A stretch of DNA of 64,000 nucleotides from Archaeoglobus sp. JdFR-27 (lineage in GTDB: Archaea > Halobacteriota > Archaeoglobi > Archaeoglobales > Archaeoglobaceae). The stretch lies in assembly GCA_002011235.1 (NCBI GenBank), contig MTMO01000012.1, forward strand, positions 1 to 64,000. The letters are read 5' to 3'. Numbering within the stretch: position 1 is the stretch's first letter; the number at the start of each line of letters is the position of its first letter. Shown piece by piece: positions 1 to 64,000 of the stretch. The notes beneath the pieces are model-generated. The model did not search any database. It had not been told where the DNA came from and saw only the letters and a program-made list of their open reading frames with translations. The position numbers and the translations under genes were made by a program.

Positions 1-101
1 CCCTTTCAAAATGAACTTTTGATTAAATTAAAGCTGAAAGGAGGTTAGAAAAACATCCAATTCTTTTCCCTTTCAAAATGAACTTTTGATTAAATTAAAG
101 C
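1..101. repeat. Pair of perfect 34-bp direct repeats at window edge, CRISPR-like spacing
   Basis: The same 34 bases, beginning CCCTTTCAAAATGAAC, occupy 1-34 and 68-101 with a 33-base unique spacer between them. Read on the minus strand the unit ends in TTTTGAAAGGG, resembling the GAAAG-type 3' end of many archaeal CRISPR repeats. The right copy contains the thrC stop codon (95-97). It could be the last unit of a CRISPR array lying left of the window, or a local duplication of the thrC 3' end; the spacer has no similarity to thrC. No cas gene is in the window. Confidence 0.5.
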
Positions 102-1279
102 ACTTCTTTTATTTTCTCGAGATCTGCTTCGACCTCTATCGGCTCTCCGCAAACGCTTATAACCGTTTCTGGATCCTTTAAAAGATGACCAGTTGTTATA
201 CAAACTACTGTCTCATCGCTTCCAATCTCACCCATTTCTAACAGCTTTCTAAGCCCCGCTATCGAGGCTGCAGATGCGGGCTCAACCCCAATTCCTTCTT
301 TTGATGCCAGAAATTTCTGTGCCTCGATAATCTCATTATCTGATACAGATACAGAGAGTCCATTGGATTTGTATATGGCGTTAAGAGCTTTTTTTGCATT
401 GACAGGATTTCCTATCCTTATTGCGGTTGCTACCGTTTCTGGACTTTGCTCTGGTATGATATCCAACTTCCTTTCTTTAAATGCTTTATAAATCGGACTG
501 GCTCCTTCTGCCTGAACACCCGTCATTTTTGGAATACTATCTATTAGTCCCAGTTCTTTCAGCTCTTTAAATCCTTTGAAGATTGCCGAAATATTGCCGG
601 CGTTTCCCACAGGCAGAATAACCCTGTCAGGAACATACCCAAGCTCATCAACTATCTCAAAGGCTATAGTCTTCTGTCCCTCAAGCCTGAATGGATTGAC
701 TGAATTTAATAAATAGAAGTTCTCTTCTTCGCTAATCTTTCTTACAAACTCCAAGGCGACATCAAAGTTTGATTTGATGCCTATCACCTTAGCTCCATGC
801 ATCAACGCCTGAGCAACCTTTCCAAGGGCTACCTTTCCAGCCGGCAGCAAAACGTAAGCCTTTAAACCGGCTTTGGCAGCATACATCGCCATCGAGGCTG
901 AAGTATTTCCAGTCGATGCACACGCAACAGCCTTCTTTCCAAGCTCAATTGCCTTTGTTACTCCGATGGTCATCCCCCGATCTTTAAAAGAACCAGAAGG
1001 ATTCATACCTTCATGCTTGACGTAAACCTTGCATCTATCTCCGAGAGTGGTCTTAAATAGGGGTGTACCACCCTCATTAAGCGAGATGGGCTTGGATTTT
1101 ACAGGAAGGAGATTGGAGTACTTCCATACCCTCAAATTTATCCCGTCGAATTTAAAATCAACCTCAACACTATCAAGCCTGATCTTTACCTCCAGCAAAC
1201 CATTACACGAAGGACAAGTGTATAACTCGTCATTCTCAAATTCTCTATCACACTCTATGCATCTGAGAGCGTAATCCAT
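95..1279 (-). CDS. thrC: Threonine synthase
   Basis: PLP-dependent enzyme (394 aa) converting O-phosphohomoserine to threonine in the cytoplasm. An N-terminal zinc-ribbon-like segment with two cysteine pairs (RCIEC, CPSC) precedes the fold-type II core. The PLP lysine lies in PSGSFKDRGMT and the phosphate-binding loop in ASTGNTSASMA, both standard for ThrC. A TATA-like TTTAAATAT lies about 27 bases upstream of the ATG, so the mRNA is probably leaderless and the gene is transcribed separately from the cdh operon upstream. A paralogue with a different context lies at 27736. The stop codon sits inside a 34-bp repeat. Confidence 0.93.
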   Translation of the reverse strand: MDYALRCIECDREFENDELYTCPSCNGLLEVKIRLDSVEVDFKFDGINLRVWKYSNLLPVKSKPISLNEGGTPLFKTTLGDRCKVYVKHEGMNPSGSFKDRGMTIGVTKAIELGKKAVACASTGNTSASMAMYAAKAGLKAYVLLPAGKVALGKVAQALMHGAKVIGIKSNFDVALEFVRKISEEENFYLLNSVNPFRLEGQKTIAFEIVDELGYVPDRVILPVGNAGNISAIFKGFKELKELGLIDSIPKMTGVQAEGASPIYKAFKERKLDIIPEQSPETVATAIRIGNPVNAKKALNAIYKSNGLSVSVSDNEIIEAQKFLASKEGIGVEPASAASIAGLRKLLEMGEIGSDETVVCITTGHLLKDPETVISVCGEPIEVEADLEKIKEVL

Positions 1280-1342
1280 GAAGGGCTTGGTGGCCCATGG
1301 ATATTTAAACTTGCGTATGAATGCACGACAGAATGATTTGGC

Positions 1343-1398
1343 AGATCGGTTAATAGATCGGTTAATAGATCGGTTAATTGATTAAGAGATCGGTTAAT
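1343..1398. repeat. 12-bp tandem repeat between cdhE and thrC
   Basis: AGATCGGTTAAT occurs three times in direct tandem (1343-1378) and once more after an 8-base break (1387-1398). It fills most of the spacer between the end of the cdh operon and the thrC promoter. No coding role is visible. It belongs to a set of short intergenic arrays seen across the window. Confidence 0.85.
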
Positions 1399-1422
1399 AA
1401 AAACCAATCAAAAAATGAAAAA

Positions 1423-2832
1423 TCATTTGGGTGGCCAGTTCGTTTCAAGCCAGCCCTTAATTCTTCCGGAGTCCATAGGACCAACTTTAACTGTCCAGCC
1501 TGTTTCGTCTTCTATTGCTCCTTGTAGCCTCGCAGCCAATCCGGGGATCACTAAAATCTTATGCTTAACTTTTCCCTCAATTTTTGTTTCTTCCATCAAC
1601 TCCTTGACCTTCCCCGCCGTAAACTGACCTCCAGCAACGCTTACTTCAACTCCCAAACCTTCAGTGTTCAGTACTAGAAGCCACGATTTTATGTTCGCAC
1701 TCGTAAGATCGCTTTCCACTGTGTAATATGTTAAAGCGAAATTGGTCGTGATGAAGACTGGTGAATCCTCATCTGGATCGGCTATAGGCCTCAGCCCAGG
1801 TTCAACCTGTACGGGCGTTCTTGGATCGGTGTAGATGTTGAATCTCAAGGTTACGAGTGGTAACAGAGAATATGGCTCAAGGCTTCGAAAGATCATCACG
1901 TCGGCATATTTGACAACGAAAAGACTTCCCAAGACAGTCTCCCAGTATCCCTTCTCAACTTCATCTCCTTCCATCAACCAAGCAGCAATTGGAGTGACCA
2001 TAATTGGAAAAGCGATGTCTTTGTCTTCTCCCTGAATGGCTGTCCTTCTAAGGTTGATTACTCTCTCATACGTTCCTTTAAGCCCCTCCCCTAGAGGTTC
2101 GGTCACAGGATCCAGAACTATCTCCTCAACTCCTGCATTCTTAAAGGTTACAGCCAGACTCTTTAACAAATCCAAATCCTTAGCCCTCAGGGTTACAGGA
2201 ACTTTAAATTCCAAAGCAAGCTTTAAGAAATCCCTCCAGTTTGACTCCGTTGCTGCATAAATCAAAGGCTTCTCCTCACTGACTTCCTCGAGTGCAGCTC
2301 TCATGCAATCTGGATTCAGCGAAACCAAAATCATGGGTTTTCCATAGCCAGCAACCTTTTTCACAACACTCCTATAAGTTTCGGGATCGTTTGAGGTGCA
2401 TCTAACCGCAAATCCGTCAAGGGTTAGGAATTTACCCACATAGAACTTCTTGAATTCGATTACCTTACTGCATCTCTCTTCCAGTTCCTTATCACTCATC
2501 GTGTCCCAGACGTCATAGAAGAAAGCTGTTGGGTTGAAGTATGTCATTTCATGTCTGTGGATGACATCTTCTCCTCCAATTTTTATCGCCATGTCTCCTT
2601 TCCCTACTACAACCTCTGCAACTTCTGGAGATGTGAGTTCTATAAGCTGATCAAGCTTCTTTTTGATCTTTGGATCTTTTTCCGCATCCTTTATAAGGGG
2701 TGGACAGTTCTCAGGCTTCACACTTCTATCAATGATGTGGGCCGCAAAACTCATGCAGGTATCAAAGCCGCATTCCCCGCAATTAGTCTGAGGAAGGAAT
2801 TTGTAAACCTCAAGCGGACTCTTTACTTTCAT
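1423..2832 (-). CDS. cdhE: ACDS complex gamma subunit, corrinoid/Fe-S protein large subunit
   Basis: Large subunit (469 aa) of the corrinoid iron-sulfur methyl carrier, which passes the methyl group between tetrahydrosarcinapterin and the A-cluster of acetyl-CoA synthase. The N-terminus carries the expected 4Fe-4S ligands C18, C21, C26 and C43 (TNCGECGFDTC plus a later Cys). The TIM-barrel and C-terminal corrinoid-binding regions follow at family length. It is the last gene of the cdhA-B-cooC-C-D-E block, 18 bases after cdhD. FwdG at 11392 has the same type of N-terminal Fe-S domain. Confidence 0.95.
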   Translation of the reverse strand: MKVKSPLEVYKFLPQTNCGECGFDTCMSFAAHIIDRSVKPENCPPLIKDAEKDPKIKKKLDQLIELTSPEVAEVVVGKGDMAIKIGGEDVIHRHEMTYFNPTAFFYDVWDTMSDKELEERCSKVIEFKKFYVGKFLTLDGFAVRCTSNDPETYRSVVKKVAGYGKPMILVSLNPDCMRAALEEVSEEKPLIYAATESNWRDFLKLALEFKVPVTLRAKDLDLLKSLAVTFKNAGVEEIVLDPVTEPLGEGLKGTYERVINLRRTAIQGEDKDIAFPIMVTPIAAWLMEGDEVEKGYWETVLGSLFVVKYADVMIFRSLEPYSLLPLVTLRFNIYTDPRTPVQVEPGLRPIADPDEDSPVFITTNFALTYYTVESDLTSANIKSWLLVLNTEGLGVEVSVAGGQFTAGKVKELMEETKIEGKVKHKILVIPGLAARLQGAIEDETGWTVKVGPMDSGRIKGWLETNWPPK

Positions 2833-2850
2833 TCTATCCCTCCTTAACTC

Positions 2851-4227
2851 TTAACCCTCCATGAAGATCCAGTCTCCCGGATCTGCAACACTTCCAGATA
2901 TTTTACCGCCGAGAGTCCCCATTATCTCCTTAAGAACCGCTACCGCCCCAGGATGCATCATCATAAACAAATCAACACCCGCAAGCGACAGGGTTAAGCC
3001 CGTCACGATCTCCCATATCGGCCCTCTTAATTCTCTTGGTCCCCAGTCAGAATCATTTTCTATCGGCGAATCTTTCATCCATGCCTCTCTAGCTCCCCAG
3101 GCATTTGTGGTTCCGCTGGACATCGGGAATGCGAGATCGCTATCGCCTCTCAGACCGCTTATCCTTATCCTTTCCATGTTCGTGAAGGCATAATCTAACC
3201 CGTAACCAAGGGCTGCAGTTGTTGGATCCATCACAATATCCTCAGGTCTCACCTGAGCTCTCTTCAGCAGATACCTGTTTAGAGTTTTCTGGTTGTTTAT
3301 ATCCATCTGAGTCCAGCTCAACACAACGTGTCCGTGATCCTTGGCCGCCTTCGCAATCCTCTCCCAATCCATGTCAAGTGTTGCAGAGGCGAGCATTATC
3401 CTTTCTCCCTCAGCAACCTCGGCTGCTCTCTCCAGAACCTCTGGATCCTTCTCCTTGTTTCCACTTCCACCTATAATGATCGGCACCTTCACAGCCTGGA
3501 GTACATCCTCCAAAACTTTCACCGCCTCATTGGCAGGGGTATCTTCGAGCAACGGGTCTGTGCTTATCAGATGAAGCGTAATCAGATCTGCTCCGAACTT
3601 TTTCACGGCCTTCTTCGCCCAATCAGCTGGATCCTCGAGAACGTCCTCATAATGCTCCCTGACCGCTTTTGCTAAGGCTGGCTTCCTGTCGAAAACGTCT
3701 ATCGCAACGGCAGGAAGATTCGGTTGAGGTGTATCGAAGAGGTAGAAAGGTAGACTCTTCTCACCGCCAAGCACAACAACATCGCCCCTCGTCCCCCCAT
3801 CCTTTTTAGTTGCCCCGAGAACGACCTCTTGGATTTTACCCGGATATTCAACTTTGAACGGCTCAAACTTTGCCTTTATAAGTTCTTCCGGGAGCTTGAT
3901 CTCGGGAACCGCTACCTCTTCTACAGCAGCAGGAGGTTGAGGTACCTGAGGTACCTGAGGTACCTGAGGTGCCTGTACTCCAAAAGGCATGGGCATGCCT
4001 AAGAGATTTGAGACGTTCGCCAGATGCCCCATTGCCATATTTGCAAAGTAAAGGAAATTCTGAACCTCCTGAACAACCGTATAGAGGTAAGCGAGGGTTG
4101 ATTGATCCGCTGCTGCCCCTTCTTCAACCTCTATCTCGAGGTCACCCTCGATCGTAACGCCCTCTAGAACTTCTATGTCGTACTTCTTCAAAAGCTCAAA
4201 AAACTGATCAATCGTCATTTTACCCAT
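2851..4227 (-). CDS. cdhD: ACDS complex delta subunit, corrinoid/Fe-S protein small subunit
   Basis: Partner of CdhE in the methyl-carrying corrinoid protein; TIM-barrel family. About 458 aa from the ATG at 4227, which has GGTGAT four bases upstream and overlaps the end of cooC; an in-frame GTG at 4239 is the alternative. Near residue 105 there is a low-complexity linker of PQV repeats coded by a 9-bp direct repeat (around 3948-3972), joining a small N-terminal domain to the barrel. Translational coupling to cooC is likely. The family assignment rests on the conserved barrel (for example GLRGDSDLAFPMSSGTTNAW) and on operon position. Confidence 0.93.
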   Translation of the reverse strand: MGKMTIDQFFELLKKYDIEVLEGVTIEGDLEIEVEEGAAADQSTLAYLYTVVQEVQNFLYFANMAMGHLANVSNLLGMPMPFGVQAPQVPQVPQVPQPPAAVEEVAVPEIKLPEELIKAKFEPFKVEYPGKIQEVVLGATKKDGGTRGDVVVLGGEKSLPFYLFDTPQPNLPAVAIDVFDRKPALAKAVREHYEDVLEDPADWAKKAVKKFGADLITLHLISTDPLLEDTPANEAVKVLEDVLQAVKVPIIIGGSGNKEKDPEVLERAAEVAEGERIMLASATLDMDWERIAKAAKDHGHVVLSWTQMDINNQKTLNRYLLKRAQVRPEDIVMDPTTAALGYGLDYAFTNMERIRISGLRGDSDLAFPMSSGTTNAWGAREAWMKDSPIENDSDWGPRELRGPIWEIVTGLTLSLAGVDLFMMMHPGAVAVLKEIMGTLGGKISGSVADPGDWIFMEG

Positions 4228-4978
4228 TACTATCACCAACCAGTCTGGTTGCTATTTTCTTAACCTTCTTAGCATACTCGGAATTTTCATCAATTAAAAC
4301 AACTGGTTCTCCTTTAATATCCAGTTTTACTATCTCCTCGTTGTATGGTAGCAAATCGAGAAGTTCAATCCCCTCCTCATCCGAAAATTTTCTAATTTCC
4401 TCATCCATTCCATTCATCATCCGATTTCCAACAAGGAATATTTTCTTAAAATTAAGTTTTAGCTCTGAGGACAGTTCTTTTATTCTTTTTGCAGTTGATA
4501 AACCCTTCTTTGACATGTCTGTAACTACTACCACATAATCAGCTCCACCTATGGTTCCCCTGCTGAAATGCTCCAGACCAGCTTCAGTATCGATTACGAT
4601 CACATCGTAGTGTCTCATTAGCTTTCTCAAAACTCCTCTCAGAAGGCTGTTCGCAAAGCAGTAACATCCCTCTCCCTCCGGCCTGCCCATCACAAGCAGA
4701 TCGAAGTTGTCAGCTTCGGTTATCGCTTCGCTGTAGATCTTGCCTTCAAGCCACTGCTCCTTGTTCATCGTACCCATTTCATCTCTGCTCTCTTGGAAGA
4801 CCTCTCTCACCTCTCCAAGGGTTTTTCTGGGTTTCACTCCAAGCGCTTCAGGAAGATTGGAATCCGGATCAGCATCAACCGCCAGAAGATTGTAGTTCCT
4901 AGACAAAAAATGGATGAGAAGGGCAGAAATAACAGTCTTCCCTGTTCCACCTTTGCCCGTCACTGCAATAACGACCAA
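4220..4978 (-). CDS. cooC: CooC-type ATPase for nickel-enzyme (CODH/ACS) maturation
   Basis: MinD/CooC-type P-loop ATPase (252 aa). The deviant Walker A, GKGGTGKT, is at residues 8-15, and a DVIVIDTEAGLEHFSRG segment is typical of CooC/AcsF proteins. Known members use ATP to load nickel into the C-cluster or A-cluster. It is wedged between cdhC and cdhD, one base from cdhC and overlapping cdhD, so it most likely matures this complex. Whether it serves CdhA, CdhC or both cannot be told from sequence. Confidence 0.9.
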   Translation of the reverse strand: MVVIAVTGKGGTGKTVISALLIHFLSRNYNLLAVDADPDSNLPEALGVKPRKTLGEVREVFQESRDEMGTMNKEQWLEGKIYSEAITEADNFDLLVMGRPEGEGCYCFANSLLRGVLRKLMRHYDVIVIDTEAGLEHFSRGTIGGADYVVVVTDMSKKGLSTAKRIKELSSELKLNFKKIFLVGNRMMNGMDEEIRKFSDEEGIELLDLLPYNEEIVKLDIKGEPVVLIDENSEYAKKVKKIATRLVGDSNG

Positions 4979-6544
4979 CTATTTACCTCCTTTCTTCTTC
5001 TCTTCCGGTTTTTTGATTACGATCTTATCGATGTATATCTTCGCATCCTTGATAATCAGCCTTACACCACCTGCCGCTGGTTGCTGCGGTAGCTGAGGTA
5101 GCTGGAGCGGGAACTGCATTTGGGTTGGCATTGTGAATGGTTGCATTGGTTGCATTGGTTGTGCTGCTTGCACTGCAGGAGCAGCTTCAGCAGCCTCTTC
5201 AGCAACTTCCTCCTCAACAACCTCTTCTTCTTCGACCCACCCTTCAGTTATCTTCTTTCCGTCTACTGGCCTTACGACTCCTGTCACTACCGGATGGCTA
5301 ACTTTCTTTAGAAATTCCTTAAGCTCATCGATTGTCGTTGCATCCTCTTCTGTAGCGATCTTGTCCCTTACATCCTCTGGTATGTACTTTGAAACCCTAT
5401 CTTTGAGATCCTTGGGCATCCATACAACCCTATACCATCCACCATCTGCCTGAATGAACTTCTTGCTTCTGAAGTAGCTGATCCCTACACCCAAGAAACC
5501 GGCAATCTGCTTTCCTCCACCTGTCTGACCGGCCATCGTAGAGAATGGTAAACCGTTGGGAGCGGGCTCTGCATAACCTCTGTGAACCCATCCTATACCA
5601 TCAACTTCCGGCATGTAGAAGCCTATAACTTCAAAGCAACCGCAGCTGGTATGTGGATATTCAAAGAAACTATGCAGTTTCACCCTCTCGTATTCTCCGC
5701 CACTCTCCTCTTTGGCAAATTCGTTGACGCCTGAATATTCTCCACCGATATCATCAACCAATTCACCTTTAGGAACCGCTCTGTTCGGACCTTCTGGATC
5801 TACCCTTGCAGCTGCTCTGCCATCAAACCACGAAATGGCTCCACAAAGTGATGGCCTGTCTGGGCTGACAATACAGACATTCGTCGGAGCGAAGCTCTGA
5901 CAAAGGGTACATGAGTAGAACTCGTCCACATCTTCGTCATGCAAAGCCTCAACCCTGGCGTCTCTCTCCTCATAGATTGACATTGCAACTTCATTCAGGA
6001 CTTTCTCAACCAAAGCTGAATCTGTGATATACAAAGCCTCTATTTTCTCTATGAAAGGTAGCTCGTTCTTAAATAGCATCATCGTTGCCTTAGCAATCTG
6101 TGTAAGACTCTTAAGACCTTTCTTTACCGCACCTTTTCCGATTCTTATCCATATATCGTATCTCTGATTAAGATGCATGTATCCTTCAAGATAGTTCTGG
6201 AAGTCATGGTTTCTTCTCTCGATTACGGGCTCGAGATCTGTCTCAACCTGAGAACCTGCAACGTAATAGATCATCGCATAGGGGTATGCTTTCCCTTCCT
6301 CCATTTCTTCCAGATCTGGACCAACGATTGTTACTTTCATGTCCTCAACTTCTTCTTCAGGCAGTGCAAGCACTAGTTCAAAACCAGGCTGTTCAGTTCC
6401 CCCAAGTTCCACATACATCTCATTTTTTCTAATCCTTTCTCCCTCGTACATTGGAGATATATCAAAGGGAAATTCTGCTTCCTCTCCAACACTTTCAACT
6501 TTCTTTACATCCTCTGGAATTTCGATTTTTTTCCTTTCTGCCAA
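4979..6544 (-). CDS. cdhC: ACDS complex beta subunit, acetyl-CoA synthase
   Basis: Makes or cleaves acetyl-CoA at the Ni-Ni-[4Fe-4S] A-cluster. Clustered cysteines in CTLCQSFAPTNVC, PSLCG and SCGCFE supply the cluster ligands. The start is taken as the TTG at 6544 because a GGGGGTG ribosome site lies about 6 bases upstream; an in-frame TTG at 6568 would add eight residues. Family similarity begins at FPFDISPM. The C-terminus has a Met/Pro/Gln-rich linker followed by a short conserved tail (VRLIIKDAKIYIDKIVIKK). It ends one base before cooC. Confidence 0.95.
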   Translation of the reverse strand: MAERKKIEIPEDVKKVESVGEEAEFPFDISPMYEGERIRKNEMYVELGGTEQPGFELVLALPEEEVEDMKVTIVGPDLEEMEEGKAYPYAMIYYVAGSQVETDLEPVIERRNHDFQNYLEGYMHLNQRYDIWIRIGKGAVKKGLKSLTQIAKATMMLFKNELPFIEKIEALYITDSALVEKVLNEVAMSIYEERDARVEALHDEDVDEFYSCTLCQSFAPTNVCIVSPDRPSLCGAISWFDGRAAARVDPEGPNRAVPKGELVDDIGGEYSGVNEFAKEESGGEYERVKLHSFFEYPHTSCGCFEVIGFYMPEVDGIGWVHRGYAEPAPNGLPFSTMAGQTGGGKQIAGFLGVGISYFRSKKFIQADGGWYRVVWMPKDLKDRVSKYIPEDVRDKIATEEDATTIDELKEFLKKVSHPVVTGVVRPVDGKKITEGWVEEEEVVEEEVAEEAAEAAPAVQAAQPMQPMQPFTMPTQMQFPLQLPQLPQQPAAGGVRLIIKDAKIYIDKIVIKKPEEKKKGGK

Positions 6545-6602
6545 AATTAACACCCCCAATCCTTTCAAATTTCTTTAATTTGGATTACATAAAAATTAAA
6601 AT

Positions 6603-7169
6603 TTATTTTCTCTCTTCAAGTCCCTCCACAACCTTGCTTAGCATCTCGTAGTGTAGTTCTTTGTGCTTTGTTAAGTTAGTGAAACTGAATCTTGCATGTG
6701 GTTGGAAGAATTCGTCGATCGCTATTGTTGTAATCTTCGAGAAATGCTTTAACGCCGAGAGCATTCTGCTTAGGTAGTATGGTGTGAATCCAAGGTAAAC
6801 CACAACATCATAAGGCTGTCCATTGAAACCTTTCCATTCCGGATCGAGCATATACTGTGTTATCTGATGTAGTGAGAACACCACCGATTCTGGTTTCACT
6901 CCTTTCTCAATAAGAGGTTTACTTGAACCGCCTGTTGCTATAATGGGAATCCCTTTCTCATTGAACTTTACTGCTACCTCTACAAGCTTTGGTTCCTTTA
7001 AAAGATATTTTCCTGTTACGAGAACTGGATTTTTTGCCTTGTTCACCATCCTAGAAACGACCTCTGGCTTAACTGCTGTTGCCTCCCTAGAAGCTTGAAT
7101 ATCCGCAACCTGAAATCTTTTTGGTGGAGGATATTTTTCTTCTTTTTTAACCTTTCCAGAAGCTGCCAT
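6603..7169 (-). CDS. cdhB: ACDS complex epsilon subunit
   Basis: Small subunit (188 aa) that binds CdhA in the archaeal CODH component; a Rossmann-like fold proposed to help FAD or electron transfer. Conserved family segments are visible, such as NPVLVTGKYLLKEP and IPIIATGGSS. The start has GAGGTGG upstream and lies 9 bases after the cdhA stop, so the two genes are co-transcribed and probably coupled. Length matches the family. Confidence 0.93.
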   Translation of the reverse strand: MAASGKVKKEEKYPPPKRFQVADIQASREATAVKPEVVSRMVNKAKNPVLVTGKYLLKEPKLVEVAVKFNEKGIPIIATGGSSKPLIEKGVKPESVVFSLHQITQYMLDPEWKGFNGQPYDVVVYLGFTPYYLSRMLSALKHFSKITTIAIDEFFQPHARFSFTNLTKHKELHYEMLSKVVEGLEERK

Positions 7170-7178
7170 TGCACCACC

Positions 7179-9566
7179 TCATTTCCTCGTGTATTTTTCA
7201 TACACAGATTCAACAATGGTAGGATTGAATCCTGCATCAAAATGTCTTATTGGTCCCCCTACGATCTTTTTCTTGTCCCAATCAATCTTCCATCCATATT
7301 CTTCTTCAAGTGTCTTCAGCAGTTTGTCTTTCATTCTGAGTGGAAGATCCGCTTCACTTCTCACATAAATATGCCAATCATCTGGCATTGCCCCAAGATA
7401 TTTCTGAGAGAGTTCGATATAGTGTGTTAGCTTTATTTGCCTACCCTGAGTCGTATCGTTTGGTCTGATGCAAAGTCTTGCAAGCTGAACGATTGCTTCT
7501 TCTTTGGTTTCAACTGCTGCTATGAGTACATCTGGAGCCGGCTCAATATTTACCTTCTGTCTTGACTTTATGTCATAAACCCACCAGTTCTCTGTCTTCC
7601 ATGGCTTTCCGATGTAAGCCCTCCTATATTTGGTACCATGTGGTCCTACTACAACCGGCACCCCCAATCTGTTGAAGCCCGTTGCAATGCTTGCAGCCTT
7701 ATGGCTGTAGGGGCCCCATGAGAAACCAACTGCTCCAACCCTGTTAAGGGTGTAGTCCGCAATCTCCTCATAGTTTCCTCTGAGTGGTCTCATTGCGAAT
7801 ATGTTCGCGATTTTTATCACCGCTCCTGCAATGTGGGAGTTGCTCACACAGCTTCCAGTGTTCACAAGGCACCCAGCATCGAAGTTGCCGGGATATTTCT
7901 CATACAGTGTCTGTCCCTCCTCATCCTTCAGCATTCCAATGTCCATTGCATGACATCCAGATGTTACAACGATGTACCTCCTCCTTAGGAACTCCTCCAA
8001 GATGTCTCTCAGATCTTGCATAACATCCGGATAGTTCACACACCCCACTGCAGCAATAACTCCCGGAATCTGACCGAAAACAATTGGCTGACCTACATTT
8101 CTTATTTCCGTGTCTTGGATAGGTCCTCTACCAACTCTTGTCTTTCCAGTCTTGCTAACAAGGCTCTGGTAACCGGTTTTCATTATCACATTTATTATCC
8201 TGATGTCCTTCGGACATGACTGTTCACACTTTCCACATGCGATGCAGACTTCCTCAAGGGCTGCAAGCTTGCTGAAGTCTCCTTCCTGCCCTGCTTTCAT
8301 TCCTTGATCGATTCTCAGATTGTGCGGGCAAGTGAAGACACAGTTCATACACTGAGTGCACTTCTCAACCTCCTCCTTGAGTTCTTCATCTGTCAGGAAG
8401 AGTTCTTTCTTCTGCTTCCTCTTGAATATCTCCTGTGCAACCTTAACGGCTACTTCAGCAAGCTTTTCACCATCATCAAGGAATACTCCAGGAGTCTTTC
8501 CTGAGAGGATGTCCTTTATAATTTCATCCACAGGATCGTCATTTCTGTTTGGAAGTCCCCTGCATGCTGCATCACTCGTTGCGATGAGTGGAATCCCCAT
8601 AGCTTTGCATGCTGAGAGTAAATCAGCTCTTATACACTGCTCGTCACTTATTACTATATCTGGCAGCCCCGCTCTGATTACCCTAAGCTGGTAGTATATT
8701 GGCCCAAAAATTTTGGCCTTTGCGTTGTACCTTGTCATGTCGTGAGCTGTACAGCATAAACCTGCTATCTCAAAGTCATCGATCAGTCCCTTCTCTTCAA
8801 GGTAGTCTGCGACGGGCCTCGCATACATCACATTGTGCCCTACAACAACTATGACCGGCTTTGTTCTGTCCACAACCCCAAACCCTGTATCGACGAGCGG
8901 TGTGTCTGGCTCTGCCTTTGGCAGATTATATGCTACCATCTGCGCAATATCTGCAACCTCCATTCCAACATGATCAGCCATGCCCACATGCATCGCCTTC
9001 GATTCATAATCGGTGTAATCCTCTTCATTTCCGATATGTGTAGAGTGGAGAACTTTCACAATCTCACTTTCTGCCCAGTCAAGAGCAGCTCTCAGGTCTC
9101 CAATAGTTTTAGGTCTTATCCCACAGATAAGCCTGATATTCGGAGCTTCAAGGTTAACGTCTGAGCCAAGATCTATTGGCAGATCCTCCCCATATTCCTC
9201 AATGATATGGTTGAGAAGATGTCTTGCATGAGCAGTATGAGCTGCAGCACCAATACAACAAGCTATTGCAACAAGTCTGGCTTTTGATGTTCTGAGATCA
9301 ATCCCACAGGCTCCTTTTTTGTTCATAGAGAGGTCGCAAGGTCCCATTGTACAAAGATTGCAGTAGTCTTGCATCGGCCCGTAAAATGGTTCATATCTCT
9401 CCATCAGTTTTCTATCCCAATTTCTCAATTCAAGGATGCCTGGTTTCGGTGTCGGGCCAAGTGGTTCGGTCCACTCTTCCTCTTCCTCAATTACCTTTCC
9501 GATCTTTATGCTTACATTTCTCAAATCGTCTAGAACGAAGATCCCTTCCTTCAGTTCAAAAACCAT
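7179..9566 (-). CDS. cdhA: ACDS complex alpha subunit, Ni-Fe-S carbon monoxide dehydrogenase
   Basis: Catalytic CO dehydrogenase subunit (795 aa), interconverting CO2 and CO at the C-cluster. The N-terminal B/D-cluster motif CNLCTMGPCDLSMNKKGACG, the His-rich channel AAAHTAHARHLL, two inserted ferredoxin motifs (CTQCMNCVFTCP, CIACGKCEQSCP; archaeal E/F clusters) and C-cluster cysteines are all present. First gene of the cdh operon; GGAGGTGG lies just before the ATG at 9566. An out-of-frame ATG four bases upstream is not the start. Confidence 0.96.
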   Translation of the reverse strand: MVFELKEGIFVLDDLRNVSIKIGKVIEEEEEWTEPLGPTPKPGILELRNWDRKLMERYEPFYGPMQDYCNLCTMGPCDLSMNKKGACGIDLRTSKARLVAIACCIGAAAHTAHARHLLNHIIEEYGEDLPIDLGSDVNLEAPNIRLICGIRPKTIGDLRAALDWAESEIVKVLHSTHIGNEEDYTDYESKAMHVGMADHVGMEVADIAQMVAYNLPKAEPDTPLVDTGFGVVDRTKPVIVVVGHNVMYARPVADYLEEKGLIDDFEIAGLCCTAHDMTRYNAKAKIFGPIYYQLRVIRAGLPDIVISDEQCIRADLLSACKAMGIPLIATSDAACRGLPNRNDDPVDEIIKDILSGKTPGVFLDDGEKLAEVAVKVAQEIFKRKQKKELFLTDEELKEEVEKCTQCMNCVFTCPHNLRIDQGMKAGQEGDFSKLAALEEVCIACGKCEQSCPKDIRIINVIMKTGYQSLVSKTGKTRVGRGPIQDTEIRNVGQPIVFGQIPGVIAAVGCVNYPDVMQDLRDILEEFLRRRYIVVTSGCHAMDIGMLKDEEGQTLYEKYPGNFDAGCLVNTGSCVSNSHIAGAVIKIANIFAMRPLRGNYEEIADYTLNRVGAVGFSWGPYSHKAASIATGFNRLGVPVVVGPHGTKYRRAYIGKPWKTENWWVYDIKSRQKVNIEPAPDVLIAAVETKEEAIVQLARLCIRPNDTTQGRQIKLTHYIELSQKYLGAMPDDWHIYVRSEADLPLRMKDKLLKTLEEEYGWKIDWDKKKIVGGPIRHFDAGFNPTIVESVYEKYTRK

Positions 9567-9640
9567 CCATTTCCACCTCCAGTTCTAACAACACATTTTA
9601 GTTTCTATAAGTATTTACGCCTTTCTACCGATAATTAATA
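9567..9640 (-). promoter_or_regulatory. Probable promoter and leader of the cdh operon
   Basis: On the minus strand an AATACTTATAG TATA-like box lies at about 9606-9616, roughly 45 bases before the cdhA ATG. It leaves a leader of about 20 bases with a strong GGAGGTGG. Many other genes in this window appear leaderless, so the leader and ribosome site suggest strong translation of the ACDS operon. The spacer from 9640 to 9813 shows no further gene. Confidence 0.5.
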
Positions 9641-9813
9641 AATTCCCACATTTAACCTTTACAGGCGCTTTCAATTTCCCCTCCCTATTTAGCACGAGTT
9701 CAGATCCGCTTCGCTTTTCTCTAAGCGTTTACTTTCTGATTAATAAGCTAATCGATATTTTTTGTTTTATATTACTATTGCCCCTTTTATTAACACAAGA
9801 TATTATTTTTATT

Positions 9814-10191
9814 TTAATTAGTATTACTAAATATTAGTTCATCTATCGTTGTTACGCTTGCATTAGATGGGGATATGGCTACAACAAACCTTTTTTTGTT
9901 TTTCCCCACGAAGTAATTGGAGAATATGCTATTTGGCATCAGACCTCCTTTCTCCGGAGCTGTATCGGAGTAAGCCACTCTCACTCTGATCGTTTTTTCA
10001 TCACTCTCAAGTTCCACTATATCGCCTTCTCTAAATCCCATTTCTTTAGCAAAATCAGGATGGAGGTAGATAATCGCTGACCTCTCTAAAAATTCGTCAC
10101 CAAGTTTATATTCCGCTGCCTCTCCCTGGTAAGAATTCCTCGCAATAACAATGTCGATTGTAGCTCTCTTTATAAACTTACCAAACTTCAT
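9814..10191 (-). CDS. fwdD: Formylmethanofuran dehydrogenase subunit D
   Basis: 125-aa molybdopterin-dinucleotide-binding domain protein. In formylmethanofuran dehydrogenase it completes the cofactor site of subunit B. Visible family features are the N-terminal DIVIARNSYQGEAAE strand and the barrel segment HPDFAKEMGFREGDIVELES. The ATG overlaps the fwdB stop by four bases (ATGA), so it is coupled to fwdB. Paralogous copies are known in Archaeoglobales, so it may serve one isoenzyme only. Confidence 0.88.
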   Translation of the reverse strand: MKFGKFIKRATIDIVIARNSYQGEAAEYKLGDEFLERSAIIYLHPDFAKEMGFREGDIVELESDEKTIRVRVAYSDTAPEKGGLMPNSIFSNYFVGKNKKRFVVAISPSNASVTTIDELIFSNTN

Positions 10192-11390
10192 CTGACTTCC
10201 TCCAGGAGCTCTTTGAGTATACTTTCATCGTTCCACTCTGCCTCCCAAAGAGGATCTATTTTCATCTTAACTCCATCACTTCTCACCATCGTCCCACCCT
10301 GATCTATACCAGTTATCGCAGATGGAATTACAACTTCTGCAATCTTTGATGTCAGTGAAAACTTGGGATCGATCAAAACCAATCTTTTCTTCCTCAGCTT
10401 TTGCACCACATCGAAGGGAAGCGAATTTACTGGATCGCTTCCGATAATCAAAGCCACATCGATGGAATCGCTCCTGACAAGTTCACTAAACTCATATTTA
10501 GGGGCAGATTTCCGGAATTCAAAACTATATCTATTAACAAATCCTGTTTTCTCAAACATAAGTTCGTTGAACCCCCTCATATTAGCATGGAAACCTGCAG
10601 GAATGAAATAAACCTGCGTAAGTTCATTCATTCTTTTGACCATCTCTACAAACTTTTCGTAGTTTCCATTTAGACCATATTTCAATCCCAAACCACCAAA
10701 TATAACGTTAAACTTGCCCCTCTGCATTTTCTTGATGATTCTCCCGGTTTCTTCATAATACTTTCCTGCTTTTCCATCCATCGTTGAGATAAAGCCTTCA
10801 ATCAGATCTTCATCACTATCAACCTTTATGAATTTTGCATTTTTCTTTGCGAGCTTTGCGGTATGGCTTTTCCTGACGTCAACAACAACGAGGTATCGAT
10901 CTTCTTCATACCCCCTTTGCCTTTTCCCAGCCCTTGGATAGTATGTGTAGAGGGAGAGATGCCTCGAAAGACTGTTGTATGGGTCTGTGCCCCAATAAAA
11001 GATAACATAGGCATTACTTCTAACTTCATCAAGGGTTGTAGTTGGAAGGATTCCTTTAAGGATCATTTCTACAAAGTCCCCAAGACAGAAAGAAGAGTTA
11101 TCGTCAATATAAGCTTTTTTCCTTTCGGCAAGCTTTATTGCGACCCCCTGTGCTTCTAATGGTATTGTATCCAGACCGTAAATCGCCAGCTTCTCAGAAG
11201 AAGAGATTATCTCTGATGCTTTTTCAAGTGCCCTTCCAAAATCGACTTTCTTACCTGAAATCATTGGTTCCGCTCTTTTTTCCCTGCAATGCCTGAAAAT
11301 TGAAGAACCTTTTCTGCAAGCATTGAACACCTTAGAGTCTTTTATCACGATATCCGGGCAAAGACAAGAACATCCCGTGCACGTTGGCAT
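10188..11390 (-). CDS. fwdB: Formylmethanofuran dehydrogenase subunit B (tungsten/molybdenum catalytic subunit)
   Basis: Catalytic subunit (400 aa) reducing CO2 to formate with reduced ferredoxin before transfer to methanofuran. The N-terminal [4Fe-4S] motif CTGCSCLCPDIVI, with a later Cys, marks the molybdopterin oxidoreductase family. C102 in NSSFCLGDFVE is a candidate metal ligand (inference from position). The C-terminal DPLWEAEW region binds the cofactor in homologues. It starts one base after fwdG and overlaps fwdD. The three-gene order G-B-D lacks fwdA and fwdC, which must lie elsewhere. Confidence 0.9.
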   Translation of the reverse strand: MPTCTGCSCLCPDIVIKDSKVFNACRKGSSIFRHCREKRAEPMISGKKVDFGRALEKASEIISSSEKLAIYGLDTIPLEAQGVAIKLAERKKAYIDDNSSFCLGDFVEMILKGILPTTTLDEVRSNAYVIFYWGTDPYNSLSRHLSLYTYYPRAGKRQRGYEEDRYLVVVDVRKSHTAKLAKKNAKFIKVDSDEDLIEGFISTMDGKAGKYYEETGRIIKKMQRGKFNVIFGGLGLKYGLNGNYEKFVEMVKRMNELTQVYFIPAGFHANMRGFNELMFEKTGFVNRYSFEFRKSAPKYEFSELVRSDSIDVALIIGSDPVNSLPFDVVQKLRKKRLVLIDPKFSLTSKIAEVVIPSAITGIDQGGTMVRSDGVKMKIDPLWEAEWNDESILKELLEEVR

Positions 11391-11391
11391 G

Positions 11392-11862
11392 CTATCCCTC
11401 CAAGAACCTTATCGCATCACTTGGACAGTTCTCTCTACAGGCAACACAGAGAATTCTGTTTTTACCATATCTTCTGCACTTCATCATCTCAACTACTTTA
11501 ACCACGCCATCTTCAATACGGAGAATTGGATCATCTATCGTTGGCCCAAAACCTGAACCCATCCCTTTTGGATCTTCAGAAGCATGAACGGGACAAACTA
11601 CCACACAATTTCCACATCCTGAGCATAACTCTTCATCAACTATTAGCCCAGTTTCTGTTGCTTCCTCCAAAGGTTGGAGAAGTCTTTTAAGATCTTCAAG
11701 CTGTCCAGCATACTTTTTCTCTTCAAAAAGTGGCGTGCAGTCTTCAAGCTTTTTTTCGCGATTTATAAGCTTGAACGCAAAGCTCATACATGTTTGCTCC
11801 CCACATTTCTTACAGTTCGTCTTAGGAAGCAATTTATAAACTTCCATTGGTGTTATCGGCAT
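11392..11862 (-). CDS. fwdG: Formylmethanofuran dehydrogenase subunit G-like ferredoxin with CdhE-type Fe-S domain
   Basis: 156-aa iron-sulfur protein. Residues 1-45 copy the CdhE N-terminal Fe-S domain (C17, C20, C25, C42). The second half is a ferredoxin with CSGCGNCVVVCP and CVACRENCP. It heads the G-B-D operon, so it probably delivers electrons to FwdB. The fusion of a corrinoid-protein-type Fe-S domain to a ferredoxin is typical of this subunit in Archaeoglobales as I recall it. The upstream spacer 11863-12087 is AT-rich with no other gene seen. Confidence 0.8.
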   Translation of the reverse strand: MPITPMEVYKLLPKTNCKKCGEQTCMSFAFKLINREKKLEDCTPLFEEKKYAGQLEDLKRLLQPLEEATETGLIVDEELCSGCGNCVVVCPVHASEDPKGMGSGFGPTIDDPILRIEDGVVKVVEMMKCRRYGKNRILCVACRENCPSDAIRFLEG

Positions 11863-12087
11863 CCTTAATCCTTTATTCTCATATATATTTAATTTTTCCG
11901 GTTTATTTAATGATCGAGATTAATATTTCCCTCCAATCAAAAAAAGGAATTTTAAAAATGATTAATAATTAAATTAAAAATCTTAACAGCTTATATTTTC
12001 AATTTAAAAAACATTCAAAAATAAAATAATAATGATTTTTAATGCATTAATAAAAAATTTTATTAATTAGGTAAATCACCTATATCC

Positions 12088-12813
12088 ATGGAACTAGAGA
12101 TAGGAGGAAGAATATTCAAATCAGAAACAAGATTCGCTTATGATCTAAAACCGGTACTCGCATACCCAGAAAATCTTGAAGAGAATTTTCCAGCATATGA
12201 AATGTTTAGAGATGTCTACCTTAGTTTAAAAGATAAAGAGACTATTCTCGAAAAATCCCTGAGATACGATTACACTTTTACCAACCCAGGCATGATAGGA
12301 AAGGAATTCATAAAAACTTACGGCCATTACCATCCAGAGGCTGAAGAGGGGTTAAGCTATCCTGAAATCTATGAAATACTTGAGGGGAATGCGATATTCA
12401 TCATTCAAAAACCGGAAAGGAGAATCGATGAGATTGAGGACGTGATAATAGTGGAGGCAAAGGCTGGAGATAAGATAGTTATTCCTCCAAATTACGGTCA
12501 TGTGATGATAAATCCAACAAACAAGATGCTGAAGTCATGTAATTGGGTTTACAGGAACTTTCAATCCATTTATGGCCCATACACAAATATGAGGGGGGCC
12601 GCATACTACTACACCACAGATGGCTGGACGCAGAATCCAAGATACAACAGAGTTCCGAGGCTAAGGTTTGTCAAGCCAAAAATCCCGAAACTCCTTGGCA
12701 TTAAAAAGAAGGATGAAATATATAGCCTTATAAAAACCCCCGATAAGCTTGAGTTTCTCTTCAAGCCTTCAAAATTTCTGGAAATTTTTGAAGAGGCGTT
12801 CGAAGAAATTTGA
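12088..12813 (+). CDS. pgiA: Glucose-6-phosphate isomerase, archaeal cupin type
   Basis: 241-aa cupin enzyme interconverting glucose-6-phosphate and fructose-6-phosphate with a bound divalent metal. The signature TNPGMIGKEFIKTYGHYHPE gives the two metal-binding histidines, with the glutamate in YPEIYEILEG and a further His in PPNYGHVMINP. A TATA-like TTTTATTAAT ends about 22 bases before the ATG, so the transcript is probably leaderless. It stands alone, converging on argF. About 50 C-terminal residues extend beyond the cupin core. Confidence 0.92.
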   Translation: MELEIGGRIFKSETRFAYDLKPVLAYPENLEENFPAYEMFRDVYLSLKDKETILEKSLRYDYTFTNPGMIGKEFIKTYGHYHPEAEEGLSYPEIYEILEGNAIFIIQKPERRIDEIEDVIIVEAKAGDKIVIPPNYGHVMINPTNKMLKSCNWVYRNFQSIYGPYTNMRGAAYYYTTDGWTQNPRYNRVPRLRFVKPKIPKLLGIKKKDEIYSLIKTPDKLEFLFKPSKFLEIFEEAFEEI

Positions 12814-12859
12814 TGAATTTTATAAACTCAAAAAATTCAAATAAAGTATAAAATTATCT

Positions 12860-13771
12860 CTACTCCCCTCCAATTAGTTTAAGGAGGAGTGCCTTCTGTG
12901 CATGAAGCCTGTTTTCTGATTGCTCGTAGATTACAGAGTTCGAGCTCTCAATGACTTCATCCGTTATTTCCTCTCCCCTATGGGCAGGTAAACAGTGCAG
13001 AACAATTGCATCTTCGTTGGCAAGATTAAGCAGATTCATGTTCACCTGATATTCAGAAAATACCTTGAGTCTTTTCTCTCTTTCTTCCTCCTGCCCCATT
13101 GAGATCCATACATCTGTATAGATTACATCTGCCCCCTTAACTGCCTCATCCGGATCTCTAACATATTCTATGTCTCCATTGAGTTTTTCTGCAAGCTCTA
13201 AAATTCTTCTATCAGGTTCGTAGCCAGGAGGCGTAGAATAAACCATTTTCATTCCGATCAGCGATGATGCTAAAATCATCGAATTGCAAACATTGTTCCC
13301 ATCCCCTACCCATACGAGTTTTATCTTGCTTAGTGTTCCTTTATATTCCCTTATGGTCATCAAGTCAGCGAGAATTTGACATGGGTGCTCAAGATTGCTT
13401 AAGCCATTTATAACCGGAACAGTAGAATACTTTGCGAATTCTTCAATCGTGCTGTGATCTCTTGCCCTAATCATAACCGCATGAACGTAACGGGAAAGAA
13501 CTCTAGCGGTATCTTTTATCGGCTCACCCCTGCCAAGCTGCAGATCATTCCATCCAAGATAGAGAGCATGTCCTCCTAGATCGGACATTGCAACCTCAAA
13601 AGATACCCTCGTTCTGGTAGAGGGGAGTTCAAAAATCATTGCCAGACTTTTATTACGAAGGTGTTCCGTCACAATTCCTTTGTATCTCTCAGCCTTTAGC
13701 TCATCTGCAAGATCGAGAATTTCCTCAATTTCCTCCCTAGTAAGGTCAGATATGGAAATTAGATGTTTCAT
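12860..13771 (-). CDS. argF: Ornithine carbamoyltransferase
   Basis: 303-aa enzyme condensing carbamoyl phosphate with ornithine to citrulline in arginine synthesis. The carbamoyl-phosphate motif STRTR is at residues 51-55. HPCQILAD and the catalytic-cysteine loop [12 protein letters not shown] mark it as an ornithine rather than aspartate transferase. Family length is complete. It is a single gene convergent with the cupin PGI. Confidence 0.95.
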
Positions 13772-13830
13772 AGCGATCCCTCTTTATAGGATTACTCAGG
13801 TTTAGCTTGAAGTCAATAAATAATTTTTTC

Positions 13831-13895
13831 TTTATCCAACTTTTATCCAACTTTATCTCCAACTTTATCTTCAACTTTTACCAACTTTATCGAGC
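13831..13895. repeat. Imperfect TTTATCCAACT tandem array
   Basis: About five units of an 11-14-base motif (TTTATCCAACT with small insertions) run from 13831 to 13895 between argF and ppcA. The rest of the 13772-13960 spacer is AT-rich. No ORF crosses it. Confidence 0.7.
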
Positions 13896-13960
13896 TCTTC
13901 TTTAACTTTGCCAAAGTAATGTTTTAAATCCCATTCAGTAAATCCAGTAAACCCAATGAA

Positions 13961-15432
13961 TTAACCGAGAAATCTCCTCATATAGGCCGCTTGAACGATC
14001 TTTTCTTCTAAGGAAGATCTTTCTTTTCTTTTCACAATTTCTATTATTTCTGAGGTTATTTTCCTATGCTGTTCATCGAATTCCATATCCATCCCAAATT
14101 TTTCAAAGTCTCTTATTTTTCCAATCGTTTCAGCGGCTTTTTTCGGAATTATTTTAAGAACTTCAGGATTGAAATATCTCAAGGCATCAATCAAATCTCT
14201 TTCCAGATCATAAACCTCGAGCACGATCTCCCATTCCTTATCATCAAGACAGTATACACCAAAAAGTTCGGGCGGGAGACCGATAGAGTAGAGCGCTGCA
14301 CAAAAGGTAATAGCCCGCGGAAGTTTCATTCCATTGAAATTCCTTGAGTACCCAAACAAACCTATATGAAGTTTCCTTTCCCTCCGTTTAGGGATGTATG
14401 GTGAAATTTCGCTAATAATCGGAGCCAGGCTTAGAGCAAGCTTTCTGTATTCCCCAGATGACTTTTTGATTATTTTACTAAGGTCATTTTCTTCTACACC
14501 ATTGGCATTTTTCTTTGAGTTGTTTATGATCTCTATGGCACTTCTCACATCGTTTTCGAAATAATCGTATTTGAAAGCTGATTGAATGGTGAAGGTCTGA
14601 ACACTACTCCATTCCTCGACTATTACATCCACGTTCTCCGGCTTTAAATTCTCTCTAAAAGGTGCGCTTTCAAAACCTACAATTGGATATATTCCAACTG
14701 AAATTCTTTCCTCGAGTTTTTCAAGTTTTGAAAGAGCAATTTTCAAAGCGAGGGCTGAAGAGAGCATTCCATAATTTAGAGAGAGATCAGACTTTGCAAG
14801 AAAGACACGCTGGTAATCAAGGTATTTATCCTGAAGATAACTTTCCACAATCCTGTCGCACTTCAGCATATACGGCATGTCCTCTATAAGCGGGATAACG
14901 TTTATCTCATGGGGTTTGAATTCCCCAATCCAATCAGCGATTGTTATATCACCGTGAAAGAACATCTTATTTTGCTTACCGACAACAAAATTCTTGTAAT
15001 AGTAAAAATCCTGTTCAGTTCGATGTGAGAAGTAGTCATGGGAAAAATGACCTCAAATATAGGTACGATATCCTCACCATAAAATTGCTTTGCAGCATCA
15101 AAGCTTCTTGGGATACTTTCAAGGATTTCAAGCAGAACTTTAGCCTCAGCTTCTTCATAAGTTGGATTTGGAACTCTGAGAGTTAAGAAAAAGTCTTTTC
15201 CGAGGTATTTATCTCTGAAAAAGTGTTCATATCTGGAGAGAAGCTTTTTAACAACATAATTGTCAACTCCCTTCCCTTCGTGATCCCACATCTGCTCATG
15301 GCAATTGAGATGGGAAAAAACGTAATACGCTTCCCTGATCTCTTCATCTCCCTTCAGAACCGATGATTCAGAGAAAAAAGGGATGGTTACATTATCGGGA
15401 TGCTGTGTACTCATCGTTCTGGGAATCTTCAT
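13961..15432 (-). pseudogene. ppcA: Archaeal-type PEP carboxylase, interrupted by a one-base frameshift
   Basis: Carboxylates phosphoenolpyruvate to oxaloacetate; archaeal short family of about 490 aa. The 5' part (from ATG 15432, IPRTMSTQHPDN) runs to ELNRIF, then the frame breaks. The 3' part resumes in another frame with FVVGKQNKMFFHGD and DWIGEFKPHEINVIPLIED. Adding one T to the five-T run at 15004-15008 (As on the plus strand) restores a continuous conserved protein (IFYYYKNFVVGKQ). Everything else is intact to the C-terminus. Sequencing/assembly error, recent mutation or recoding are all possible; a homopolymer indel makes error the simplest reading. Confidence 0.88.
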
Positions 15433-15493
15433 TGCACAGTCGATAAAATGGGTGAATAAAAAGATTTTGATAGAGTGAAAAAGAGTAGAAGAT

Positions 15494-16588
15494 TTAAACA
15501 AACATCTGTTTGGGTGGAGAAGATGAGGGTCTCTTTACCCTAGTTATGGATGACACCAAATCTTCCGTATAAATTACATCCTTTCCCTCGGCAATTGCCC
15601 TATGGAGGGTTGTCTTTATCACCTTCTCAACCAAGTCTCTTCCTGAGAAGCCTTCAGTGTTCAACGCAACTACTTCAAGATTAGCGTTTACTTTAAGGGG
15701 GAAGTCTGCTAAATTTTTCTTCAATATCTCCAGCCTCTCAGTGAAAGATGGCAAGCCGAACATTATCTCTTCCTCAAATCTGCTTTTAATCGAGTAATCT
15801 ATCATCTCTATTCTGTTAGTTGCCGCAATCGTGCAGATCCCATCGTTTTTCTGAATCCCATCAAGCTCTGTTAGCAAGGAGTTGACGACTTCCGAAACAT
15901 CTCCCCTCAAATCTTGATAGTTCCTGTCCAAAGCGATGGAGTCAAACTCATCCAGAAATACAATACATGGAGCGAGGTGTCTGGCCCTATCATAGAGTTC
16001 GTGGATCTTTCTCGCACTATCGCCGACATGCTCTCCTATAAGCTTCGTCGATTTTATTGAAAGAAATGGAACTTTAGCCTCATTCGCAAGAGCCTTTGCC
16101 ATCATCGTTTTTCCAGTGCCGGAGTAGCCATAGAACAGAACATTTTTTGGAGCCCATTTTCCGAACTTTTCTGGATTTTTTAAGTACTCGAGAATTACTC
16201 TAACCTTTCTCTTTGCCTCCTCATGTCCAACAACGTCGTTCAGCGTGACGTTCTTCACTATCTCCGTCTCAATGGCTCTGTTCTGAGATTCAACAAGGAT
16301 TATCGTTGATTCTGTGATGACTCCAAACTCTGGCTCAGAATTAACAACCTCAAATGCAAAATCCGGAAACATTCTCATGTCAAATATGAGCTTTCCTTTA
16401 GAAACGAACTCTCCTTTCCACTGATCCTTAGCATACCTTTCAAAAACCCGTGGATTATCAACGACAGGATACTCATGGTAGCTTGCCTTTAAAGGATACC
16501 CTAGGGGTTTTAATATCAGATACTTTACCTCGCCATTCCTTCTCTGGGTTGGTTTCCTGTCTACAGCTGATGATTTTGACTTGCTCAT
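15494..16588 (-). CDS. AAA+ ATPase, single-domain, proteasome-ATPase-like (possibly AMA family)
   Basis: About 364 aa from the ATG at 16588; 44 upstream in-frame residues run into the divergent thpR gene and are unlikely. The N-terminal region (residues 1-115) is beta-rich and unclassified. A single AAA domain follows, with Walker A GYSGTGKT, Walker B CIVFLDEFD, sensor-1 TIAATNR and arginine-finger region SRFEEEI. The layout resembles the AMA ATPases known from Archaeoglobus and methanogens, which form hexameric unfoldase-like rings. Function here is inferred only as protein remodelling. Divergent from thpR with a spacer of about 50 bases. Confidence 0.75.
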   Translation of the reverse strand: MSKSKSSAVDRKPTQRRNGEVKYLILKPLGYPLKASYHEYPVVDNPRVFERYAKDQWKGEFVSKGKLIFDMRMFPDFAFEVVNSEPEFGVITESTIILVESQNRAIETEIVKNVTLNDVVGHEEAKRKVRVILEYLKNPEKFGKWAPKNVLFYGYSGTGKTMMAKALANEAKVPFLSIKSTKLIGEHVGDSARKIHELYDRARHLAPCIVFLDEFDSIALDRNYQDLRGDVSEVVNSLLTELDGIQKNDGICTIAATNRIEMIDYSIKSRFEEEIMFGLPSFTERLEILKKNLADFPLKVNANLEVVALNTEGFSGRDLVEKVIKTTLHRAIAEGKDVIYTEDLVSSITRVKRPSSSPPKQMFV

Positions 16589-16640
16589 TTGTAAAGTAAA
16601 GTATTTCAACAGCTTAATATTCTTTACCCTTGGTGTGGTG

Positions 16641-17189
16641 ATGAGACTCTTTGTTGCAGTTGATTTAAGTGAAGAGATAAGAGAGAATGTCTCAGAACTC
16701 TCCAAAATATTTGCAGTCAAGGGAATAAAGACCGTAGAAAAAGAGAACCTTCATCTTACCCTTAAATTCTTGGGAGAAGTTCACGATTCCAAAAAGGATC
16801 GAATAGTCTCGGCATTGGATGAAATCGAGTTTGAGAGATTCAAGATCAATTTTAAAGGTGTCGGTTATTTTCCTGGAGGCTCGAAGCTTAGAGTGATATG
16901 GGTGGGAGTAGAAAGTGGTGCCAAGCAACTTGAGACTTTGGCGAATTTAGTTGAAGACAAGATGGTAGAACTTAAATTTAAAAAAGAGAGGAAATTTGTT
17001 CCCCACGCAACTATTGCGAGGGTTAAAAGAATAGACAGCAATATAAAAAATCGAATTCTCAAACAACTTGCAGAATTTCAGAACAGAGAGTTTGGAGAGA
17101 TGGATGTAGATCATTTCTCCCTCAAAAAAAGTACTTTAACACCATCCGGCCCAATTTATGAGGATGTTAAAATTTTTAAGCTGAAGTAG
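16641..17189 (+). CDS. thpR: RNA 2',3'-cyclic phosphodiesterase (2H phosphoesterase)
   Basis: 183-aa 2H-family enzyme, formerly called 2'-5' RNA ligase. Two His-x-Thr motifs form the active site: HLTLKFLGE and HATIARV. The ATG at 16641 has GGTGTGGTG just upstream, and homologues start at MRLFVAVDL. It precedes cca by 16 bases; this pairing fits RNA 3'-end metabolism, as both enzymes act on tRNA-like ends. Confidence 0.9.
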   Translation: MRLFVAVDLSEEIRENVSELSKIFAVKGIKTVEKENLHLTLKFLGEVHDSKKDRIVSALDEIEFERFKINFKGVGYFPGGSKLRVIWVGVESGAKQLETLANLVEDKMVELKFKKERKFVPHATIARVKRIDSNIKNRILKQLAEFQNREFGEMDVDHFSLKKSTLTPSGPIYEDVKIFKLK

Positions 17190-17205
17190 TACAAAAGGTG
17201 GGGGC

Positions 17206-18573
17206 ATGGTTAAGCTTCAAAATCCTGATTTCGATAGAGAGTTTGAAAGTATTATCAAAGAGATTAAAAAGGAGATCTTACCCACTGAAGAAGAGACGTC
17301 TCGAGGTATAAAAGCAAAACAAGAACTTGAAAAGAGGTTAAAAGAGGTTCGTAAAGAATATCCCTATCTCAAATACAGGTTTTTAGGCTCATTCCCTAGG
17401 AATACCTGGATAAAGGGAAATTTAGAGATCGATCTCTTTATTCTTTTCCCGGAAGAGACTAGCGAGGATGATCTCGAAAAAATTGGCCTTGAAATTGGAA
17501 GGAGAATCCTGGACGAGCAAGAGGAAAGGTTTGCATCCCATCCATACGTCCATGGAAAGGTCATGGGTGTTGAAGTTGATGTTGTCCCATGTTATGAGCT
17601 GAAAAGTGCGGAGAAAATCAAGTCTGCAGTCGATAGGACGCCTTTCCATCACGACTGGGTCAGTGAAAGAATTAAAGGCAAAGAGGATGAAGTAAGATTA
17701 CTTAAAGCATTTCTCAAAGCCTCCGACATCTATGGGGCTGAGTATAAGGTCAGAGGTTTCTCGGGATATTTATGTGAACTACTCATCCTGCATTACGGGA
17801 ATTTCAAAAATTTGGTTAAAAAAGCATGCAACTGGAAAAGAGGTCTTGTTATCGATGTGGCAAAGGGAAGAGAATACTTTGATGATGAAATCGAGGCCCT
17901 TTTTGTCGTCGATCCGGTAGATAAAAAGAGAAACGTAGCAGCCAATCTCAGCCTTGACAGCATGGCAAAGTTCGTTGAAAAATGTAGAGATTTTTATCTC
18001 AAACCTGAAAAGAATTTCTTTTTAAAAAAGGAGGCAAAAGTCGGCGTTGATTTAAAAAATGAACTGAAAAAAAGGGCTAGCAACATTCTGGCCATTGTAT
18101 TCGAGAGGCCAAATATAGTTGAAGACAACTTATATACTCAGTTGGAGAGGGCGAAGAATAAGCTATTCGAGTTTCTAAAAACAAACGATTTCATGCCACT
18201 CAACGCCGGATATTTTGTTTCGCAAGATAAGTGTATGCTTATTTTTGAAACACAGGTGAGAGAAATTTCAAAAATAAAAAAAGTGGTTGGCCCACCATTT
18301 GAAGAATGGGTGCATGTAAAGAAGTTTAAAGAGAGGAACAGACCATATAGACCATTTTTAGAGAATGGAAGGTACTATGCTTTCGACTGGAGAAGATTCA
18401 CAACACCTGTGGAGGCGATAAAAGATTATATAGAGCGTTATCCTAGGTCACTCGGGAAAAATATCTCCAAAGTTATTTCTAACTATGAATTAGTAGAGGA
18501 TGAGAATGTAATCAATCTTAAAATTCCAGGATTCCAAGAATTCCTTGTCAATTTTCTCAAATTGAAAGGGTGA
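17206..18573 (+). CDS. cca: CCA-adding enzyme, archaeal class I tRNA nucleotidyltransferase
   Basis: 455-aa class I enzyme that builds or repairs the tRNA 3'-CCA. The nucleotidyltransferase head shows GSFPRNTWIKGNLEIDLF, with the catalytic acidic pair in EIDLF, and a third carboxylate in VDVVPCY. A central segment (PFHHDWV) and long C-terminal body follow. The start has GGTGGGGGC upstream. It is followed after four bases by an RNase Z-like gene, so a tRNA 3'-maturation operon (thpR-cca-RNase Z-like) is likely. Confidence 0.94.
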   Translation: MVKLQNPDFDREFESIIKEIKKEILPTEEETSRGIKAKQELEKRLKEVRKEYPYLKYRFLGSFPRNTWIKGNLEIDLFILFPEETSEDDLEKIGLEIGRRILDEQEERFASHPYVHGKVMGVEVDVVPCYELKSAEKIKSAVDRTPFHHDWVSERIKGKEDEVRLLKAFLKASDIYGAEYKVRGFSGYLCELLILHYGNFKNLVKKACNWKRGLVIDVAKGREYFDDEIEALFVVDPVDKKRNVAANLSLDSMAKFVEKCRDFYLKPEKNFFLKKEAKVGVDLKNELKKRASNILAIVFERPNIVEDNLYTQLERAKNKLFEFLKTNDFMPLNAGYFVSQDKCMLIFETQVREISKIKKVVGPPFEEWVHVKKFKERNRPYRPFLENGRYYAFDWRRFTTPVEAIKDYIERYPRSLGKNISKVISNYELVEDENVINLKIPGFQEFLVNFLKLKG

Positions 18574-18577
18574 GAGT

Positions 18578-19300
18578 ATGAGGGTTTTGGCAGTAGGAAC
18601 GGGAACTGCTGTGCCAGCAGAAGGGAGATCCCAAAGCTGCTTAATGGTAGAAAAAGAAGGAAGAAAGATTCTGGTGGACGTTGGGATGGGCACTTTACTG
18701 CGATTAAACCAGCTGAACATAGATCCTGATAAAATCGAGGCGATTCTGCTCACTCATAACCACCTCGATCATAATGGAGACTTGCTTGGAATTTTAAAAG
18801 CCCGATGGCTGAATGGTTTAGCTGAGGAATTAAAGATCTTTGGGCCAAGTGGAACAAAATACCATCTTGAATCATTGCTGGAAGCATATCCATACCTCAG
18901 GAAAAAACTGAGATTTGACGTTTACGAAAATTTAAGAGAATTTGAGGTTGCTGGTTTCAGGGTGAGATCTATTCCCACATTCCACTCTATAAAAAGTAAC
19001 GGTTATCTTCTCGATGAAAAAGTGCTTATAAGCGGTGACACTAGACCTTTCAGAGAACTAATCGAGATTGAATGCGATCTGCTGATACACGAGCTCTCTC
19101 TACCATTTGGATATGAAACACAGGACCATACGACTCCAGAAAGCCTCAAAGAAATGCTCGAGTTCATAAAGGCCAAAAAAATCGTTCTTACACACCTCTA
19201 CCCCCAAGCCCTTGAGATAAGAGATGATATCCTTAGCTTTCTCTCTGGTGAGATTGAAATTAGTATCGCAGATGATGGCGATGTTTTTATGGTGAGGTAG
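18578..19300 (+). CDS. Metallo-beta-lactamase fold hydrolase, RNase Z-like
   Basis: 240-aa MBL protein with the di-zinc motif HNHLDHNGD, a later His in FHSIKSNG, SGDTRP, and a final His in LTHLYPQ. The GTGTAVP N-terminus and context directly after cca suggest a tRNA 3'-processing or related phosphodiesterase role. It is shorter than classical RNase Z and no clear exosite arm is visible, so a different phosphodiesterase activity is possible. Start ATG has GGTGAG upstream and follows cca by four bases. Confidence 0.75.
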   Translation: MRVLAVGTGTAVPAEGRSQSCLMVEKEGRKILVDVGMGTLLRLNQLNIDPDKIEAILLTHNHLDHNGDLLGILKARWLNGLAEELKIFGPSGTKYHLESLLEAYPYLRKKLRFDVYENLREFEVAGFRVRSIPTFHSIKSNGYLLDEKVLISGDTRPFRELIEIECDLLIHELSLPFGYETQDHTTPESLKEMLEFIKAKKIVLTHLYPQALEIRDDILSFLSGEIEISIADDGDVFMVR

Positions 19301-19377
19301 TCAACTAACAAGCATCATTTCTGGCTATCTAAAACAGCGAAAAGGGTTGTGATACTCATTGTATAAACCGAAGTAAG

Positions 19378-19470
19378 CTTATATACTCTGATAACTCAAA
19401 TTAGATTGCCCCCTGGTGGAGGATGGAACAAAACTCTTTTTGCCCCATCCCACCACCCCCCTTTCCTTTT
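19378..19470 (+). ncRNA. Candidate small structured RNA with own TATA box
   Basis: CTTATATACT at 19378-19387 is a good TATA box, with predicted initiation near 19405. There follows a hairpin: TGGTG (19414-19418) pairs with CACCA (19451-19455), and GGATGG (19421-19426) with CCATCC (19445-19450), with a GA bulge. A C-run and TTTCCTTTT (19462-19470) could end transcription. No ORF fits. It lies in the 255-base spacer before the KaiC-like gene, which has its own TATA box at 19506, so a free small RNA or a short upstream transcript are both possible. No C/D-box motifs seen. Confidence 0.4.
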
Positions 19471-19555
19471 AAAACTTTTAAAATTTAAGTTAGGCTTTTC
19501 GAATGGTTATATATTCTCAGAAAGATATTTATGACTTGCAAAATAAAATTCATAT

Positions 19556-20407
19556 ATGGGCAAACGTTACTTTGAGCTTAGTGATCTTAAAACTGAAGCC
19601 CCAGACTTATTTGGAATTCCTACCGGTACAAAACTCGATTCTATGTTCTTTAAAATAGAAAAGGATTCAGATGGTAGATATGCTAAAAAACCTTTAGGTG
19701 GGATACCTCATCTCTCTGTTATGAATCTAACAGGCGTTCCAGACTCAGGAAAAAGTGTATTAGCTGAGCAGTTTGCCGTTCATCAGGCGGATAAAGGTTA
19801 TAAAGTGCTTTTCATCACGGTAGAAAGTCCAGCTTCCTTCCTTTATTCAGCCCTCAAACAGAAAAGCGAAGCTTTGAATGCGGATTTCAGCAAGGTTGAG
19901 AGGAATATCGTGGTTATCGATGCCTCACAGGATGAAGAACTTAGAGAGAACCCCAAAGCGCTAATGGACACGATGGCCTATGCGATAAAAGAGAGAAAAA
20001 CATCCATAACGATCATAGACAGCATCACAGGTCTTTATGAGCACAAAGAGGTAATGGCAAGGCAAATAGTTAGGCAGTTCTTCAACTTCCTTAAGAAGTT
20101 CAGGCAAACAGGTCTGTTCGTCTCCCAAAAAAGATCCACTCAGGCAAGTGAAAGTGCAGAAGCTGCTGGTGGACTGGCTGTCGCCCATATCGTTGATGGC
20201 ACAATCGTACTCGATAAAAAACTGATCGAGAGCAAATGGGATGTGAATTTGTATAATCTGCCGTTAGGTAGCGTTCTTAGAACAATAAGAATCGACGGCT
20301 GCAGGCTTACAGCCCATGACTCTGATACTTGGGTGTTTGAGATCACAGAGCTTGGAACGATCAAGATAATTTCTCCGCTAAAGGAATACATAGGTAAAGG
20401 GAGGTGA
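19556..20407 (+). CDS. KaiC/RadA-like RecA-superfamily ATPase
   Basis: 283-aa single RecA-type ATPase of the archaeal KaiC-domain group. A variant Walker A GVPDSGKS and Walker B TITIIDSI are visible. A preceding GIPTGTKLDSMFF segment matches the usual start of the domain. GTTATATATT lies about 45 bases before the ATG, so a short leader without SD is predicted. Four bases after its stop comes a gene for a regulator-like protein typically found beside such KaiC proteins. Substrate and process are unknown. Confidence 0.75.
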   Translation: MGKRYFELSDLKTEAPDLFGIPTGTKLDSMFFKIEKDSDGRYAKKPLGGIPHLSVMNLTGVPDSGKSVLAEQFAVHQADKGYKVLFITVESPASFLYSALKQKSEALNADFSKVERNIVVIDASQDEELRENPKALMDTMAYAIKERKTSITIIDSITGLYEHKEVMARQIVRQFFNFLKKFRQTGLFVSQKRSTQASESAEAAGGLAVAHIVDGTIVLDKKLIESKWDVNLYNLPLGSVLRTIRIDGCRLTAHDSDTWVFEITELGTIKIISPLKEYIGKGR

Positions 20408-20411
20408 TCGT

Positions 20412-21008
20412 ATGGAAGTTATAGCGAAGCCGAAGGGGGGAAACATCGATAAGATGGCAGAAAAGGTTTTCTTAAAAAGCATAGAGATGATCGGTGGATT
20501 GAGGAAGCTGGTTGAATTTCGAAATCTCACATGGCTTCCAAGTCTTGCTGAAGCAGCATATGTTCTCGTTTTGAGGAACGAGGCTTTTAAAACGTACAGA
20601 GAGATTGCAGAAGAGCTAGGCATTACCGAGCAAACGGCCAAAAACATCGCAAATGCGGATGAAGAAGAGGTCAAGAAATACCTCGAAGAGGGATTAGAAA
20701 GACCAAGGGAGCATATTGCCGGTGGGTTGGCTAAGCTGGCTTACAGGGAGCTTAAGGAGAGCGGATCTCTGGATGAGGAAGAGATCGTCATGAAGAACCA
20801 GGAAATCGAAGCCTTGGACATAGACTGGGCGGTTCATGTTCTTGCAAGGATAAAAGGCTTGGATTTTCCGGTGGAGCTGGAAGATCTTGAAAAGAGGCTC
20901 GAAGGGTTAGTTATCAAGGGAAGAAGGATCGATGAGATAATCAGAAATCTCAAATATCCCATTAAAACCCCTGCAGAGCTCCTTCACCAGATTAAGTTGA
21001 ACCTGTAA
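20412..21008 (+). CDS. KaiC-neighbour putative regulator with helix-turn-helix
   Basis: 198-aa protein. Residues 40-100 hold a HTH-like segment (YREIAEELGITEQTAKNIANA) typical of sigma-region-4/transposase-like HTH folds. The C-terminal half is helical and charged. Its pairing with the upstream KaiC-like ATPase (four-base gap, GGAGGTGATCGT ribosome site) matches a known archaeal two-gene arrangement in which this domain is described as a probable regulator. The role is unproven; it may sense the state of the ATPase. The spacer 21009-21200 is T-rich with no gene seen. Confidence 0.65.
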   Translation: MEVIAKPKGGNIDKMAEKVFLKSIEMIGGLRKLVEFRNLTWLPSLAEAAYVLVLRNEAFKTYREIAEELGITEQTAKNIANADEEEVKKYLEEGLERPREHIAGGLAKLAYRELKESGSLDEEEIVMKNQEIEALDIDWAVHVLARIKGLDFPVELEDLEKRLEGLVIKGRRIDEIIRNLKYPIKTPAELLHQIKLNL

Positions 21009-21233
21009 CATGTAGTCTTCTATTTCTATCCCTTTTTCCTTTTATCCTTTTATTCTTTTATTCTTTTTTATTGCTAGTTAAAATTTGAGGTTTATAATTT
21101 GACTTTGATTTGAAAAGAAAACAAAAGACACAGGGGGATTAAAAAATCAGTATTCAGTAAATTATTTTAGGCCGTTTCAGCTACCTCGCCCAAAGAAGAT
21201 TTGCCTCATTGGAGAATGCAAACAGGTGAGATC

Positions 21234-22505
21234 GTGGAAGATGGTAAAGATGGCAAAACCATAACCGAACAGATCTTCTCCTCAAAAAGCGGGAAGGATG
21301 CCTGGGCTGGAGATTTGGTTATAGCTAAAATAGACCAGATCGCCTTGCAAGATGGAACTGCCCCCTTAGCCATCAGGCAGATAAATGAGATGCTGAATAG
21401 TATCAAAAAGATACAGGCAACTGATAGAACTCATTTTTTTGTAGATCATGCAGCTCCATCTCCAAGAAAAGAGTTGAGCAACGACCAGAAATTTATAAAG
21501 GAGTTTGCTGAAGAGATTAAAGCTGATTTTAATCCACCAGGGGAGGGGATAATCCACCAGATTATGGTCGAGAGGTTTGTAAAGCCAGGAGACTTAGCTG
21601 TTGGAGCTGACAGCCATACATGCACCTATGGCGGCATAGGAGCTTTTTCAACAGGAATGGGATCTACAGATGTGGCTGTTGCTGTATTGCTCGGCAAAAA
21701 CTGGTTCAGAGTTCCAGAGAGTTTCAGATTCAATGTCAGCGGAGAATTTAGTAAGGGGGTTTTTCCAAAGGATCTTATTTTAAAGATTATTGGTGATCTC
21801 GGTGTTGATGGAGCTACGTATAAAGCTCTGGAGTTTAATGGAGATCTCGAGAAAATAGATGTGGAGGGAAGATTGACAATCGCAAATATGGCGGTCGAAT
21901 GTGGAGCTAAAGCAGGAATATTTCCCTCTGACAGGCTCACAATTGAATTTCTTGCTGAACTCGGAAGGAGAGATGATTTTACAGAAATAAAGGCTGATGA
22001 AAATGCAGAATACGAGAAGGAGTTTTACTATGAACTCGACGATATTGAGCCGATGGTCGCTAAGCCACATAACGTCGACAACGTTTCTGCAGTCTCTGAG
22101 GGAGAGGGAGTTACAATCGATCAGGTTTTCATTGGAACCTGCACGAATGGGAGGCTTTCCGATTTGAGGATTGCAGCAAAGATTTTGAAAGGAGAAAAAG
22201 TGAAAAAAGGTGTGAGGCTTATCGTTGGGCCTGCAAGCAGAAGGATTTATATGAAGGCGATGGAAGAGGGTTTGCTTTCGGTGTTCGTGGAGGCCGGTGG
22301 GCTAGTGCTATCTCCCGGCTGCGGACCATGCGTCGGAATCCATCAGGGTGTGCTTGCCGATGGAGAAGTATGTCTATCAACCCAGAACAGGAACTTCAAA
22401 GGAAGGATGGGGAATCCTGAGGCTTTCATTTACCTTAGCTCTCCGGCAACAGCAGCAGCCTCAGCGATAAAGGGAGAGATAACAGATCCGAGAGAATTTC
22501 TCTAG
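21234..22505 (+). CDS. leuC: Aconitase-family dehydratase large subunit, 3-isopropylmalate/homoaconitate type
   Basis: Large subunit (about 424 aa) of a [4Fe-4S] hydro-lyase isomerising 2-isopropylmalate or a homologous hydroxy-acid. ADSHTCTYG, GTCTNGR and SPGCGPCVG supply the three cluster cysteines, with DHAAPSPR near the N-terminus. I chose GTG at 21234 because AGGTGAG lies just upstream and homologues begin near DGKTITEQIF; ATG 21216 and TTG 21201 are alternatives. No small subunit (leuD) follows. LeuC and homoaconitase paralogues cannot be separated by eye, so substrate is open. Confidence 0.85.
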   Translation: MEDGKDGKTITEQIFSSKSGKDAWAGDLVIAKIDQIALQDGTAPLAIRQINEMLNSIKKIQATDRTHFFVDHAAPSPRKELSNDQKFIKEFAEEIKADFNPPGEGIIHQIMVERFVKPGDLAVGADSHTCTYGGIGAFSTGMGSTDVAVAVLLGKNWFRVPESFRFNVSGEFSKGVFPKDLILKIIGDLGVDGATYKALEFNGDLEKIDVEGRLTIANMAVECGAKAGIFPSDRLTIEFLAELGRRDDFTEIKADENAEYEKEFYYELDDIEPMVAKPHNVDNVSAVSEGEGVTIDQVFIGTCTNGRLSDLRIAAKILKGEKVKKGVRLIVGPASRRIYMKAMEEGLLSVFVEAGGLVLSPGCGPCVGIHQGVLADGEVCLSTQNRNFKGRMGNPEAFIYLSSPATAAASAIKGEITDPREFL

Positions 22506-22532
22506 AGTATCTGATGGACATCCATCCTTCGG

Positions 22533-22568
22533 CTACCTGATATACTACCCGATGTACTACCCGATACA
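22533..22568. repeat. 12-bp tandem repeat after leuC
   Basis: Three near-identical 12-mers (CTACCTGATATA, CTACCCGATGTA, CTACCCGATACA) follow the leuC stop by about 30 bases. No coding potential. Same style as the arrays at 1343 and 53501. Confidence 0.75.
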
Positions 22569-22631
22569 TTTGATGTTCGAACAAAAAAGTAAAAAGAGGG
22601 TTAATGGAGATAAATGAACAAGTAGATAAAG

Positions 22632-23120
22632 TTAATCGAGTTTGTAGCCCAGTTTTTGATAGAGGTTCCTTCTCTCTTTCTTTTCTTCCTCAGTCTCAAT
22701 TCTGTTAACCGCTGTGCCATCTACCACCCCAAGTACCGCCCTTCCAAGCTCCGTTTCAGCCACTATAACCTCAATTGGATTTGCAGAACCAACAAATACA
22801 TTGCATACCGCTGGATGCAATTTGATTGTGTTCAAAACGTTTATAGGAAATGCGTTTGATGATACCACAACGAAAACATGGCTTGCTCCGATTTTTAACG
22901 CATTCCTTGCTGCGATTTCTTTCAGTTCTTCATCATTTCCCGTAACTCTCGTAAGCTTTGGGGCTGCTTCATTCATTGCAACAGCACATTTTATTCCGGG
23001 TACAGCCTTTATCAGAGCTGAAAAAAGATCATCTGTTGTGAAAATGGCAAAATTCCCCTGTCCAATGATTATCTGGTACTTCAGCTCTGGATTCTCGATT
23101 TCAACAACTTTGAGTTCCAT
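22632..23120 (-). CDS. Adenosine-specific kinase family protein
   Basis: 162-aa member of the adenosine-specific kinase family (structurally studied from Pyrobaculum). The conserved core VVVSSNAFPINVLNTIK, then VGSANPIEVIVAETELGRAVLGVVDG, is clear. The family name comes from ligand binding in crystals; physiological activity is not well established. Single gene, convergent with leuC. Full length. Confidence 0.85.
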   Translation of the reverse strand: MELKVVEIENPELKYQIIIGQGNFAIFTTDDLFSALIKAVPGIKCAVAMNEAAPKLTRVTGNDEELKEIAARNALKIGASHVFVVVSSNAFPINVLNTIKLHPAVCNVFVGSANPIEVIVAETELGRAVLGVVDGTAVNRIETEEEKKERRNLYQKLGYKLD

Positions 23121-23176
23121 AGGAATTAGACTGTAAGTTTAATTAAAAATATTTTATGATTCACTGATTTCGCATC

Positions 23177-23374
23177 TTAGGACTGGCAGTGAAAAGATAC
23201 CTTACTTACTCCTTTTACATCTCCAATCCGCTTAACACTTCTTCTCAATTCAAGAATGTCCACTGCATGACCATGAACGTTCTTAGCCAGGAAATAAACT
23301 ATGGCAGTTACAAAAACAAGTGAGAACGGTGACACTGGAGCTAGATCGCCCAGCAAATACTCTGTGAGGAACAT
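23177..23374 (-). CDS. Small one-helix membrane protein, unknown
   Basis: 65 aa with one hydrophobic helix (residues 15-31) and a basic C-terminal tail with HGHAVDILELRRSVKRIG, then GVSKVSFHC. The tail faintly recalls the cytoplasmic domain of cation-diffusion facilitators, but too little is present to say so. A TTTTTTAAA TATA-like box lies about 22 bases before the ATG on the minus strand, as expected for a leaderless gene. It could also be a decayed fragment. Confidence 0.4.
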   Translation of the reverse strand: MFLTEYLLGDLAPVSPFSLVFVTAIVYFLAKNVHGHAVDILELRRSVKRIGDVKGVSKVSFHCQS

Positions 23375-23518
23375 ATGTAGAAATAGGGTTTAAAAAAGGC
23401 GGTCGTAGCTATGATAAGGTGTCTGAAGAACAGTTCCAGCATATCTCATTCGTCATCTCTTTGGGGCTTTCGTAAGCATACCTTGTTTTGTTTTCAAAAT
23501 ATTTAAATTTTTAATTAT

Positions 23519-23941
23519 TCATAATTTTTTACCAATAATTTGTAATATCACTTTCCTTTTCCTCCTCTTATTATCAAAATCCAACACAACTACTTGCTGC
23601 CAAGTCCCCAGGTAATCCCTACCGTCTTTGAATGGAATCGTCAGAGAAGGTTTTAGTAAAGAAGCCCTAAGATGGGAGTGGCCATTGGCGTCTCCCCAAG
23701 TAAGATTGTGAGCATAATCCCCCTCCCTAGGAATTAGCTCTTTGAATATGTTTTTTATGTCCTTTATAAGACCGCTCTCATATTCCATTACGGTAACTCC
23801 GCCCGTAGACCCCTGAACAAAAACGTTAACGAACCCATCTTTCCACCCTCTTATCACCTCTCTTATCCTAGGGGTGATGTCAAAAATGTCGATCTCCTCC
23901 ATTCCAGCATCAAAAACCAGTTCGATCGTTTCGATCTCCAT
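23519..23941 (-). CDS. YjbQ family protein (UPF0047)
   Basis: 140-aa YjbQ-family protein with the signature segments GSTGGVTVMEYE, NGHSHLRASLLKPS and LGTWQQVVVLDFDN. Family members form trimers with a conserved His/metal site, and some show weak thiamine-phosphate synthase activity when overproduced; the true role is unsettled. Single gene, divergent from the winged-helix gene at 24027. The 23375-23518 spacer contains no convincing feature. Confidence 0.88.
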   Translation of the reverse strand: MEIETIELVFDAGMEEIDIFDITPRIREVIRGWKDGFVNVFVQGSTGGVTVMEYESGLIKDIKNIFKELIPREGDYAHNLTWGDANGHSHLRASLLKPSLTIPFKDGRDYLGTWQQVVVLDFDNKRRKRKVILQIIGKKL

Positions 23942-24026
23942 GGAAGAAAACTACCTTTTTCTAAATTAAACGATTTCTGAATTTGCCAAATAAGGGCAAA
24001 AAATTTAGGGGAAAGGTAAAAAGGAC

Positions 24027-24326
24027 TTGGAATGTCGCTTGAAAATTATGGGAATTGAGAAATGGGTAAATGCCAAAACACTTGGAGAAAGTGAAGAATA
24101 CCATAAAAGGTACAATTACGCTATAACAAATTCCATCCGGAGGAAGATTCTCAGACTCATCGATGATGGGAGAACCGAGAAGGAAATACTGTCAGAACTT
24201 GGATTGAGAGAGAATCAGCTTCAGTATCACCTCAAAATACTCGAATGGGGTTTTTGTATTGAACAAAGAGGAGATAAATGGGTCATAACGAAAGAAGGCA
24301 AGATTATAGACAAGATAAAAGGATAA
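24027..24326 (+). CDS. Winged-helix DNA-binding protein
   Basis: Up to 99 aa. The core NSIRRKILRLIDDGRTEKEI then LSELGLRENQLQYHLKILEW is an ArsR-like winged helix, with a wing ending in DKWVITKEGKII. Start is uncertain: TTG at 24027 is shown; ATG at 24048 is the main alternative and neither has a strong SD. No effector domain is present. It is divergent from yjbQ and convergent with cbiX. Target unknown. Confidence 0.7.
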   Translation: MECRLKIMGIEKWVNAKTLGESEEYHKRYNYAITNSIRRKILRLIDDGRTEKEILSELGLRENQLQYHLKILEWGFCIEQRGDKWVITKEGKIIDKIKG

Positions 24327-24406
24327 AATTATCAATTAAGGTTAACAATCTTCCAAGGTTAAGAATCTTCCCAATCCGTTCTTATTTTATCCTTTATTTT
24401 ATCTTA

Positions 24407-24760
24407 CTACCTTACAAGATGAAAAATCTTGTTAATTATCGCAAAAGTTACGAAAACGTCATTTCCGACGGCATCGCAAATCACTATCTTTTTCCGCTTT
24501 GAAGTCTCAGCCGTTTCTATAAGCTCAGGAATGTTTTCAGACACATGATAGCCTGGAGATATGAACAAAGGAACGATGAAAATAGTCTCACTTTTCATAG
24601 AATCAATGACCTCGGCAAGGGTTGGACTTCCCACTTCAACAAAGGCGATTTCAACTTCCTCAAAAACTCCGAGCTTTTCAATTCTTTTTTTATGTAGTGT
24701 AAGCACATTTTTGAAGTCCGAAGACTTGCTTCCGTGACCAGCGATTACCAATCCCTTCAC
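24407..24760 (-). CDS. cbiX: Short sirohydrochlorin cobaltochelatase
   Basis: 117-aa single-domain CbiX(S), inserting Co2+ (or another metal) into sirohydrochlorin, the branch to cobalamin; related short chelatases also act in siroheme or F430 routes. Metal-binding histidines are in GHGSKS and SPGYHVSENIPE. The short form is the archaeal homodimeric type. The corrinoid protein CdhD/E and the siroheme reductase in this window both need products of this branch point. Confidence 0.85.
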   Translation of the reverse strand: MKGLVIAGHGSKSSDFKNVLTLHKKRIEKLGVFEEVEIAFVEVGSPTLAEVIDSMKSETIFIVPLFISPGYHVSENIPELIETAETSKRKKIVICDAVGNDVFVTFAIINKIFHLVR

Positions 24761-24859
24761 GAGACATGGTACAGCTGAGAGTATTTAATACTTTCAAAAG
24801 TGAGTTTCTATTGAGCTTAAGGGTTGTGGTTAGGGGGTGTTGCCAAATGGTTGGTAATT

Positions 24860-25377
24860 TTTCCAAATCTTATAGCTTGTCTTGAATCGGTAAGAGGTTC
24901 TTATGTGCGAATTTCAGAAGGACTTCGCTAACACGTGTTCGTCAAGTTCCATTTCTGCCCGTTCTGAGGTCCAAAAATTCCATTCGTCTCTCCACATAAT
25001 GTAGTGGGCGTTGGGAAAAGCTGGTTGCCCTCGGCGTCTGTGTCCCCGCCGATATGATCTGGATGTCCATGTGTAAGGATAACTGTATCAATGTCTCCAG
25101 GTGCAATCCCTTCAGCCTGCATGTTCTGAAGGAGTCTTCCTGTATTTGGACCTAAAGCATCCGCACCCGTATCCACAAGCACCCGATGCTCACCCGTATT
25201 GACCGCCAAACAAATATACAGATTTATCCACTCGACCCACTGTTCTGGCTGTAAATTGTGTCCTCGAAGCACCTGATCAAGACGTTCTTTTGATGCGTTG
25301 GCGAAAAGAAAGGTAGCAGGGGGTGGAAAAGTAGGTGGTGAGTATGCGTGTGCCGTCGCTGACGGCAATGCATTCAA
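24860..25377 (-). pseudogene. Broken metallo-beta-lactamase fold hydrolase, bacterial-like
   Basis: The first part (25377 to about 24980) reads as an MBL domain with LVDTGA, the THGHPDHIGG zinc motif and a Pro/Ala-rich N-terminus. The frame then slips. Downstream in another frame is DEWNFWTSERAEMELDEHVL, and in a third KFAHKNLLPIQDKL, which are the expected next blocks of the family, before a stop. The C-terminal half with the remaining metal ligands is missing. Base and codon use (GC-rich, CCC/GCC codons) differ from neighbours, suggesting transfer and decay. Confidence 0.75.
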
Positions 25378-25504
25378 AATTACCTATATCTTAAAGGAAA
25401 AATCTTTCATTATCCATAACACATAATTGTCTTCCTTTCTTCCCCCCATCTACCATATTCTCTTTTTCTATCAGTCTATCAGTATCTACGAAATTGCTTA
25501 TTTT

Positions 25505-25550
25505 CACTTAAAAGCTTTTCTAAAGATCTTTTGCACAGTTCTTGTAGTCA
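25505..25550 (-). pseudogene. Tyrosine recombinase fragment (second copy)
   Basis: The minus strand encodes DMTTRTVQKIFRKAFK before a stop. It nearly repeats TTRTVQKIFEYV of the larger integrase relic at 27170-27665, with about 22 of 26 bases identical around AAAGATCTT. Only this short conserved piece is recognisable; the rest of 25378-25626 has no gene. It lies on the other side of the glycoside hydrolase gene from the larger relic. Confidence 0.5.
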
Positions 25551-25626
25551 TATCTTAATTTTCCTGTATATCGCACTCATTTCTCCTTCGTACAAAGTTA
25601 GATCTGACCACAATTCAATAGTTCTA

Positions 25627-27114
25627 TCACTTCTCCTCCACAAAAACTGGGATATTCCCTATTTCAAATTCGAGTTGGGATGGATAGCTTTCCAAGACAT
25701 TAGCCTTTATTTCTCTAAAGGCGGTGTCATAATCTGTTACATCCTTTCCTGTCTTGTATTTTGGCACAGCTTCCACGATTTTGACATTTTTTGTATCTCT
25801 ATCTAAAGTTATCCTTACCTTTCTTGTTCCTTGGTTATCATTCCAGACAACCCAGACGGATTTCCCAGTATCCTTTTTTACAAACTTGTAGATGTAGATG
25901 CCATCTTTTTCTTGAATGATCTGGATATTATCCCAATCAGAACCCTCTAAAACCTCAACCATCTTTTTATAAGTATAGTAGGACAATTTGGGAGCTAATC
26001 GGAAAGTAAGCAATCCTGAATACTTAGCAACTGTTCCTTCAGGAACATTCGGGCTCATGTCGGTTAAGGTTAACCAGACGATTTTCTTTACACCATTAGC
26101 TATATGAAAAACATAATGTTTGATGATCCACGCTGCCTGTTTTTCCTCAGTTTCACCAAGCTTACCGTTTATACCGCTCTCAGTAATCCAGATAGGTTTG
26201 CTCCCTATAAGTTGTTTGAATTTCAGCAGATTGTCTCTTAAAACAAAAGTATCATAGCTTTGGGGATAGACATGGTATGAAAAAATATCATAATAGCTTT
26301 CAACACCTAACTCATTTAACCTCTGCAGGTAATTAATCGAGGTGTTACCAATGCCCTGTCCTATGCCCACAAGATTAATTATCACTTTCGCTTCTTTATC
26401 CGCCTTCTTTACCGCCTGATAAGTTAGTTTCAAGACTTCGAAGTATTCATCTGGGCTAGAGAAATTTGCATTGCCGCGAGAAGCTCTTACCTTGTTATGC
26501 AAATCAGGTTCATTTTCCAACTGCCAGTATTTAATCGGATATTTTAATCCGGGCATGTCGTCTTTACCGTCGCCATCATATCTCTCTACCAACTGTTCTA
26601 TGTATGAAAAATACGCCTCCTTACTCTCAGGAATATAAGTTTCGGCAGTTAACCATTCGGTATCCGTGGGTAAGGGACTTATAGCAGCTATCAGTGAGAT
26701 GTTGTTTTCCTGAGCAAGTTTAACGAGGGCATCTTGCTTGGTGAAATCCAAATTTCTGCCATCGTGATCAGGGTCAACACCGCTCCAACCAAAGGTGCCA
26801 AAGATATTAGGATGGAGCCTCGCCCACTTTATTCCAAGTTCCTTGAAGTAGGGAATTTTTTGAGATTCTATTTCCCTCGTCATTTGTTCGGCAGTAGTTA
26901 TTCCAACCACTTTTGCCACCTTAGAAGGGATGCCGAAATCATTAGTGGCAAAGGGAGAATTTTGATTTGTCATTAAAACTGGGTAGCCAGCTTTGGCGCG
27001 TTCTTCAAAAGTGTTTGTTTCTTGAACTAGCCTTTCTGGTTTTAAAAGAAAATACCCGCCAATGCCCAAGATAAGGATTACAACCACAATAATTAGTTTA
27101 TTCATGGTTTTCAT
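25627..27114 (-). CDS. Membrane-anchored (beta/alpha)8 glycoside hydrolase
   Basis: 495 aa. Residues 5-24 form an uncleaved signal anchor, then an extracellular clan-A-type TIM barrel. The likely acid/base is the Glu in YWQLENEPD and the nucleophile the Glu in PIWITESGING. A C-terminal beta domain (about 395-495) follows. It looks most like GH39/GH5-type proteins; substrate is unknown. The Lys-rich anchor followed by a polar linker is bacterial in style, and the gene lies between recombinase fragments, so acquisition from bacteria is inferred. No SD is obvious. Confidence 0.7.
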   Translation of the reverse strand: MKTMNKLIIVVVILILGIGGYFLLKPERLVQETNTFEERAKAGYPVLMTNQNSPFATNDFGIPSKVAKVVGITTAEQMTREIESQKIPYFKELGIKWARLHPNIFGTFGWSGVDPDHDGRNLDFTKQDALVKLAQENNISLIAAISPLPTDTEWLTAETYIPESKEAYFSYIEQLVERYDGDGKDDMPGLKYPIKYWQLENEPDLHNKVRASRGNANFSSPDEYFEVLKLTYQAVKKADKEAKVIINLVGIGQGIGNTSINYLQRLNELGVESYYDIFSYHVYPQSYDTFVLRDNLLKFKQLIGSKPIWITESGINGKLGETEEKQAAWIIKHYVFHIANGVKKIVWLTLTDMSPNVPEGTVAKYSGLLTFRLAPKLSYYTYKKMVEVLEGSDWDNIQIIQEKDGIYIYKFVKKDTGKSVWVVWNDNQGTRKVRITLDRDTKNVKIVEAVPKYKTGKDVTDYDTAFREIKANVLESYPSQLEFEIGNIPVFVEEK

Positions 27115-27169
27115 ATTCTCTGTTAGTATGATCTCTATTGTATATACTCTTCTTTTAACAGGATGTACG

Positions 27170-27665
27170 ACTTACTAATTTTTCTTACTGCTTCCCATCA
27201 AATCCAACATGCTTCTTATCTTTCTTAAATTTTTAACTGCAACAGGAGTATAGATCTCACCGTTTTTGAGCCTTTATTTCCCTAAACTCTAATGTATCAC
27301 AAATCGACTCCGCTTTTAAGTAAATGAGTTGCAAAGCTTGCCTTAAGGAGTGAAAAGTAAATCTTTCTTTATTCCAGCTTTTATACATACTCAAAGATCT
27401 TCTGCACAGTTCTCGTTGTTAATGTCTGTTCCTCTTCTGCCCCGAACAACCGTTTCTCTAACCTATAATTCTCCATGCATTTCTTCAGCGTATTCAGTAC
27501 AATCTCGAAAAGTATTGTAGCGATCCTTTTCGCCCTTTCCACCTCTTATTCTTATCAAGTTCTTATCAGGTTCTCTATCAGGTTTCTTTCTGTTATCAAG
27601 TATCAATTATTCTCAACTCTAAGCTCTACACTCTCGTAAATCCCAGCCAGTAGTTTCGAGAAAAT
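27170..27665 (-). pseudogene. Decayed XerC/D-like tyrosine recombinase
   Basis: Blocks of a catalytic domain appear in order on the minus strand, in different frames. They are a YWLGFTRV-stop-SLEL segment (the ATGLRVSEL region), IRGGKGEKDRY, TILFEIVLNTLKKC with RLEKRLFG, TTRTVQKIFEY, FTFHSLR with SFATHLLKSGVDL (His-x-x-Arg box) and a C-terminal IYTPVAVKNLRKIRSMLDLM. At least three frameshifts and several stops are needed. The catalytic Tyr is probably that of IYTPV. It occupies most of the 615-base gap before the next gene and marks an old integration event. Confidence 0.75.
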
Positions 27666-27723
27666 CCAAAGTTAATTACCTATTCTCATTTTTTAGACGA
27701 AAATTATTAATACTGATTGCCGA

Positions 27724-27736
27724 TTAACGGTGTTAA
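27724..27736. promoter_or_regulatory. TTAACGGTGTTAA palindrome over the start of the sulfur-carrier operon
   Basis: Perfect TTAAC-N3-GTTAA dyad whose last base is the first base of the ATG at 27736. An AT-rich TATA-like stretch (ATTATTAATAC) lies about 22-30 bases earlier, so the palindrome covers the predicted initiation site of a leaderless mRNA, the expected place for a repressor. Near-identical sites occur at 36390, 43731 and 44621. Confidence 0.65.
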
Positions 27737-28923
27737 TGTTGCGATGTATGATATGCAAAAAAGAAATAGAGGATTTGCCAAGCTATATCTGCCCGAGATG
27801 CTTTGGACCGCTAGAAGTTGTCTACGACTGGGAACAGATTAAAGAGAGAGTTAGTAGAGAGAAAATAGAGAGAGGAGTGGAAAGTATGTGGAGATACAAA
27901 GATTTCCTTCCAGTAAACAGAGAACCGGTTGATTTGGGAGCTGGTTTCACAAGGTTCATTCACGCTAAAAACCTTGGAGAGATTCTGGGATTGAAGAATC
28001 TTTACCTTCTTGATGACTCAACCAATCCGACCTATTCCTTTAAGGACAGAGTGGTAAGCGTGGCTGTAACAAAAGCTTTAGAGTTCAAGATGAGAGCTTT
28101 GGGATGCGCCTCAACAGGAAATCTCGCAGGAAGCCTCGCAGCCCACGCTGCTAAGGTAAAGCTACCCACATACATATTCGTCCCGGCTGGGATAGAAAAA
28201 ACAAAGATTGTTCAGGCTGCCGTTCATGGAGCGAATATAATTGAGGTCGAAGGAAGTTATGATGATGCGAACAGAATCGCGATGGAAATGGCTGAAAACA
28301 ACCCGGATTGGGGTTTTGTTAATATTAATCTCCGCCCGTATTATGTAGAGGGGAGTAAAACCCTTGCCTATGAAGCTGTCGAAAGACTGGATTGGAGGTC
28401 GCCAGATCAGGTTATACTACCAATGGCATCAGGGGCTTTGTTGACTTCTGTTTACAAGGGCTTTCAGGACTTTATAAAGGTTGGATTAACCGATACAATT
28501 CCGATTTTTAACGGTGCACAGCCAGAGGGTTTTCCGATCGTAAGAGCTGTTAGGGAGAAAGCCGAAATCAAACCATTAAAGGAGTCTCAAACCATCGTCC
28601 ACAGCCTTGCTATAGGGAATCCCGCCAACGGTTTTACTGCAAAAGATATAATAGAGGAGACCAGAGGATACGCTGAAGATCCATCAGACAGGGAAGTCGT
28701 CGACTCTGTGCTTCTCCTTGCAAAGACTGAAGGTATTTTCACAGAGCTTGCAGGAGGAACGGTTATTGCAGCTCTCAAAAGATTGGTTGAAGCTGGCAGA
28801 ATTGATAGGAGTGAGGTTATAGTCGCGTATCTGACAGGCAACGGGCTTAAAACAGCAGATGTCTTTCTAAATGAATTTTCTGTTAGAAAAGTTTCGAAAT
28901 ATGAGGAGGTGATAGCGTGGTGA
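27736..28923 (+). CDS. Threonine-synthase-like PLP enzyme of a sulfur-carrier operon
   Basis: About 395 aa. An N-terminal zinc ribbon (RCMICKKE, CPRCFG) and fold-type II core with PLP lysine in NPTYSFKDRVV and CASTGNLAGSLA place it in the ThrC family. It diverges from the thrC at 95-1279 (for example TYSFKD for SGSFKD). It is followed with a 7-base overlap by a MoaD/ThiS-like protein, then E1-like and TusA genes. By analogy with CysM-CysO and with protein-thiocarboxylate-dependent homocysteine synthesis, I infer beta/gamma-replacement using thiocarboxylate sulfur to make cysteine or homocysteine; plain threonine synthase is the alternative. Start ATG 27736 (GTG 27730 possible). Confidence 0.8.
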   Translation: MLRCMICKKEIEDLPSYICPRCFGPLEVVYDWEQIKERVSREKIERGVESMWRYKDFLPVNREPVDLGAGFTRFIHAKNLGEILGLKNLYLLDDSTNPTYSFKDRVVSVAVTKALEFKMRALGCASTGNLAGSLAAHAAKVKLPTYIFVPAGIEKTKIVQAAVHGANIIEVEGSYDDANRIAMEMAENNPDWGFVNINLRPYYVEGSKTLAYEAVERLDWRSPDQVILPMASGALLTSVYKGFQDFIKVGLTDTIPIFNGAQPEGFPIVRAVREKAEIKPLKESQTIVHSLAIGNPANGFTAKDIIEETRGYAEDPSDREVVDSVLLLAKTEGIFTELAGGTVIAALKRLVEAGRIDRSEVIVAYLTGNGLKTADVFLNEFSVRKVSKYEEVIAW

Positions 28924-29186
28924 AGATAGTCTACCCTATAATTCTCGCCGCCGTTACAAGGAAAAAAGAGGAGGAGGTGGAGTTCAGCGGAGATGTTGAG
29001 GCGCTTATCAACTTTCTGTGCGAGAAGTACAAAGGATTGAAAAAGGTACTCTATAATAAAGAGGGATTTAACAAATTCATTAATATCTATGTAAACAACG
29101 AAGATATAAGAAATCTTAACGGTTTCGAGACTGAGGTAAAAGCAAACGATACGGTAAAGTTCATACCAGCCATTGCCGGAGGGTAA
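28917..29186 (+). CDS. MoaD/ThiS-family ubiquitin-like sulfur carrier
   Basis: 89-aa beta-grasp protein ending in AIAGG; the C-terminal Gly-Gly is the site of adenylation and thiocarboxylation. GTG start with a very strong GAGGAGGTGAT upstream, overlapping the PLP enzyme gene. The E1-like activator follows after one base. Context points to delivery of sulfur to the upstream PLP enzyme rather than to molybdopterin, although Mo/W cofactor use (Fwd) in the same cell keeps MoaD possible. Confidence 0.85.
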   Translation: MVKIVYPIILAAVTRKKEEEVEFSGDVEALINFLCEKYKGLKKVLYNKEGFNKFINIYVNNEDIRNLNGFETEVKANDTVKFIPAIAGG

Positions 29187-29187
29187 G

Positions 29188-29988
29188 ATGTCTGATATTA
29201 TATTAACCCAAGAACAAATAAAGAGATATGCCAGACAACTAATTATGCCCGAAATCGGAGGTAAAGGGCAGGTTAAGCTTTTAAAATCGAAGGCAATTGT
29301 AGTTGGTGCTGGAGGACTAGGAAGCGCCGCTATTCAGTATCTTGCTGGAGCTGGCGTGGGAAAGATAGGCATAGTCGATGGAGACAGCGTGGACATAACC
29401 AATCTTCAAAGACAAACAATCCATGCCGGAAATCTCGGGATGAACAAAGCGGAATCGGCAGCCAAGTTTGTAAAAACCCTCAATCCAGATGTTGAGGTTG
29501 AAGTTTATCCTGAAAATGTAAATGTAAACAACGTAAGAGATATCATAAGAGAATACGACGTCGTAGTTGACTGTACCGATAACTTTCCATCTAGATTTCT
29601 CCTCAACGATGCCTGCGTAATGGAAAAAATCCCCCTTGTCCACTCTGCTGTGCTTAGATTCATAGGAGAGATAATGACAATAGTCCCAGATTCTGCATGC
29701 TATAGATGTGTTTTCCCAGAAGCTCCACCGCCCGGTTCAGTCCCCTCATGCCAAGAAGCTGGTATAGCGGGGGTGGCAACAGGAATATTCGGAGTTATGC
29801 AGGCTACCGAGGCAATAAAACTGATCCTTGGTTTAGAGATTCTTGAGAACAAAATGCTCTATGCTGATCTTTTAACCATGGAATTTGATTTGATAGACAT
29901 TCGTAAAGACAGGAACTGCCCCGTTTGCAGTGGGAAAGTGAAAGATCTTCAGGAGGAGTCGTATGTTGAGACATGCAGAATTGAATGA
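29188..29988 (+). CDS. E1-like sulfur-carrier adenylyltransferase (ThiF/MoeB/HesA family)
   Basis: 266 aa from ATG 29188, with GGAGGG in the end of the preceding gene; TTG 29173 is unlikely. The Rossmann nucleotide-binding motif GAGGLGSAAIQYLAGAGVG, DGDSVDITNLQRQ, the adenylation Asp in VVDCTDNFPSR, and a zinc site formed by CYRC and CPVC are intact. It should adenylate the GG tail of the carrier encoded one base upstream. A downstream Cys in SCQEAGIAG may form the acyl-disulfide. Confidence 0.9.
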   Translation: MSDIILTQEQIKRYARQLIMPEIGGKGQVKLLKSKAIVVGAGGLGSAAIQYLAGAGVGKIGIVDGDSVDITNLQRQTIHAGNLGMNKAESAAKFVKTLNPDVEVEVYPENVNVNNVRDIIREYDVVVDCTDNFPSRFLLNDACVMEKIPLVHSAVLRFIGEIMTIVPDSACYRCVFPEAPPPGSVPSCQEAGIAGVATGIFGVMQATEAIKLILGLEILENKMLYADLLTMEFDLIDIRKDRNCPVCSGKVKDLQEESYVETCRIE

Positions 29989-30244
29989 CTCGAATGACCG
30001 AATTGAAGTTCTTGATTTGAGAGATGAGAACTGTCCTTTCACCTTTATAAAAACGAAGCTGAAACTTGAAGAAATGAAAAAAGGTGAGGAGTTGAAGGTT
30101 ATTTTTTCCGATGAAGTAACAGCTAGAGATGTTGCAAAAAGTCTCACCTCAGAAGGGCATGAGGTACTTGAAGTGCTTGAAATACATGGGGCACAATTGA
30201 AAGGTATTGATGGTTGGATGCTCAGGGTGAGATGTGGGCGTTGA
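29963..30244 (+). CDS. TusA/SirA-family sulfur-relay protein with altered CPxP motif
   Basis: 93 aa; the TusA core runs from residue 13. The sulfur-carrying cysteine is kept in ENCPFTFIKTKL, but the second proline of CPxP is threonine. GGAGGAG precedes the ATG, which lies inside the E1-like gene (26-base overlap). Predicted to pass persulfide sulfur into the carrier system. A second TusA with a canonical CPFP lies at 45965 beside the siroheme reductase. Confidence 0.82.
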   Translation: MLRHAELNDSNDRIEVLDLRDENCPFTFIKTKLKLEEMKKGEELKVIFSDEVTARDVAKSLTSEGHEVLEVLEIHGAQLKGIDGWMLRVRCGR

Positions 30245-30365
30245 TGATGTTGACGCGCTGATGGCTTTTATGGTATTGAGATGAGCGTTGAAGCAGTTAA
30301 AGTAAGCTTAATACAAAAATTAATAAATTTACAAAATTAAGTTAAAATATTGGCTAACAGCCAAC

Positions 30366-30875
30366 TCAGATGTCCGGGATATAGACGGTTGCTGTTTTGG
30401 GAGTCTTTCCCTTTTTGATCTGATGATAGTAATCGTAAGTCATAACTTCTTTTTCTTCAAGAATTTCAGCATCAACTACCTCTCCGACGAAAAGTGTGTG
30501 GGTTCCAACATCCATGCTTTTTACGACTCCCGCCTCTAGATAAGCAACGGAATTGTCCAGTACGATTGGCATTCCTGTTTTCCCGATCTTATAACTTATG
30601 CCTTCGAATTTATCGAACTCTCTCCCGCTTCTGAACCCAAATCTCCCTATGAACTGCATTGGAGTGTCCCTTGCAAGAACCGAGACCGAGAATGCATTGC
30701 TATCCTTTACACATTCATTCGTAAAGTTTTCTTTGTTCAGACAAACCGCTATCAAATTTGGACTTGAAGAAACCTGAAAGACGGTATTGGCTATCTGACC
30801 GTTGAACTTTCCATCTTTCATAGACGAAACGATATAAAGGCCGTAGCTGATCTTATACAACGCTTCAGGATTCAT
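30366..30875 (-). CDS. Flavin reductase-like FMN-binding protein
   Basis: 169-aa flavin-reductase-domain protein (flavoredoxin / high-molecular-weight rubredoxin N-terminal type), with KISYGLYIVSS, GQIANTVFQVSS and VGEVVDAEIL as family blocks. Likely binds FMN and reduces it or passes electrons to rubredoxin/rubrerythrin. It lies downstream of rubrerythrin on the same strand across a 76-base repeat-filled spacer, so the two may be co-transcribed for oxygen or peroxide defence. Confidence 0.82.
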   Translation of the reverse strand: MNPEALYKISYGLYIVSSMKDGKFNGQIANTVFQVSSSPNLIAVCLNKENFTNECVKDSNAFSVSVLARDTPMQFIGRFGFRSGREFDKFEGISYKIGKTGMPIVLDNSVAYLEAGVVKSMDVGTHTLFVGEVVDAEILEEKEVMTYDYYHQIKKGKTPKTATVYIPDI

Positions 30876-30885
30876 GGAAGATCAT

Positions 30886-30935
30886 CTCACCAAATTCTCA
30901 CCAAATTCTCACAAAATTCTCACAGAATTCCCAGA
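30886..30935. repeat. 11-bp TCTCACCAAAT tandem array
   Basis: About four to five decaying copies of an 11-base unit (TCTCACCAAAT, then TCTCACAAAAT and TCTCACAGAAT) fill the spacer between rubrerythrin and the flavin reductase gene. No ORF. Confidence 0.7.
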
Positions 30936-30951
30936 ATTTGGCTCTTTTAAC

Positions 30952-31518
30952 TTACAGAGATAGCATATCCCTTGCAACGTAATATGCCCTTGCATGACCG
31001 CAGGAGGGGCACTCCTCTGGAGGTTCGGTTCCGTAGTGAACGTAACCGCACTCTAAACAAATCCATTCAACTTCCTCATCTCTCTTGAACATAGTTCCCT
31101 TCTCTATTGCCTCCAAGATCGCTCTGTATCTGCTCTCGTGGTGTTCTTCGGCCTTTGAGATTGCTCTGAGTTTCGTGGCGATCTCTGAATACCCTTCCTT
31201 TTCGGCAACGTCTGCAAAACTCGGATACATCTCGGTATTTTCGTAATGTTCACCTTCTATCGCCGATTTAAGATTATCAGTCGTGCTACCAAGAATCAAA
31301 GGCGCCTCTGTCTCAACCTCCACTGATTTTTGTCCGAATTTTTGGATGAATTCGAAAAGGTTCTCTGCATGTTCCTTCTCATTTTCAGCCGTTTCAAGGA
31401 AAACCTTAGAAACAAAAACGTATCCCTCTTTTTTTGCAATCTTCGCATAGAATGTGTACCTATTTCTTGCCATACTCTCCCCAATAAACGCCTTCACCAA
31501 ATTGTTTAAAGTTTCCAT
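30952..31518 (-). CDS. rbr: Rubrerythrin
   Basis: 188-aa peroxide-reducing diiron protein. The ferritin-like four-helix domain shows FIGESMARNRYTFYA, NEKEHAENLF, EGEHYENTEMYP and KAEEHHESRY (diiron ligands). The C-terminal rubredoxin domain has CLECGY and CPSCGH. The ATG at 31518 is preceded by AAGGAGGTTGAAGGT; seven upstream in-frame codons are the ribosome-site region, so they are excluded. A dead ferritin gene lies directly upstream. Confidence 0.93.
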   Translation of the reverse strand: METLNNLVKAFIGESMARNRYTFYAKIAKKEGYVFVSKVFLETAENEKEHAENLFEFIQKFGQKSVEVETEAPLILGSTTDNLKSAIEGEHYENTEMYPSFADVAEKEGYSEIATKLRAISKAEEHHESRYRAILEAIEKGTMFKRDEEVEWICLECGYVHYGTEPPEECPSCGHARAYYVARDMLSL

Positions 31519-31637
31519 ACCTTCAACCTCCTTTTTCAATTATTTTCTTTTTCTTTTACTTCCTTATTTTAAACACGACACTTCCTCACTTAAAATTAAC
31601 CAAAATTTAGAATTCTAATAACTACTACCTACTTCTA

Positions 31638-32090
31638 TTATCTCTCACCCTCTCCTTTGCTATTTGTTTCCTCTACTCTGTCGATCATAAAGAGGCTCCA
31701 CTTTCACCCCCTACCATCTTCAGTTTTTGTATTATATCATCTGCCAAAGCCTCTTCCTCAACCTGTTCGTTCACGAACCATTGGAGCATGTTGTAAGTAG
31801 CGTGATCTTCTCATTCACGCAAGGTCAACCAAATCGTTAATCATACCGGTAACGTTAACCTCATAATTGTATACTGCCTCAAAGACATCCAGTGAAGATT
31901 TCCACCCCCCAAAGGGGGTTTTCTATTGAATCGTAAAATCTCATTGCATGGTTAAGTTCTTTCTTTGTCTGGACTCGTATTCAGTTGGCGAGGCTCTTTA
32001 GGCTTACCGATTCGGAATAGGCTGCCATGGAGAGTCTTTTATTTTGATTTTAATATCACTGACAGAACTATTGAGCAATAACATCACATT
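31638..32090 (-). pseudogene. Ferritin pseudogene
   Basis: Pieces of an archaeal 24-mer ferritin can be read in order on the minus strand: LSMAAYSESVSLKSLAN-stop-IRVQTKKELNHAMRFYDSI, then VYNYEVNVTGMINDLVDLA, then [20 protein letters not shown] with [17 protein letters not shown], then [10 protein letters not shown] to a stop at 31638. These match the helices of Archaeoglobus ferritin as I recall it. Required repairs are one TGA for Trp, several frameshifts and an internal deletion after helix B. The whole 31540-32175 gap otherwise has no gene. Confidence 0.8.
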
Positions 32091-32175
32091 TTAGAGGAAT
32101 AGGACATCTGCATCCCACAATTAAAAATATACGCGGCAAGGCAACAACAAGAATTCTATTTCTCTATGCGACACA

Positions 32176-32709
32176 TTAATCGAGCTTTTTTAGATATTCT
32201 ACTAAATCATTCAAATCTTTTTCACTCATCTGCCACCTAGGCATACACCAATCAAGTTCTTTTTCTTCATGAATACCCTTTGCGATGGCAGTCTTTATCT
32301 CTTCCTCGCTCATTCCCTCCCCAACCAACTCAGTGTACCTTATATTTGGGGCTCTCTCATTACACATCATGGGCACAAAACCACCACTGCCATCTCTTCC
32401 ATGGCAATTAACACAACTTCCTCCATGCATTATCAGCCATTGTGGCCCTCCTGTAAAGGGAATCCTTTCACCCTCCTCGTTTATTCCTGTAAAATAAATT
32501 TTTTCTCCATTTGATTCAAAACTAACAGGACCCTGACAGCAACCAGGAGGATAATATCTTCCGTCCCCATATCCTGAACCCATAGGACTTGTTGGGCTTT
32601 GATAACCCATTGGCATGTAGTAGCCTCCAAATCCTCCATATGCCAGGAAGGTCGATCCAACGATAATACCGACGATAATGCCCACAATTATATACCCAAT
32701 TTTCTCCAT
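32176..32709 (-). CDS. Membrane-anchored c-type cytochrome
   Basis: 177 aa. A Gly/Ile-rich N-terminal anchor (7-24) leads to a Met/Gly/Tyr/Pro-rich linker (25-60) with a CC pair, then a class-I-like haem domain. The haem motif CVNCH is at residues 99-103, and probable axial Met in CMPRWQMSEKDLNDLVEYL near the C-terminus. It faces outside the membrane. The linker resembles the Met-rich secreted proteins downstream in this island. Likely an electron carrier or haem sensor; partner unknown. Confidence 0.82.
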   Translation of the reverse strand: MEKIGYIIVGIIVGIIVGSTFLAYGGFGGYYMPMGYQSPTSPMGSGYGDGRYYPPGCCQGPVSFESNGEKIYFTGINEEGERIPFTGGPQWLIMHGGSCVNCHGRDGSGGFVPMMCNERAPNIRYTELVGEGMSEEEIKTAIAKGIHEEKELDWCMPRWQMSEKDLNDLVEYLKKLD

Positions 32710-32806
32710 AACATCATCTTTTCATGGCTTATATAAAAAATTTCCCATAGAATAACGTCAATTTAAAATAAATTAAAAAGTTTTTACATCTAAGTGCAAT
32801 CAAGCA

Positions 32807-33382
32807 TTAAGTGTACTCTTTTTCAACTTTTTGAGTGAGCCATTCACTCAGATAAACCTTATACGTTTTACCAAACCTTTCTCTCACGATAAGATCCTTT
32901 TCTTCCAACTTTTTCATTATCATCGATATTTTCGAGTGGGAGAAGCCCGTTCTGAAATGGATTGAATCTTGAGTTATGCCTTCGTTTTCGTAGATCATTC
33001 TAAAAATAGAGGCTTCATCTTCATTCAAGAGCTTTGTTGTCAGTTTAATCTTTTCACCAATTGGATCGCTATCATTACCTCGCACTTTTATAGCTTCTAC
33101 AGCTCCATTTTTAGTACTCTGAGCATCCGCTATTACTTCATCAACCTTGTCACTATTCTTAAACTCTCCGTTTCCATTCATTTCTGAACTTTCTTTCTCT
33201 CTAAAAGTTGATTCTAAAAACGGTAAAAGGACAAAAACCAATCCCAGTATGGCGAAAAAATAAGGCGTATAATCGACTCTACCGTACATCATCATATGAT
33301 GTGCCTGAGTCTGGGAAGTAGTAAAGGCAAAAACTATCATAATCAAACCTACTATCACAAGTATCAACCTATTATTTTCCAT
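32807..33382 (-). CDS. Membrane-anchored winged-helix regulator (paralogue 1)
   Basis: 191 aa from ATG 33382 (MENNRL), matching the layout of paralogue 2; a 72-residue in-frame upstream extension is not supported by it. Two N-terminal membrane helices flank an outside loop with His/Met residues (AHHMMMYGRVDYTPYF). A charged linker is followed by a C-terminal MarR/TrmB-like winged helix (GITQDSIHFRTGFSHSKIS). The fold suggests a one-component membrane sensor acting directly on DNA, perhaps sensing metal by the His/Met loop (inference). Its HTH DNA is almost identical to that of the gene at 34960. Confidence 0.78.
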   Translation of the reverse strand: MENNRLILVIVGLIMIVFAFTTSQTQAHHMMMYGRVDYTPYFFAILGLVFVLLPFLESTFREKESSEMNGNGEFKNSDKVDEVIADAQSTKNGAVEAIKVRGNDSDPIGEKIKLTTKLLNEDEASIFRMIYENEGITQDSIHFRTGFSHSKISMIMKKLEEKDLIVRERFGKTYKVYLSEWLTQKVEKEYT

Positions 33383-33586
33383 AAACGGTATTTCGTCTAT
33401 CCCTATATCTACCTTATCTTTATCAAATTGTTCAATGAGATAGGCTTCGGTTGAAAGAATAGTAGAAAAAGCTACAAAAGCTACTAAAAAATTATAGATT
33501 GTTTGGATGGTGATGTTAATATAAAAAGTGAGCTGGAGTGCTAAGTTAAAGGAAAGAGAAATATACTCCAGAACTAAAAAATTAAC

Positions 33587-34141
33587 ATGCATGACCACAG
33601 AACGAGACTAACAAGGTTTTTACTTCTGTTTGCAATTTTAATCCTCTATTTCGGCCTCATCTCAACTAAATATGGGATAAGAGATGGTTTCGCTATAACC
33701 TTTCTAACATGGTCTTTCTTCGTATTGTGCACGCCAATAGCAGATGCTGGTTTTCTTCTTGATTTTCCAATTAGAGTTTTGTTTGAGATTAGAATGCTTT
33801 ATTCCGAAATAGTCGTATGGCTCCTTGCTGTTTTTTCTAACGTATATTTTTTCTTCTCTTATTCAGAAATATACTATAAAACCCTAGTTTTGATGGTGTT
33901 TCATCATATTCTCATTCAACCCTATCCCTTCTGGAGTATAATAGCCCTCTCAGCAACTGGGACTTTTCTCTCCATTCATCTGGCAGATGAGCTTTTTGAC
34001 ATGAGTTTAGATACCCATCACTCAAAATATAAAGGCCACAAGAACATTTACCAGATAATCGTCTTTCTCTTCGTTGCTGGAATAATCATCATCCTCTACG
34101 ACTTTCTGATAAAACAGCTTGGTATAGACATTCCTGTTTAG
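33587..34141 (+). CDS. Polytopic membrane protein, unknown family
   Basis: 184 aa with about five predicted helices (around 8-26, 36-60, 72-92, 97-125, 154-174). Conserved-looking polar features are TPIADAGFLLDFPIR and a His-containing loop LDTHHSKYKGHKN. I do not recognise a functional family. It is divergent from regulator paralogue 1, with only about 200 bases between the starts, and lies at the left end of the metal-handling island. Confidence 0.65.
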   Translation: MHDHRTRLTRFLLLFAILILYFGLISTKYGIRDGFAITFLTWSFFVLCTPIADAGFLLDFPIRVLFEIRMLYSEIVVWLLAVFSNVYFFFSYSEIYYKTLVLMVFHHILIQPYPFWSIIALSATGTFLSIHLADELFDMSLDTHHSKYKGHKNIYQIIVFLFVAGIIIILYDFLIKQLGIDIPV

Positions 34142-34203
34142 ATTTTTATGCGTAATTGATCTCACAATTAAAATCTGGAACGACTCCTTACGTTTATGAA
34201 AAA

Positions 34204-34238
34204 TTTGAAATGTCTCTGCTCATTTTTCAGCTACTTTT
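34204..34238 (+). promoter_or_regulatory. Shared upstream element, copy 1
   Basis: TTTGAAATGTCT (34204-34215) and then CTCATTTTTCAGCTACTTTT (34219-34238) lie 89 and 74 bases before the Met-rich gene at 34293. The same two blocks precede the Met-rich genes at 35817 and 37618. A CTACTTTTTAA TATA-like run overlaps the end, so this may be part promoter, part operator. Confidence 0.5.
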
Positions 34239-34292
34239 TAACCCGAAACATCCATTGCTTCTGGAGTTAACGTTGTTTAGAGGTGATGAAAA

Positions 34293-34646
34293 ATGAACAG
34301 GAAATTTGTCGGAATTGCGGGAGCAATCCTAGCAATTGCCGGAATTATAGCAGTATACACTGCAATCGCAAATCCACTATATGGGTACGGAATGCCAATG
34401 ATGGGTGGAATGGGATATGGGATGCCATATGGAATGATGGGATATGGGATGCCAATGATGGGTAGATATGGAGCTGGATACGGAGGTGGATATCAGTATC
34501 CTGGATATCCGGCATATGGGTATCAGAACACCTACCCAAATCCCAACGAAGCTCTGAACAATGAAACTCTGCCGCAGTATCCACAGTATCCTCAGAACCC
34601 ATATCCATACTATGGCTACGGACACTGCCCAATGATGGGTTGGTAG
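34293..34646 (+). CDS. Secreted or anchored Met/Gly/Tyr-rich protein 1
   Basis: 117 aa. An N-terminal hydrophobic segment (4-24) acts as signal or anchor. The rest is low complexity: repeated GYGMPMMGG-type units, then YP/QYPQ repeats, ending GHCPMMGW. Met-rich tracts with a Cys/His end are typical of copper(I)- or silver-binding envelope proteins; binding is inferred. GAGGTGATGAAA precedes the ATG. It shares its upstream element with two other Met-rich genes. Confidence 0.7.
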   Translation: MNRKFVGIAGAILAIAGIIAVYTAIANPLYGYGMPMMGGMGYGMPYGMMGYGMPMMGRYGAGYGGGYQYPGYPAYGYQNTYPNPNEALNNETLPQYPQYPQNPYPYYGYGHCPMMGW

Positions 34647-34647
34647 T

Positions 34648-34700
34648 TTAAGAGCGGTAAAGAACGGTAAAGAGCAGTAAAGAACGGTAAAGAGCGGTAG
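34648..34700. repeat. GGTAAAGA-based 10-11 bp tandem array
   Basis: Five copies of an AGCGGTAAAG/AACGGTAAAG unit lie immediately after the stop of the Met-rich gene and before the small His/Cys ORF. No ORF of its own. Confidence 0.75.
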
Positions 34701-34717
34701 TGAGTCCAGGTGATGAA

Positions 34718-34855
34718 ATGAGGTGCAGATTTCTCTCCTCAATATCGAAAAGATTTGAAGAAGACTCCAAAGAAAGTGATAGTAAAAAAGAGAAAGACAA
34801 AAGCCATAAACACGAGCGTGAACATAAGGGACACAGCAATCATTGCTGCCACTAA
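34718..34855 (+). CDS. 45-residue peptide with His/Cys-rich metal-binding tail
   Basis: A short ORF from ATG 34718 to TAA 34853-34855, with CCAGGTGATGAA upstream as a plausible ribosome site. The N-terminal part is basic (MRCRFLSS), then a Lys/Glu/Ser-rich middle, ending SHKHEREHKGHSNHCCH: six His and two Cys in the last 17 residues. There is no signal peptide, so it is probably cytoplasmic. It may be a small metallochaperone or buffer for Cu, Zn or Ni (inference). The position inside the metal island and the ribosome site argue against chance. Confidence 0.5.
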   Translation: MRCRFLSSISKRFEEDSKESDSKKEKDKSHKHEREHKGHSNHCCH

Positions 34856-34959
34856 AACTAAACTCTGTAAAGAGTACTTTTCTATTTTTTAATAAAGCAA
34901 TCTCTTAGAACCTGAAGAATCTTTCAGGCAATAGAAAAGATTTTTATTCCTACCAATAC

Positions 34960-35496
34960 TCAAATTGAATCGTATTTGTCTCCCTCAACCTTATCAGCGA
35001 ACCATTCACCCAGATAAACCTTATACGTTTTACCAAACCTTTCTCTCACGATAAGATCCTTTTCTTCCAACTTTTTCATTATCATCGATATTTTCGAGTG
35101 GGAGAAGCCTGTTCTGAAATGGATTGAATCTTGAGTTATGCCTTCGTTTTCATGGATTATTTGGAGGATTTTTGCCTCATCTTCGCTGAGAAGTTTTAAA
35201 GCCAAGATTAATCTCTCATCGATAGTTTCCTTGGTTTTATCAAGCATATTACTTTCAGAATTTTTTTCAACTGCAGCGGAGGGGGTTTCAATCTCCTTCT
35301 TTTTTGATTTTTTGCTGAATATGAACTCTAAAAATGGTAAGAAAATCAATAACATCCCCAATATTATTAAATAATAAGGTGTGCGATCAACTCTATACAT
35401 CCAAGCCTCACAAGACTGAGGATTCTGAATGGAAAACAAAGATATAAAAAGCAGAAGAAAACCTATTATAATAAGAACCTGTCGAGTGTAGTCCAT
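34960..35496 (-). CDS. Membrane-anchored winged-helix regulator (paralogue 2)
   Basis: 178 aa, same plan as the protein at 32807: two membrane helices (8-24, 41-61) around an outside loop with Cys, Met and His-poor sequence (QSCEAWMYRVDRTPYY), Lys-rich linker, then winged helix (GITQDSIHFRTGFSHSKIS). TTGGAGAT precedes the ATG. The sensor loops of the two paralogues differ while the DNA-binding domains are the same, so they may read different signals through one operator set. Confidence 0.8.
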   Translation of the reverse strand: MDYTRQVLIIIGFLLLFISLFSIQNPQSCEAWMYRVDRTPYYLIILGMLLIFLPFLEFIFSKKSKKKEIETPSAAVEKNSESNMLDKTKETIDERLILALKLLSEDEAKILQIIHENEGITQDSIHFRTGFSHSKISMIMKKLEEKDLIVRERFGKTYKVYLGEWFADKVEGDKYDSI

Positions 35497-35728
35497 ATCT
35501 CCAAGGATTTTGTTGGTTCATTTATCTTTTTTGGTACCAGATTTGATGGATTAAATCTTATTTCTGCAATACTTATCGGTGGAATTATATCTAAAGTACT
35601 CACATTGTTACCTTGGATTTAATCCACACTCTATCGCATCATCCTTAGCGATAGGCTCTATTTCACCCAATAAACCATAAAATTACTGAAACAGAAAAAA
35701 TGAAATGATTTATGTTCTTATACTCATT
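35497..35728. other. Spacer without a supported gene
   Basis: The 320-base gap between regulator paralogue 2 and the next gene is AT-rich. A plus-strand hydrophobic reading frame ends at 35621 (SAILIGGIISKVLTLLPWI) but has no start or ribosome site and overlaps the regulator start; it may be a remnant of a membrane protein. The 3' part of the gap holds the shared element annotated separately. Confidence 0.5.
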
Positions 35729-35782
35729 TTTGAAATGTCTTCTATTGTTTTTGAAGCTCATTTTAACAGATAATCTACTTTG
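35729..35782 (+). promoter_or_regulatory. Shared upstream element, copy 2
   Basis: TTTGAAATGTCT at 35729-35740 and CTCATTTTAACAG plus ATAATCTACTTTG at 35757-35782. The second block differs from copy 3 (37559-37584) at only two of 26 bases. It lies 35-88 bases before the ATG at 35817. Confidence 0.6.
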
Positions 35783-35816
35783 CCCCTTTAGATTAACATT
35801 GAGTGAGGTGGTAAAG

Positions 35817-36323
35817 ATGAAAATAAGAGGAAAGATAATACTGATAACTGCTATCCTGCTGCTGGCGGCAGGTGCAGTTTCTGCGCAGGGATACGATAGG
35901 TATAATGCCTATGGAATGGGTTACATGATGATGGGGTGGCATAACCCAACGTACAATGGATATCCAGAAACATTTTCTGCTGAGACAACAGAATTTATTG
36001 GAAACGTTACTGCAATCTATCCGATGTTTGTACAGCTCGATAACGGAAAATTCGTGTATCTTCCTTGGTTTTATAACTTAAAGCCCGGAGATGCGATAAG
36101 CGGAGAAGGCATAGAATACAATTGGGTGGTACCACAGAGCATAGAGGTCAACGGAGAACCCCTTGAGTTATCCGATCAGGGACTGGGTAGATTGAGTTAT
36201 ACTTATGGAGGTTATGGGATACCTATGATGCCTATGATGCCTATGATGCCTATGATGCCTATGATGGGTTACGGATATGGGATGAACTACGGAATGGGTT
36301 ATGGAATTGGCTGTCATTGGTAG
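35817..36323 (+). CDS. Secreted Met-rich protein 2 with small beta domain
   Basis: About 168 aa from ATG 35817 (GAGGTGGTAAAG upstream). The signal peptide is clear (ILLLAAGAVSA|Q). A Tyr/Met-rich stretch, a central domain of about 80 residues (EFIGNVTAIYPMFVQLDNGK onward) and a tail of five PMM units coded by a 9-bp CCTATGATG repeat, then GYGMNYGMGYGIGCHW. The central domain is unknown. A copper-binding envelope role is inferred from the Met clusters and neighbours. Confidence 0.72.
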   Translation: MKIRGKIILITAILLLAAGAVSAQGYDRYNAYGMGYMMMGWHNPTYNGYPETFSAETTEFIGNVTAIYPMFVQLDNGKFVYLPWFYNLKPGDAISGEGIEYNWVVPQSIEVNGEPLELSDQGLGRLSYTYGGYGIPMMPMMPMMPMMPMMGYGYGMNYGMGYGIGCHW

Positions 36324-36389
36324 CTACTAGGAAAAAATGATGATGAAAGAACAAAACTTTTCATTTTTTATTTCCAAAAAGTTAAAACA

Positions 36390-36402
36390 TTAACACTGTT
36401 AA
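36390..36402. promoter_or_regulatory. TTAACACTGTTAA palindrome before the DUF411 gene
   Basis: The dyad ends three bases before the GTG start at 36406 (TTAA-AAA-GTG). The site at 43731 has exactly the same spacing to its GTG. A T-rich TATA-like stretch lies about 20-25 bases upstream, so the palindrome should cover initiation. Confidence 0.6.
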
Positions 36403-36405
36403 AAA

Positions 36406-36882
36406 GTGGTGGTGTCTCTGAAAAAGTTGATAATGTTATCGGTTACAATACTACTCTTGGCCTCCATTGCCTTAACCCTGCAAATCAGGTTCCAAAAGTC
36501 CCCGATAGCCCTGGAAAGATTGAAAGCTAAGGTTTACAAAACCCCTTATTGTGATTGCTGCAATCTGCACATTGGATACATGCAAGGCTATGGTGTTGAA
36601 ATTGAAGTTATAGAAATGGAAGACATCTCTGAAATCAAAAAAGATCTGGGAGTTCCAAAGGAGCTTTGGAGTTGCCATACAACAGTGATTGATAATTACT
36701 TTGTTGAGGGGCATGTCCCTGTTGAGGCGATTTCAGAGCTAATCAAAGAGAAGCCGGATATAAAGGGAATATCTCTGCCAGGAATGCCCCTTGGATCACC
36801 TGGAATGCCCGGAGCCAAGAAAGAGCCCTTTGTGATATACTCAGTTGATGAAAAAAGTTACTCGGAGTTTATGATAATTTAA
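36406..36882 (+). CDS. DUF411 metal-binding protein, membrane-anchored
   Basis: 158 aa: one N-terminal helix (6-25), then a DUF411 domain with the CDCC motif in VYKTPYCDCCNLHIGYM, the conserved LWSCHTTVIDNYFVEGHVP and GISLPGMPLGSPGMPG. DUF411 proteins are found with copper-resistance genes in bacteria and are thought to bind copper. It faces outside. The leaderless GTG start is next to a regulatory palindrome. A CPLC membrane protein follows 15 bases later, so the two probably work together. Confidence 0.85.
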   Translation: MVVSLKKLIMLSVTILLLASIALTLQIRFQKSPIALERLKAKVYKTPYCDCCNLHIGYMQGYGVEIEVIEMEDISEIKKDLGVPKELWSCHTTVIDNYFVEGHVPVEAISELIKEKPDIKGISLPGMPLGSPGMPGAKKEPFVIYSVDEKSYSEFMII

Positions 36883-36897
36883 GATAAACAACAAGAG

Positions 36898-37479
36898 ATG
36901 ATTAAGATTAACATGCTACAGAGTATAGTGAAAATTAAAAAATCAAAAGTTAGGAAAGCAGTATCGATACCTTTCTCTCTCTTTTTCATTGAAAGAGTTG
37001 AGGCTCACTGCCCCCTCTGCACAACAGGAGCAGCAATTGTTGCCGGAACTGCTGCTATGCTTGGCATAAATCAGATGAGTATGGGAGTTCTCGTTGGTGC
37101 CTTTGCCTTTTCAACAGGTTCATGGTTCTCGAATATGTTGAAAGAATATATTCCCTTCCAAAGATTAATAGTAATCTTCTCTTCATTTTCACTCACAGTG
37201 TTTCCTTTAACAACTATTATGAGCGATTTTTACCCGATTTACATTCATCTCTTCGGTGATTATGGCTCCATTCTGAATAGAACCTACCTAATTAACTTGT
37301 TTTTTATAGGGAGCATTATAGGTGCGATTATAGCCTACATCGCTCCAGAAATAAGCTGGAAGATAACTCTTAAGAGGAAAAAGTCAATAAAGCATCAAGG
37401 AGTTATAGTAACTCTCACATTTATCATCTTGATTTCCTTATTTATACACGTTCTCAGCTCTATTTTACTTAAAAACTGA
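36898..37479 (+). CDS. Polytopic membrane protein with CPLC motif
   Basis: 193 aa with about five helices. Just before the first there is AHCPLCTTGAA, a CxxC/His site likely at the outer face. Then GVLVGAFAFSTGSWFSNML, YIPFQ and a helix-rich C-terminus. I recognise no named family. Its position 15 bases after the DUF411 gene suggests a shared operon and a metal-thiol function, perhaps redox or metal transfer across the membrane (inference). Confidence 0.65.
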   Translation: MIKINMLQSIVKIKKSKVRKAVSIPFSLFFIERVEAHCPLCTTGAAIVAGTAAMLGINQMSMGVLVGAFAFSTGSWFSNMLKEYIPFQRLIVIFSSFSLTVFPLTTIMSDFYPIYIHLFGDYGSILNRTYLINLFFIGSIIGAIIAYIAPEISWKITLKRKKSIKHQGVIVTLTFIILISLFIHVLSSILLKN

Positions 37480-37500
37480 CTATACTAACTTATCAGCTTT

Positions 37501-37584
37501 TTTGAAATGTTTAAAAACTCAAAAAGAGAAACTGAATGTAACGTACCCGTATTTTGATCTCATTTTAACAGGAAATCTACTTTG
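37501..37584 (+). promoter_or_regulatory. Shared upstream element, copy 3
   Basis: TTTGAAATGT at 37501-37510 and CTCATTTTAACAG plus GAAATCTACTTTG at 37559-37584, 34 bases before the ATG at 37618. Closest relative is copy 2. Confidence 0.6.
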
Positions 37585-37617
37585 GTCTAAGGATGAGATA
37601 GACATGAGGTGATAGAA

Positions 37618-38076
37618 ATGATGGTGAAAATTGCCCTTGGAATAATGGGAATCCTAATCCTTATTCCCCTCACCTCTGCCATGGGTATGGGAGGAACGAT
37701 GGGATATGGTATGGGACATGGAAACGGCATGATGGGTGACGGAATGGGTGGAATGGGTGGAATGGGACATGGTGGCGGAATGGGGGGTATGGGTAACGGG
37801 ATAGGTAACTGGAAGAAAATGCCTATGTATGGATATCCACAGCATCCACAGTCTCAACAATCTCAACAATCTCAACAATCTCCACAATCTCCACAATCTC
37901 CACAACCCGATCAGTATCCATATAATCCTAGATCTCCCGACAATGGTCACCCAAGTTACAATCAGCAGGGTTTCGACATAACAAAGCGGATGTTTAGCAT
38001 GATGAACGAGATGTTCAATTACATGCAGTCAATGATGAACCAGATGGGTTATTTCATGGGAAGAATGATGGGGTAA
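37618..38076 (+). CDS. Secreted Met/Gly/His-rich protein 3
   Basis: About 152 aa from ATG 37618 (GAGGTG six bases upstream; GTG 37609 is unlikely). Signal peptide (IMGILILIPLTSA|MG), then GMGGMGHGGGMGG-type Met/Gly/His repeats, a QQS/PQS repeat region from a 9-bp DNA repeat, and a C-terminal amphipathic Met-rich helix (FSMMNEMFNYMQSMMNQM). Likely envelope copper or silver binding, inferred from composition. Confidence 0.7.
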   Translation: MMVKIALGIMGILILIPLTSAMGMGGTMGYGMGHGNGMMGDGMGGMGGMGHGGGMGGMGNGIGNWKKMPMYGYPQHPQSQQSQQSQQSPQSPQSPQPDQYPYNPRSPDNGHPSYNQQGFDITKRMFSMMNEMFNYMQSMMNQMGYFMGRMMG

Positions 38077-38235
38077 TGATTTAGATGGTAAATAGTATGC
38101 TCAGTGCAGCTTCAATTATTTTATTTTTAAAGTTATTTTTTGAACAAGTTTTGAAATAAGGTTTTATTACTAGAACCATAAGAACAAGTTAAAGGTTAAA
38201 AATGAGCAATAAAATGAGTAATAAAAGAGAGTAAA

Positions 38236-38892
38236 ATGAGAGGAGCAGAGAAAAGATTTAGAGATTCGAAAACTGGAGAAGATCTACTGAGATACAACAG
38301 GGTCGCTAGATTTTACGACTTAATTGAGAGACCGATGGAGTTGTTTATGTTTAAAAATTGGAGAAGGTATCTTTTTGAGAAGATGGGCTCAGAAAATTTT
38401 GAGGGAAAGCTCATCCTTGAAATAGGCATTGGAACAGGGAAAAACATTCCATATTATAAAAAAGGGAGATTCGTTGCTATTGATATTAGCGAGAAAATGA
38501 TCAGGAAGGCGAAAAAGAGAGCTGAAAGACTGGGACTCAAAATTGACCTTATAATCGCAGATGCCGAGTCCCTTCCATTTAAAGATGGAGTCTTCGATAA
38601 AATCTTTACAACATTCGTCTTCTGTTCTGTAGATAATCCAGTTCTGGGATTAAAGGAGGCGTACAGAATTTTGAAAAATGAAGAGAAAGCTTATTACCTC
38701 GAGCACATGCTTCCCGAAAGCAAACTTCTTCAACCTTTTTTCCACTTTTTGAATCCCGTAGCAAGATTAATGGGTCCGGAAATAAACAGAAAAACCGATT
38801 TAAACATTAAAAAAGCAGGATTCAAGATAACTGAGCAAGAATATCTTTTAGGATCTGTATTCAGGTTGATAGTTGCAGAAAAGAGAGACTGA
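38236..38892 (+). CDS. Class I SAM-dependent methyltransferase
   Basis: 218 aa. Motif I LEIGIGTGKNIPYY, the acidic SAM residue in FVAIDIS, motif II-like ADAESLPFKDGVFD and FTTFVFCSVDNP match the UbiE/small-molecule methyltransferase group. Substrate cannot be told; quinone methylation is one option given the MenA-like gene at 41782, lipid methylation another. Single gene within the metal island. Confidence 0.8.
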   Translation: MRGAEKRFRDSKTGEDLLRYNRVARFYDLIERPMELFMFKNWRRYLFEKMGSENFEGKLILEIGIGTGKNIPYYKKGRFVAIDISEKMIRKAKKRAERLGLKIDLIIADAESLPFKDGVFDKIFTTFVFCSVDNPVLGLKEAYRILKNEEKAYYLEHMLPESKLLQPFFHFLNPVARLMGPEINRKTDLNIKKAGFKITEQEYLLGSVFRLIVAEKRD

Positions 38893-39221
38893 TTTTTAAC
38901 TGGTTTTATGGTTTGGACTTGAGTGTATGGTAGTTGGATTATAACTTAACAATTTTAACAAATTTTGAAACAAATTTTTAACAGATTGTTAAACAGAGTA
39001 TTGTTTGACTACATCACCACCTCATAACAACTCTATTTTCAAACCTTGAAGAAACTTTAATCCACCAAAAATTTGCGGAAAACGAACTTAAGTTTCAGCT
39101 AATACAAATTCAATCGTGAATTGGAAAAAATCTAAAATCTATAAAAACCTAAATAACTTAAAAATACAAAAGAAAAATTGCGAACAAAAGAAATTTATGT
39201 ATTAACGATAAAATATAAAAC
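38893..39221. other. AT-rich spacer with a 17-bp palindrome
   Basis: No gene is supported in these 329 bases. TTTAACAGATTGTTAAA at 38977-38993 is a perfect 7-3-7 dyad. Its half-sites contain TTAAC and GTTAA but five bases apart, unlike the three-base spacing of the palindrome family described here. A TATA-like AAATTTATGTATT lies about 25 bases before the ATG at 39222. Confidence 0.5.
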
Positions 39222-39557
39222 ATGAATGGATTTATGCACCCGATGAGTTGGTTTGGATTTCCATTTGGATTTCCTTTCTTTGGATTTGGAATGGTATTCT
39301 GGTGGATAATATTCCTAGTAATAGGTTATCTCGTCTACCAAGATGCAAACAAAAGAGGAATGAACGGATTGTTATGGTTCATCCTTGTTATTTTGCCCAT
39401 GGTTGGAATAATCTTCCTTCTCTTATACATTGTTATAAGAGAGACCCCTCCAGCTGAAAAGAAGAAAGCTCCATTGGAGATTCTTAAAGAGAGATACGCT
39501 AAAGGAGAAATAAGTGAGGAAGAATACAGAAAAATGAAACAGGAGCTTGAAGGATGA
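39222..39557 (+). CDS. SHOCT-domain membrane protein
   Basis: 111 aa. Two hydrophobic segments (about 18-40 and 48-70), the first Phe/Gly/Met-rich, are followed by a C-terminal SHOCT motif (LEILKERYAKGEISEEEYRKM). SHOCT domains are small oligomerisation or docking modules. A TATA-like box about 25 bases upstream suggests a leaderless mRNA. It directly precedes copB and may help regulate or assemble it. Confidence 0.78.
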   Translation: MNGFMHPMSWFGFPFGFPFFGFGMVFWWIIFLVIGYLVYQDANKRGMNGLLWFILVILPMVGIIFLLLYIVIRETPPAEKKKAPLEILKERYAKGEISEEEYRKMKQELEG

Positions 39558-39624
39558 ACATCCAAAATATGAATGTCCTTTGAAGAGCTATGGACTTATG
39601 GGTGGTCAAAAGGAGGATGAAATT

Positions 39625-41739
39625 ATGAAAGATGAAATGCATAAGCATGAAGGCGATAAAATGCATGAGGCCCATAGAGAGATTCATAATGAAGCTAGCA
39701 AAGTTGATGAGGCTCATAAAATACATGGAGAACATGAAATGCATGAGACGGACAAGAGAATGATGGAAGATATGAAAGACCATTCAAAACATCCTGTACA
39801 CGACCACCATAAACATATGCTTGAAGATTTCAAAAAAAGATTCTACATTTCTCTCGTCCTGACATTCCCGATACTTCTCCTCTCTCCCGCTATCCAAACT
39901 TTCATTGGATATCAACTTGTGTTCTATGGTTCAGTCTACCTCGTTTTTCTTCTTTCATCGATAGTGTATTTTTACGGCGGTTATCCCTTCCTAAAGGGCT
40001 TATTCAATGAAGTGAAGCAGAAACAGCCTGGGATGATGACTTTAATAGCAGTAGCTATAAGTGTTGCCTATTTTTACAGCGCTGCAGTTGTCTTTGGTTT
40101 GGAAGGAAAATTCTTCTTCTGGGAGCTTACCACGCTTATCGACATCATGCTATTAGGACACTGGATAGAAATGCGTTCTGTCCTCGGAGCCTCAAGAGCG
40201 CTTGAAGAACTTGTAAAAATTATGCCATCCGAGGCTCACTTGATCAGAGATGGTGAGACTCTTGAAGTGAAGGTTGAAGAACTCAAAACCGGAGATAAAG
40301 TTCTTGTAAAGCCAGGAGAGAAGATTCCAGTTGATGGAATTGTTTTAGAGGGTGAAACATTTGTCAATGAAGCTATGCTTACTGGAGAATCGAGACCAGT
40401 TTCAAAGAGACCAGGAGATAAGGTTATAGGTGGCGCAATCAATGGAGAAGGATCAATTATCGTTGAAGTTGAGAAGACAGGCAAGGATACCTACCTAAAC
40501 CAAGTTGTTGAACTTGTAAGACAAGCTCAGGAGAGCAAAAGCAGAACACAGGATTTAGCAAATAGAGCTGCATTCCTGCTTACCATAATTGCACTCATCG
40601 TGGGGGTCATAACACTCTCTGTCTGGCTTACATACGGAATGGACTTCGTTTTTGCTATAGAGCGGGCGGTTACAGTTATGGTTATAGCCTGTCCTCATGC
40701 TCTTGGCCTAGCAATCCCTCTGGTCGTTGCTGTTTCAACTTCCATAGCCGCTAAATCTGGACTGCTCATAAGAGACAGACAGGCTTTTGAGCGAGCAAAG
40801 GATTTGCAAGCTATTGTTTTTGATAAAACAGGAACCCTAACAGAAGGAAGATTTGGAGTGACAGACATCCTTTCACTGAATGGAACTGCTGAAGCTGAAA
40901 TCCTCAGCATCTCAGCATCTCTCGAGGCAAATTCCGAGCACCCAATTGCTCAGGGGATAGTTGAGAGTGCCAAGGGCAGAGGAGTAAAGCTATTGCATGC
41001 TGAAGAATTTAAAGCGATTCCTGGCAAGGGTGTTGAAGGGAAAATTAATGGTAGAAATTATAAGATTGTAAGTCCTGGATTTTTGAGAGAGAATGGAATA
41101 GAGATAAAAAACGAGAATGTCGAGAAGCTAAAACAGCAGGGGAAGACGGTTGTTTTCCTCCTCGAAGGTGATAAGCCAACTGGAGTTATTGCCCTTGCAG
41201 ATGTGGTTAGAAAAGAGTCAAGAGAGGCGATAGACAGGCTAAAATCAATGGGGATTCGCTGCATGATGCTCACTGGAGATAACAGATTCGTTGCTAAATG
41301 GGTGGCTGAAGAACTTGGTCTTGACAATTATTTTGCAGAGGTCTTACCCCACGAAAAGGCTGAGAAAATTAAGGAAGTACAGAAAAATTTTGTAGCAGCG
41401 ATGGTCGGTGATGGGGTAAATGATGCACCAGCGTTAGCTCAGGCAGATGTTGGAATAGCTATTGGAGCGGGCACGGATGTTGCTGTCGAGACTGCAGACA
41501 TTATTCTCGTGAGAAACGATCCGAGGGATGTTGCAGACGTAATTGAGCTCTCAAGAAAAACCTATTCAAAGATGAGACAGAATCTGCTGTGGGCTACTGG
41601 CTATAATGCATTTGCCATTCCACTTGCTGCAGGAGTTCTTTACAGCTGGGGCATACTTCTAACCCCAGCGGCTGGAGCGGTTCTTATGAGCCTGAGTACC
41701 GTTATAGTTGCAATTAACGCACGACTTCTAAAAATGTAA
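39625..41739 (+). CDS. copB: Copper-translocating P1B-type ATPase, CopB class
   Basis: About 704 aa from ATG 39625, which has AAGGAGG upstream; an in-frame TTG at 39547 overlapping the SHOCT gene would add 26 residues. A His/Met/Glu-rich N-terminus (HKHEGDKMHEAHREIH, HDHHKHM) replaces a CxxC domain. Transmembrane CPH in ACPHALGLA (P1B-3/CopB type), actuator TGES, phosphorylation DKTGTLT, and hinge GDGVNDAPAL are intact. Archaeoglobus CopB is known as a Cu2+/Ag-type exporter. This is the export arm of the metal island. Confidence 0.95.
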   Translation: MKDEMHKHEGDKMHEAHREIHNEASKVDEAHKIHGEHEMHETDKRMMEDMKDHSKHPVHDHHKHMLEDFKKRFYISLVLTFPILLLSPAIQTFIGYQLVFYGSVYLVFLLSSIVYFYGGYPFLKGLFNEVKQKQPGMMTLIAVAISVAYFYSAAVVFGLEGKFFFWELTTLIDIMLLGHWIEMRSVLGASRALEELVKIMPSEAHLIRDGETLEVKVEELKTGDKVLVKPGEKIPVDGIVLEGETFVNEAMLTGESRPVSKRPGDKVIGGAINGEGSIIVEVEKTGKDTYLNQVVELVRQAQESKSRTQDLANRAAFLLTIIALIVGVITLSVWLTYGMDFVFAIERAVTVMVIACPHALGLAIPLVVAVSTSIAAKSGLLIRDRQAFERAKDLQAIVFDKTGTLTEGRFGVTDILSLNGTAEAEILSISASLEANSEHPIAQGIVESAKGRGVKLLHAEEFKAIPGKGVEGKINGRNYKIVSPGFLRENGIEIKNENVEKLKQQGKTVVFLLEGDKPTGVIALADVVRKESREAIDRLKSMGIRCMMLTGDNRFVAKWVAEELGLDNYFAEVLPHEKAEKIKEVQKNFVAAMVGDGVNDAPALAQADVGIAIGAGTDVAVETADIILVRNDPRDVADVIELSRKTYSKMRQNLLWATGYNAFAIPLAAGVLYSWGILLTPAAGAVLMSLSTVIVAINARLLKM

Positions 41740-41781
41740 TTTTTAGGAAGATTGAATATTGAGTTACCATCAGAAATAAGG

Positions 41782-42768
41782 TTAAAGACCAAAATAAGCT
41801 ATGTAATTTGGTATTATTTCTCCAAGCATTGCCTTATTTACAAACGCCAGAGCATAGGCTATGCTCAACAGGATTCCGGTTTGGAGATGTATCACTATGG
41901 TCAATCCATTGGCTGGAGCAAGATTTGGTGGATCTTCATAAAATCGCTTTGCAATATCGATGGCCTTTTTAGTTTTCGGATAAGTGAGGAGCCCTATCAA
42001 GAAAAATAAAGGTAGGTAGCCAAGCAGAATAAAAATCAAAATTACCACATATGGGAGATACATCAGAGCTCTGTAAAATTCAACTGCTTTCCTCCTTCCA
42101 AGTCTGACGACCAATGTCAGCTTACCCGTCTCTCTATCTGCCCTATAATCTGGAAATTCGTTGATCCAGAGTATGGCTGTGATTAAAAAGCTTACAGGCA
42201 ACGATGCAAGCACAGGTTCTATAGCAAGTGATTTGGTTTGAACGTAATAGCTTCCGAGAACAACAAGCACACCGAAGTTCAAGCCGACTAAAAGTTCTCC
42301 AATTCCCCTACTAGCAAATTTGAATGGTGGAGCAGTATAGAAAAATCCAGAAATTATGCCGATTATACCCAGATAAAGTACAACAATCCCCCTTGCAAAT
42401 GCAAGGTATAAACCTACCAATCCTCCTAGAATAAAAAGGAGCATGGCCTCAATCAGAACCTCTTTAGGAGACATCAACCCCTGCTGAATTACCCTACTTC
42501 CACCTGAGAACGGTGTAATAAACTCCTTATTCACATTATCGGTTCCGTCTTTATAGTCAAAATAGTCATTGGCAACATTGGTGCCGGTGTGCAATAAACA
42601 AACTCCTATTAGAGTGAGAATTAGGTAAAAAAAGTCTATATTCCCTGTTTTTATTAAAGCTACCAGAGACCCCAAAACTACTGGCACAATGGAGGCAGTT
42701 AAAAAGGGAAGTCTTAGTTCTCTAATCCAAACCCCAAATCTCCCAGTTTGCCCCTGTGGTTTTCCCAT
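41782..42768 (-). CDS. menA: UbiA-family prenyltransferase, MenA-like
   Basis: 328-aa polytopic prenyltransferase. The first Asp-rich motif is in NVANDYFDYKDGTDN and the second in NEFPDYRADRETGK, both typical of 1,4-dihydroxy-2-naphthoate prenyltransferases that make menaquinone. Archaeoglobales use menaquinone, which fits. GAGGGGATGGA precedes the ATG. Other UbiA substrates cannot be excluded. Confidence 0.8.
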   Translation of the reverse strand: MGKPQGQTGRFGVWIRELRLPFLTASIVPVVLGSLVALIKTGNIDFFYLILTLIGVCLLHTGTNVANDYFDYKDGTDNVNKEFITPFSGGSRVIQQGLMSPKEVLIEAMLLFILGGLVGLYLAFARGIVVLYLGIIGIISGFFYTAPPFKFASRGIGELLVGLNFGVLVVLGSYYVQTKSLAIEPVLASLPVSFLITAILWINEFPDYRADRETGKLTLVVRLGRRKAVEFYRALMYLPYVVILIFILLGYLPLFFLIGLLTYPKTKKAIDIAKRFYEDPPNLAPANGLTIVIHLQTGILLSIAYALAFVNKAMLGEIIPNYIAYFGL

Positions 42769-42907
42769 TCCATCCCCTCGTTATGCTTTCGTTATGTTTT
42801 TTCTACTTTAGATTTAATTAACAGCGGCGAGAGAAGTATTTATTTTTAACTAGTGCAAGAGTTTAAAGGTATAACAAGAGTTAAATTTTACCCCACATAC
42901 TTTGTTC

Positions 42908-43684
42908 ATGGAGTTTCTTAAATTTGAAAAGGAAGGAAAGGTTGCCAGAATCTCTTTCAACAGACCTCAAGTCCACAATGCTTTGAATATGGAAATGATA
43001 AAAGAGCTCTCTCAGGCCTTGGATAAATGCGAAAAAGACGATAGCATCAAGGTAATCCTTCTCAGAGGAGAGGGAAAGAGCTTTTGTTCCGGAGCAGATC
43101 TGAAACAGTTCTTAGAGTTCACTTCAGGAACAGGAAACGCTATGGAGTACGGACTGAAAATCCACTTTTCAGTGCTGAAGAAGATGAGAAGCCTTCCAAA
43201 ACCTATTATCGCTGAGGTAAAAGGATACTCAATCGGAGCTGGTCTTGGAATTCTTTTAGCTACAGACTATGCTATTGCTGCTAAAAGCTCAATTTTTTCG
43301 TGCGGATTTATTCTTGTTGGCCTAAGTCCCGATTCAGGTACATCTTTCTTCATACCTCGTTCTGTCAACTTCAAAAGAGCATTCGAACTCATGTCGACCG
43401 GGAGGAGATTTTCAGCAGAGGAGGCTTTGAATTACGGTTTTGTCACCGAGGTTGTGGATGATGAGATGCTCGAGGAAAGGGTCGAAGAGGTTGTGAAACT
43501 CTACCTAAACAGACCAAGAACTGCTTTAAGCAATCTGAAAAAGCTTTTGAATGCAAGCCATTCGAATAGCCTGGATGAACAACTGAGTTTTGAGTTGTGC
43601 CTTGCTATGCTTTCGACCCTTTCAAAAGATTTCGTAGAGGGTGTTAAAGCAGGTCTGGAGAAAAGAATACCCAGATTTGAGTAA
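42908..43684 (+). CDS. Enoyl-CoA hydratase/isomerase family protein
   Basis: 258 aa crotonase-fold enzyme from ATG 42908 (TTG 42902 also in frame). Oxyanion-hole segments GKSFCSGADLKQF and GYSIGAGLGILLATDYAIAA are clear. The usual second catalytic Glu position reads GLSPDSGTSFFIPR, with Asp/Ser, so an isomerase rather than hydratase role is possible. Probably beta-oxidation or aromatic-acid degradation; single gene. Confidence 0.82.
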   Translation: MEFLKFEKEGKVARISFNRPQVHNALNMEMIKELSQALDKCEKDDSIKVILLRGEGKSFCSGADLKQFLEFTSGTGNAMEYGLKIHFSVLKKMRSLPKPIIAEVKGYSIGAGLGILLATDYAIAAKSSIFSCGFILVGLSPDSGTSFFIPRSVNFKRAFELMSTGRRFSAEEALNYGFVTEVVDDEMLEERVEEVVKLYLNRPRTALSNLKKLLNASHSNSLDEQLSFELCLAMLSTLSKDFVEGVKAGLEKRIPRFE

Positions 43685-43730
43685 AATTTTTAGGATTACC
43701 GAAACATTTATATAAAATACTCCTCACCAA

Positions 43731-43743
43731 TTAACGGTGTTAA
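43731..43743. promoter_or_regulatory. TTAACGGTGTTAA palindrome before the FTR1 gene
   Basis: The dyad is identical to that at 27724 and ends three bases before the GTG start at 43747. TTTATATAAAA (43707-43717) is a strong TATA box about 25 bases earlier, so the palindrome sits on the initiation site of a leaderless message. Confidence 0.7.
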
Positions 43744-43746
43744 AAA

Positions 43747-44624
43747 GTGATAGGGCAGTTGATAATAGCCTTCCGAGAAGGGTTTGAGGCAATTCTTCTG
43801 GTCTCAATACTCATAACATACCTAAGAAAGACGAGGAGAGAGAGTTTTATAAAAGATGCTTACTATGGAGTTGTTCTTGCAATAACAGTTGGAGCAGTCA
43901 TTTCGCTGTTAGTGGTAAAATTTTACAGAGGATTTGAAAACAAAGAGCTCTTTGAGGGTATAACAGCATTGCTTGCAGCAGCAGTTCTTACCTCGATGAT
44001 TACTGGATGGGAACAAAAGGTTCATCATTAGAAAATGAGATTAAAAGAAAAGTTGACTCAGGGAAAACATCCCTTGCTATCTTAGCCGTAGCTTTCTTCT
44101 TCACAATCAGAGAGGTTGTTGAAACGATACTTTTTCTCATACCTTTCGCAACCATAGATATTCTTACAACCGCTGCAGCAGCAGTTTCAGGATTGATCCT
44201 TGCAGTTTTATTCTCCCTATTCATCTCAAGTTCAATTATGAAAGTCGATTTGAAGAATTTTTTCTACTATTCAAGCCTTCTACTAATTCTTATCGCAGGT
44301 GGGCTTGTAGGATACGGTGTTCATGAACTACTTGAATATTCAAAAGAGATGGGCTTTGAGAATTTCCTGCATGCCACCGCATTTGATCTCAAAGTTGATG
44401 AGAACTCCCTAATCCACCATAAGAACATCATAGGATCTTTCTTTGCAGTGACGTTTGGATATACTGTTAAAGCCGAGGTTGGAAGGGTCGTGACACATCT
44501 TCTTTACCTTTCAATAGCATTTCCAATCGTTTTTAGAGTTTATGCAGGCAGAAGGTTATCCATGGAGTGGAGAAAAGTTTTAAGTGTATATTCCAGAAAA
44601 GCAACCAATAACATAAAAAATTAA
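43747..44624 (+). pseudogene. FTR1-family iron/metal permease, interrupted by a one-base frameshift
   Basis: Iron permease family (about 292 aa if repaired). The first part has the REGFEA motif in helix 1 and runs to VLTSMITG. The second, in another frame, begins WMGTKGSSLENEIKRKVD and has the second motif REVVET. Adding one T after 44004 gives SMITWMGTKGSSLENEIK, the conserved FTR1 arrangement. Both REGxE-like metal sites are otherwise present. Without an FTR1 oxidase partner nearby, Fe2+/Fe3+ or other metal uptake is open. Its stop codon lies inside the next palindrome. Confidence 0.85.
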
Positions 44625-44633
44625 CACCGTTAA
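44621..44633. promoter_or_regulatory. TTAACACCGTTAA palindrome before the siroheme reductase operon
   Basis: Reverse complement of the 27724/43731 site. Here it lies just upstream of the TATA box GTTTATATATTTA (44634-44646) rather than over the start, and overlaps the stop codon of the FTR1 gene. Binding could block TBP or serve a different mode of control. Confidence 0.6.
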
Positions 44634-44664
44634 GTTTATATATTTATCTGCCAAAGACAATAGT

Positions 44665-45981
44665 ATGTTAGAAATCGAGGCAGATTTCCTCTCCAAGTTT
44701 ATAGGAAAGTATTCATTAGGAAAAGACGGAGGTAATGGATCTTCTCACTTCTTAAGAATAAAAATTCCAGGTGGAGTTTTGAATTGTGATAGTCTGATGG
44801 AAATAGCCGATCTTTCAGATGAGTTTGGCAGGGGTTATGCTGAGATAACGGATCGTCAAGATATTCAACTCCACTGGATAGATCCAGATACGGCGATTGA
44901 AATTTTTGAGAGACTTTACAAGATGGGTTTTACCACAGACTTGTGTGGCCAAGCCTTCAGGGAAACCTGCCACGGAGATGTCAGAAATGTTGTTTGTTGC
45001 CCTCTCATGGGTAAAATCAGCCCCGATCTCGGTCAATTGGTTAAAAAAATCAATGATTTCTTTACTGGAAACGAGAGGTATATAACTCTCCCCCACAAGT
45101 TCAAAATAGCCATCACCGCATGTAGAAACGATTGCGTTAAGCTCTTTGCAAATGATCTTTCCCTGTTCTGGGTAGGGGATGGATTTATACCTCTGGTAGG
45201 GGGAGGTATGGGAGTTTCTCTTCCTGGAGTGAGATTCGCCGAACCCATGGAAATAAAAGTATCCCTTGAGAGGGCTTTTGAGTTCGTAAAGACGGTTGTG
45301 GATATCCATAATGAATTTTCAAATACCCACTCAAAAGCAAAAGCGAGATTCAAACTGCTCGTTCACGAATGGGGTGTTGAAAAGCTAAGGGATGAGATAG
45401 AAAAAAGGATAGGAGCTTTTCCTGAAACTAGCATAACAAGAGAAATCGTAAAAGAAATCGGAATTGAACACACCCACGGAATCCAGAGTGATGGAAACTA
45501 CTTTTTTACGGTTCCAGTTCTGGGCGGAATTCTTGATTCTGATAAGCTTAGATTAGTTGCCGGTCTCAGCAAAGACTATGGCAACGGAGAAATACGCCTT
45601 ACCCTCTGGCAGAACATAACATTTGTTGATATCGAAGACGTTGAGACATTAAAAGCTGAGCTAGGAAAGCATTTCAACCTCGAAATTCCCCACAGAGCAG
45701 TTGGATGTCCATCGGACTTTTGCGGTAAGACTCTGGTTCACTCGAAGCAGATTGTAAAAGATATTATTCACAATCTAGCTTCTGATTTAAGCGTTGCCGT
45801 AAGCGGATGTGTGAATGGATGTGCCTGCCATCCACTTGCAGATATTGGACTCGTTGGAAAAATAAAGCATGGAGAACAGGTTTATGATTTGTACATCAGG
45901 GGAAAGTTAGTTAAAAAAGACATTAGACCAGAAAAAATTTTACTTTTCATAACGGAGGGATTACATGAAATTAAAGCTTGA
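44665..45981 (+). CDS. Siroheme/[4Fe-4S] sulfite or nitrite reductase family protein
   Basis: 438 aa with the two-fold ferredoxin-like/haem repeat of the sulfite/nitrite reductase family. In the first half are VVCCPLMGK and TACRNDC. In the second, GCPSDFCG and SGCVNGCACHPLADIGLVG supply probable cluster and siroheme-proximal cysteines. It is not DsrA or DsrB by context: no dsrB, dsrD or ferredoxin insert. TusA and DsrE genes follow, so assimilatory or detoxifying reduction of a sulfur compound, with delivery to a persulfide relay, is inferred. ATG follows a TATA box by about 20 bases (leaderless). Confidence 0.82.
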   Translation: MLEIEADFLSKFIGKYSLGKDGGNGSSHFLRIKIPGGVLNCDSLMEIADLSDEFGRGYAEITDRQDIQLHWIDPDTAIEIFERLYKMGFTTDLCGQAFRETCHGDVRNVVCCPLMGKISPDLGQLVKKINDFFTGNERYITLPHKFKIAITACRNDCVKLFANDLSLFWVGDGFIPLVGGGMGVSLPGVRFAEPMEIKVSLERAFEFVKTVVDIHNEFSNTHSKAKARFKLLVHEWGVEKLRDEIEKRIGAFPETSITREIVKEIGIEHTHGIQSDGNYFFTVPVLGGILDSDKLRLVAGLSKDYGNGEIRLTLWQNITFVDIEDVETLKAELGKHFNLEIPHRAVGCPSDFCGKTLVHSKQIVKDIIHNLASDLSVAVSGCVNGCACHPLADIGLVGKIKHGEQVYDLYIRGKLVKKDIRPEKILLFITEGLHEIKA

Positions 45982-46210
45982 AAAGAAGGGTGAAAGATAT
46001 ATCTTGGATTGTAGAGATCTAACATGTCCATTTCCACTAACCATGACCAAGCTTGCGTTAAAAAAGGTAAGTAAGCTAGAGGTTATCACCAACAACCCTC
46101 CATCGGCAAAAGATATTCCTGAGTTACTTACCAAACAGGGTTATAAAGTTGATGTAAATAGAGAAGACGGTCTTTGGAGGATTTTTATTCAAAAAAACGA
46201 AGATCGATAA
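45965..46210 (+). CDS. tusA: TusA-family sulfur-relay protein
   Basis: 81 aa with canonical CPFP in RDLTCPFPLTMTKLAL. The ATG overlaps the reductase gene by 17 bases and has GGAGG upstream, so they are translated together. It should carry a persulfide from or to the reductase and the DsrE-like protein that follows. Confidence 0.88.
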   Translation: MKLKLEKKGERYILDCRDLTCPFPLTMTKLALKKVSKLEVITNNPPSAKDIPELLTKQGYKVDVNREDGLWRIFIQKNEDR

Positions 46211-46239
46211 AGTTTTAAACTCAAAATCAAAGGAGAAAC

Positions 46240-46614
46240 ATGCCCAGCATAATTATTCACAGTGGTGATTGGGACAGGATATACCATGGTCTGAATATAG
46301 CCTCCATGTACGCTTTTTTTGATAAAAAAGTCACAGTCTTTCTTACCTATTGGGCGGTTCAAACTATTGTTAAAGGAGAAGTGATTTCAGAAGGGGGAAA
46401 TGCTGAAATAATTAAGAATGGAATCCAAACAGGGATAATAAAAAGACTTGAGGATGTTGCAAAGATAGCAAAGTCTATTGGAAACGTTAAGATAACCGCA
46501 TGCGTAACGACACTCAAACTCCTTGGTATCGATGAAAAAGAACTCCCAAGCTGGGTCGATGGAGTGGGTGGACTTGCAGAGGCTCTTTCAACCGATAATG
46601 TCATATTCATCTAA
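46240..46614 (+). CDS. DsrE-like sulfur-transfer protein
   Basis: 124-aa DsrE/F-like fold protein: N-terminal SIIIHSGDWDRIYHGLNIA, FFDKKVTVFLTYWAV, and a conserved Cys in VKITACVTTLKLLGI, the probable sulfur-accepting residue. AAAGGAGAAAC precedes the ATG. With TusA it forms a two-step relay as in known sulfur-trafficking systems. Confidence 0.82.
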   Translation: MPSIIIHSGDWDRIYHGLNIASMYAFFDKKVTVFLTYWAVQTIVKGEVISEGGNAEIIKNGIQTGIIKRLEDVAKIAKSIGNVKITACVTTLKLLGIDEKELPSWVDGVGGLAEALSTDNVIFI

Positions 46615-46747
46615 TTGGTCAAATCAGGGAATTTTTTGACCGAACAGAATGAGGTTTTTCACTAGGGGGTCCTTTTCATACGTATTGTAGAAAAACACAA
46701 AAATAAGAAACCTAAGGTTCAAATAATTTCTTGCTTTTATTTCCTCT

Positions 46748-48100
46748 ATGAACTTACGCATCACTGCCCTCCTTGTAGCATGCATAGCTTCATTTCTAAC
46801 ACCTTTTATGGGCTCAGCAACGAACATCGCGTTACCGCCTATTGGCCAAGAATTCAAGGTTGATGCAATAGTTCTTGGCTGGATTGCAACGTCCTATCTG
46901 CTTGCAGCAGGTATTTTTTCCGTTCCTTTTGGGAGAATTGCAGATATAAAGGGTAGAAAGAGGATTTTTGTTGTAGGACTTTTTGTATATTCCTTAGGTT
47001 CATTACTTTCAGCACTCGCCCCTTCGGCGGAGCTTTTGATCTTTTTTAGAATTATTCAGGGCACAGGAGGGGCTATGATTTTCGCTACGGGAATTGCCAT
47101 CCTTACATCTATCTTTCCACCTGAAGAAAGGGGTAAGGCCATCGGGATTAACGTTGGAGTTGTTTATATCGGCTTAAGCCTCGGTCCATTTCTCGGAGGT
47201 TTTTTAACTCAGAACTTCGGTTGGAGGAGTATATTCTTCATTAACGTTCCAATCGGATTGCTTGCTTTTATATTAGCTCTATCCAAACTTAGAGGGGAAT
47301 GGGCTGAGGCAAGAGGAGAGAGGTTAGATGTGGTTGGCTCTGTTATCTACGGCTTTACACTTTTGCTGATAATTTACGGACTGACTGAGGTTGAGATCCC
47401 CTACTTTTCCATTGGTCTCCTTTTATTGGTTGTATTCGCAATTTACGAGAGTAGAATTAAACATCCTGTCTTTGAAATTAGACTTTTGAGGGAGAACATC
47501 ACATTCTCTCTTTCAAGTTTAGCCGCTTTGCTCAACTACAGCGCAACGTTTGCGGTGGGATTTATCTTAAGCCTTTATTTGCAATACGTGAAATCCTTTA
47601 CACCTCAGCAGGCCGGCGTTATTCTCATTTCCCAACCTGTCCTGATGGCGATCTTTGCCCCTTTTGCAGGCTGGCTCTCTGACAGAATCGAGCCAAGAAT
47701 AGTTGCATCTGCCGGTATGGCTGTGACAACTCTAAGTCTTTTTATATTTTCAGGAATCAGCTCAAACACACCAACGAATCTAATAATTGCAAATCTGATG
47801 TTCCTAGGATTTGGATTAGGTTTGTTCAGTTCTCCGAATACCAACGCGATAATGAGTTCTGTGGAGAAAAAATTCTTTGGTATCGCTTCGGCTACGGTGG
47901 CAACGATGCGTCTCGTGGGACAAATTCTGAGTATGGCTTTTACCATGCTGGTATTCTCCATTATAATGGGAAAGGTGGAGATTACACCCACATACCACTC
48001 CCTCTTCATTCAATCTGCCAGAACATCTTTCATAATTTTTGCCACTCTATGTTTTTTTGGCATTTTCTTTTCCTTGGGTAGGGGAAAAATAAGAGGTTGA
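46748..48100 (+). CDS. MFS transporter, DHA2-like (14-helix type)
   Basis: 450 aa with about 14 membrane helices. Motif A GRIADIKGRKRIF, motif C-like GLSLGPFLGGFL and FRIIQGTGGAM point to drug:H+ antiporters of the DHA2 group. Substrate unknown. Single gene, probably leaderless; no regulator adjacent. Confidence 0.85.
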   Translation: MNLRITALLVACIASFLTPFMGSATNIALPPIGQEFKVDAIVLGWIATSYLLAAGIFSVPFGRIADIKGRKRIFVVGLFVYSLGSLLSALAPSAELLIFFRIIQGTGGAMIFATGIAILTSIFPPEERGKAIGINVGVVYIGLSLGPFLGGFLTQNFGWRSIFFINVPIGLLAFILALSKLRGEWAEARGERLDVVGSVIYGFTLLLIIYGLTEVEIPYFSIGLLLLVVFAIYESRIKHPVFEIRLLRENITFSLSSLAALLNYSATFAVGFILSLYLQYVKSFTPQQAGVILISQPVLMAIFAPFAGWLSDRIEPRIVASAGMAVTTLSLFIFSGISSNTPTNLIIANLMFLGFGLGLFSSPNTNAIMSSVEKKFFGIASATVATMRLVGQILSMAFTMLVFSIIMGKVEITPTYHSLFIQSARTSFIIFATLCFFGIFFSLGRGKIRG

Positions 48101-48243
48101 TGGGAAGTAACAAAAAATAGCAGGATTCGCGAAGGCAAGTCGAATTAACAAGTTGAATTGAGTAGTTAAAATTAAAGAGGCAATTATATTCATCTACCTT
48201 CATCTACCTTAACATTTTTCTGCCTCAGCATTTCCGTAGGCTT

Positions 48244-49080
48244 ATGGAAAGAATAATCACAGACAATCACATGCACCTCTACAATCACCTTAAGCTGAGG
48301 GCGCTGAAACAATTCAGAGATGCTGGTGGCACTCATGTTTTCCTTGTTTCTCTCCTTAGCACCCACTATGAAGTTTTTCCAAAAAAAGGAGAAGACTTCA
48401 AGGTAATTTTTGACAAACATATAAAGCTGGTAGAGAGGGCCAATGAAATTGTAAGGGCTTTCGCTGTATTGGCTGTGCATCCGGCAGAGATAACAATTTT
48501 GGGTGAAAAACTTGGATATACAAAGGCCGCTGAAATAATGAAGGATGCTCTGGAAATAGCAGGCAAGTACGTTGAGAAGGGAAAGGCTGTTGCAATAAAG
48601 AGCGGGAGACCCCACTACAGAGTAAGCAAAGAAGTTTGGAATTTGAGCAACGAGGTCATGGAGTATGCTTTCTCAGTTGCAAAACAGATAGGTTGTGCGG
48701 TGCAAATCCACACCGAGAGCTACAGTTTTAGAGGAATGAAGGAAATAGCAGGAATAGCAAAAAAAGCAGGTTTGAGACAAGATAAAGTTGTAAAGCATTT
48801 TTCACCTCCGGCTGTGAAGGAATTTGAGGAAATTGGACTTTTTCCTTCAGTTATCGCTGGAAATGGAAATGTCATTAATGCTGCAGAGGAGGGAGACAGA
48901 TTTTTGGTAGAAACGGACTACATTGATGATAAGAATAGGCCTGGAGCTATACTAGGTCCTAAAACCGTGCCAAAACGGATAAAGGAGCTTTACGAGAAAG
49001 GATATGAAGATATAGCTCGAAAGGTATGTGTTGAAAACATTGAGAAGGTTTACGGTATCGAAATAACCGATACAGAATAG
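48244..49080 (+). CDS. TatD-related metal-dependent hydrolase
   Basis: 278 aa amidohydrolase-fold protein. Metal-site residues are in DNHMHLYN (N-terminal HxH), AVHPAE, VQIHTES, KHFSPP and the Asp in LVETDYIDD. The archaeal branch of TatD may have DNase or other phosphodiesterase activity; the role here is unproven. A TTCATCTACC 10-mer doublet lies just upstream (48188-48207). Confidence 0.8.
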   Translation: MERIITDNHMHLYNHLKLRALKQFRDAGGTHVFLVSLLSTHYEVFPKKGEDFKVIFDKHIKLVERANEIVRAFAVLAVHPAEITILGEKLGYTKAAEIMKDALEIAGKYVEKGKAVAIKSGRPHYRVSKEVWNLSNEVMEYAFSVAKQIGCAVQIHTESYSFRGMKEIAGIAKKAGLRQDKVVKHFSPPAVKEFEEIGLFPSVIAGNGNVINAAEEGDRFLVETDYIDDKNRPGAILGPKTVPKRIKELYEKGYEDIARKVCVENIEKVYGIEITDTE

Positions 49081-49119
49081 GATAGAGAGATTAAAAACAA
49101 GAATTAGTAAATAAAATTA

Positions 49120-49857
49120 TCAGTAAACTTCCTCCTCTGCATGAACAACTATACCCTTATCAGTGATCTCGAAGGGATGTATTTTCTTGCTGTGGTTGCT
49201 TCCCCTCATCTTGAAGATCTCTATCCCTCTAACTCTCACATTTTCGCTTTTGGTGTAGTAAAGCACGATATTACCCTCTACGAGGAAATTCTCGACTCCA
49301 AACCTACTTATCATGTCTCCAGTTGTGCTTAAAACCTCGCACGTGAAGATTGAAGTTAGCCCAAGAATCTCCATCGTAGTTGAGAGTTTTAGCAACTCTA
49401 TCCTGAATTTTGGAATGTCGTTTATAATAAACCCGATAGATGTTGTCGAATCCAACACCGCTCTTCTTGCCCCTATTTCATCCTGTATGGTTATTATCTG
49501 GTCAATTAGTGAACGGGTGTCGAAGGGTCTGACATCAATGTATCTCTCATCACTTGGCAGTCCAATTTTTGTTGACGTTGCATCGATAATTGCAAGCATG
49601 TTTTCATCTTCGTACTTTTCCATATCCCAACCGAAGGATGAGAAATGCTCTCTGATGTGTTGTGGCCTTTCTTCGGTTGCAACCATAATCCCTGGCTCAT
49701 TAAACATCTCTATTCCATTTATTAAATATTGAACCGCAAAGATAGTCTTACCTGAACCGGAAGGTCCGGAGAGAAGATAACTCCTATCTCTCAATAATCC
49801 TCCGTAACAAATTTCATCAAATCCAGGAATGCCAGTTGGTAGCTTTTCTAATATCAT
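49120..49857 (-). CDS. Single-domain KaiC/RadA-like ATPase
   Basis: About 245 aa from ATG 49857 (GGAGAGTG upstream); ATG 49893 is the alternative. Typical KaiC start LPTGIPGFDEICYGGL, Walker A GPSGSGKT, catalytic Glu pair in VATEERPQ, Walker B RRAVLDSTTS. The C-terminus has the usual RGIEIFKMRGSNHSKKIHPF. Such archaeal proteins are often signalling or regulatory ATPases. No partner gene is adjacent, unlike the KaiC-like gene at 19556. Confidence 0.82.
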   Translation of the reverse strand: MILEKLPTGIPGFDEICYGGLLRDRSYLLSGPSGSGKTIFAVQYLINGIEMFNEPGIMVATEERPQHIREHFSSFGWDMEKYEDENMLAIIDATSTKIGLPSDERYIDVRPFDTRSLIDQIITIQDEIGARRAVLDSTTSIGFIINDIPKFRIELLKLSTTMEILGLTSIFTCEVLSTTGDMISRFGVENFLVEGNIVLYYTKSENVRVRGIEIFKMRGSNHSKKIHPFEITDKGIVVHAEEEVY

Positions 49858-50031
49858 TAATTTCACTCTCCTGTTTTTTATTTCAAACAACAAGAATATA
49901 AATTTTTCCCATTATAATGATGCTACTTATAAGATTTTATCATTATCATGATTAAAAATAATACAGTTTTTGTATAAATTTTCAAAATTGAAGATGCATA
50001 GAATAGAAAAATTATTTTATGGCGTCAGAAG

Positions 50032-50901
50032 ATGAAATTCGTGGTAAATGGTGTACCTTCAAAAATAAAACTGCTTATCTTGCTCGCCATCGCCGTGATG
50101 TCCATCTCTTTGGCTTCGATCCTTGCTGTATTAGCTTCAGCTCCTGGAAGTGTTACGGCATTTTGGAGGTTATTTTTCTCTTTATTTGTCCTTTTAACCC
50201 TTAGACCTTTCAAAAAACCTGAGAGAGCCTACTTCTTAATTTACCCCATTATAGCTGGAACATCATTGGGTGTCCACTTCACTTCTTGGATTGAGTCTCT
50301 TTTTCATGCATCTGTTGCAGTAAGCACAACTATTGTTTGCACTCATGCTCTTTTCTCGGGTCTCTTTTCATCCTTTTTCGGTGAAAAACCCAGAAAAATT
50401 CAACTTTTTGGTGCGATAATTGCCCTAATAGGTGTATATTTCCTAAGCGGTGCAGACCCATCATCCACTTCTTATGGAGTAGTACTTGCATTAATAGGGG
50501 CTATCGCAGGGGGAGTTTATTTCACGACAGGTAGATTTGTAAAGGATAAAATTGCATTTAACTCATACATCTTCCTTACTTACTCCTTTGCAACCCTTAC
50601 AACCTTTTTTATAAATCTGATCAGTGCCAAAAACATAGCTGATTTCCTTTTCAATTATCCTGCTAAAACTTGGATCTATTTTATACTATTAGCATTGATT
50701 CCGATGTCAATCGGCCACACAATCTTGAACTATGTTCTTAGATACATGAGGGCCTTGCCAGTAACCACAAGCGTTCTTGGAGAAGCTGTGGGAGCCTCAG
50801 TTCTAGCATATCTCATTCTTGGGCAGCTCTTACCTATCACAGCCTACCTCTCAATGCTTGTGGTTTTATCGGGTATTGCTGTTGTGCTTAGAAAAGCATA
50901 G
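50032..50901 (+). CDS. EamA/DMT-family transporter
   Basis: 289 aa with ten predicted helices in two EamA repeats (for example SVTAFWRLFFSLFVLLTL in the first and TTSVLGEAVGASVLAYLILG in the second). Exports or imports a small metabolite; substrate unknown. It stands alone before the FBP aldolase/phosphatase gene. Confidence 0.85.
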   Translation: MKFVVNGVPSKIKLLILLAIAVMSISLASILAVLASAPGSVTAFWRLFFSLFVLLTLRPFKKPERAYFLIYPIIAGTSLGVHFTSWIESLFHASVAVSTTIVCTHALFSGLFSSFFGEKPRKIQLFGAIIALIGVYFLSGADPSSTSYGVVLALIGAIAGGVYFTTGRFVKDKIAFNSYIFLTYSFATLTTFFINLISAKNIADFLFNYPAKTWIYFILLALIPMSIGHTILNYVLRYMRALPVTTSVLGEAVGASVLAYLILGQLLPITAYLSMLVVLSGIAVVLRKA

Positions 50902-50984
50902 ATTCTAAATTGATTGATCGGAGTTATTTCAAAACGAAATTCAAAAACCCCAAACTTTAAATTTTTTATACCTAACTTGAACCT

Positions 50985-52097
50985 ATGGCGGAAAAAATTA
51001 CTGTAAGTATAATCAAGGCAGATGTTGGCGGACTGCCGGGCCATGTTCTCGTGCCAGACGAGATTCAAGAGGTAGCAAGAAAGAATCTTGAAGAGGCTAA
51101 GAAAAGGGGGGATATAATAGATTTCAGAGTTTTCAATGCAGGAGACGATCTTGAGCTACTGATGACCCACAGAGAAGGGGTTGATAGTGAAAAAATCCAT
51201 GGTTTAGCATGGGAGACATTTGAAAAAGCTACTGAAAAGGCAAAAGAGCTTAAACTCTATGGTGCAGGACAGGATTTACTGGCAGATGCTTTCTCGGGAA
51301 ACGTAAGGGGGATGGGGCCTGGTGTCGCTGAGATGGAATTTACTGAAAGAAAGGCTGAACCCATTCTGGCATTTTTCATGGATAAAACTGAGCCCGGTGC
51401 ATTCAATCTTCCAATATTCAGAATTTTCGCCGATCCATTCAATACGGCAGGCTTAATAATCGACCCAACCCTCCATGATGGTTTTGTGTTTGAAATCTGG
51501 GACATCTACGAGAGCAAGAGAGTCTTCATGAGAGCACCAGAAGAGATGTACGATATATTGGCCTTAATCGGTGGAAAGAGTCGGTTTGTCATAAAGAGAG
51601 TTTTTCCAAAGGAGGGGAAATTGCCAGCAGATGAGCCGGTTGCTGTTATAAGCACGGAAAAGCTATACCAAGTAGCGGGAGAGTACGTTGGCAAAGATGA
51701 TCCGGTAGCTTTAGTTAGAGCTCAAAGTGGTCTACCAGCGGTTGGTGAGGTTATAGAGGCCTTCGCTTTCCCACATCTTGTCAGCGGGTGGATGAGGGGC
51801 AGCCATAACGGACCTTTGATGCCCGTCCCATTCAGGTACAGCAGATGTACTAGATTTGATGGCCCACCGAGAGTAATTGGAGCAGGCTTCCAGCTGGCAA
51901 ATGGCATGCTGATAGGTCCAGTTGATTTGTTCGACGATCCCGCTTTCGACCTCACAAGGCAGAAAGCGATGGAAGTGACGGATTACATTCGAAGACATGG
52001 ACCCTTCGAACCGCATAGATTGCCTAGCGAAGACATGGAGTACACAACCTTGCCCAAAGTTATGGAGAAACTCAAGAGAAGATTTGAAGAAGTCTAA
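50985..52097 (+). CDS. fbp: Fructose-1,6-bisphosphate aldolase/phosphatase
   Basis: 370-aa bifunctional archaeal enzyme that condenses triose phosphates and dephosphorylates FBP, making gluconeogenesis one-way. Signature parts are KADVGGLPGH, GAGQDLLADAFSGNVRGMGP, AEMEFTER and MRGSHNGPLMPV. A TTTTTTATA box lies about 20 bases before the ATG (leaderless). It fits the C1/acetyl-CoA-based anabolism of the window. Confidence 0.95.
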   Translation: MAEKITVSIIKADVGGLPGHVLVPDEIQEVARKNLEEAKKRGDIIDFRVFNAGDDLELLMTHREGVDSEKIHGLAWETFEKATEKAKELKLYGAGQDLLADAFSGNVRGMGPGVAEMEFTERKAEPILAFFMDKTEPGAFNLPIFRIFADPFNTAGLIIDPTLHDGFVFEIWDIYESKRVFMRAPEEMYDILALIGGKSRFVIKRVFPKEGKLPADEPVAVISTEKLYQVAGEYVGKDDPVALVRAQSGLPAVGEVIEAFAFPHLVSGWMRGSHNGPLMPVPFRYSRCTRFDGPPRVIGAGFQLANGMLIGPVDLFDDPAFDLTRQKAMEVTDYIRRHGPFEPHRLPSEDMEYTTLPKVMEKLKRRFEEV

Positions 52098-52134
52098 AAG
52101 AAGTTAAAAAATTAAACTAAATCTAACAAATTTT

Positions 52135-53376
52135 TTATATTCTAGATTTATAGAATTCTTCAACAAGATTCTCAAAAGCTTTTACAAACTCTTCTTCGCT
52201 GCCTTTTTCAAGCGTAGTTGCCGCAGCAATCCTATGTGTGGCATCGGCAAAAGCTCCGGTAATTTCACTTGCTTTGGGTACGAGATAGTCAAGTCCCGGT
52301 GCTTCTCTCCTAATTATTTTTCTCTCCAGTAATACAGGTGTTCTGCCGCTCATCTTCACCGCATTCAAATCGAGTTTTCCGAGATCTGGTATTAAATCCG
52401 GCATGTTCTGGAAACCTACAATGAACTTATTATCGTCGAAAACTGTCATATCCTTCGTTAGCTGCATGAACTCACCAACAGCCTTCACACCCATTGGAGA
52501 GAAGAAGTCGTGTAGATGAAACCACTGAGTATACCTCTCTTGAATCAGATCTCCTTCCTTCAATCTCTTGATTGCTTCATCGAACTTCTTATTTTTTAGC
52601 TTTTCAAGCTCTTCAGCTTCCTTTATTGTTTTTTCGTTGAAACCTTCAAAGCAGGCTTTAATGCCCCTCTTATATCCTTCTTTCCCATATCCAATTGCCC
52701 CAAGATTTGTTAACCATCTTGCAACAACGTCTGCAAACTCTCCGAAAAATTCGATGTAATACCTCTCCTTTATTTCCTCAATTTTAATTCTAACCTGTCC
52801 CATATGCACGGCTTCATCTAAAGCAAACCGATCTAAACCAAGTACTCCTCCGCTTCTGTCATGGTAATCTCCAACAGCTCCAACAACTGTGAGATAAGCA
52901 TATTTCTTCATTTCATCGCTAATAGTGCTGACTATTATATAATTCAGAGTTGATGCTGATGTAAAAAGGTCTCCTGAAACTCCTATCAACTCAGAATCAA
53001 AAACTAATACGTTTTTACTCTCTATCGCTTTGGCAGGATGGTGATCCACAATTATTACATCATTTCTTCCAGCATCGATCTTGTCAATCATCTCGGCAGC
53101 CAATCCAGCGAGATCAGTGTAAAAAATGATTTCTCCCTCCTTTCCTTCATGGATCTTTTCGATTATTTTGGGATGTACTTTCTCTATGCATATCCTTTCA
53201 ACTTTTTTACCAATATAACTACAGAAATTCGAAAGAATCGCCCCAGAAGTAAGCCCATCGGCATCGTTATGGTGGACAACTGTGATGTTCTCCTCAGTAT
53301 AACCCTTAATCTTTTCAACCACCTTTTTTACGCAATCAAAAAATTCTTTATTGAATTGTTCTTCCATAAAGTCCAA
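52135..53376 (-). CDS. DHH-family phosphoesterase, RecJ-like
   Basis: 413 aa. Motifs HHNDADGLTSGAIL and VDHHPAK, then GAVGDYHDRSGG, match the DHH/DHHA1 RecJ-like archaeal proteins, which act as single-strand exonucleases or replisome-associated nucleases (GAN-like). The C-terminal DHHA1 region (LLERKIIRREAPGLDY) is present. ATG 53367 is an alternative start. It may also be a nanoRNase; sequence alone does not decide. Confidence 0.82.
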   Translation of the reverse strand: MDFMEEQFNKEFFDCVKKVVEKIKGYTEENITVVHHNDADGLTSGAILSNFCSYIGKKVERICIEKVHPKIIEKIHEGKEGEIIFYTDLAGLAAEMIDKIDAGRNDVIIVDHHPAKAIESKNVLVFDSELIGVSGDLFTSASTLNYIIVSTISDEMKKYAYLTVVGAVGDYHDRSGGVLGLDRFALDEAVHMGQVRIKIEEIKERYYIEFFGEFADVVARWLTNLGAIGYGKEGYKRGIKACFEGFNEKTIKEAEELEKLKNKKFDEAIKRLKEGDLIQERYTQWFHLHDFFSPMGVKAVGEFMQLTKDMTVFDDNKFIVGFQNMPDLIPDLGKLDLNAVKMSGRTPVLLERKIIRREAPGLDYLVPKASEITGAFADATHRIAAATTLEKGSEEEFVKAFENLVEEFYKSRI

Positions 53377-53500
53377 AAGAACTTATTTTAAAAATATCTT
53401 TTGGTTATTTAATTGAAGGGTCTGGATTTAAGTGGATTTTCTTCTTTAAACCATAAGCATAAAACCAAAAAACTAAAAGTGAATGGGGTGTGATGGGACA

Positions 53501-53577
53501 CAACATCAATTACAACATCAATTACAACATCAATTACAACATCAATTACAACATCAATTACAACATCAATTACAACA
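53501..53577. repeat. Six perfect copies of CAACATCAATTA
   Basis: Six uninterrupted 12-bp units (53501-53572) plus a five-base partial copy abut the serB stop codon at 53578. Perfect identity indicates recent slippage expansion or homogenisation. No ORF. It lies between two convergent-tandem minus-strand genes, so serB transcripts may read through it. Confidence 0.92.
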
Positions 53578-54747
53578 CTAGATCCTCTTTCTGAATTCGT
53601 TCTTAAGCTTTAAAATACTGGCTATCCCAATCAGGTTTTCTTTAGATATGCTTCCATCAGCTACCTCTTTCAAAGCCTTTTTTGCGTTGAAAGCTATGCC
53701 TAAACCGGCGTTTTCAACCATAATCTTATCGTTTGCTCCATCACCCACTGCCACGATGTCCTCTCCACTTATCCTCTCTTTCCTTGCGATCTCTTCTATT
53801 ATACGGGCTTTCTCGACCGCGTCGATTATCCTTCCTTTCAGCCTTCCTGTGAGTACCCCATCTTCAATCTCAAGCTCATTGCCAAAGGCGTAATCTAAAT
53901 CAAGCTCCTTCTTAAGCCTATCTGTGAAGAAAGAAAAACCACCGCTCACGACTGCAACAATATAACCAGACTCCTTTAGACTTTTGATGAGCTCTTTAGC
54001 TCCTTCTGTGAGTCTGATTTCACTATATATCTTCTCTAAAATCTCCACAGGAAGTCCTTTGAGCAGTTTAACTCTCTCCACCAAAGCATCCCTAAAATTA
54101 ATCTTTCCTTCCATCGCCTTTTCTGTAAGCTTCCTCACCTCATCCTGAACCCCAGCAACCTTTGCGATCTCATCGATGATTTCTGTATCAACTATCGTCG
54201 AATCCATATCGAAGACAATTAGCCTTTTTACCTTCTCGAATTCCCTGTATGGCCTCATAATAACATCCAAACCCATTTCCTCAACTTGTTCTCTTAGCTT
54301 CTTTCGCACATATTCAGGATCCGCCTCCCTCAGATCAAGCAGGAATTCGATTGAGATCAATTTGTCTCTTGCTGTAAGGGATGTTTTCTCCACATTTATC
54401 CCCATCCCGAAAAAGAGATTGGATATCCTATAGACGATTCCAACTCTGTCCTCACCCAAAACCGTGACAACATAGAGTTTTTTCTCCCGTGATTCTGGCC
54501 TAAAAAAAGGAGAAACGTCTACGACTACATCTATTTCCTTTCCTGCTTTTTTAAGAAGAGTTGCCAGTTCATCGAATGAGACTTTGCTCTTGCTTACATC
54601 ACCTATCACAAACATAGCAAACATTCCCTGAAGTACTGTTTGCTCAATGTCTACGATGTTCACATTATTTTCTGCTAGCACTTGCGATATCTTCTTTATT
54701 ATTCCAGGCTTGTCCAGTCCGTAGACGGAGACCGCTATGAGTTCCAC
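53578..54747 (-). CDS. serB: Phosphoserine phosphatase with two ACT domains
   Basis: 389 aa: ACT domain 1 (1-75), ACT domain 2 (90-165), then a HAD phosphatase with nucleophile Asp180 in FDMDST, VVSGGFSFF and GDGANDKIM. Makes serine from phosphoserine; the ACT pair suggests feedback by serine or another amino acid. Complete. Single gene. Confidence 0.94.
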   Translation of the reverse strand: MELIAVSVYGLDKPGIIKKISQVLAENNVNIVDIEQTVLQGMFAMFVIGDVSKSKVSFDELATLLKKAGKEIDVVVDVSPFFRPESREKKLYVVTVLGEDRVGIVYRISNLFFGMGINVEKTSLTARDKLISIEFLLDLREADPEYVRKKLREQVEEMGLDVIMRPYREFEKVKRLIVFDMDSTIVDTEIIDEIAKVAGVQDEVRKLTEKAMEGKINFRDALVERVKLLKGLPVEILEKIYSEIRLTEGAKELIKSLKESGYIVAVVSGGFSFFTDRLKKELDLDYAFGNELEIEDGVLTGRLKGRIIDAVEKARIIEEIARKERISGEDIVAVGDGANDKIMVENAGLGIAFNAKKALKEVADGSISKENLIGIASILKLKNEFRKRI

Positions 54748-54942
54748 ACTGAACCTTACATCTAAATTATTTTAATTTGTTGCTTTTCAATTCATGAAAA
54801 CACAATGTGTTGGATGCGTTAGTATCTCGAAGCAATAATTAAAAAGAAAAAAGATCGCAAAATGTAAAATGTTAAAAAGAGAGAGACATGGAATTATAAA
54901 TCAAATACCAAATGTTCGACATCACTCTGAGAGGTTGATGGA

Positions 54943-57291
54943 ATGCGAATTGGTGTATTCGTATGCCACTGTGGATTGAACATAGCTAGGATTTTAGATG
55001 TTGAAGATCTTGTAAACTATGCTAAAACCCTCGACGGAGTTGTATACGCAGAGGATATAAGCTATTCATGTTCTGATTCAGCTCAAGAAGAAATTATCGA
55101 GGTAATTAAAGAAAACAACCTTGACAGGATTGTCATAGCAGCTTGCAGTCCTAAACTCCATGAAGTGACATTCCGAAGGGTTGCTGCAAAGGCTGGGATA
55201 AATCCTTACATGGTTGTGATGGCGAATATAAGAGAACAGTGTTCATGGGTTCACTCGAATACTCCGAGGCTTGCAACAAAGAAAGCTAAAGACCTGATCA
55301 GAATGGCGGTTGGGGGTGTAAAAGAACTTAAGCCTTTAGAAAGACTGGGGAAGCCGGTTGAGAAATCAGCATTGGTCGTGGGTGGAGGAATAGCAGGAAT
55401 AGAAGCTGCTCTAACCATTGCAGATGCTGGGATAAAAGTTTACCTTGTGGAAAAAAGACCAACTATAGGCGGCCATATGGTAACACTAAATGAGGTTTTT
55501 CCGACGAATGATTGCTCGATTTGCATTCTCGCACCAAAGATGAGTGAAGTGTGGAATCATCCAAACATAGAAGTAATCACAAATTCCGAAATAAAAGAAG
55601 TAAACGGGCGTGTTGGGGATTTTAGAGTTACAATTGTAAGATATCCCAGATACGTGGACACAGCAAAATGCAAAGGATGCATCGATGATTGTTCTTCCGT
55701 ATGCCCCGTCGAGATTCCAAATGAGTTCGACTACACGATTGGAATGAGAAAAGCAATCTATATTCCAATTCCACAATCAACCCCTCTTTACGCATCCATC
55801 GATTGGGAACACTGTATAGGATGTCGCCTCTGTGAGAAAGCATGCGAGCCAGAGGCTATCGATTTCGATCAAAAGATAAAAGAGATGGAGATAAAAGTTG
55901 GAACAATTATCGTTGCAACGGGATTCAAAGCATTTGACGCAAGAAAGAAGTCTGAATATGGCTATGGTGTTTATCCCAACGTTATAACCTCTCTCGAACT
56001 CGAAAGGCTTCTTTCAGCTTCAGGGCCTACTCAGGGATTGCTTCTCAGACCTTCAGACTCAAAGATTCCAAAGAGAGTTGCTTTCATTCAGTGCGTGGGA
56101 AGTAGAGATGAAAATACGAACAAGTACTGCAGCAGGGTTTGCTGTATGGCGTCACTTAAAAACGCTTACACAATAAAGGAGAGATATCCTGATTCTGATG
56201 TCTATATTTTCTATATTGATATCAGAGCATTTGGTAGGATGTATGAAGAATTTTATCGTAGAGTTCAAGAGATTGGAGTTAAATTCATCCGTTCGAGGGT
56301 TGCAGAGATCTGGGAAAGCGAAGACTCAAACCTCATCCTTAGCTATGAGAACACTTTAACAGGGGAATTTGCCGAGGAGGAATTTGATCTCGTTGTGCTT
56401 TCCATTGGTTTGGAACCAAACACAGAGATTGCAACAAAACTCGGGATTTCAATGGGAGACGATGGATTTTATGAGCCTGCCCATCCAAAACTCAGACCAG
56501 CGGAAACAGATGTGAGAGGAATATTTCTGGCAGGAACGTGCAGCGGCCCAAAGGATATCCAAGACTCCATAGCCACTGCTGGCTTAGCTGCAAGCAAAGC
56601 AATCCAGCTGATGATTAAGGGAACTACAGAACTCGATCCATATTACGCTTTCGTAGATAGGGATAAATGTATTGGCTGCGGAATCTGTGTTAGAGTTTGC
56701 AGATTCAACACAGCATTTTTGAGAGAAAAAAAGGCAGAGATAGATCCTGATGCTTGCGTTATGTGTGGACTGTGTGTTTCAGCATGTCCAACCGATGCGA
56801 TAGATATGGGATACTTCAGTGATGAACAGATAAAAGCGCAGATAGAGGCTTTGACGAAGGAGAAAAAAGTATTTCCTTTAATCCTTATGTTTGCTTGCTG
56901 GTATTGCAGTTATGGAGCAATAGATCTGGCAGGAACTATGAAACTCCAATACAAACCAAACACACGAGTTATTAGGACGTTATGTTCTGGCAGAGTTGAC
57001 CCTGAGTGGATTTTGTTTGCTTTGAAAAAGGGTGTTGATGGGATCATAGTTTCTGGTTGCAGAATCGGCGAGTGTCATTTCAAGTATGGGAACTACAAAG
57101 CGGAAGAAAGGATGGAGGCTATCAAGAAAGCTCTTGAGACAGTAGGAATGAACCCGAGAAGGATAACAACCTCGTGGCATTCTGCTGGAGAAGCTTCCGA
57201 AATCGTAGCCGATATAAAAAAGTTTGTCGATACAATAAAAGAGCTTGGGCCTGTCGAAAATGATATTGCTTTGGAAATTAAGGACAGGTAG
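54943..57291 (+). CDS. hdrA: HdrA-MvhD fusion, heterodisulfide-reductase-type flavin/Fe-S protein
   Basis: 782 aa. Residues 1-640 are HdrA: N-terminal CHCG domain, FAD motif GGGIAGIEAA, CSICILAPKM, inserted ferredoxins (CKGCIDDCSSVCP, CIGCRLCEKAC; later CIGCGICVRVC and CVMCGLCVSACP). About 650-782 are MvhD (FACWYCSYGAIDLAG, TLCSGRVDPEWI, CRIGECHF). HdrA bifurcates electrons by flavin; MvhD links it to an electron donor such as hydrogenase or formate/F420 module. No hdrBC is adjacent. GAGAGGTTGATGG precedes the ATG, and the FwdF-like gene follows by 29 bases. Confidence 0.93.
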   Translation: MRIGVFVCHCGLNIARILDVEDLVNYAKTLDGVVYAEDISYSCSDSAQEEIIEVIKENNLDRIVIAACSPKLHEVTFRRVAAKAGINPYMVVMANIREQCSWVHSNTPRLATKKAKDLIRMAVGGVKELKPLERLGKPVEKSALVVGGGIAGIEAALTIADAGIKVYLVEKRPTIGGHMVTLNEVFPTNDCSICILAPKMSEVWNHPNIEVITNSEIKEVNGRVGDFRVTIVRYPRYVDTAKCKGCIDDCSSVCPVEIPNEFDYTIGMRKAIYIPIPQSTPLYASIDWEHCIGCRLCEKACEPEAIDFDQKIKEMEIKVGTIIVATGFKAFDARKKSEYGYGVYPNVITSLELERLLSASGPTQGLLLRPSDSKIPKRVAFIQCVGSRDENTNKYCSRVCCMASLKNAYTIKERYPDSDVYIFYIDIRAFGRMYEEFYRRVQEIGVKFIRSRVAEIWESEDSNLILSYENTLTGEFAEEEFDLVVLSIGLEPNTEIATKLGISMGDDGFYEPAHPKLRPAETDVRGIFLAGTCSGPKDIQDSIATAGLAASKAIQLMIKGTTELDPYYAFVDRDKCIGCGICVRVCRFNTAFLREKKAEIDPDACVMCGLCVSACPTDAIDMGYFSDEQIKAQIEALTKEKKVFPLILMFACWYCSYGAIDLAGTMKLQYKPNTRVIRTLCSGRVDPEWILFALKKGVDGIIVSGCRIGECHFKYGNYKAEERMEAIKKALETVGMNPRRITTSWHSAGEASEIVADIKKFVDTIKELGPVENDIALEIKDR

Positions 57292-57320
57292 TTTGGGAAT
57301 AAAGATGAAAGGGTGTACAG

Positions 57321-58646
57321 ATGGAGATTGAAAGGGACGTTAAGATCGAGGGGGAAATTTTCAGGTTCAAGCAACGTACCAAAGAGGAAGACAGAGAACT
57401 AGTTTTCGATTACAAAAAGTGCAATGGATGTGGAATTTGTGTTTATGCTTGCCCCGTTGCCGCAATCGAACTTGGACCTGTGCATGATATAGCTTTAGGC
57501 CTTGACATCCCCCCTGTAATAATAGACCACATCAAATGTGCTTATTGTGGTATATGCTATGTATTCTGCCCCTTTGATTGTTTTGAATTTTACATAAACC
57601 ATGAGAAGATAAAGAAATCTTCTTTACCAATTTCTCTCGTATCCCACACTTACAAATATGAAGATAAATGCGTCGAATGTACGCTTTGCTATAAAGCATG
57701 CCCTACAAGTGCGATCAAGAGAGACCTAAAGCTAACCCGCCAAGACATTGTTGTCAAAAATCCACCCGAGATTAAAGGAGAGGTAAAAATTGATTATGAG
57801 AAATGTAATTTTTGTGGAATCTGTGCTGAGTTCTGCAGCGTTTTCAAGATGATTGAAAAAGAGCCCCAACCACATGATCCTCTGCCTTATGAAAAGGAGA
57901 TTCTAATAAACGAGAAAGAATGCGATTACTGCAAGCTTTGTGAGATTGTTTGTCCTGAAGATGCGATAAAAATTGAAGGTGGTAAGCTTATAGACTACCA
58001 ACTTCCCGAAAAAATTGCTGAGATAAGCATAGATCAAGATCTCTGCTCTCACTGTGCCTACTGTGAGAACGTTTGTCCGTATAATGCCGCAAAAACCATA
58101 AAGCCATTTGAGGGAAAGCTTTCTTTATTCGAGGCCAGAATGTATCGTTGCGATCCTATAGGTTGTGCTGCTTGCATAAAGATCTGCAAATACAACAAGG
58201 TTTGGTATGTTTCAAAGGACAAATCTAGAGTGGAGTTTAACGAGAATTTCTGTGTTTACTGTGGCGCATGTGAGAATTCTTGTCCCTATGACTTAATAAA
58301 TGTCAAAAGAGATAACGTATTCTCGAAGGAGCTGGCTTATAACCTCCCATGGCGTGAAGCTTGGGAGAACGCTGTAGAAAGAATAGTAAATAAAACAAAG
58401 ATTGAAGAAGGTAAGAAGTTTATTATTGAGAGAGAAGAGGCTGAAATTGCAGAAGAAGGGGAACTTCTGGAGAGAGATGAAGAAAAGCTTAAAGTTCTTT
58501 CTAAGTTTATTGAACTCATAGAAGATGTTTTAAAGAGACCCGTTTACAGAAGAGCGGTAGAGACAGGTAATATTAAAAACTTTGAGGAAGCGGTGAAGAA
58601 GTATGCATCTTCAAAGATTGAGAGGGACAAAAAGCAGGAAACTTGA
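57321..58646 (+). CDS. fwdF: Eight-cluster polyferredoxin, formylmethanofuran dehydrogenase subunit F type
   Basis: 441 aa with eight [4Fe-4S] motifs in sequence (CNGCGICVYACP, CAYCGICYVFCP, CVECTLCYKACP, CNFCGICAEFCS, CDYCKLCEIVCP, CSHCAYCENVCP, GCAACIKIC with an upstream Cys, CVYCGACENSCP). The N-terminal layout (LGPVHDIALGLDIPP) resembles FwdF as I recall it. It would wire Fwd catalytic units to an electron source. It lies 29 bases after hdrA-mvhD, so direct electron flow HdrA-FwdF is inferred. A Glu/Lys-rich C-terminal tail extends beyond the clusters. Confidence 0.8.
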   Translation: MEIERDVKIEGEIFRFKQRTKEEDRELVFDYKKCNGCGICVYACPVAAIELGPVHDIALGLDIPPVIIDHIKCAYCGICYVFCPFDCFEFYINHEKIKKSSLPISLVSHTYKYEDKCVECTLCYKACPTSAIKRDLKLTRQDIVVKNPPEIKGEVKIDYEKCNFCGICAEFCSVFKMIEKEPQPHDPLPYEKEILINEKECDYCKLCEIVCPEDAIKIEGGKLIDYQLPEKIAEISIDQDLCSHCAYCENVCPYNAAKTIKPFEGKLSLFEARMYRCDPIGCAACIKICKYNKVWYVSKDKSRVEFNENFCVYCGACENSCPYDLINVKRDNVFSKELAYNLPWREAWENAVERIVNKTKIEEGKKFIIEREEAEIAEEGELLERDEEKLKVLSKFIELIEDVLKRPVYRRAVETGNIKNFEEAVKKYASSKIERDKKQET

Positions 58647-59805
58647 TGGAAAGAAAGTCGTTCTTGCTGTAACAGGAAGCATAGCAGCGGTTGAAACCGT
58701 TAAGCTCGCAAGGGAGCTTGTGAGAAGGGGAGCTGAAGTTACGGCGGTTATGAGCAAAGCTGCACAGAAAATCATCCACCCCTACGCCTTAGAGTTTGCA
58801 ACAGATAATCCAGTGATAACTGAGATAACCGGGAAAGTCGAGCATGTTGAGCTTCTAGGACTGGATGGAGATGCGGATCTCCTACTAATTGCTCCCTCAA
58901 CTGCAAATACAATCTCGAAGATAGCTTTAGGTATAGATGACACCCCCGTTACAACCATGGCCACGACAGCTCTTGGTTCAGGAAAACCGATAATCCTTGT
59001 TCCAGCGATGCATGAAGGGATGATGAAAAATGAGGCTGTGAAAGCAAATGTAAAAAAGCTAAAAGAGATAGGAATCGAGATTGTAGAACCAGTTTACTCA
59101 GAAGCGAAGGCTAAATTTGCAGATAATGAAACCATATCTCTACACGTCGAAAGAAAGCTTTATGACAAAGAATTCGATGGCATGAGAGTAGTTGTAACTT
59201 CTGGTCCAACTTTTGAACAGATAGATCCAATAAGGTTCATTAGCAACAGAAGCTCTGGCTTGATGGGGCACGAAATAGCTCTCGAACTCTGGAGAAGGGG
59301 TGCTGAGGTTGTAGTTATAACTTCAAAGCCCAGCAGACTTAGACTTCCAGATTTCAAAGAGATCGAGATAAGAAGTGTCAAAGAAATGCTCGACCATTCT
59401 CTCAAGGAAGTTAAAAGATGTGATCTCTTTGTTTCAGCAGCCGCAGCAGCTGATTTTACGATTGAAATGGCCGAAAGCAAGATAAAAACCCAAGAAGAGC
59501 TCATCCTTCACTTAAAAGCAGCTCCAAAAATCCTACATAAGGTAAGGGAGATTTATGATGGTGAAGTCATAGGTTTCAAAGCTGAAACTGGAGTTAGTGA
59601 AGAGAAACTCTACAACATCGCGTATGAGAAAATGATCGATGACAGACTTTCAATGGTTGTTGCAAATGACGTGCTTGAAAAGGGGATGGGAACAGAAGAT
59701 ACGAGAGTCCTTGTAATTACAAAGAAAAGAAAGGAGTGGGTTGAGGGGTTGAAATCGGAGGTGGCTGAAAAGATAATCAAAGCCTACATTGAAGATGTCC
59801 TATGA
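58603..59805 (+). CDS. coaBC: Bifunctional phosphopantothenoylcysteine decarboxylase/synthetase
   Basis: 400 aa. The N-terminal flavoprotein decarboxylase half (CoaC: AVTGSIAAVETVKLAREL, APSTANTISK, VPAMHEGMMKNEA) is followed by the CTP/NTP-dependent ligase half (CoaB: VTSGPTFEQIDPIRFISNRS, SAAAAADF). It makes 4'-phosphopantetheine for CoA. The ATG used lies 44 bases inside the fwdF gene; a later start near 58636 would still keep the fold. Overlaps pantoate kinase by four bases. Confidence 0.93.
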   Translation: MHLQRLRGTKSRKLDGKKVVLAVTGSIAAVETVKLARELVRRGAEVTAVMSKAAQKIIHPYALEFATDNPVITEITGKVEHVELLGLDGDADLLLIAPSTANTISKIALGIDDTPVTTMATTALGSGKPIILVPAMHEGMMKNEAVKANVKKLKEIGIEIVEPVYSEAKAKFADNETISLHVERKLYDKEFDGMRVVVTSGPTFEQIDPIRFISNRSSGLMGHEIALELWRRGAEVVVITSKPSRLRLPDFKEIEIRSVKEMLDHSLKEVKRCDLFVSAAAAADFTIEMAESKIKTQEELILHLKAAPKILHKVREIYDGEVIGFKAETGVSEEKLYNIAYEKMIDDRLSMVVANDVLEKGMGTEDTRVLVITKKRKEWVEGLKSEVAEKIIKAYIEDVL

Positions 59806-60626
59806 CTTTTTTTGCCCCAGCAAGCGTAACAACTTTCTTTTCCCCCCAATACTCGGAAAATCCTTTGAAAACGGGTTCTCTTGGTGTCGGGATAACACTT
59901 GAGAAAGGTGTTAAAGTGAAAATAAACCCCGATACCGACAGAATAAGGGTTAATTCCAAGGATTTTAGGTTTAATACAATCGAAGTCTTACTCGAGCGCC
60001 TTTCTTTCAGAAAGGGACTTGAAATAGAGGCTGAGATCCCTATTGGATGTGGATTTGGATTTAGTGGTGCTTCATGTCTTGCTTCCGCTTTTGAAATAAA
60101 TAAAATGGAGAGTCTCGGAATGAGCAGACTTGAACTTGCCGATCTTGTGCATGAATGTGAAGTTTTAAGCTCTACAGGGCTAGGAGATGTTGTTTGCCAG
60201 TTTTATGGGGGGGTGATTTTAAGAAAGAGGGCTGGAGCACCAAGTATAGTGGAGGTAGAGAGAATTTTTTTCAAAAACGAACTCAGTTTTCTTGTATTGG
60301 GGCCAATTTCAACCAAAGAGATTTTGAATGATAACGAAATAATTGAGAAAATAAGGAAATACGGGCAAGAGGCAACGGCTAAATTTTCCATGAAACCTAG
60401 TTTAGAGAGTCTTTTTAAACTTTCAATGGACTTCGCCATCAAAACGGGATTGCTTGATGACGAGATTCATGAAATCATAAACGAGATTGAAAGAGAAGGG
60501 TATCTCGCTTCGATGGTCATGTTAGGGAAGGCTGTATTTTCGACTTGTCCGCGAAAATTACTTGAAGAATACGGCGATGCTTTCTCATCTAAAGTTTCAC
60601 AAGTTGGTGTGTGTGAAGTGGGTTAA
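59802..60626 (+). CDS. Pantoate kinase (archaeal GHMP kinase)
   Basis: 274 aa GHMP-fold kinase of the archaeal CoA route, in which pantoate is phosphorylated before condensation with beta-alanine. N-terminal FFAPASVTTFFSP, Gly-rich PIGCGFGFSGASCLASA and STGLGDV are family features. ATGA overlap with coaBC makes a two-gene CoA operon and supports the assignment over mevalonate-type kinases. Confidence 0.9.
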   Translation: MTFFAPASVTTFFSPQYSENPLKTGSLGVGITLEKGVKVKINPDTDRIRVNSKDFRFNTIEVLLERLSFRKGLEIEAEIPIGCGFGFSGASCLASAFEINKMESLGMSRLELADLVHECEVLSSTGLGDVVCQFYGGVILRKRAGAPSIVEVERIFFKNELSFLVLGPISTKEILNDNEIIEKIRKYGQEATAKFSMKPSLESLFKLSMDFAIKTGLLDDEIHEIINEIEREGYLASMVMLGKAVFSTCPRKLLEEYGDAFSSKVSQVGVCEVG

Positions 60627-60750
60627 AAAGGATATAATCAATATTTAAAATATTTAATTAATTTATTGTTTCCAACGCATCCTTTATTGTAATAGAAAAT
60701 CGCTAATTTTTTATAAGTTGAGGTGCGATTACTACTGGGGGTTTTAGAAA

Positions 60751-61323
60751 ATGGTAGGAGTTTTTGAACTTGATGAAAAGGACAAGATGATCTTGGAGAT
60801 ACTTGAGGAGAATCCTGAAATATCACAAAATGAGATTGCAAAAGTGGTTGGTCTTTCTCAACCATCCGTAGGAGCTAGAATTAAAAAGATGAGAGAACTC
60901 GGGATTATAAACCACACTTATGGGGTTAATTTGAAGAATGCTGGTCTTTACGTCCTCAAAGTTGACGTAAAATGCAGACAACCAAGAGAGCTCATAAACA
61001 TATTTGCAGGTTGTCCTTTCTTTCTAAATGGATTTATCATTGCCGGCAATAAAAATCTGACAATGATGTTTATAGGAGAAGATCTTTCAACCCTTGAAGC
61101 AATAGTGGATCAGCATATACGACCGGATCCGAATGTTTATGATATTGATGTTGGGATCGTTGTCAGAGCGGAAAAGGATACCGTTGTCCCAATGAAAGTT
61201 CATATTGAGCGTTCTGAAAGAGCTCCATGTGACTCTGACTGTGGGGTTTGCGATTACTGGAAAAACGAACTTTGTTTAGGCTGTCCCATTACTGGTTATT
61301 ATAGGGGTAAAATCTGGAGATAG
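60751..61323 (+). CDS. Lrp/AsnC-type regulator with C-terminal cysteine cluster
   Basis: 190 aa. Residues 1-60 are an Lrp/AsnC HTH (MILEILEENPEISQNEIAKV, LSQPSVGARIKKMRELGII). A central RAM-like ligand domain follows. The end has five cysteines in CDSDCGVC...CLGC spacing (C-x3-C-x2-C-x7-C-x2-C), then PITGYYRGKIW, not part of standard Lrp. It could bind an Fe-S cluster or metal and make the regulator redox- or metal-sensitive (inference). A TTTTTTATAA box lies about 40 bases before the ATG. Confidence 0.82.
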   Translation: MVGVFELDEKDKMILEILEENPEISQNEIAKVVGLSQPSVGARIKKMRELGIINHTYGVNLKNAGLYVLKVDVKCRQPRELINIFAGCPFFLNGFIIAGNKNLTMMFIGEDLSTLEAIVDQHIRPDPNVYDIDVGIVVRAEKDTVVPMKVHIERSERAPCDSDCGVCDYWKNELCLGCPITGYYRGKIWR

Positions 61324-61371
61324 CCCAATAGCTTTAGAAAAAATTTAATATCCTGATTCTTTCCCTTAAGC

Positions 61372-61929
61372 ATGCTAAGTCCATTGAAATCAGTAATATC
61401 CGACATTCTGAATCCTTTAACAGAATTGATCGTTAAAACAGGGGTAAAACCCAATCACCTAACTTTCCTCAGCTTGCTCACAGGCTTCTTTTCTGCTTAT
61501 CTGGTAGCAATTGGTTATATCTTAGCAGGTGGGATTTTCATCCTCATTAGTGGGTTCTTCGACATGCTGGATGGAGCCCTTGCAAGAAATCAAATCCTTG
61601 TTTCCGAATTTGGTGGTTTTCTCGATTCGGTCTTTGATAGATATGTTGATGTCGCAATTTTTGTCGCTTTAGGGATATATGGAGTTAGCTGGTTGTATGT
61701 AGCTATTGCGATGAGCGGAGCCTTGCTTGTCAGCTACACGAGAGCCAGAGCTGAAAAGGTCATAGATAAGTGCGACATCGGGATTGCAGAAAGAGGAGAA
61801 AGACTTATTTTGATATTTCTGGGAATCATTGCAGGATACATAGAGATTGCTGTGATTATCGTAGCTGTTCTGTCGCATTTTACAGCCTTACAAAGGATCT
61901 ACTATACTCACAAAATTTTGAATAAATAA
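61372..61929 (+). CDS. CDP-alcohol phosphatidyltransferase, archaetidylinositol-phosphate synthase type
   Basis: 185-aa membrane enzyme with about six helices. The catalytic DxxDGxxAR...GxxxDxxxD motif is complete as DMLDGALARNQILVSEFGGF then LDSVFDRYVD. N-terminal KTGVKPNHLTFLS and length fit archaeal AIP synthase, which joins CDP-archaeol and inositol-phosphate in ether-lipid synthesis. TATA-like AAATTTAATAT about 25 bases upstream (leaderless). Confidence 0.85.
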   Translation: MLSPLKSVISDILNPLTELIVKTGVKPNHLTFLSLLTGFFSAYLVAIGYILAGGIFILISGFFDMLDGALARNQILVSEFGGFLDSVFDRYVDVAIFVALGIYGVSWLYVAIAMSGALLVSYTRARAEKVIDKCDIGIAERGERLILIFLGIIAGYIEIAVIIVAVLSHFTALQRIYYTHKILNK

Positions 61930-61964
61930 TTATTTTACAAATTCAATTCTCTATTAAACTCGAT

Positions 61965-62225
61965 TTAACTTAACAATTCGATTATTCTTTTAGAGAGGGC
62001 CTCTGACGAGAAGTTCTCAACGATCTCCTCCATAGATAAGTTTTCACCAACTATTTCTCTGTTTATCTTCAAGGCTGGAGCCTTTGCTTCTTTTGAAAAG
62101 GTAATTTTTATTGTCAACTCTGAATCCAGATCGTCAATGACTTCTGCCACTGCCTCCATTAAATTCTCAACAAGGGTGTTGCACCTAGCCCCAGGAGGTT
62201 TATTGCGAAGCACCTCAATTTCCAT
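61965..62225 (-). CDS. Thioredoxin-fold protein lacking one active-site cysteine
   Basis: About 86 aa from ATG 62225; a TATTATATGG box lies about 24 bases upstream, so a leaderless start is preferred over ATG 62312. The layout beta (MEIEVL), PPGARCNTLVENLMEA, then KAPALKINREIVGENLSMEE follows small archaeal thioredoxin-like proteins, including the cis-Pro in APAL. The usual CxxC is reduced to a single Cys (PGARC). A redox-inactive or monothiol role is inferred. Confidence 0.6.
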   Translation of the reverse strand: MEIEVLRNKPPGARCNTLVENLMEAVAEVIDDLDSELTIKITFSKEAKAPALKINREIVGENLSMEEIVENFSSEALSKRIIELLS

Positions 62226-62379
62226 GGGGAAATTGATAAGAGCCCATATAATATTTTTTCGGATGTTTTTTAAATGTTCTTTTGGAGAAATGTTGCCAGC
62301 TCCATTGATCAATCATGATGTGAGAATGAAGGGATAAACATTTATATTTGACAAAATTAGTTAGCAAGGGGTGGTAGAG

Positions 62380-62694
62380 ATGGACGTTCAGATGAAAAAG
62401 TCAATCTTATGGGATGTCTTCGAAGAGCTCAAGAACACATGGAGTGAGGACGAGAGATTGCTCGAGAGGTTAGATAAAACTGAGGAAGAAACGGTAAATG
62501 GCTTGCCTGCAGACCGAGCTGAGAAATTACTCGAGATAAAAGATAAATATCAGCTCGATGATATCGATTTTCTGTTCATCGTTGGAGCTGCCGTAGGATA
62601 CTATCAGGGTCAGAAAAACGTTAAAGAGGTGCTGAAAAGGAAGATAAACACAGTGAACGAGTTTGTTTCATCGTTGCTGGAGAAGAAGATTTAA
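62380..62694 (+). CDS. Conserved-looking small helical protein, unknown
   Basis: 104 aa from ATG 62380 (GGGGTGGTAGAG upstream; in-frame GTG at 62371). Predominantly helical and acidic in the first half, with YQLDDIDFLFIVGAAVGYYQ in the middle and a basic C-terminal helix. No membrane segment or motif that I recognise. It lies 28 bases before truA and may share its transcript. Confidence 0.6.
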   Translation: MDVQMKKSILWDVFEELKNTWSEDERLLERLDKTEEETVNGLPADRAEKLLEIKDKYQLDDIDFLFIVGAAVGYYQGQKNVKEVLKRKINTVNEFVSSLLEKKI

Positions 62695-62722
62695 ACACAG
62701 GAAAAACTAGATTAAACTGGAT

Positions 62723-63547
62723 ATGAGACTTGCTTTTAAATTTGGCTATTTTGGAGAAAAGTTTTATGGCTCACAATACCAACCAAACCTTAGAACGGTA
62801 GAAGGGGAGCTTTTCAAGGCCTTCGAGGAACTTGGGATAGAACCTGGGCTTGCAAGGTACAGATGCTCGAGCAGAACAGATGCTGGGGTCCATGCTTTAG
62901 GGAATGTTTTCGCTATTGACGTTGAGGAATCAAAAAAGTTCATACCCAGAATCATAAATTCCAAACTTCCCGAAGACATAACGATCTGGGCATGGGCCAA
63001 AGTTGATGATAATTTCGACCCAAGGAGAGATGCGATTTCAAGAGTTTATTCATATATTATGGCTAAAAGAGGCATTGATGTTTCTGCGATGAGAAAAGCA
63101 GCTTCAATCATCGAAGGTACCCACGATTTTTCCAATTTTACAAAGAAGTTTGGAGAAGCTGCGAGCAACATAAGAACTCTGAAGAGCGTTGAGGTGAGGA
63201 TAGATGAGAGATTTATTACAATTGAGTTTGAAGGAAACGCATTCACATGGAATATGGTCAGAAACATTGCAACGGCTTTAGAGATGATAGGGAAGGGAAT
63301 ACGGGACATCGACTGGCTTGAGTCAATGCTTGAGCCAGAGAAATACTATGAGAGGATGGAGCCTTCACCACCTTACGGGCTCGTTTTGAAAGATGTTAAG
63401 TATCCTTTTGAGTTTGAAATTGACGAATACGCTTGGAACATGTTCAAAAGAAAGTTAGGAGCAAAGATAGACTACCATGGAATCCTCTACAAGGTTTTCT
63501 CCATCATAGAAGATGAGATAACCTACATTTGTGGGAGGTGTGAATAA
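62723..63547 (+). CDS. truA: tRNA pseudouridine synthase A
   Basis: 274 aa; isomerises uridines 38-40 in the tRNA anticodon arm. Catalytic Asp53 lies in SSRTDAGVHALG. Further family blocks are FDPRRDAISRVYSYIM, GTHDFSNFTKK and GNAFTWNMVRNI. C-terminal CGRCE is unusual but short. Full length and intact. Confidence 0.93.
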   Translation: MRLAFKFGYFGEKFYGSQYQPNLRTVEGELFKAFEELGIEPGLARYRCSSRTDAGVHALGNVFAIDVEESKKFIPRIINSKLPEDITIWAWAKVDDNFDPRRDAISRVYSYIMAKRGIDVSAMRKAASIIEGTHDFSNFTKKFGEAASNIRTLKSVEVRIDERFITIEFEGNAFTWNMVRNIATALEMIGKGIRDIDWLESMLEPEKYYERMEPSPPYGLVLKDVKYPFEFEIDEYAWNMFKRKLGAKIDYHGILYKVFSIIEDEITYICGRCE

Positions 63548-63693
63548 AATAAAGAAAGAAGAGTAAGATTAAGGACTAAATAAAGATAAACAAAGATTAA
63601 AAATAAAGATTTAAATACTTGTTATGATTCCCCATTTCCAAAATTTCAAAATTTTCAAACAGCTTTTTAAATCCGGGTTTAGATTAAAAGCTG

Positions 63694-64000
63694 ATGATCT
63701 GTGAGAACTGCAAAGGCAAGGGAGTTGTCGAGATAGAGCAGAAATGCATTATTTGCAATGGAACTGGAAAAACAAGAAGCTTTGATCCTAAACTTACAGA
63801 AGAACTTTCATCAGATCAGATTCAGCTTTTCTTAAAAGGGATATGTGGTGTTTGTGGAGGCAAAGGTATTCAAAAAAAGCTGGAAGTATGTCCGATATGT
63901 AAGGGAAGTGGTGAAGTAAGAAAGTGTAAGATATGTGGAAAACCTTTGAAGGGGAATTTCGATTTGTGTCAAGAATGCTCAAAAAAGCCTCATGCTTACC
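63694..64000 (+). CDS. DnaJ-type zinc-finger protein, N-terminal part (cut by window end)
   Basis: The ATG at 63694 opens a frame that runs off the window end, 102 codons visible. Four CxxC-type zinc motifs appear: CENCKGKG, CIICNGTG, CGVCGGKG, CPICKGSG, followed by CKICGKP and CQEC. This is the DnaJ-type cysteine-rich domain seen at the N-terminus of archaeal RecJ-like DHH exonucleases with DnaJ finger; the remainder is outside. A CTTTTTAAAT box lies about 25 bases upstream (leaderless). Confidence 0.65.
   Translation, partial: MICENCKGKGVVEIEQKCIICNGTGKTRSFDPKLTEELSSDQIQLFLKGICGVCGGKGIQKKLEVCPICKGSGEVRKCKICGKPLKGNFDLCQECSKKPHAY

Follow-up and report, generated by a model that had tools for sequence, protein, structure and literature searches.

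The locus lies in the 64,000-nt window analysed here, contig C19 of the 2.36-Mb genome of Archaeoglobus sp. JdFR-27 (G000), in which 5,605 bp separate cbiX from a flavin reductase gene. Read along the minus strand from right to left, the order is a decayed integrase copy (copy B), an intact glycoside hydrolase gene, a scrap of another integrase copy (copy A), an MBL-fold hydrolase pseudogene, and cbiX; a sulfur-carrier operon occupies most of the remaining interval as far as the flavin reductase gene (Table 1). ARAGORN identified no tRNA gene in the window, and no direct repeats bounding the island were found there.

Table 1. Coordinates of features at the locus and the matches that define them
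Feature	Coordinates	Strand	Evidence or remark
cbiX, left border of the site	24407..24760	-	Pfam CbiX E 4.9e-17; amino-acid identity 91% to G004, 72% to G003
MBL-fold hydrolase pseudogene	24880..25436 (left end approximate)	-	Lactamase_B; possible captured gene of platform A
attI-like remnant A (weak)	25475..25497	-	core-scan rank 36 of 25,584 placements; attI-only profile E 26
Integrase copy A, scrap	25517..25585	-	nhmmer 25554-25517, E 0.023
Glycoside hydrolase, intact, anchored, clan-A-like	25627..27114	-	possible captured gene of platform B
attI-like remnant B (weak)	27120..27170	-	alignment to L100; attI-only profile 27170-27148, E 12; core-scan rank 217 of 25,584
Integrase copy B, decayed C-terminal part	27163..27593	-	nhmmer E 4e-65; blastx E 1.9e-17 across frames
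Sulfur-carrier operon: threonine-synthase-like, MoaD/SAMP-like, ThiF/UbaA-like, TusA-like	27730..30244	+	
Flavin reductase, right border of the site	30366..30875	-	amino-acid identity 88.6% to G004, 80.1% to G003

Foreign genes and recombinase relics between cbiX and flavin reductase

The glycoside hydrolase, which the sequence-only reading had called signal-anchored, is intact: its frame encodes 495 amino acids and matches Pfam Glyco_hydro_cc with 28.6 bits (cut-off 21). Residues N201-E202-P203 and E312 are invariant across nine aligned sequences and, judged from this alignment, are likely catalytic. The structural model, which is only fair (pLDDT 67), has a hydrophobic N-terminal helix that would serve as a signal or anchor, and it resembles clan-A enzymes, PslG being the top match; by sequence, the protein has no PDB match at E<=0.01. 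Because the likely catalytic residues are kept and the model is like clan-A enzymes, the hydrolase may remain active at the cell surface, with polysaccharide as its substrate. The MBL pseudogene matches Lactamase_B (E 1.1e-11), changes reading frame, as judged by eye, and is shorter than its homologues, which occupy open frames of 315 and 318 amino acids. The gene had been described as broken and of bacterial type; it is indeed broken, but of its type we can document only that it is rare, with matches at E<=1e-10 in 3 of 246 genomes of the phylum, G000 among them. It is also present in G004, to which 25133-25436 is 85% identical over 306 nt.

Recombinase relics lie on both sides of the hydrolase, as had been proposed. 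Copy B matches Pfam PF00589 at 27288-27548 on the minus strand (E 1e-4, under the curated cut-off) and carries four stops. A DNA profile of integrase plus attI, built from eight relatives with the window sequence excluded, aligns with it at 27567-27163 on the minus strand (envelope 27593-27143). The recombinase pseudogene originally placed at 27170-27665 is therefore confirmed for about 27163-27593, and its outer part, 27594-27665, has no detectable homology. Searched through approximately 90 kb, the same profile scores copy B highest, followed by copy A and then by the predicted position in G004 (E 0.19). With a protein profile, copy B came up as four fragments, copy A weakly (E 0.024) and the G004 scrap not at all. 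The alignment of the G004 scrap with copy B beats 500 of 500 shuffles; copy A at 25585-25568 matches G004 at 16 of 18 nt, an agreement that is often equalled in shuffles (24 of 500).

The two copies share a 27-nt repeat, 25522-25548 and 27393-27419, both encoding TTRTVQKIF as noted before, and agreeing at 24 of 27 nt; among 314 other segments sampled from the window, none agrees at more than 20 of 27. All three differences fall at third codon positions and are silent, indicating that both copies were probably once genes and that the repeat is not an attachment duplication. We accordingly rejected this repeat as an att direct repeat, as it is coding sequence of two recombinase copies. The left-hand stretch had been taken for a flanking piece of one element; it instead derives from a separate integrase copy, which may be that still visible in G004.

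Comparison with relatives reveals how the interval was filled. In G003, of the same genus, the cbiX–flavin reductase gap is 106 bp and the site is empty. In G004 the gap is 923 bp and contains a weak recombinase scrap together with the same MBL pseudogene; that genome is 80% complete, and a single contig spans the site. The sulfur-carrier operon is absent from the site in both genomes, which places the integration site between cbiX and flavin reductase and not, as first thought, between cbiX and the operon. The empty and the intermediate site bear out the proposal of layered insertions of genes foreign to the site, and an empty site was indeed recovered from a relative, although no att repeats bound the island. 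The simplest history runs from an empty site, through entry of an integrase and the MBL gene before the G000–G004 split, to addition of a second integrase with the hydrolase, and of the operon, in the G000 lineage; secondary loss in G004 is a conceivable alternative. Elsewhere, the four operon genes are grouped in all five other genomes fetched (L241-L245), which were drawn from 11 others with a close threonine-synthase-like homologue, and the 7–10 kb stretches around the operon in those five hold no cbiX or flavin reductase homologues. The four genes may be transferred together and serve a sulfur-carrier-dependent pathway, for an amino acid or a persulfide.

A recombinase family close to IntI and XerA

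Relatives of the recombinase are encoded at 141 archaeal and bacterial loci, the best 80 of which were kept (51–100% identity in the best segment). Three of four relatives tested exceed the cut-off of 220 bits for NF040815 ('site-specific tyrosine recombinase/integron integrase'), with L113 at 238, L114 at 241 and L127 at 254 bits, while the truncated L095 scores 201. The integron integrase model TIGR02249 matches in two stretches, under its cut-off. The best PDB match by sequence is IntI4 (2a3v, 148.1 bits), followed closely by PaXerA (144.5 bits). The AlphaFold model of L125 (pLDDT 81.6, pTM 0.52) likewise retrieves 2a3v first (Foldseek E-value 2.1e-17) and XerA 5hxy second (4.3e-17), with low TM-scores that are higher for XerA (0.40/0.53) than for 2a3v (0.37/0.43). 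Tyrosine recombinases share the catalytic set R-K-HxxR-H-Y. Across 28 of the 80 relatives, chosen by length for alignment (A2), K243, H308, R311, H334 and Y343 never vary and R218 hardly does; in the window copies, decay has gone too far for the set to be judged.

The IntI-specific region comprises 31 residues in L113 versus 73 in IntI4, approximately 42 being missing, and the motif spacing is 58–62 amino acids in all 34 relatives in which the motifs make it measurable (46 of 80 are not). The IntI-specific additional domain is thus missing from this family, and assignment to canonical IntI was rejected on that ground. The domain is reportedly necessary for IntI activity, as the title of a 2001 paper by Messier and Roy has it. 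The relatives have in common an extra N-terminal region, visible in the consensus of the 28 aligned sequences and found by a simple motif in 19 of 80, which is weakly HARP-like in six of eight scanned, all under the cut-off. The N-termini of L114, L109 and L143 conserve YNP..KIK.I.G.RWHPEEKYW, with a weak sub-cut-off match to Pfam HARP. Compared with archaeal XerA (NF040815, 4a8e, 5hxy), the family falls in the same NCBIfam family and has a similar catalytic core and inter-motif length; in Archaeoglobaceae, however, copies of the subtype are patchy and broken, and many intact relatives carry additional sequence at the N-terminus and are followed by an attI-like stretch.

attI- and attC-like sites

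A non-coding stretch of approximately 100 bp past the integrase stop is conserved between many archaeal and bacterial locus pairs and frequently ends in forms like AACGAGTTAGGC or ACTAAGTTAGGC; in several relatives an attI is clear. The names of the attI and attC boxes are those in general use for integrons. Of the 32 rows measured among the 80 loci, 14 have an exact GTTRRRY core no more than 320 nt away, against about 8–9 expected by arithmetic, so the core alone proves little. Paired attC-like sites, RYYYAAC...GTTRRRY, number 10 in the 217 kb downstream of the integrases, against 0.6 in shuffles, at six of the 80 loci (L114, L116, L166, L168, L172 and L180), whereas upstream there is one in 372 kb (L127), against 0.8 in shuffles. 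An earlier, stricter scan found sites only downstream, four on one strand and eight on the other; shuffles yielded none. Locus L116, on a 1.9-Mb contig labelled as a Methanoperedenaceae archaeon, has the order integrase-attI-ORF-attC; its integrase frame is short (230 amino acids), and its attC folds far better than shuffles (z -4.5 and -4.8 for the two strands). Gene orientation was discarded as a cassette test, as it does not discriminate: 37 of 50 downstream genes and 54 of 74 upstream genes lie on the integrase strand. Three clostridial genomes have a stretch of approximately 150 bp at 0.8–2 kb behind the integrase (L143:8649-8799, L150:7367-7516, L173:7458-7607), 80–84% identical to that of L143, which is perhaps a further cassette site. 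Behind a Treponema integrase, L176:9415-9626 is a run of 21-nt tandem repeats.

No attC site was detected in the window, in G004, at any of the nine Archaeoglobaceae loci scanned, or at the MBL and hydrolase homologue loci (L239, L240, L220, L221); attC-bounded gene cassettes, too, are lacking at the window. For attI, a motif had been noticed by eye ahead of testing, and three tests agree in direction, none being strong alone. Specifically, when the alignments to ten reference sites are summed, p is 0.01 for the right gap, 0.03 for the left gap and 0.037 for the gap in G004, compared with 0.44–0.85 for four other gaps; this test is weak, since the opposite strands do almost as well (0.03–0.04). 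Taken singly, the best alignments fall short of significance (0.17, 0.28 and 0.11 for right, left and G004). A core scan scores the attI core of G004 at 96, above the window maximum of 88, with the left and right gaps placed as in Table 1. An attI-only profile gives E 4 for G004, with weaker values for the right and left gaps (Table 1) and two better window matches elsewhere. Two of its seven minus-strand matches in 64 kb fall within the predicted gaps, together about 200 bp, for which arithmetic gives a chance of about 2e-4, a figure to be read with the motif having been seen beforehand. The window flank has no blastn match to the other loci. About 24 nt past the hydrolase stop, 25585-25603 on the minus strand (ATCTAAC-TTTGT-ACGAAGG) resembles half of an inverted attI/attC; it ranks 39 of 25,584 on the opposite strand and is too weak to count.

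The weakness of these window matches would be expected if the hydrolase gene, the MBL gene and the operon had arrived independently at a permissive intergenic site, with the integrase relics as unrelated leftovers and the attI-like remnants as products of chance. The operon, on the other strand and without sign of integrase involvement, fits that account as well. We nevertheless regard it as quite improbable, since an integrase remnant immediately precedes each of the two foreign genes on the minus strand, and since in G004 the top-scoring attI core of the contig is situated between the scrap and the MBL pseudogene.

Proposed integron-like platforms in Archaeoglobaceae

We lean towards reading the locus as two dead integron-like platforms, each with integrase, attI and captured gene, stacked at one site, which specifies more closely the 'integrated element' of the sequence-only reading. 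While functional, the locus probably behaved like a stack of integrons with one gene each. In a living platform, the integrase would recombine an attI site immediately downstream of its gene (core GTTRRRY) with attC on a circular cassette, which would bring the foreign gene next to the integrase gene, downstream of it and on the same strand. Platform A (integrase-attI-MBL) would have entered between cbiX and flavin reductase before the G000–G004 split, and platform B (integrase-attI-glycoside hydrolase) and, separately, the sulfur-carrier operon would have been added in the G000 lineage. Both integrases, the attI sites and the MBL gene would later have decayed, leaving the hydrolase gene and the operon intact. 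So read, the locus gives a series: empty in G003, one platform in G004, and two platforms with the operon in G000. G000 holds four other PF00589 matches; the relic matches no ORF at these four loci, and the genome's other NF040815 matches, among those listed, score 71–94 bits against the cut-off of 220, so the platforms in G000 are presumed dead. We do not file the locus as an integron, because the IntI-specific domain is missing and no attC was found here.

The examined Archaeoglobaceae copies of this type, among the matches listed, are all broken or fragmentary. Apart from G000 and G004, attI was recognised in 9 of 13: by motif in seven (L094, L098, L099, L232, L233, L234 and L235), and by a profile not containing them in L222 (E 8.5e-18) and L226 (E 7e-21); it was not recognised in L223, L225, L227 and L228. 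The genes behind the copies include a nucleotidyltransferase-HepT pair, a restriction-type helicase, an AAA/SMC-type ATPase, a PAPS-reductase-like protein and a ClpP-like protease, as well as a HEPN protein, under the cut-off, behind fragment L225. ORFs were searched on the integrase strand only, so finding an ORF in that orientation behind attI has no value as a test; the family search, which left out L235, used the second or third ORF for L094, L098 and L234, returned no family for L226 and L233, and gave matches under the Pfam cut-off for L094 and L225.

The relics in the window might also derive from ordinary integrative elements, plasmid or viral, with a XerA- or pNOB8-type integrase and attP beside it, the hydrolase and MBL genes being passengers and the rest deleted. 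IntI4 is hardly closer than the XerA structures 5hxy and 4a8e, the scanned Archaeoglobaceae copies have no attC nearby, and decay of integrase genes is common. We consider this origin unlikely, since the window has no tRNA gene, a scan of viral contigs gave just two relatives, at 28% identity, attC-like sites lie behind some relatives, and the proteins searched behind the Archaeoglobaceae copies do not point to a single type of plasmid or virus. SSV-type integration at a tRNA was rejected, as the window has none; the tRNA target and bounding att direct repeats of an SSV- or pNOB8-type element are both absent, the longest repeat being coding.

The platform reading places the locus beside known systems. 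Ghaly et al. 2022 (PMC9668308) describe archaeal integrons in which attI lies directly downstream of intI, is semi-conserved across archaeal phyla and has the canonical insertion point; six archaeal IntIs are said there to carry the IntI-specific domain, and the string 'Archaeoglob' is absent from the main text. The attI-like stretch of the present family would have a similar position behind the integrase, whereas the IntI-specific domain is missing. Treponema-type chromosomal integrons are described as having intI transcribed toward attI, in the cassette direction (PMC3607928); the spirochaete loci L166 and L168 are similar in having several attC-like sites behind a homologous integrase, whereas the window platforms are dead and neither attC nor an array was found. 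IntegronFinder 2.0, according to its description (PMC9024848), tells IntI by the extra domain and detected none of these systems among the archaeal genomes in its database. We found no integrons in Archaeoglobi, and no domain-less integron class, in the open-licence papers searched.

More tentatively, and as somewhat less likely than not, we consider a class of integrons across archaea and bacteria that is built on integrases without the IntI-specific domain and with an extra, possibly HARP-like N-terminal domain, that domain-based tools would miss, and whose dead platforms litter Archaeoglobaceae with defence and other foreign genes behind them. Among the genes behind dead integrase copies at L099:1946-2580, L222:1-1302, L225:249-1325 and L232:2-1303, the HepT pair, the helicase, the HEPN-like protein and the PAPS-reductase-like protein give several possible defence genes. 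Should integrases lacking the domain likewise act on attI and attC, gene capture linking archaea and bacteria would be undercounted, and the role of the extra domain in folded-site recombination would become testable.

Follow-up and report, generated by a model that had tools for sequence, protein, structure and literature searches.

Organization and conservation of the gene cluster

The window, meaning the whole stretch of 64,000 nucleotides analyzed here, carries four genes on the forward strand between positions 27736 and 30244, which encode a ThrC-like enzyme, a MoaD/ThiS-like protein, an E1 of the ThiF/MoeB type and TusA. These genes, together with a threonine synthase gene used for comparison, are as follows.

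27736-28923, + strand: ThrC-family PLP enzyme, MetM-like, 395 aa (PALP and TIGR00260 profiles); predicted O-phosphohomoserine sulfhydrylase/homocysteine synthase
28917-29186, + strand: MoaD/ThiS-like sulfur carrier, 89 aa, C-terminal GG (ThiS profile); predicted MetO-like thiocarboxylate donor
29188-29988, + strand: E1-like adenylyltransferase of the ThiF/MoeB/UbaA type (ThiF profile); predicted to adenylate the carrier C-terminus
29963-30244, + strand: TusA-like sulfurtransferase with a Cys-Pro motif (TusA profile); predicted persulfide donor to the adenylated carrier
95-1279, - strand: housekeeping threonine synthase outside the operon, the comparison gene (TIGR00260 and tree)

The packing given in the preliminary description, a 7-base overlap followed by a 1-base gap and a 26-base overlap, was exact when checked against the ORF coordinates. 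In a Pfam search each of the four products scored above the curated cut-off (PALP 218 bits, ThiS 47 bits, ThiF 274 bits and TusA 64 bits), and the expected motifs are present, with the PLP lysine in NPTYSFKDR (K103) of the ThrC-like enzyme, GAGGLG, SCQE and two CxxC motifs in the E1, and a CPF motif in TusA that is common to the TusA proteins of relatives at the same place. No rhodanese domain was found in the E1 by profile search. The carrier gene has a GTG start and its product ends in AIAGG, whilst AGGAGG precedes the TusA-like gene. The host genome measures 2.36 Mb and is 99.7% complete, and its named relatives in the sample are Archaeoglobus, Geoglobus and Ferroglobus MAGs.

A search with the ThrC-like protein across 295 genomes from the phylum set 30 proteins apart, the window's own and 29 others at 53–78% identity to it, with the remaining matches listed at ≤42%. 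A MoaD-type gene lies directly 3' of the ThrC-like gene in all 30 of these loci, which argues that the linkage is not due to chance. With 7–14 kb read per locus, the E1 was found in 24 and TusA in 26 of the 30; in one family the E1 gene belongs to the operon and in another it is divergently transcribed, so the association has survived rearrangement. The four-gene cluster is a real, conserved operon. More widely, the carrier gene occurs in 72 of 79 readable named loci from archaea and bacteria, with carrier-linked taxa including Methanoperedens, Methanococcoides, Halorutilus, Bathyarchaeota, Nitrososphaerota, SAR202/Chloroflexi, Bacillota and Acidimicrobiia. The ThrC-like protein of the window is a member of a separate subfamily that extends from archaea to Chloroflexi and Actinomycetota.

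The carrier itself varies across these loci. In seven Nitrososphaerota loci (L149, L151, L152, L154, L156, L157 and L158) it is joined to the E1 N-terminus through an internal GG, so that its tail would need to be cleaved, or would have to act in place. Other carriers have one to four residues past the GG, for example SGGSL or GGKD (L065, L071, L132, L133, L135, L138, L140, L142 and others), which implies a processing peptidase, whereas the window carrier terminates in GG.

Distinction from threonine synthase

The product of 27736-28923 scores 303 bits with the threonine synthase model TIGR00260, against a cut-off of 167, and the product of 95-1279 scores 346 bits. The preliminary description had taken the latter as the true ThrC and called for a phylogeny to separate the two, and a maximum-likelihood tree of 65 proteins does so: the ThrC-like protein falls into a clade of 41 members (support 100/100), and the 95-1279 protein into an archaeal ThrC clade of 22 members (support 96/100). 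The housekeeping threonine synthase is encoded at 95-1279 and not at 27736-28923.

The clades also differ at the positions aligned to T88, S155, N157, R160, N188, R242, S290 and A291 of Thermus thermophilus ThrC, where the window's ThrC-like protein has L130, N198, R200, Y203, S232, A292, G340 and G341. Residues T88, S155, R160, N188 and R242 are kept in all 22 ThrC proteins, that of 95-1279 included, and are replaced as in the window (L130, N198, Y203, S232 and A292) in nearly all 41 members of the MetM-like clade. In ThrC structures, several of these residues surround or bind the substrate phosphate, and the phosphate ion that is retained assists the addition of water.

At least one further ThrC-like protein is present in 28 of the 30 cluster genomes, so the cluster enzyme is not needed for threonine. 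An AlphaFold model of the window protein (pLDDT 90) has threonine synthases as its nearest solved structures in a fold search; such a predicted fold fits common ancestry and does not discriminate between the two activities. The host genome encodes two extra ThrC-like PALP proteins, at L005 1393-2583 (contig C13) and L007 1420-2517 (contig C26), the second of which is very divergent and adjoins an alanine-racemase/D-threonine-aldolase-like gene.

The predicted product

SAM riboswitches control genes for methionine and SAM. A riboswitch of this kind (RF00162, 68.7–88.4 bits) immediately precedes the ThrC-like gene, in the same orientation, in six of the 12 bacterial loci examined (L140, L141, L145, L146, L148 and L159) and was the sole riboswitch found in those stretches, which indicates that the ThrC-like subfamily serves methionine. 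No riboswitch was seen ahead of the archaeal ThrC-like copies examined, and a riboswitch/RNA-family search returned no RNA element at the window locus; a Group I intron match there (E 0.32) was far below threshold and was dismissed as chance.

Thiocarboxylated MetO is reportedly the sulfur donor in the MetM/MetO system of Streptomyces, and the abstract of the study concerned is said to mention archaea. According to a later paper (PMC12172450), Streptomyces MetM is a homocysteine synthase converting O-phosphohomoserine, with the sulfur-carrier gene metO beside it (Hasebe et al., 2024, AEM 90:e01247-24); metM of S. albulus has a SAM riboswitch upstream, and a cyanobacterial MetM homolog adjoins a metO-like gene annotated as a sulfur-carrier family protein. 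As described there, the system shares with the window the order of a ThrC-family enzyme and then a sulfur-carrier gene, and with bacterial members of the window's clade the SAM riboswitch. One such member in the tree is a homolog from Nonomuraea (Actinomycetes), a plasmid-collection sequence with both riboswitch and carrier. The substrate can likely be supplied in the host, where a protein matching the proposed homoserine kinase model TIGR02535 (475 bits against a cut-off of 446) appears to be a substitute homoserine kinase providing O-phosphohomoserine; no classical GHMP ThrB homoserine kinase was found in that genome.

Judged by gene content, conservation, phylogeny, riboswitch association and, in relatives, the setting among sulfate-assimilation genes, the four genes probably constitute an archaeal system of the MetM/MetO type for the synthesis of homocysteine, from which methionine is made. 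The preliminary description had offered two reactions, of which that from O-phosphohomoserine to homocysteine is probably right, being favoured by the riboswitches and the MetM/MetO precedent, whereas that from O-phosphoserine to cysteine is weaker with SepCysS present. It had left out that the carrier-fed homocysteine route is already described in bacteria, and that the host has a DUF39/NIL route as well. What is new in archaea is the dedicated E1, which has no rhodanese domain, and TusA, in an operon that differs from metM/metO also in being without a SAM riboswitch; relatives further add an assimilatory sulfate-reduction cluster and a second SepCysS. Standard models score the subfamily as threonine synthase, but its product is probably homocysteine, a role that would account for methionine synthesis where a lineage seems to have a gap in that pathway.

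That the enzyme is another threonine synthase, or a threonine deaminase, and that its operon partners work in tRNA thiolation or in making the Mo/W cofactor, is an unlikely alternative in spite of the TIGR00260 score. E1/MoaD pairs do commonly serve Moco and tRNA thiolation, and a Microcystis aeruginosa relative, 51.6% identical to MetM, is reported to make threonine from O-phosphohomoserine in vitro and to have threonine synthase and threonine deaminase activities (PMC12172450), so that threonine synthesis is conceivable here. However, the window has its own true ThrC, nearly all cluster genomes have another ThrC-like protein, the diagnostic ThrC residues are lost across the clade, and the riboswitches point elsewhere. 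The carrier is moreover inseparable from the ThrC-like paralog: the host genome encodes five ThiS-family proteins, the other four of which adjoin MoeA or tungsten AOR-type genes, and comparison of their neighbourhoods revealed no linkage of the 28917-29186 carrier to Mo/W cofactor genes.

Synthesis of cysteine from O-phosphoserine and the thiocarboxylated carrier, in the manner of CysM-CysO, would have to be judged quite improbable. Carrier-dependent cysteine synthesis is known, and cysteate synthase, a relative of ThrC, uses O-phosphoserine (Graham et al., 2009, as described in citing papers), but the window enzyme reaches only 62 bits with the cysteate synthase model TIGR03844, where the cut-off is 325, and identity as a cysteate synthase was rejected. 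The riboswitches ahead of bacterial members also indicate methionine rather than cysteine. SepCysS is present in 28 of the 30 cluster genomes; in 18 genomes a copy (TIGR02539, about 490–515 bits) shares the cluster's contig, no more than about 12 kb away and usually beside a DUF169 gene, as at G050:C10:37733-38863 (L195 7713-8879). In a congener of the host it comes immediately after TusA, and the host itself has a single SepCysS, on another contig. With SepCysS in the genome and near the cluster of relatives, cysteine has an enzyme of its own, and this weakens the cysteine reading.

That the enzyme turns O-phosphohomoserine or a similar phospho-amino acid into some other compound of sulfur or phosphorus, or draws on free sulfide or sulfite in place of the carrier, is highly improbable given the near-universal carrier linkage elsewhere and the dedicated archaeal E1 and TusA, although two Chloroflexi loci (L141 and L148) have the SAM riboswitch and ThrC-like gene with no carrier gene within 7 kb, suggesting that sulfide may serve in some members.

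Sulfur assimilation and the proposed mechanism

No sulfate-assimilation genes adjoin the four-gene cluster in the window, where part of such a set is instead located further along.

44665-45981, + strand: siroheme sulfite/nitrite-reductase-family protein (NIR_SIR and NIR_SIR_ferr)
45965-46210, + strand: second TusA, overlapping the reductase gene (similarity to the TusA following the reductase in relatives)
46240-46614, + strand: DsrE-like sulfur-relay protein (DrsE_2/DsrE)

Each of the three is closest to its counterpart beside the cluster of relatives. The reductase is 46–49% identical to that beside the ThrC-MoaD cluster in L192, L194, L204 and L206–L208, the TusA 49–59% identical to that after the reductase, and the DsrE-like protein 41–54% identical to that encoded just before the ThrC-like gene. 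The reductase probably supplies this pathway with sulfide or sulfane sulfur. Among relatives of the Ferroglobus and Geoglobus type, the cluster is accompanied by a siroheme sulfite reductase, TusA, an AprA-like flavoprotein and a ferredoxin, as well as ATP sulfurylase, a DsrE-like protein and a TauE-type exporter, and in Methanosarcinaceae-like genomes by a PAPS-reductase-family protein, a CysN-like GTPase and a substrate-binding protein. This setting among sulfate-assimilation genes, with a SepCysS copy, is a further difference from MetM/MetO; through the archaeal operon, methionine would be linked to the assimilation of sulfate and, among relatives, also to tRNA-dependent cysteine synthesis.

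In the proposed mechanism, the E1 would adenylate the C-terminal glycine of the MoaD-like carrier, and TusA, having received sulfur from the reductase-TusA-DsrE set or from a desulfurase, would turn the adenylated carrier into a thiocarboxylate. The ThrC-like enzyme would then eliminate phosphate from O-phosphohomoserine by PLP chemistry, and the carrier sulfur, in place of water, would be added at the gamma carbon to give homocysteine. The product may be either free homocysteine or a carrier-homocysteine adduct that is cut by a JAMM peptidase encoded elsewhere. There is no JAMM peptidase gene inside the cluster; JAMM genes are found elsewhere in the host genome (contigs C41, C13 and C17) and in all 30 cluster genomes. 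A broader idea, that one protein-bound relay of sulfite reductase, TusA and carrier-COSH supplies both homocysteine formation by the MetM-like enzyme and tRNA-dependent cysteine formation by the clustered SepCysS of relatives, with assimilated sulfur bypassing free sulfide, is unlikely, but if true it would name a donor for SepCysS.

Comparison with known routes to homocysteine and cysteine

The host genome also encodes HcyBio (DUF39) and its NIL/ferredoxin partner, which would make the four-gene cluster a second homocysteine route. The two have their end product in common but consist of unrelated proteins, the DUF39 route using aspartate semialdehyde and sulfide with no homoserine intermediate (PMC5764234). 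HcyBio is present in 23 of the 30 cluster genomes (77%), so there is no methionine gap for the cluster to fill in those, and as it is equally common in the whole sample (226 of 295), complementarity between the cluster and the DUF39 route was rejected. Both HcyBio and a PF01053 enzyme (E ≤ 1e-30) are absent from four cluster genomes (G209, G244, G199 and G263), which is suggestive of the cluster filling a methionine gap there, but these genomes are 81–95% complete and incompleteness could explain the absences. A MetB/MetY-type enzyme in the host genome was likewise rejected, with weak matches of 18–37 bits and none at E ≤ 1e-30. Where both routes exist, carrier-bound sulfur may be passed to methionine when free sulfide is scarce, alongside the sulfide-dependent DUF39/NIL route, and this raises the question of why a single cell should maintain both, the one fed by free sulfide and the other by carrier-bound sulfur.

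The thiocarboxylate-dependent HcyS route of Wolinella (Krishnamoorthy and Begley, 2011) shares the homocysteine product, and class 4e of Iyer et al. (2006; PMC1779556) shares the carrier, an E1 without rhodanese, SirA/TusA and sulfate-assimilation genes. In both, however, the PLP enzyme is an O-acetylhomoserine sulfhydrylase (MetY-type, PF01053) and not of the ThrC type, and systems of the HcyS-HcyD kind also differ in their JAMM gene, which the window cluster lacks. CysM-CysO-Mec resembles the operon in that a PALP enzyme of fold type II takes its sulfur from a thiocarboxylated carrier, as predicted here, but the window's PALP subfamily is ThrC rather than CysK/M, its predicted product is homocysteine, and no Mec-like JAMM is linked. 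A 2010 survey of ubiquitin-like proteins in archaea (PMC2948915) makes no mention in its main text of a link to threonine synthase.

Other genes in the vicinity

Near the cluster, a small gene at 24407-24760 (- strand) encodes a CbiX-type chelatase that could make siroheme for the sulfite reductase, and a metallo-beta-lactamase-fold ORF at 24928-25377 (- strand, 149 aa) matches the start of its domain only and looks truncated. An EfeU/Ftr1-type iron permease at 43747-44624 (+ strand) appears to be split between two frames, 43747-44031 and 44007-44624, which match successive parts of TIGR00145, through a frameshift or a sequencing error.
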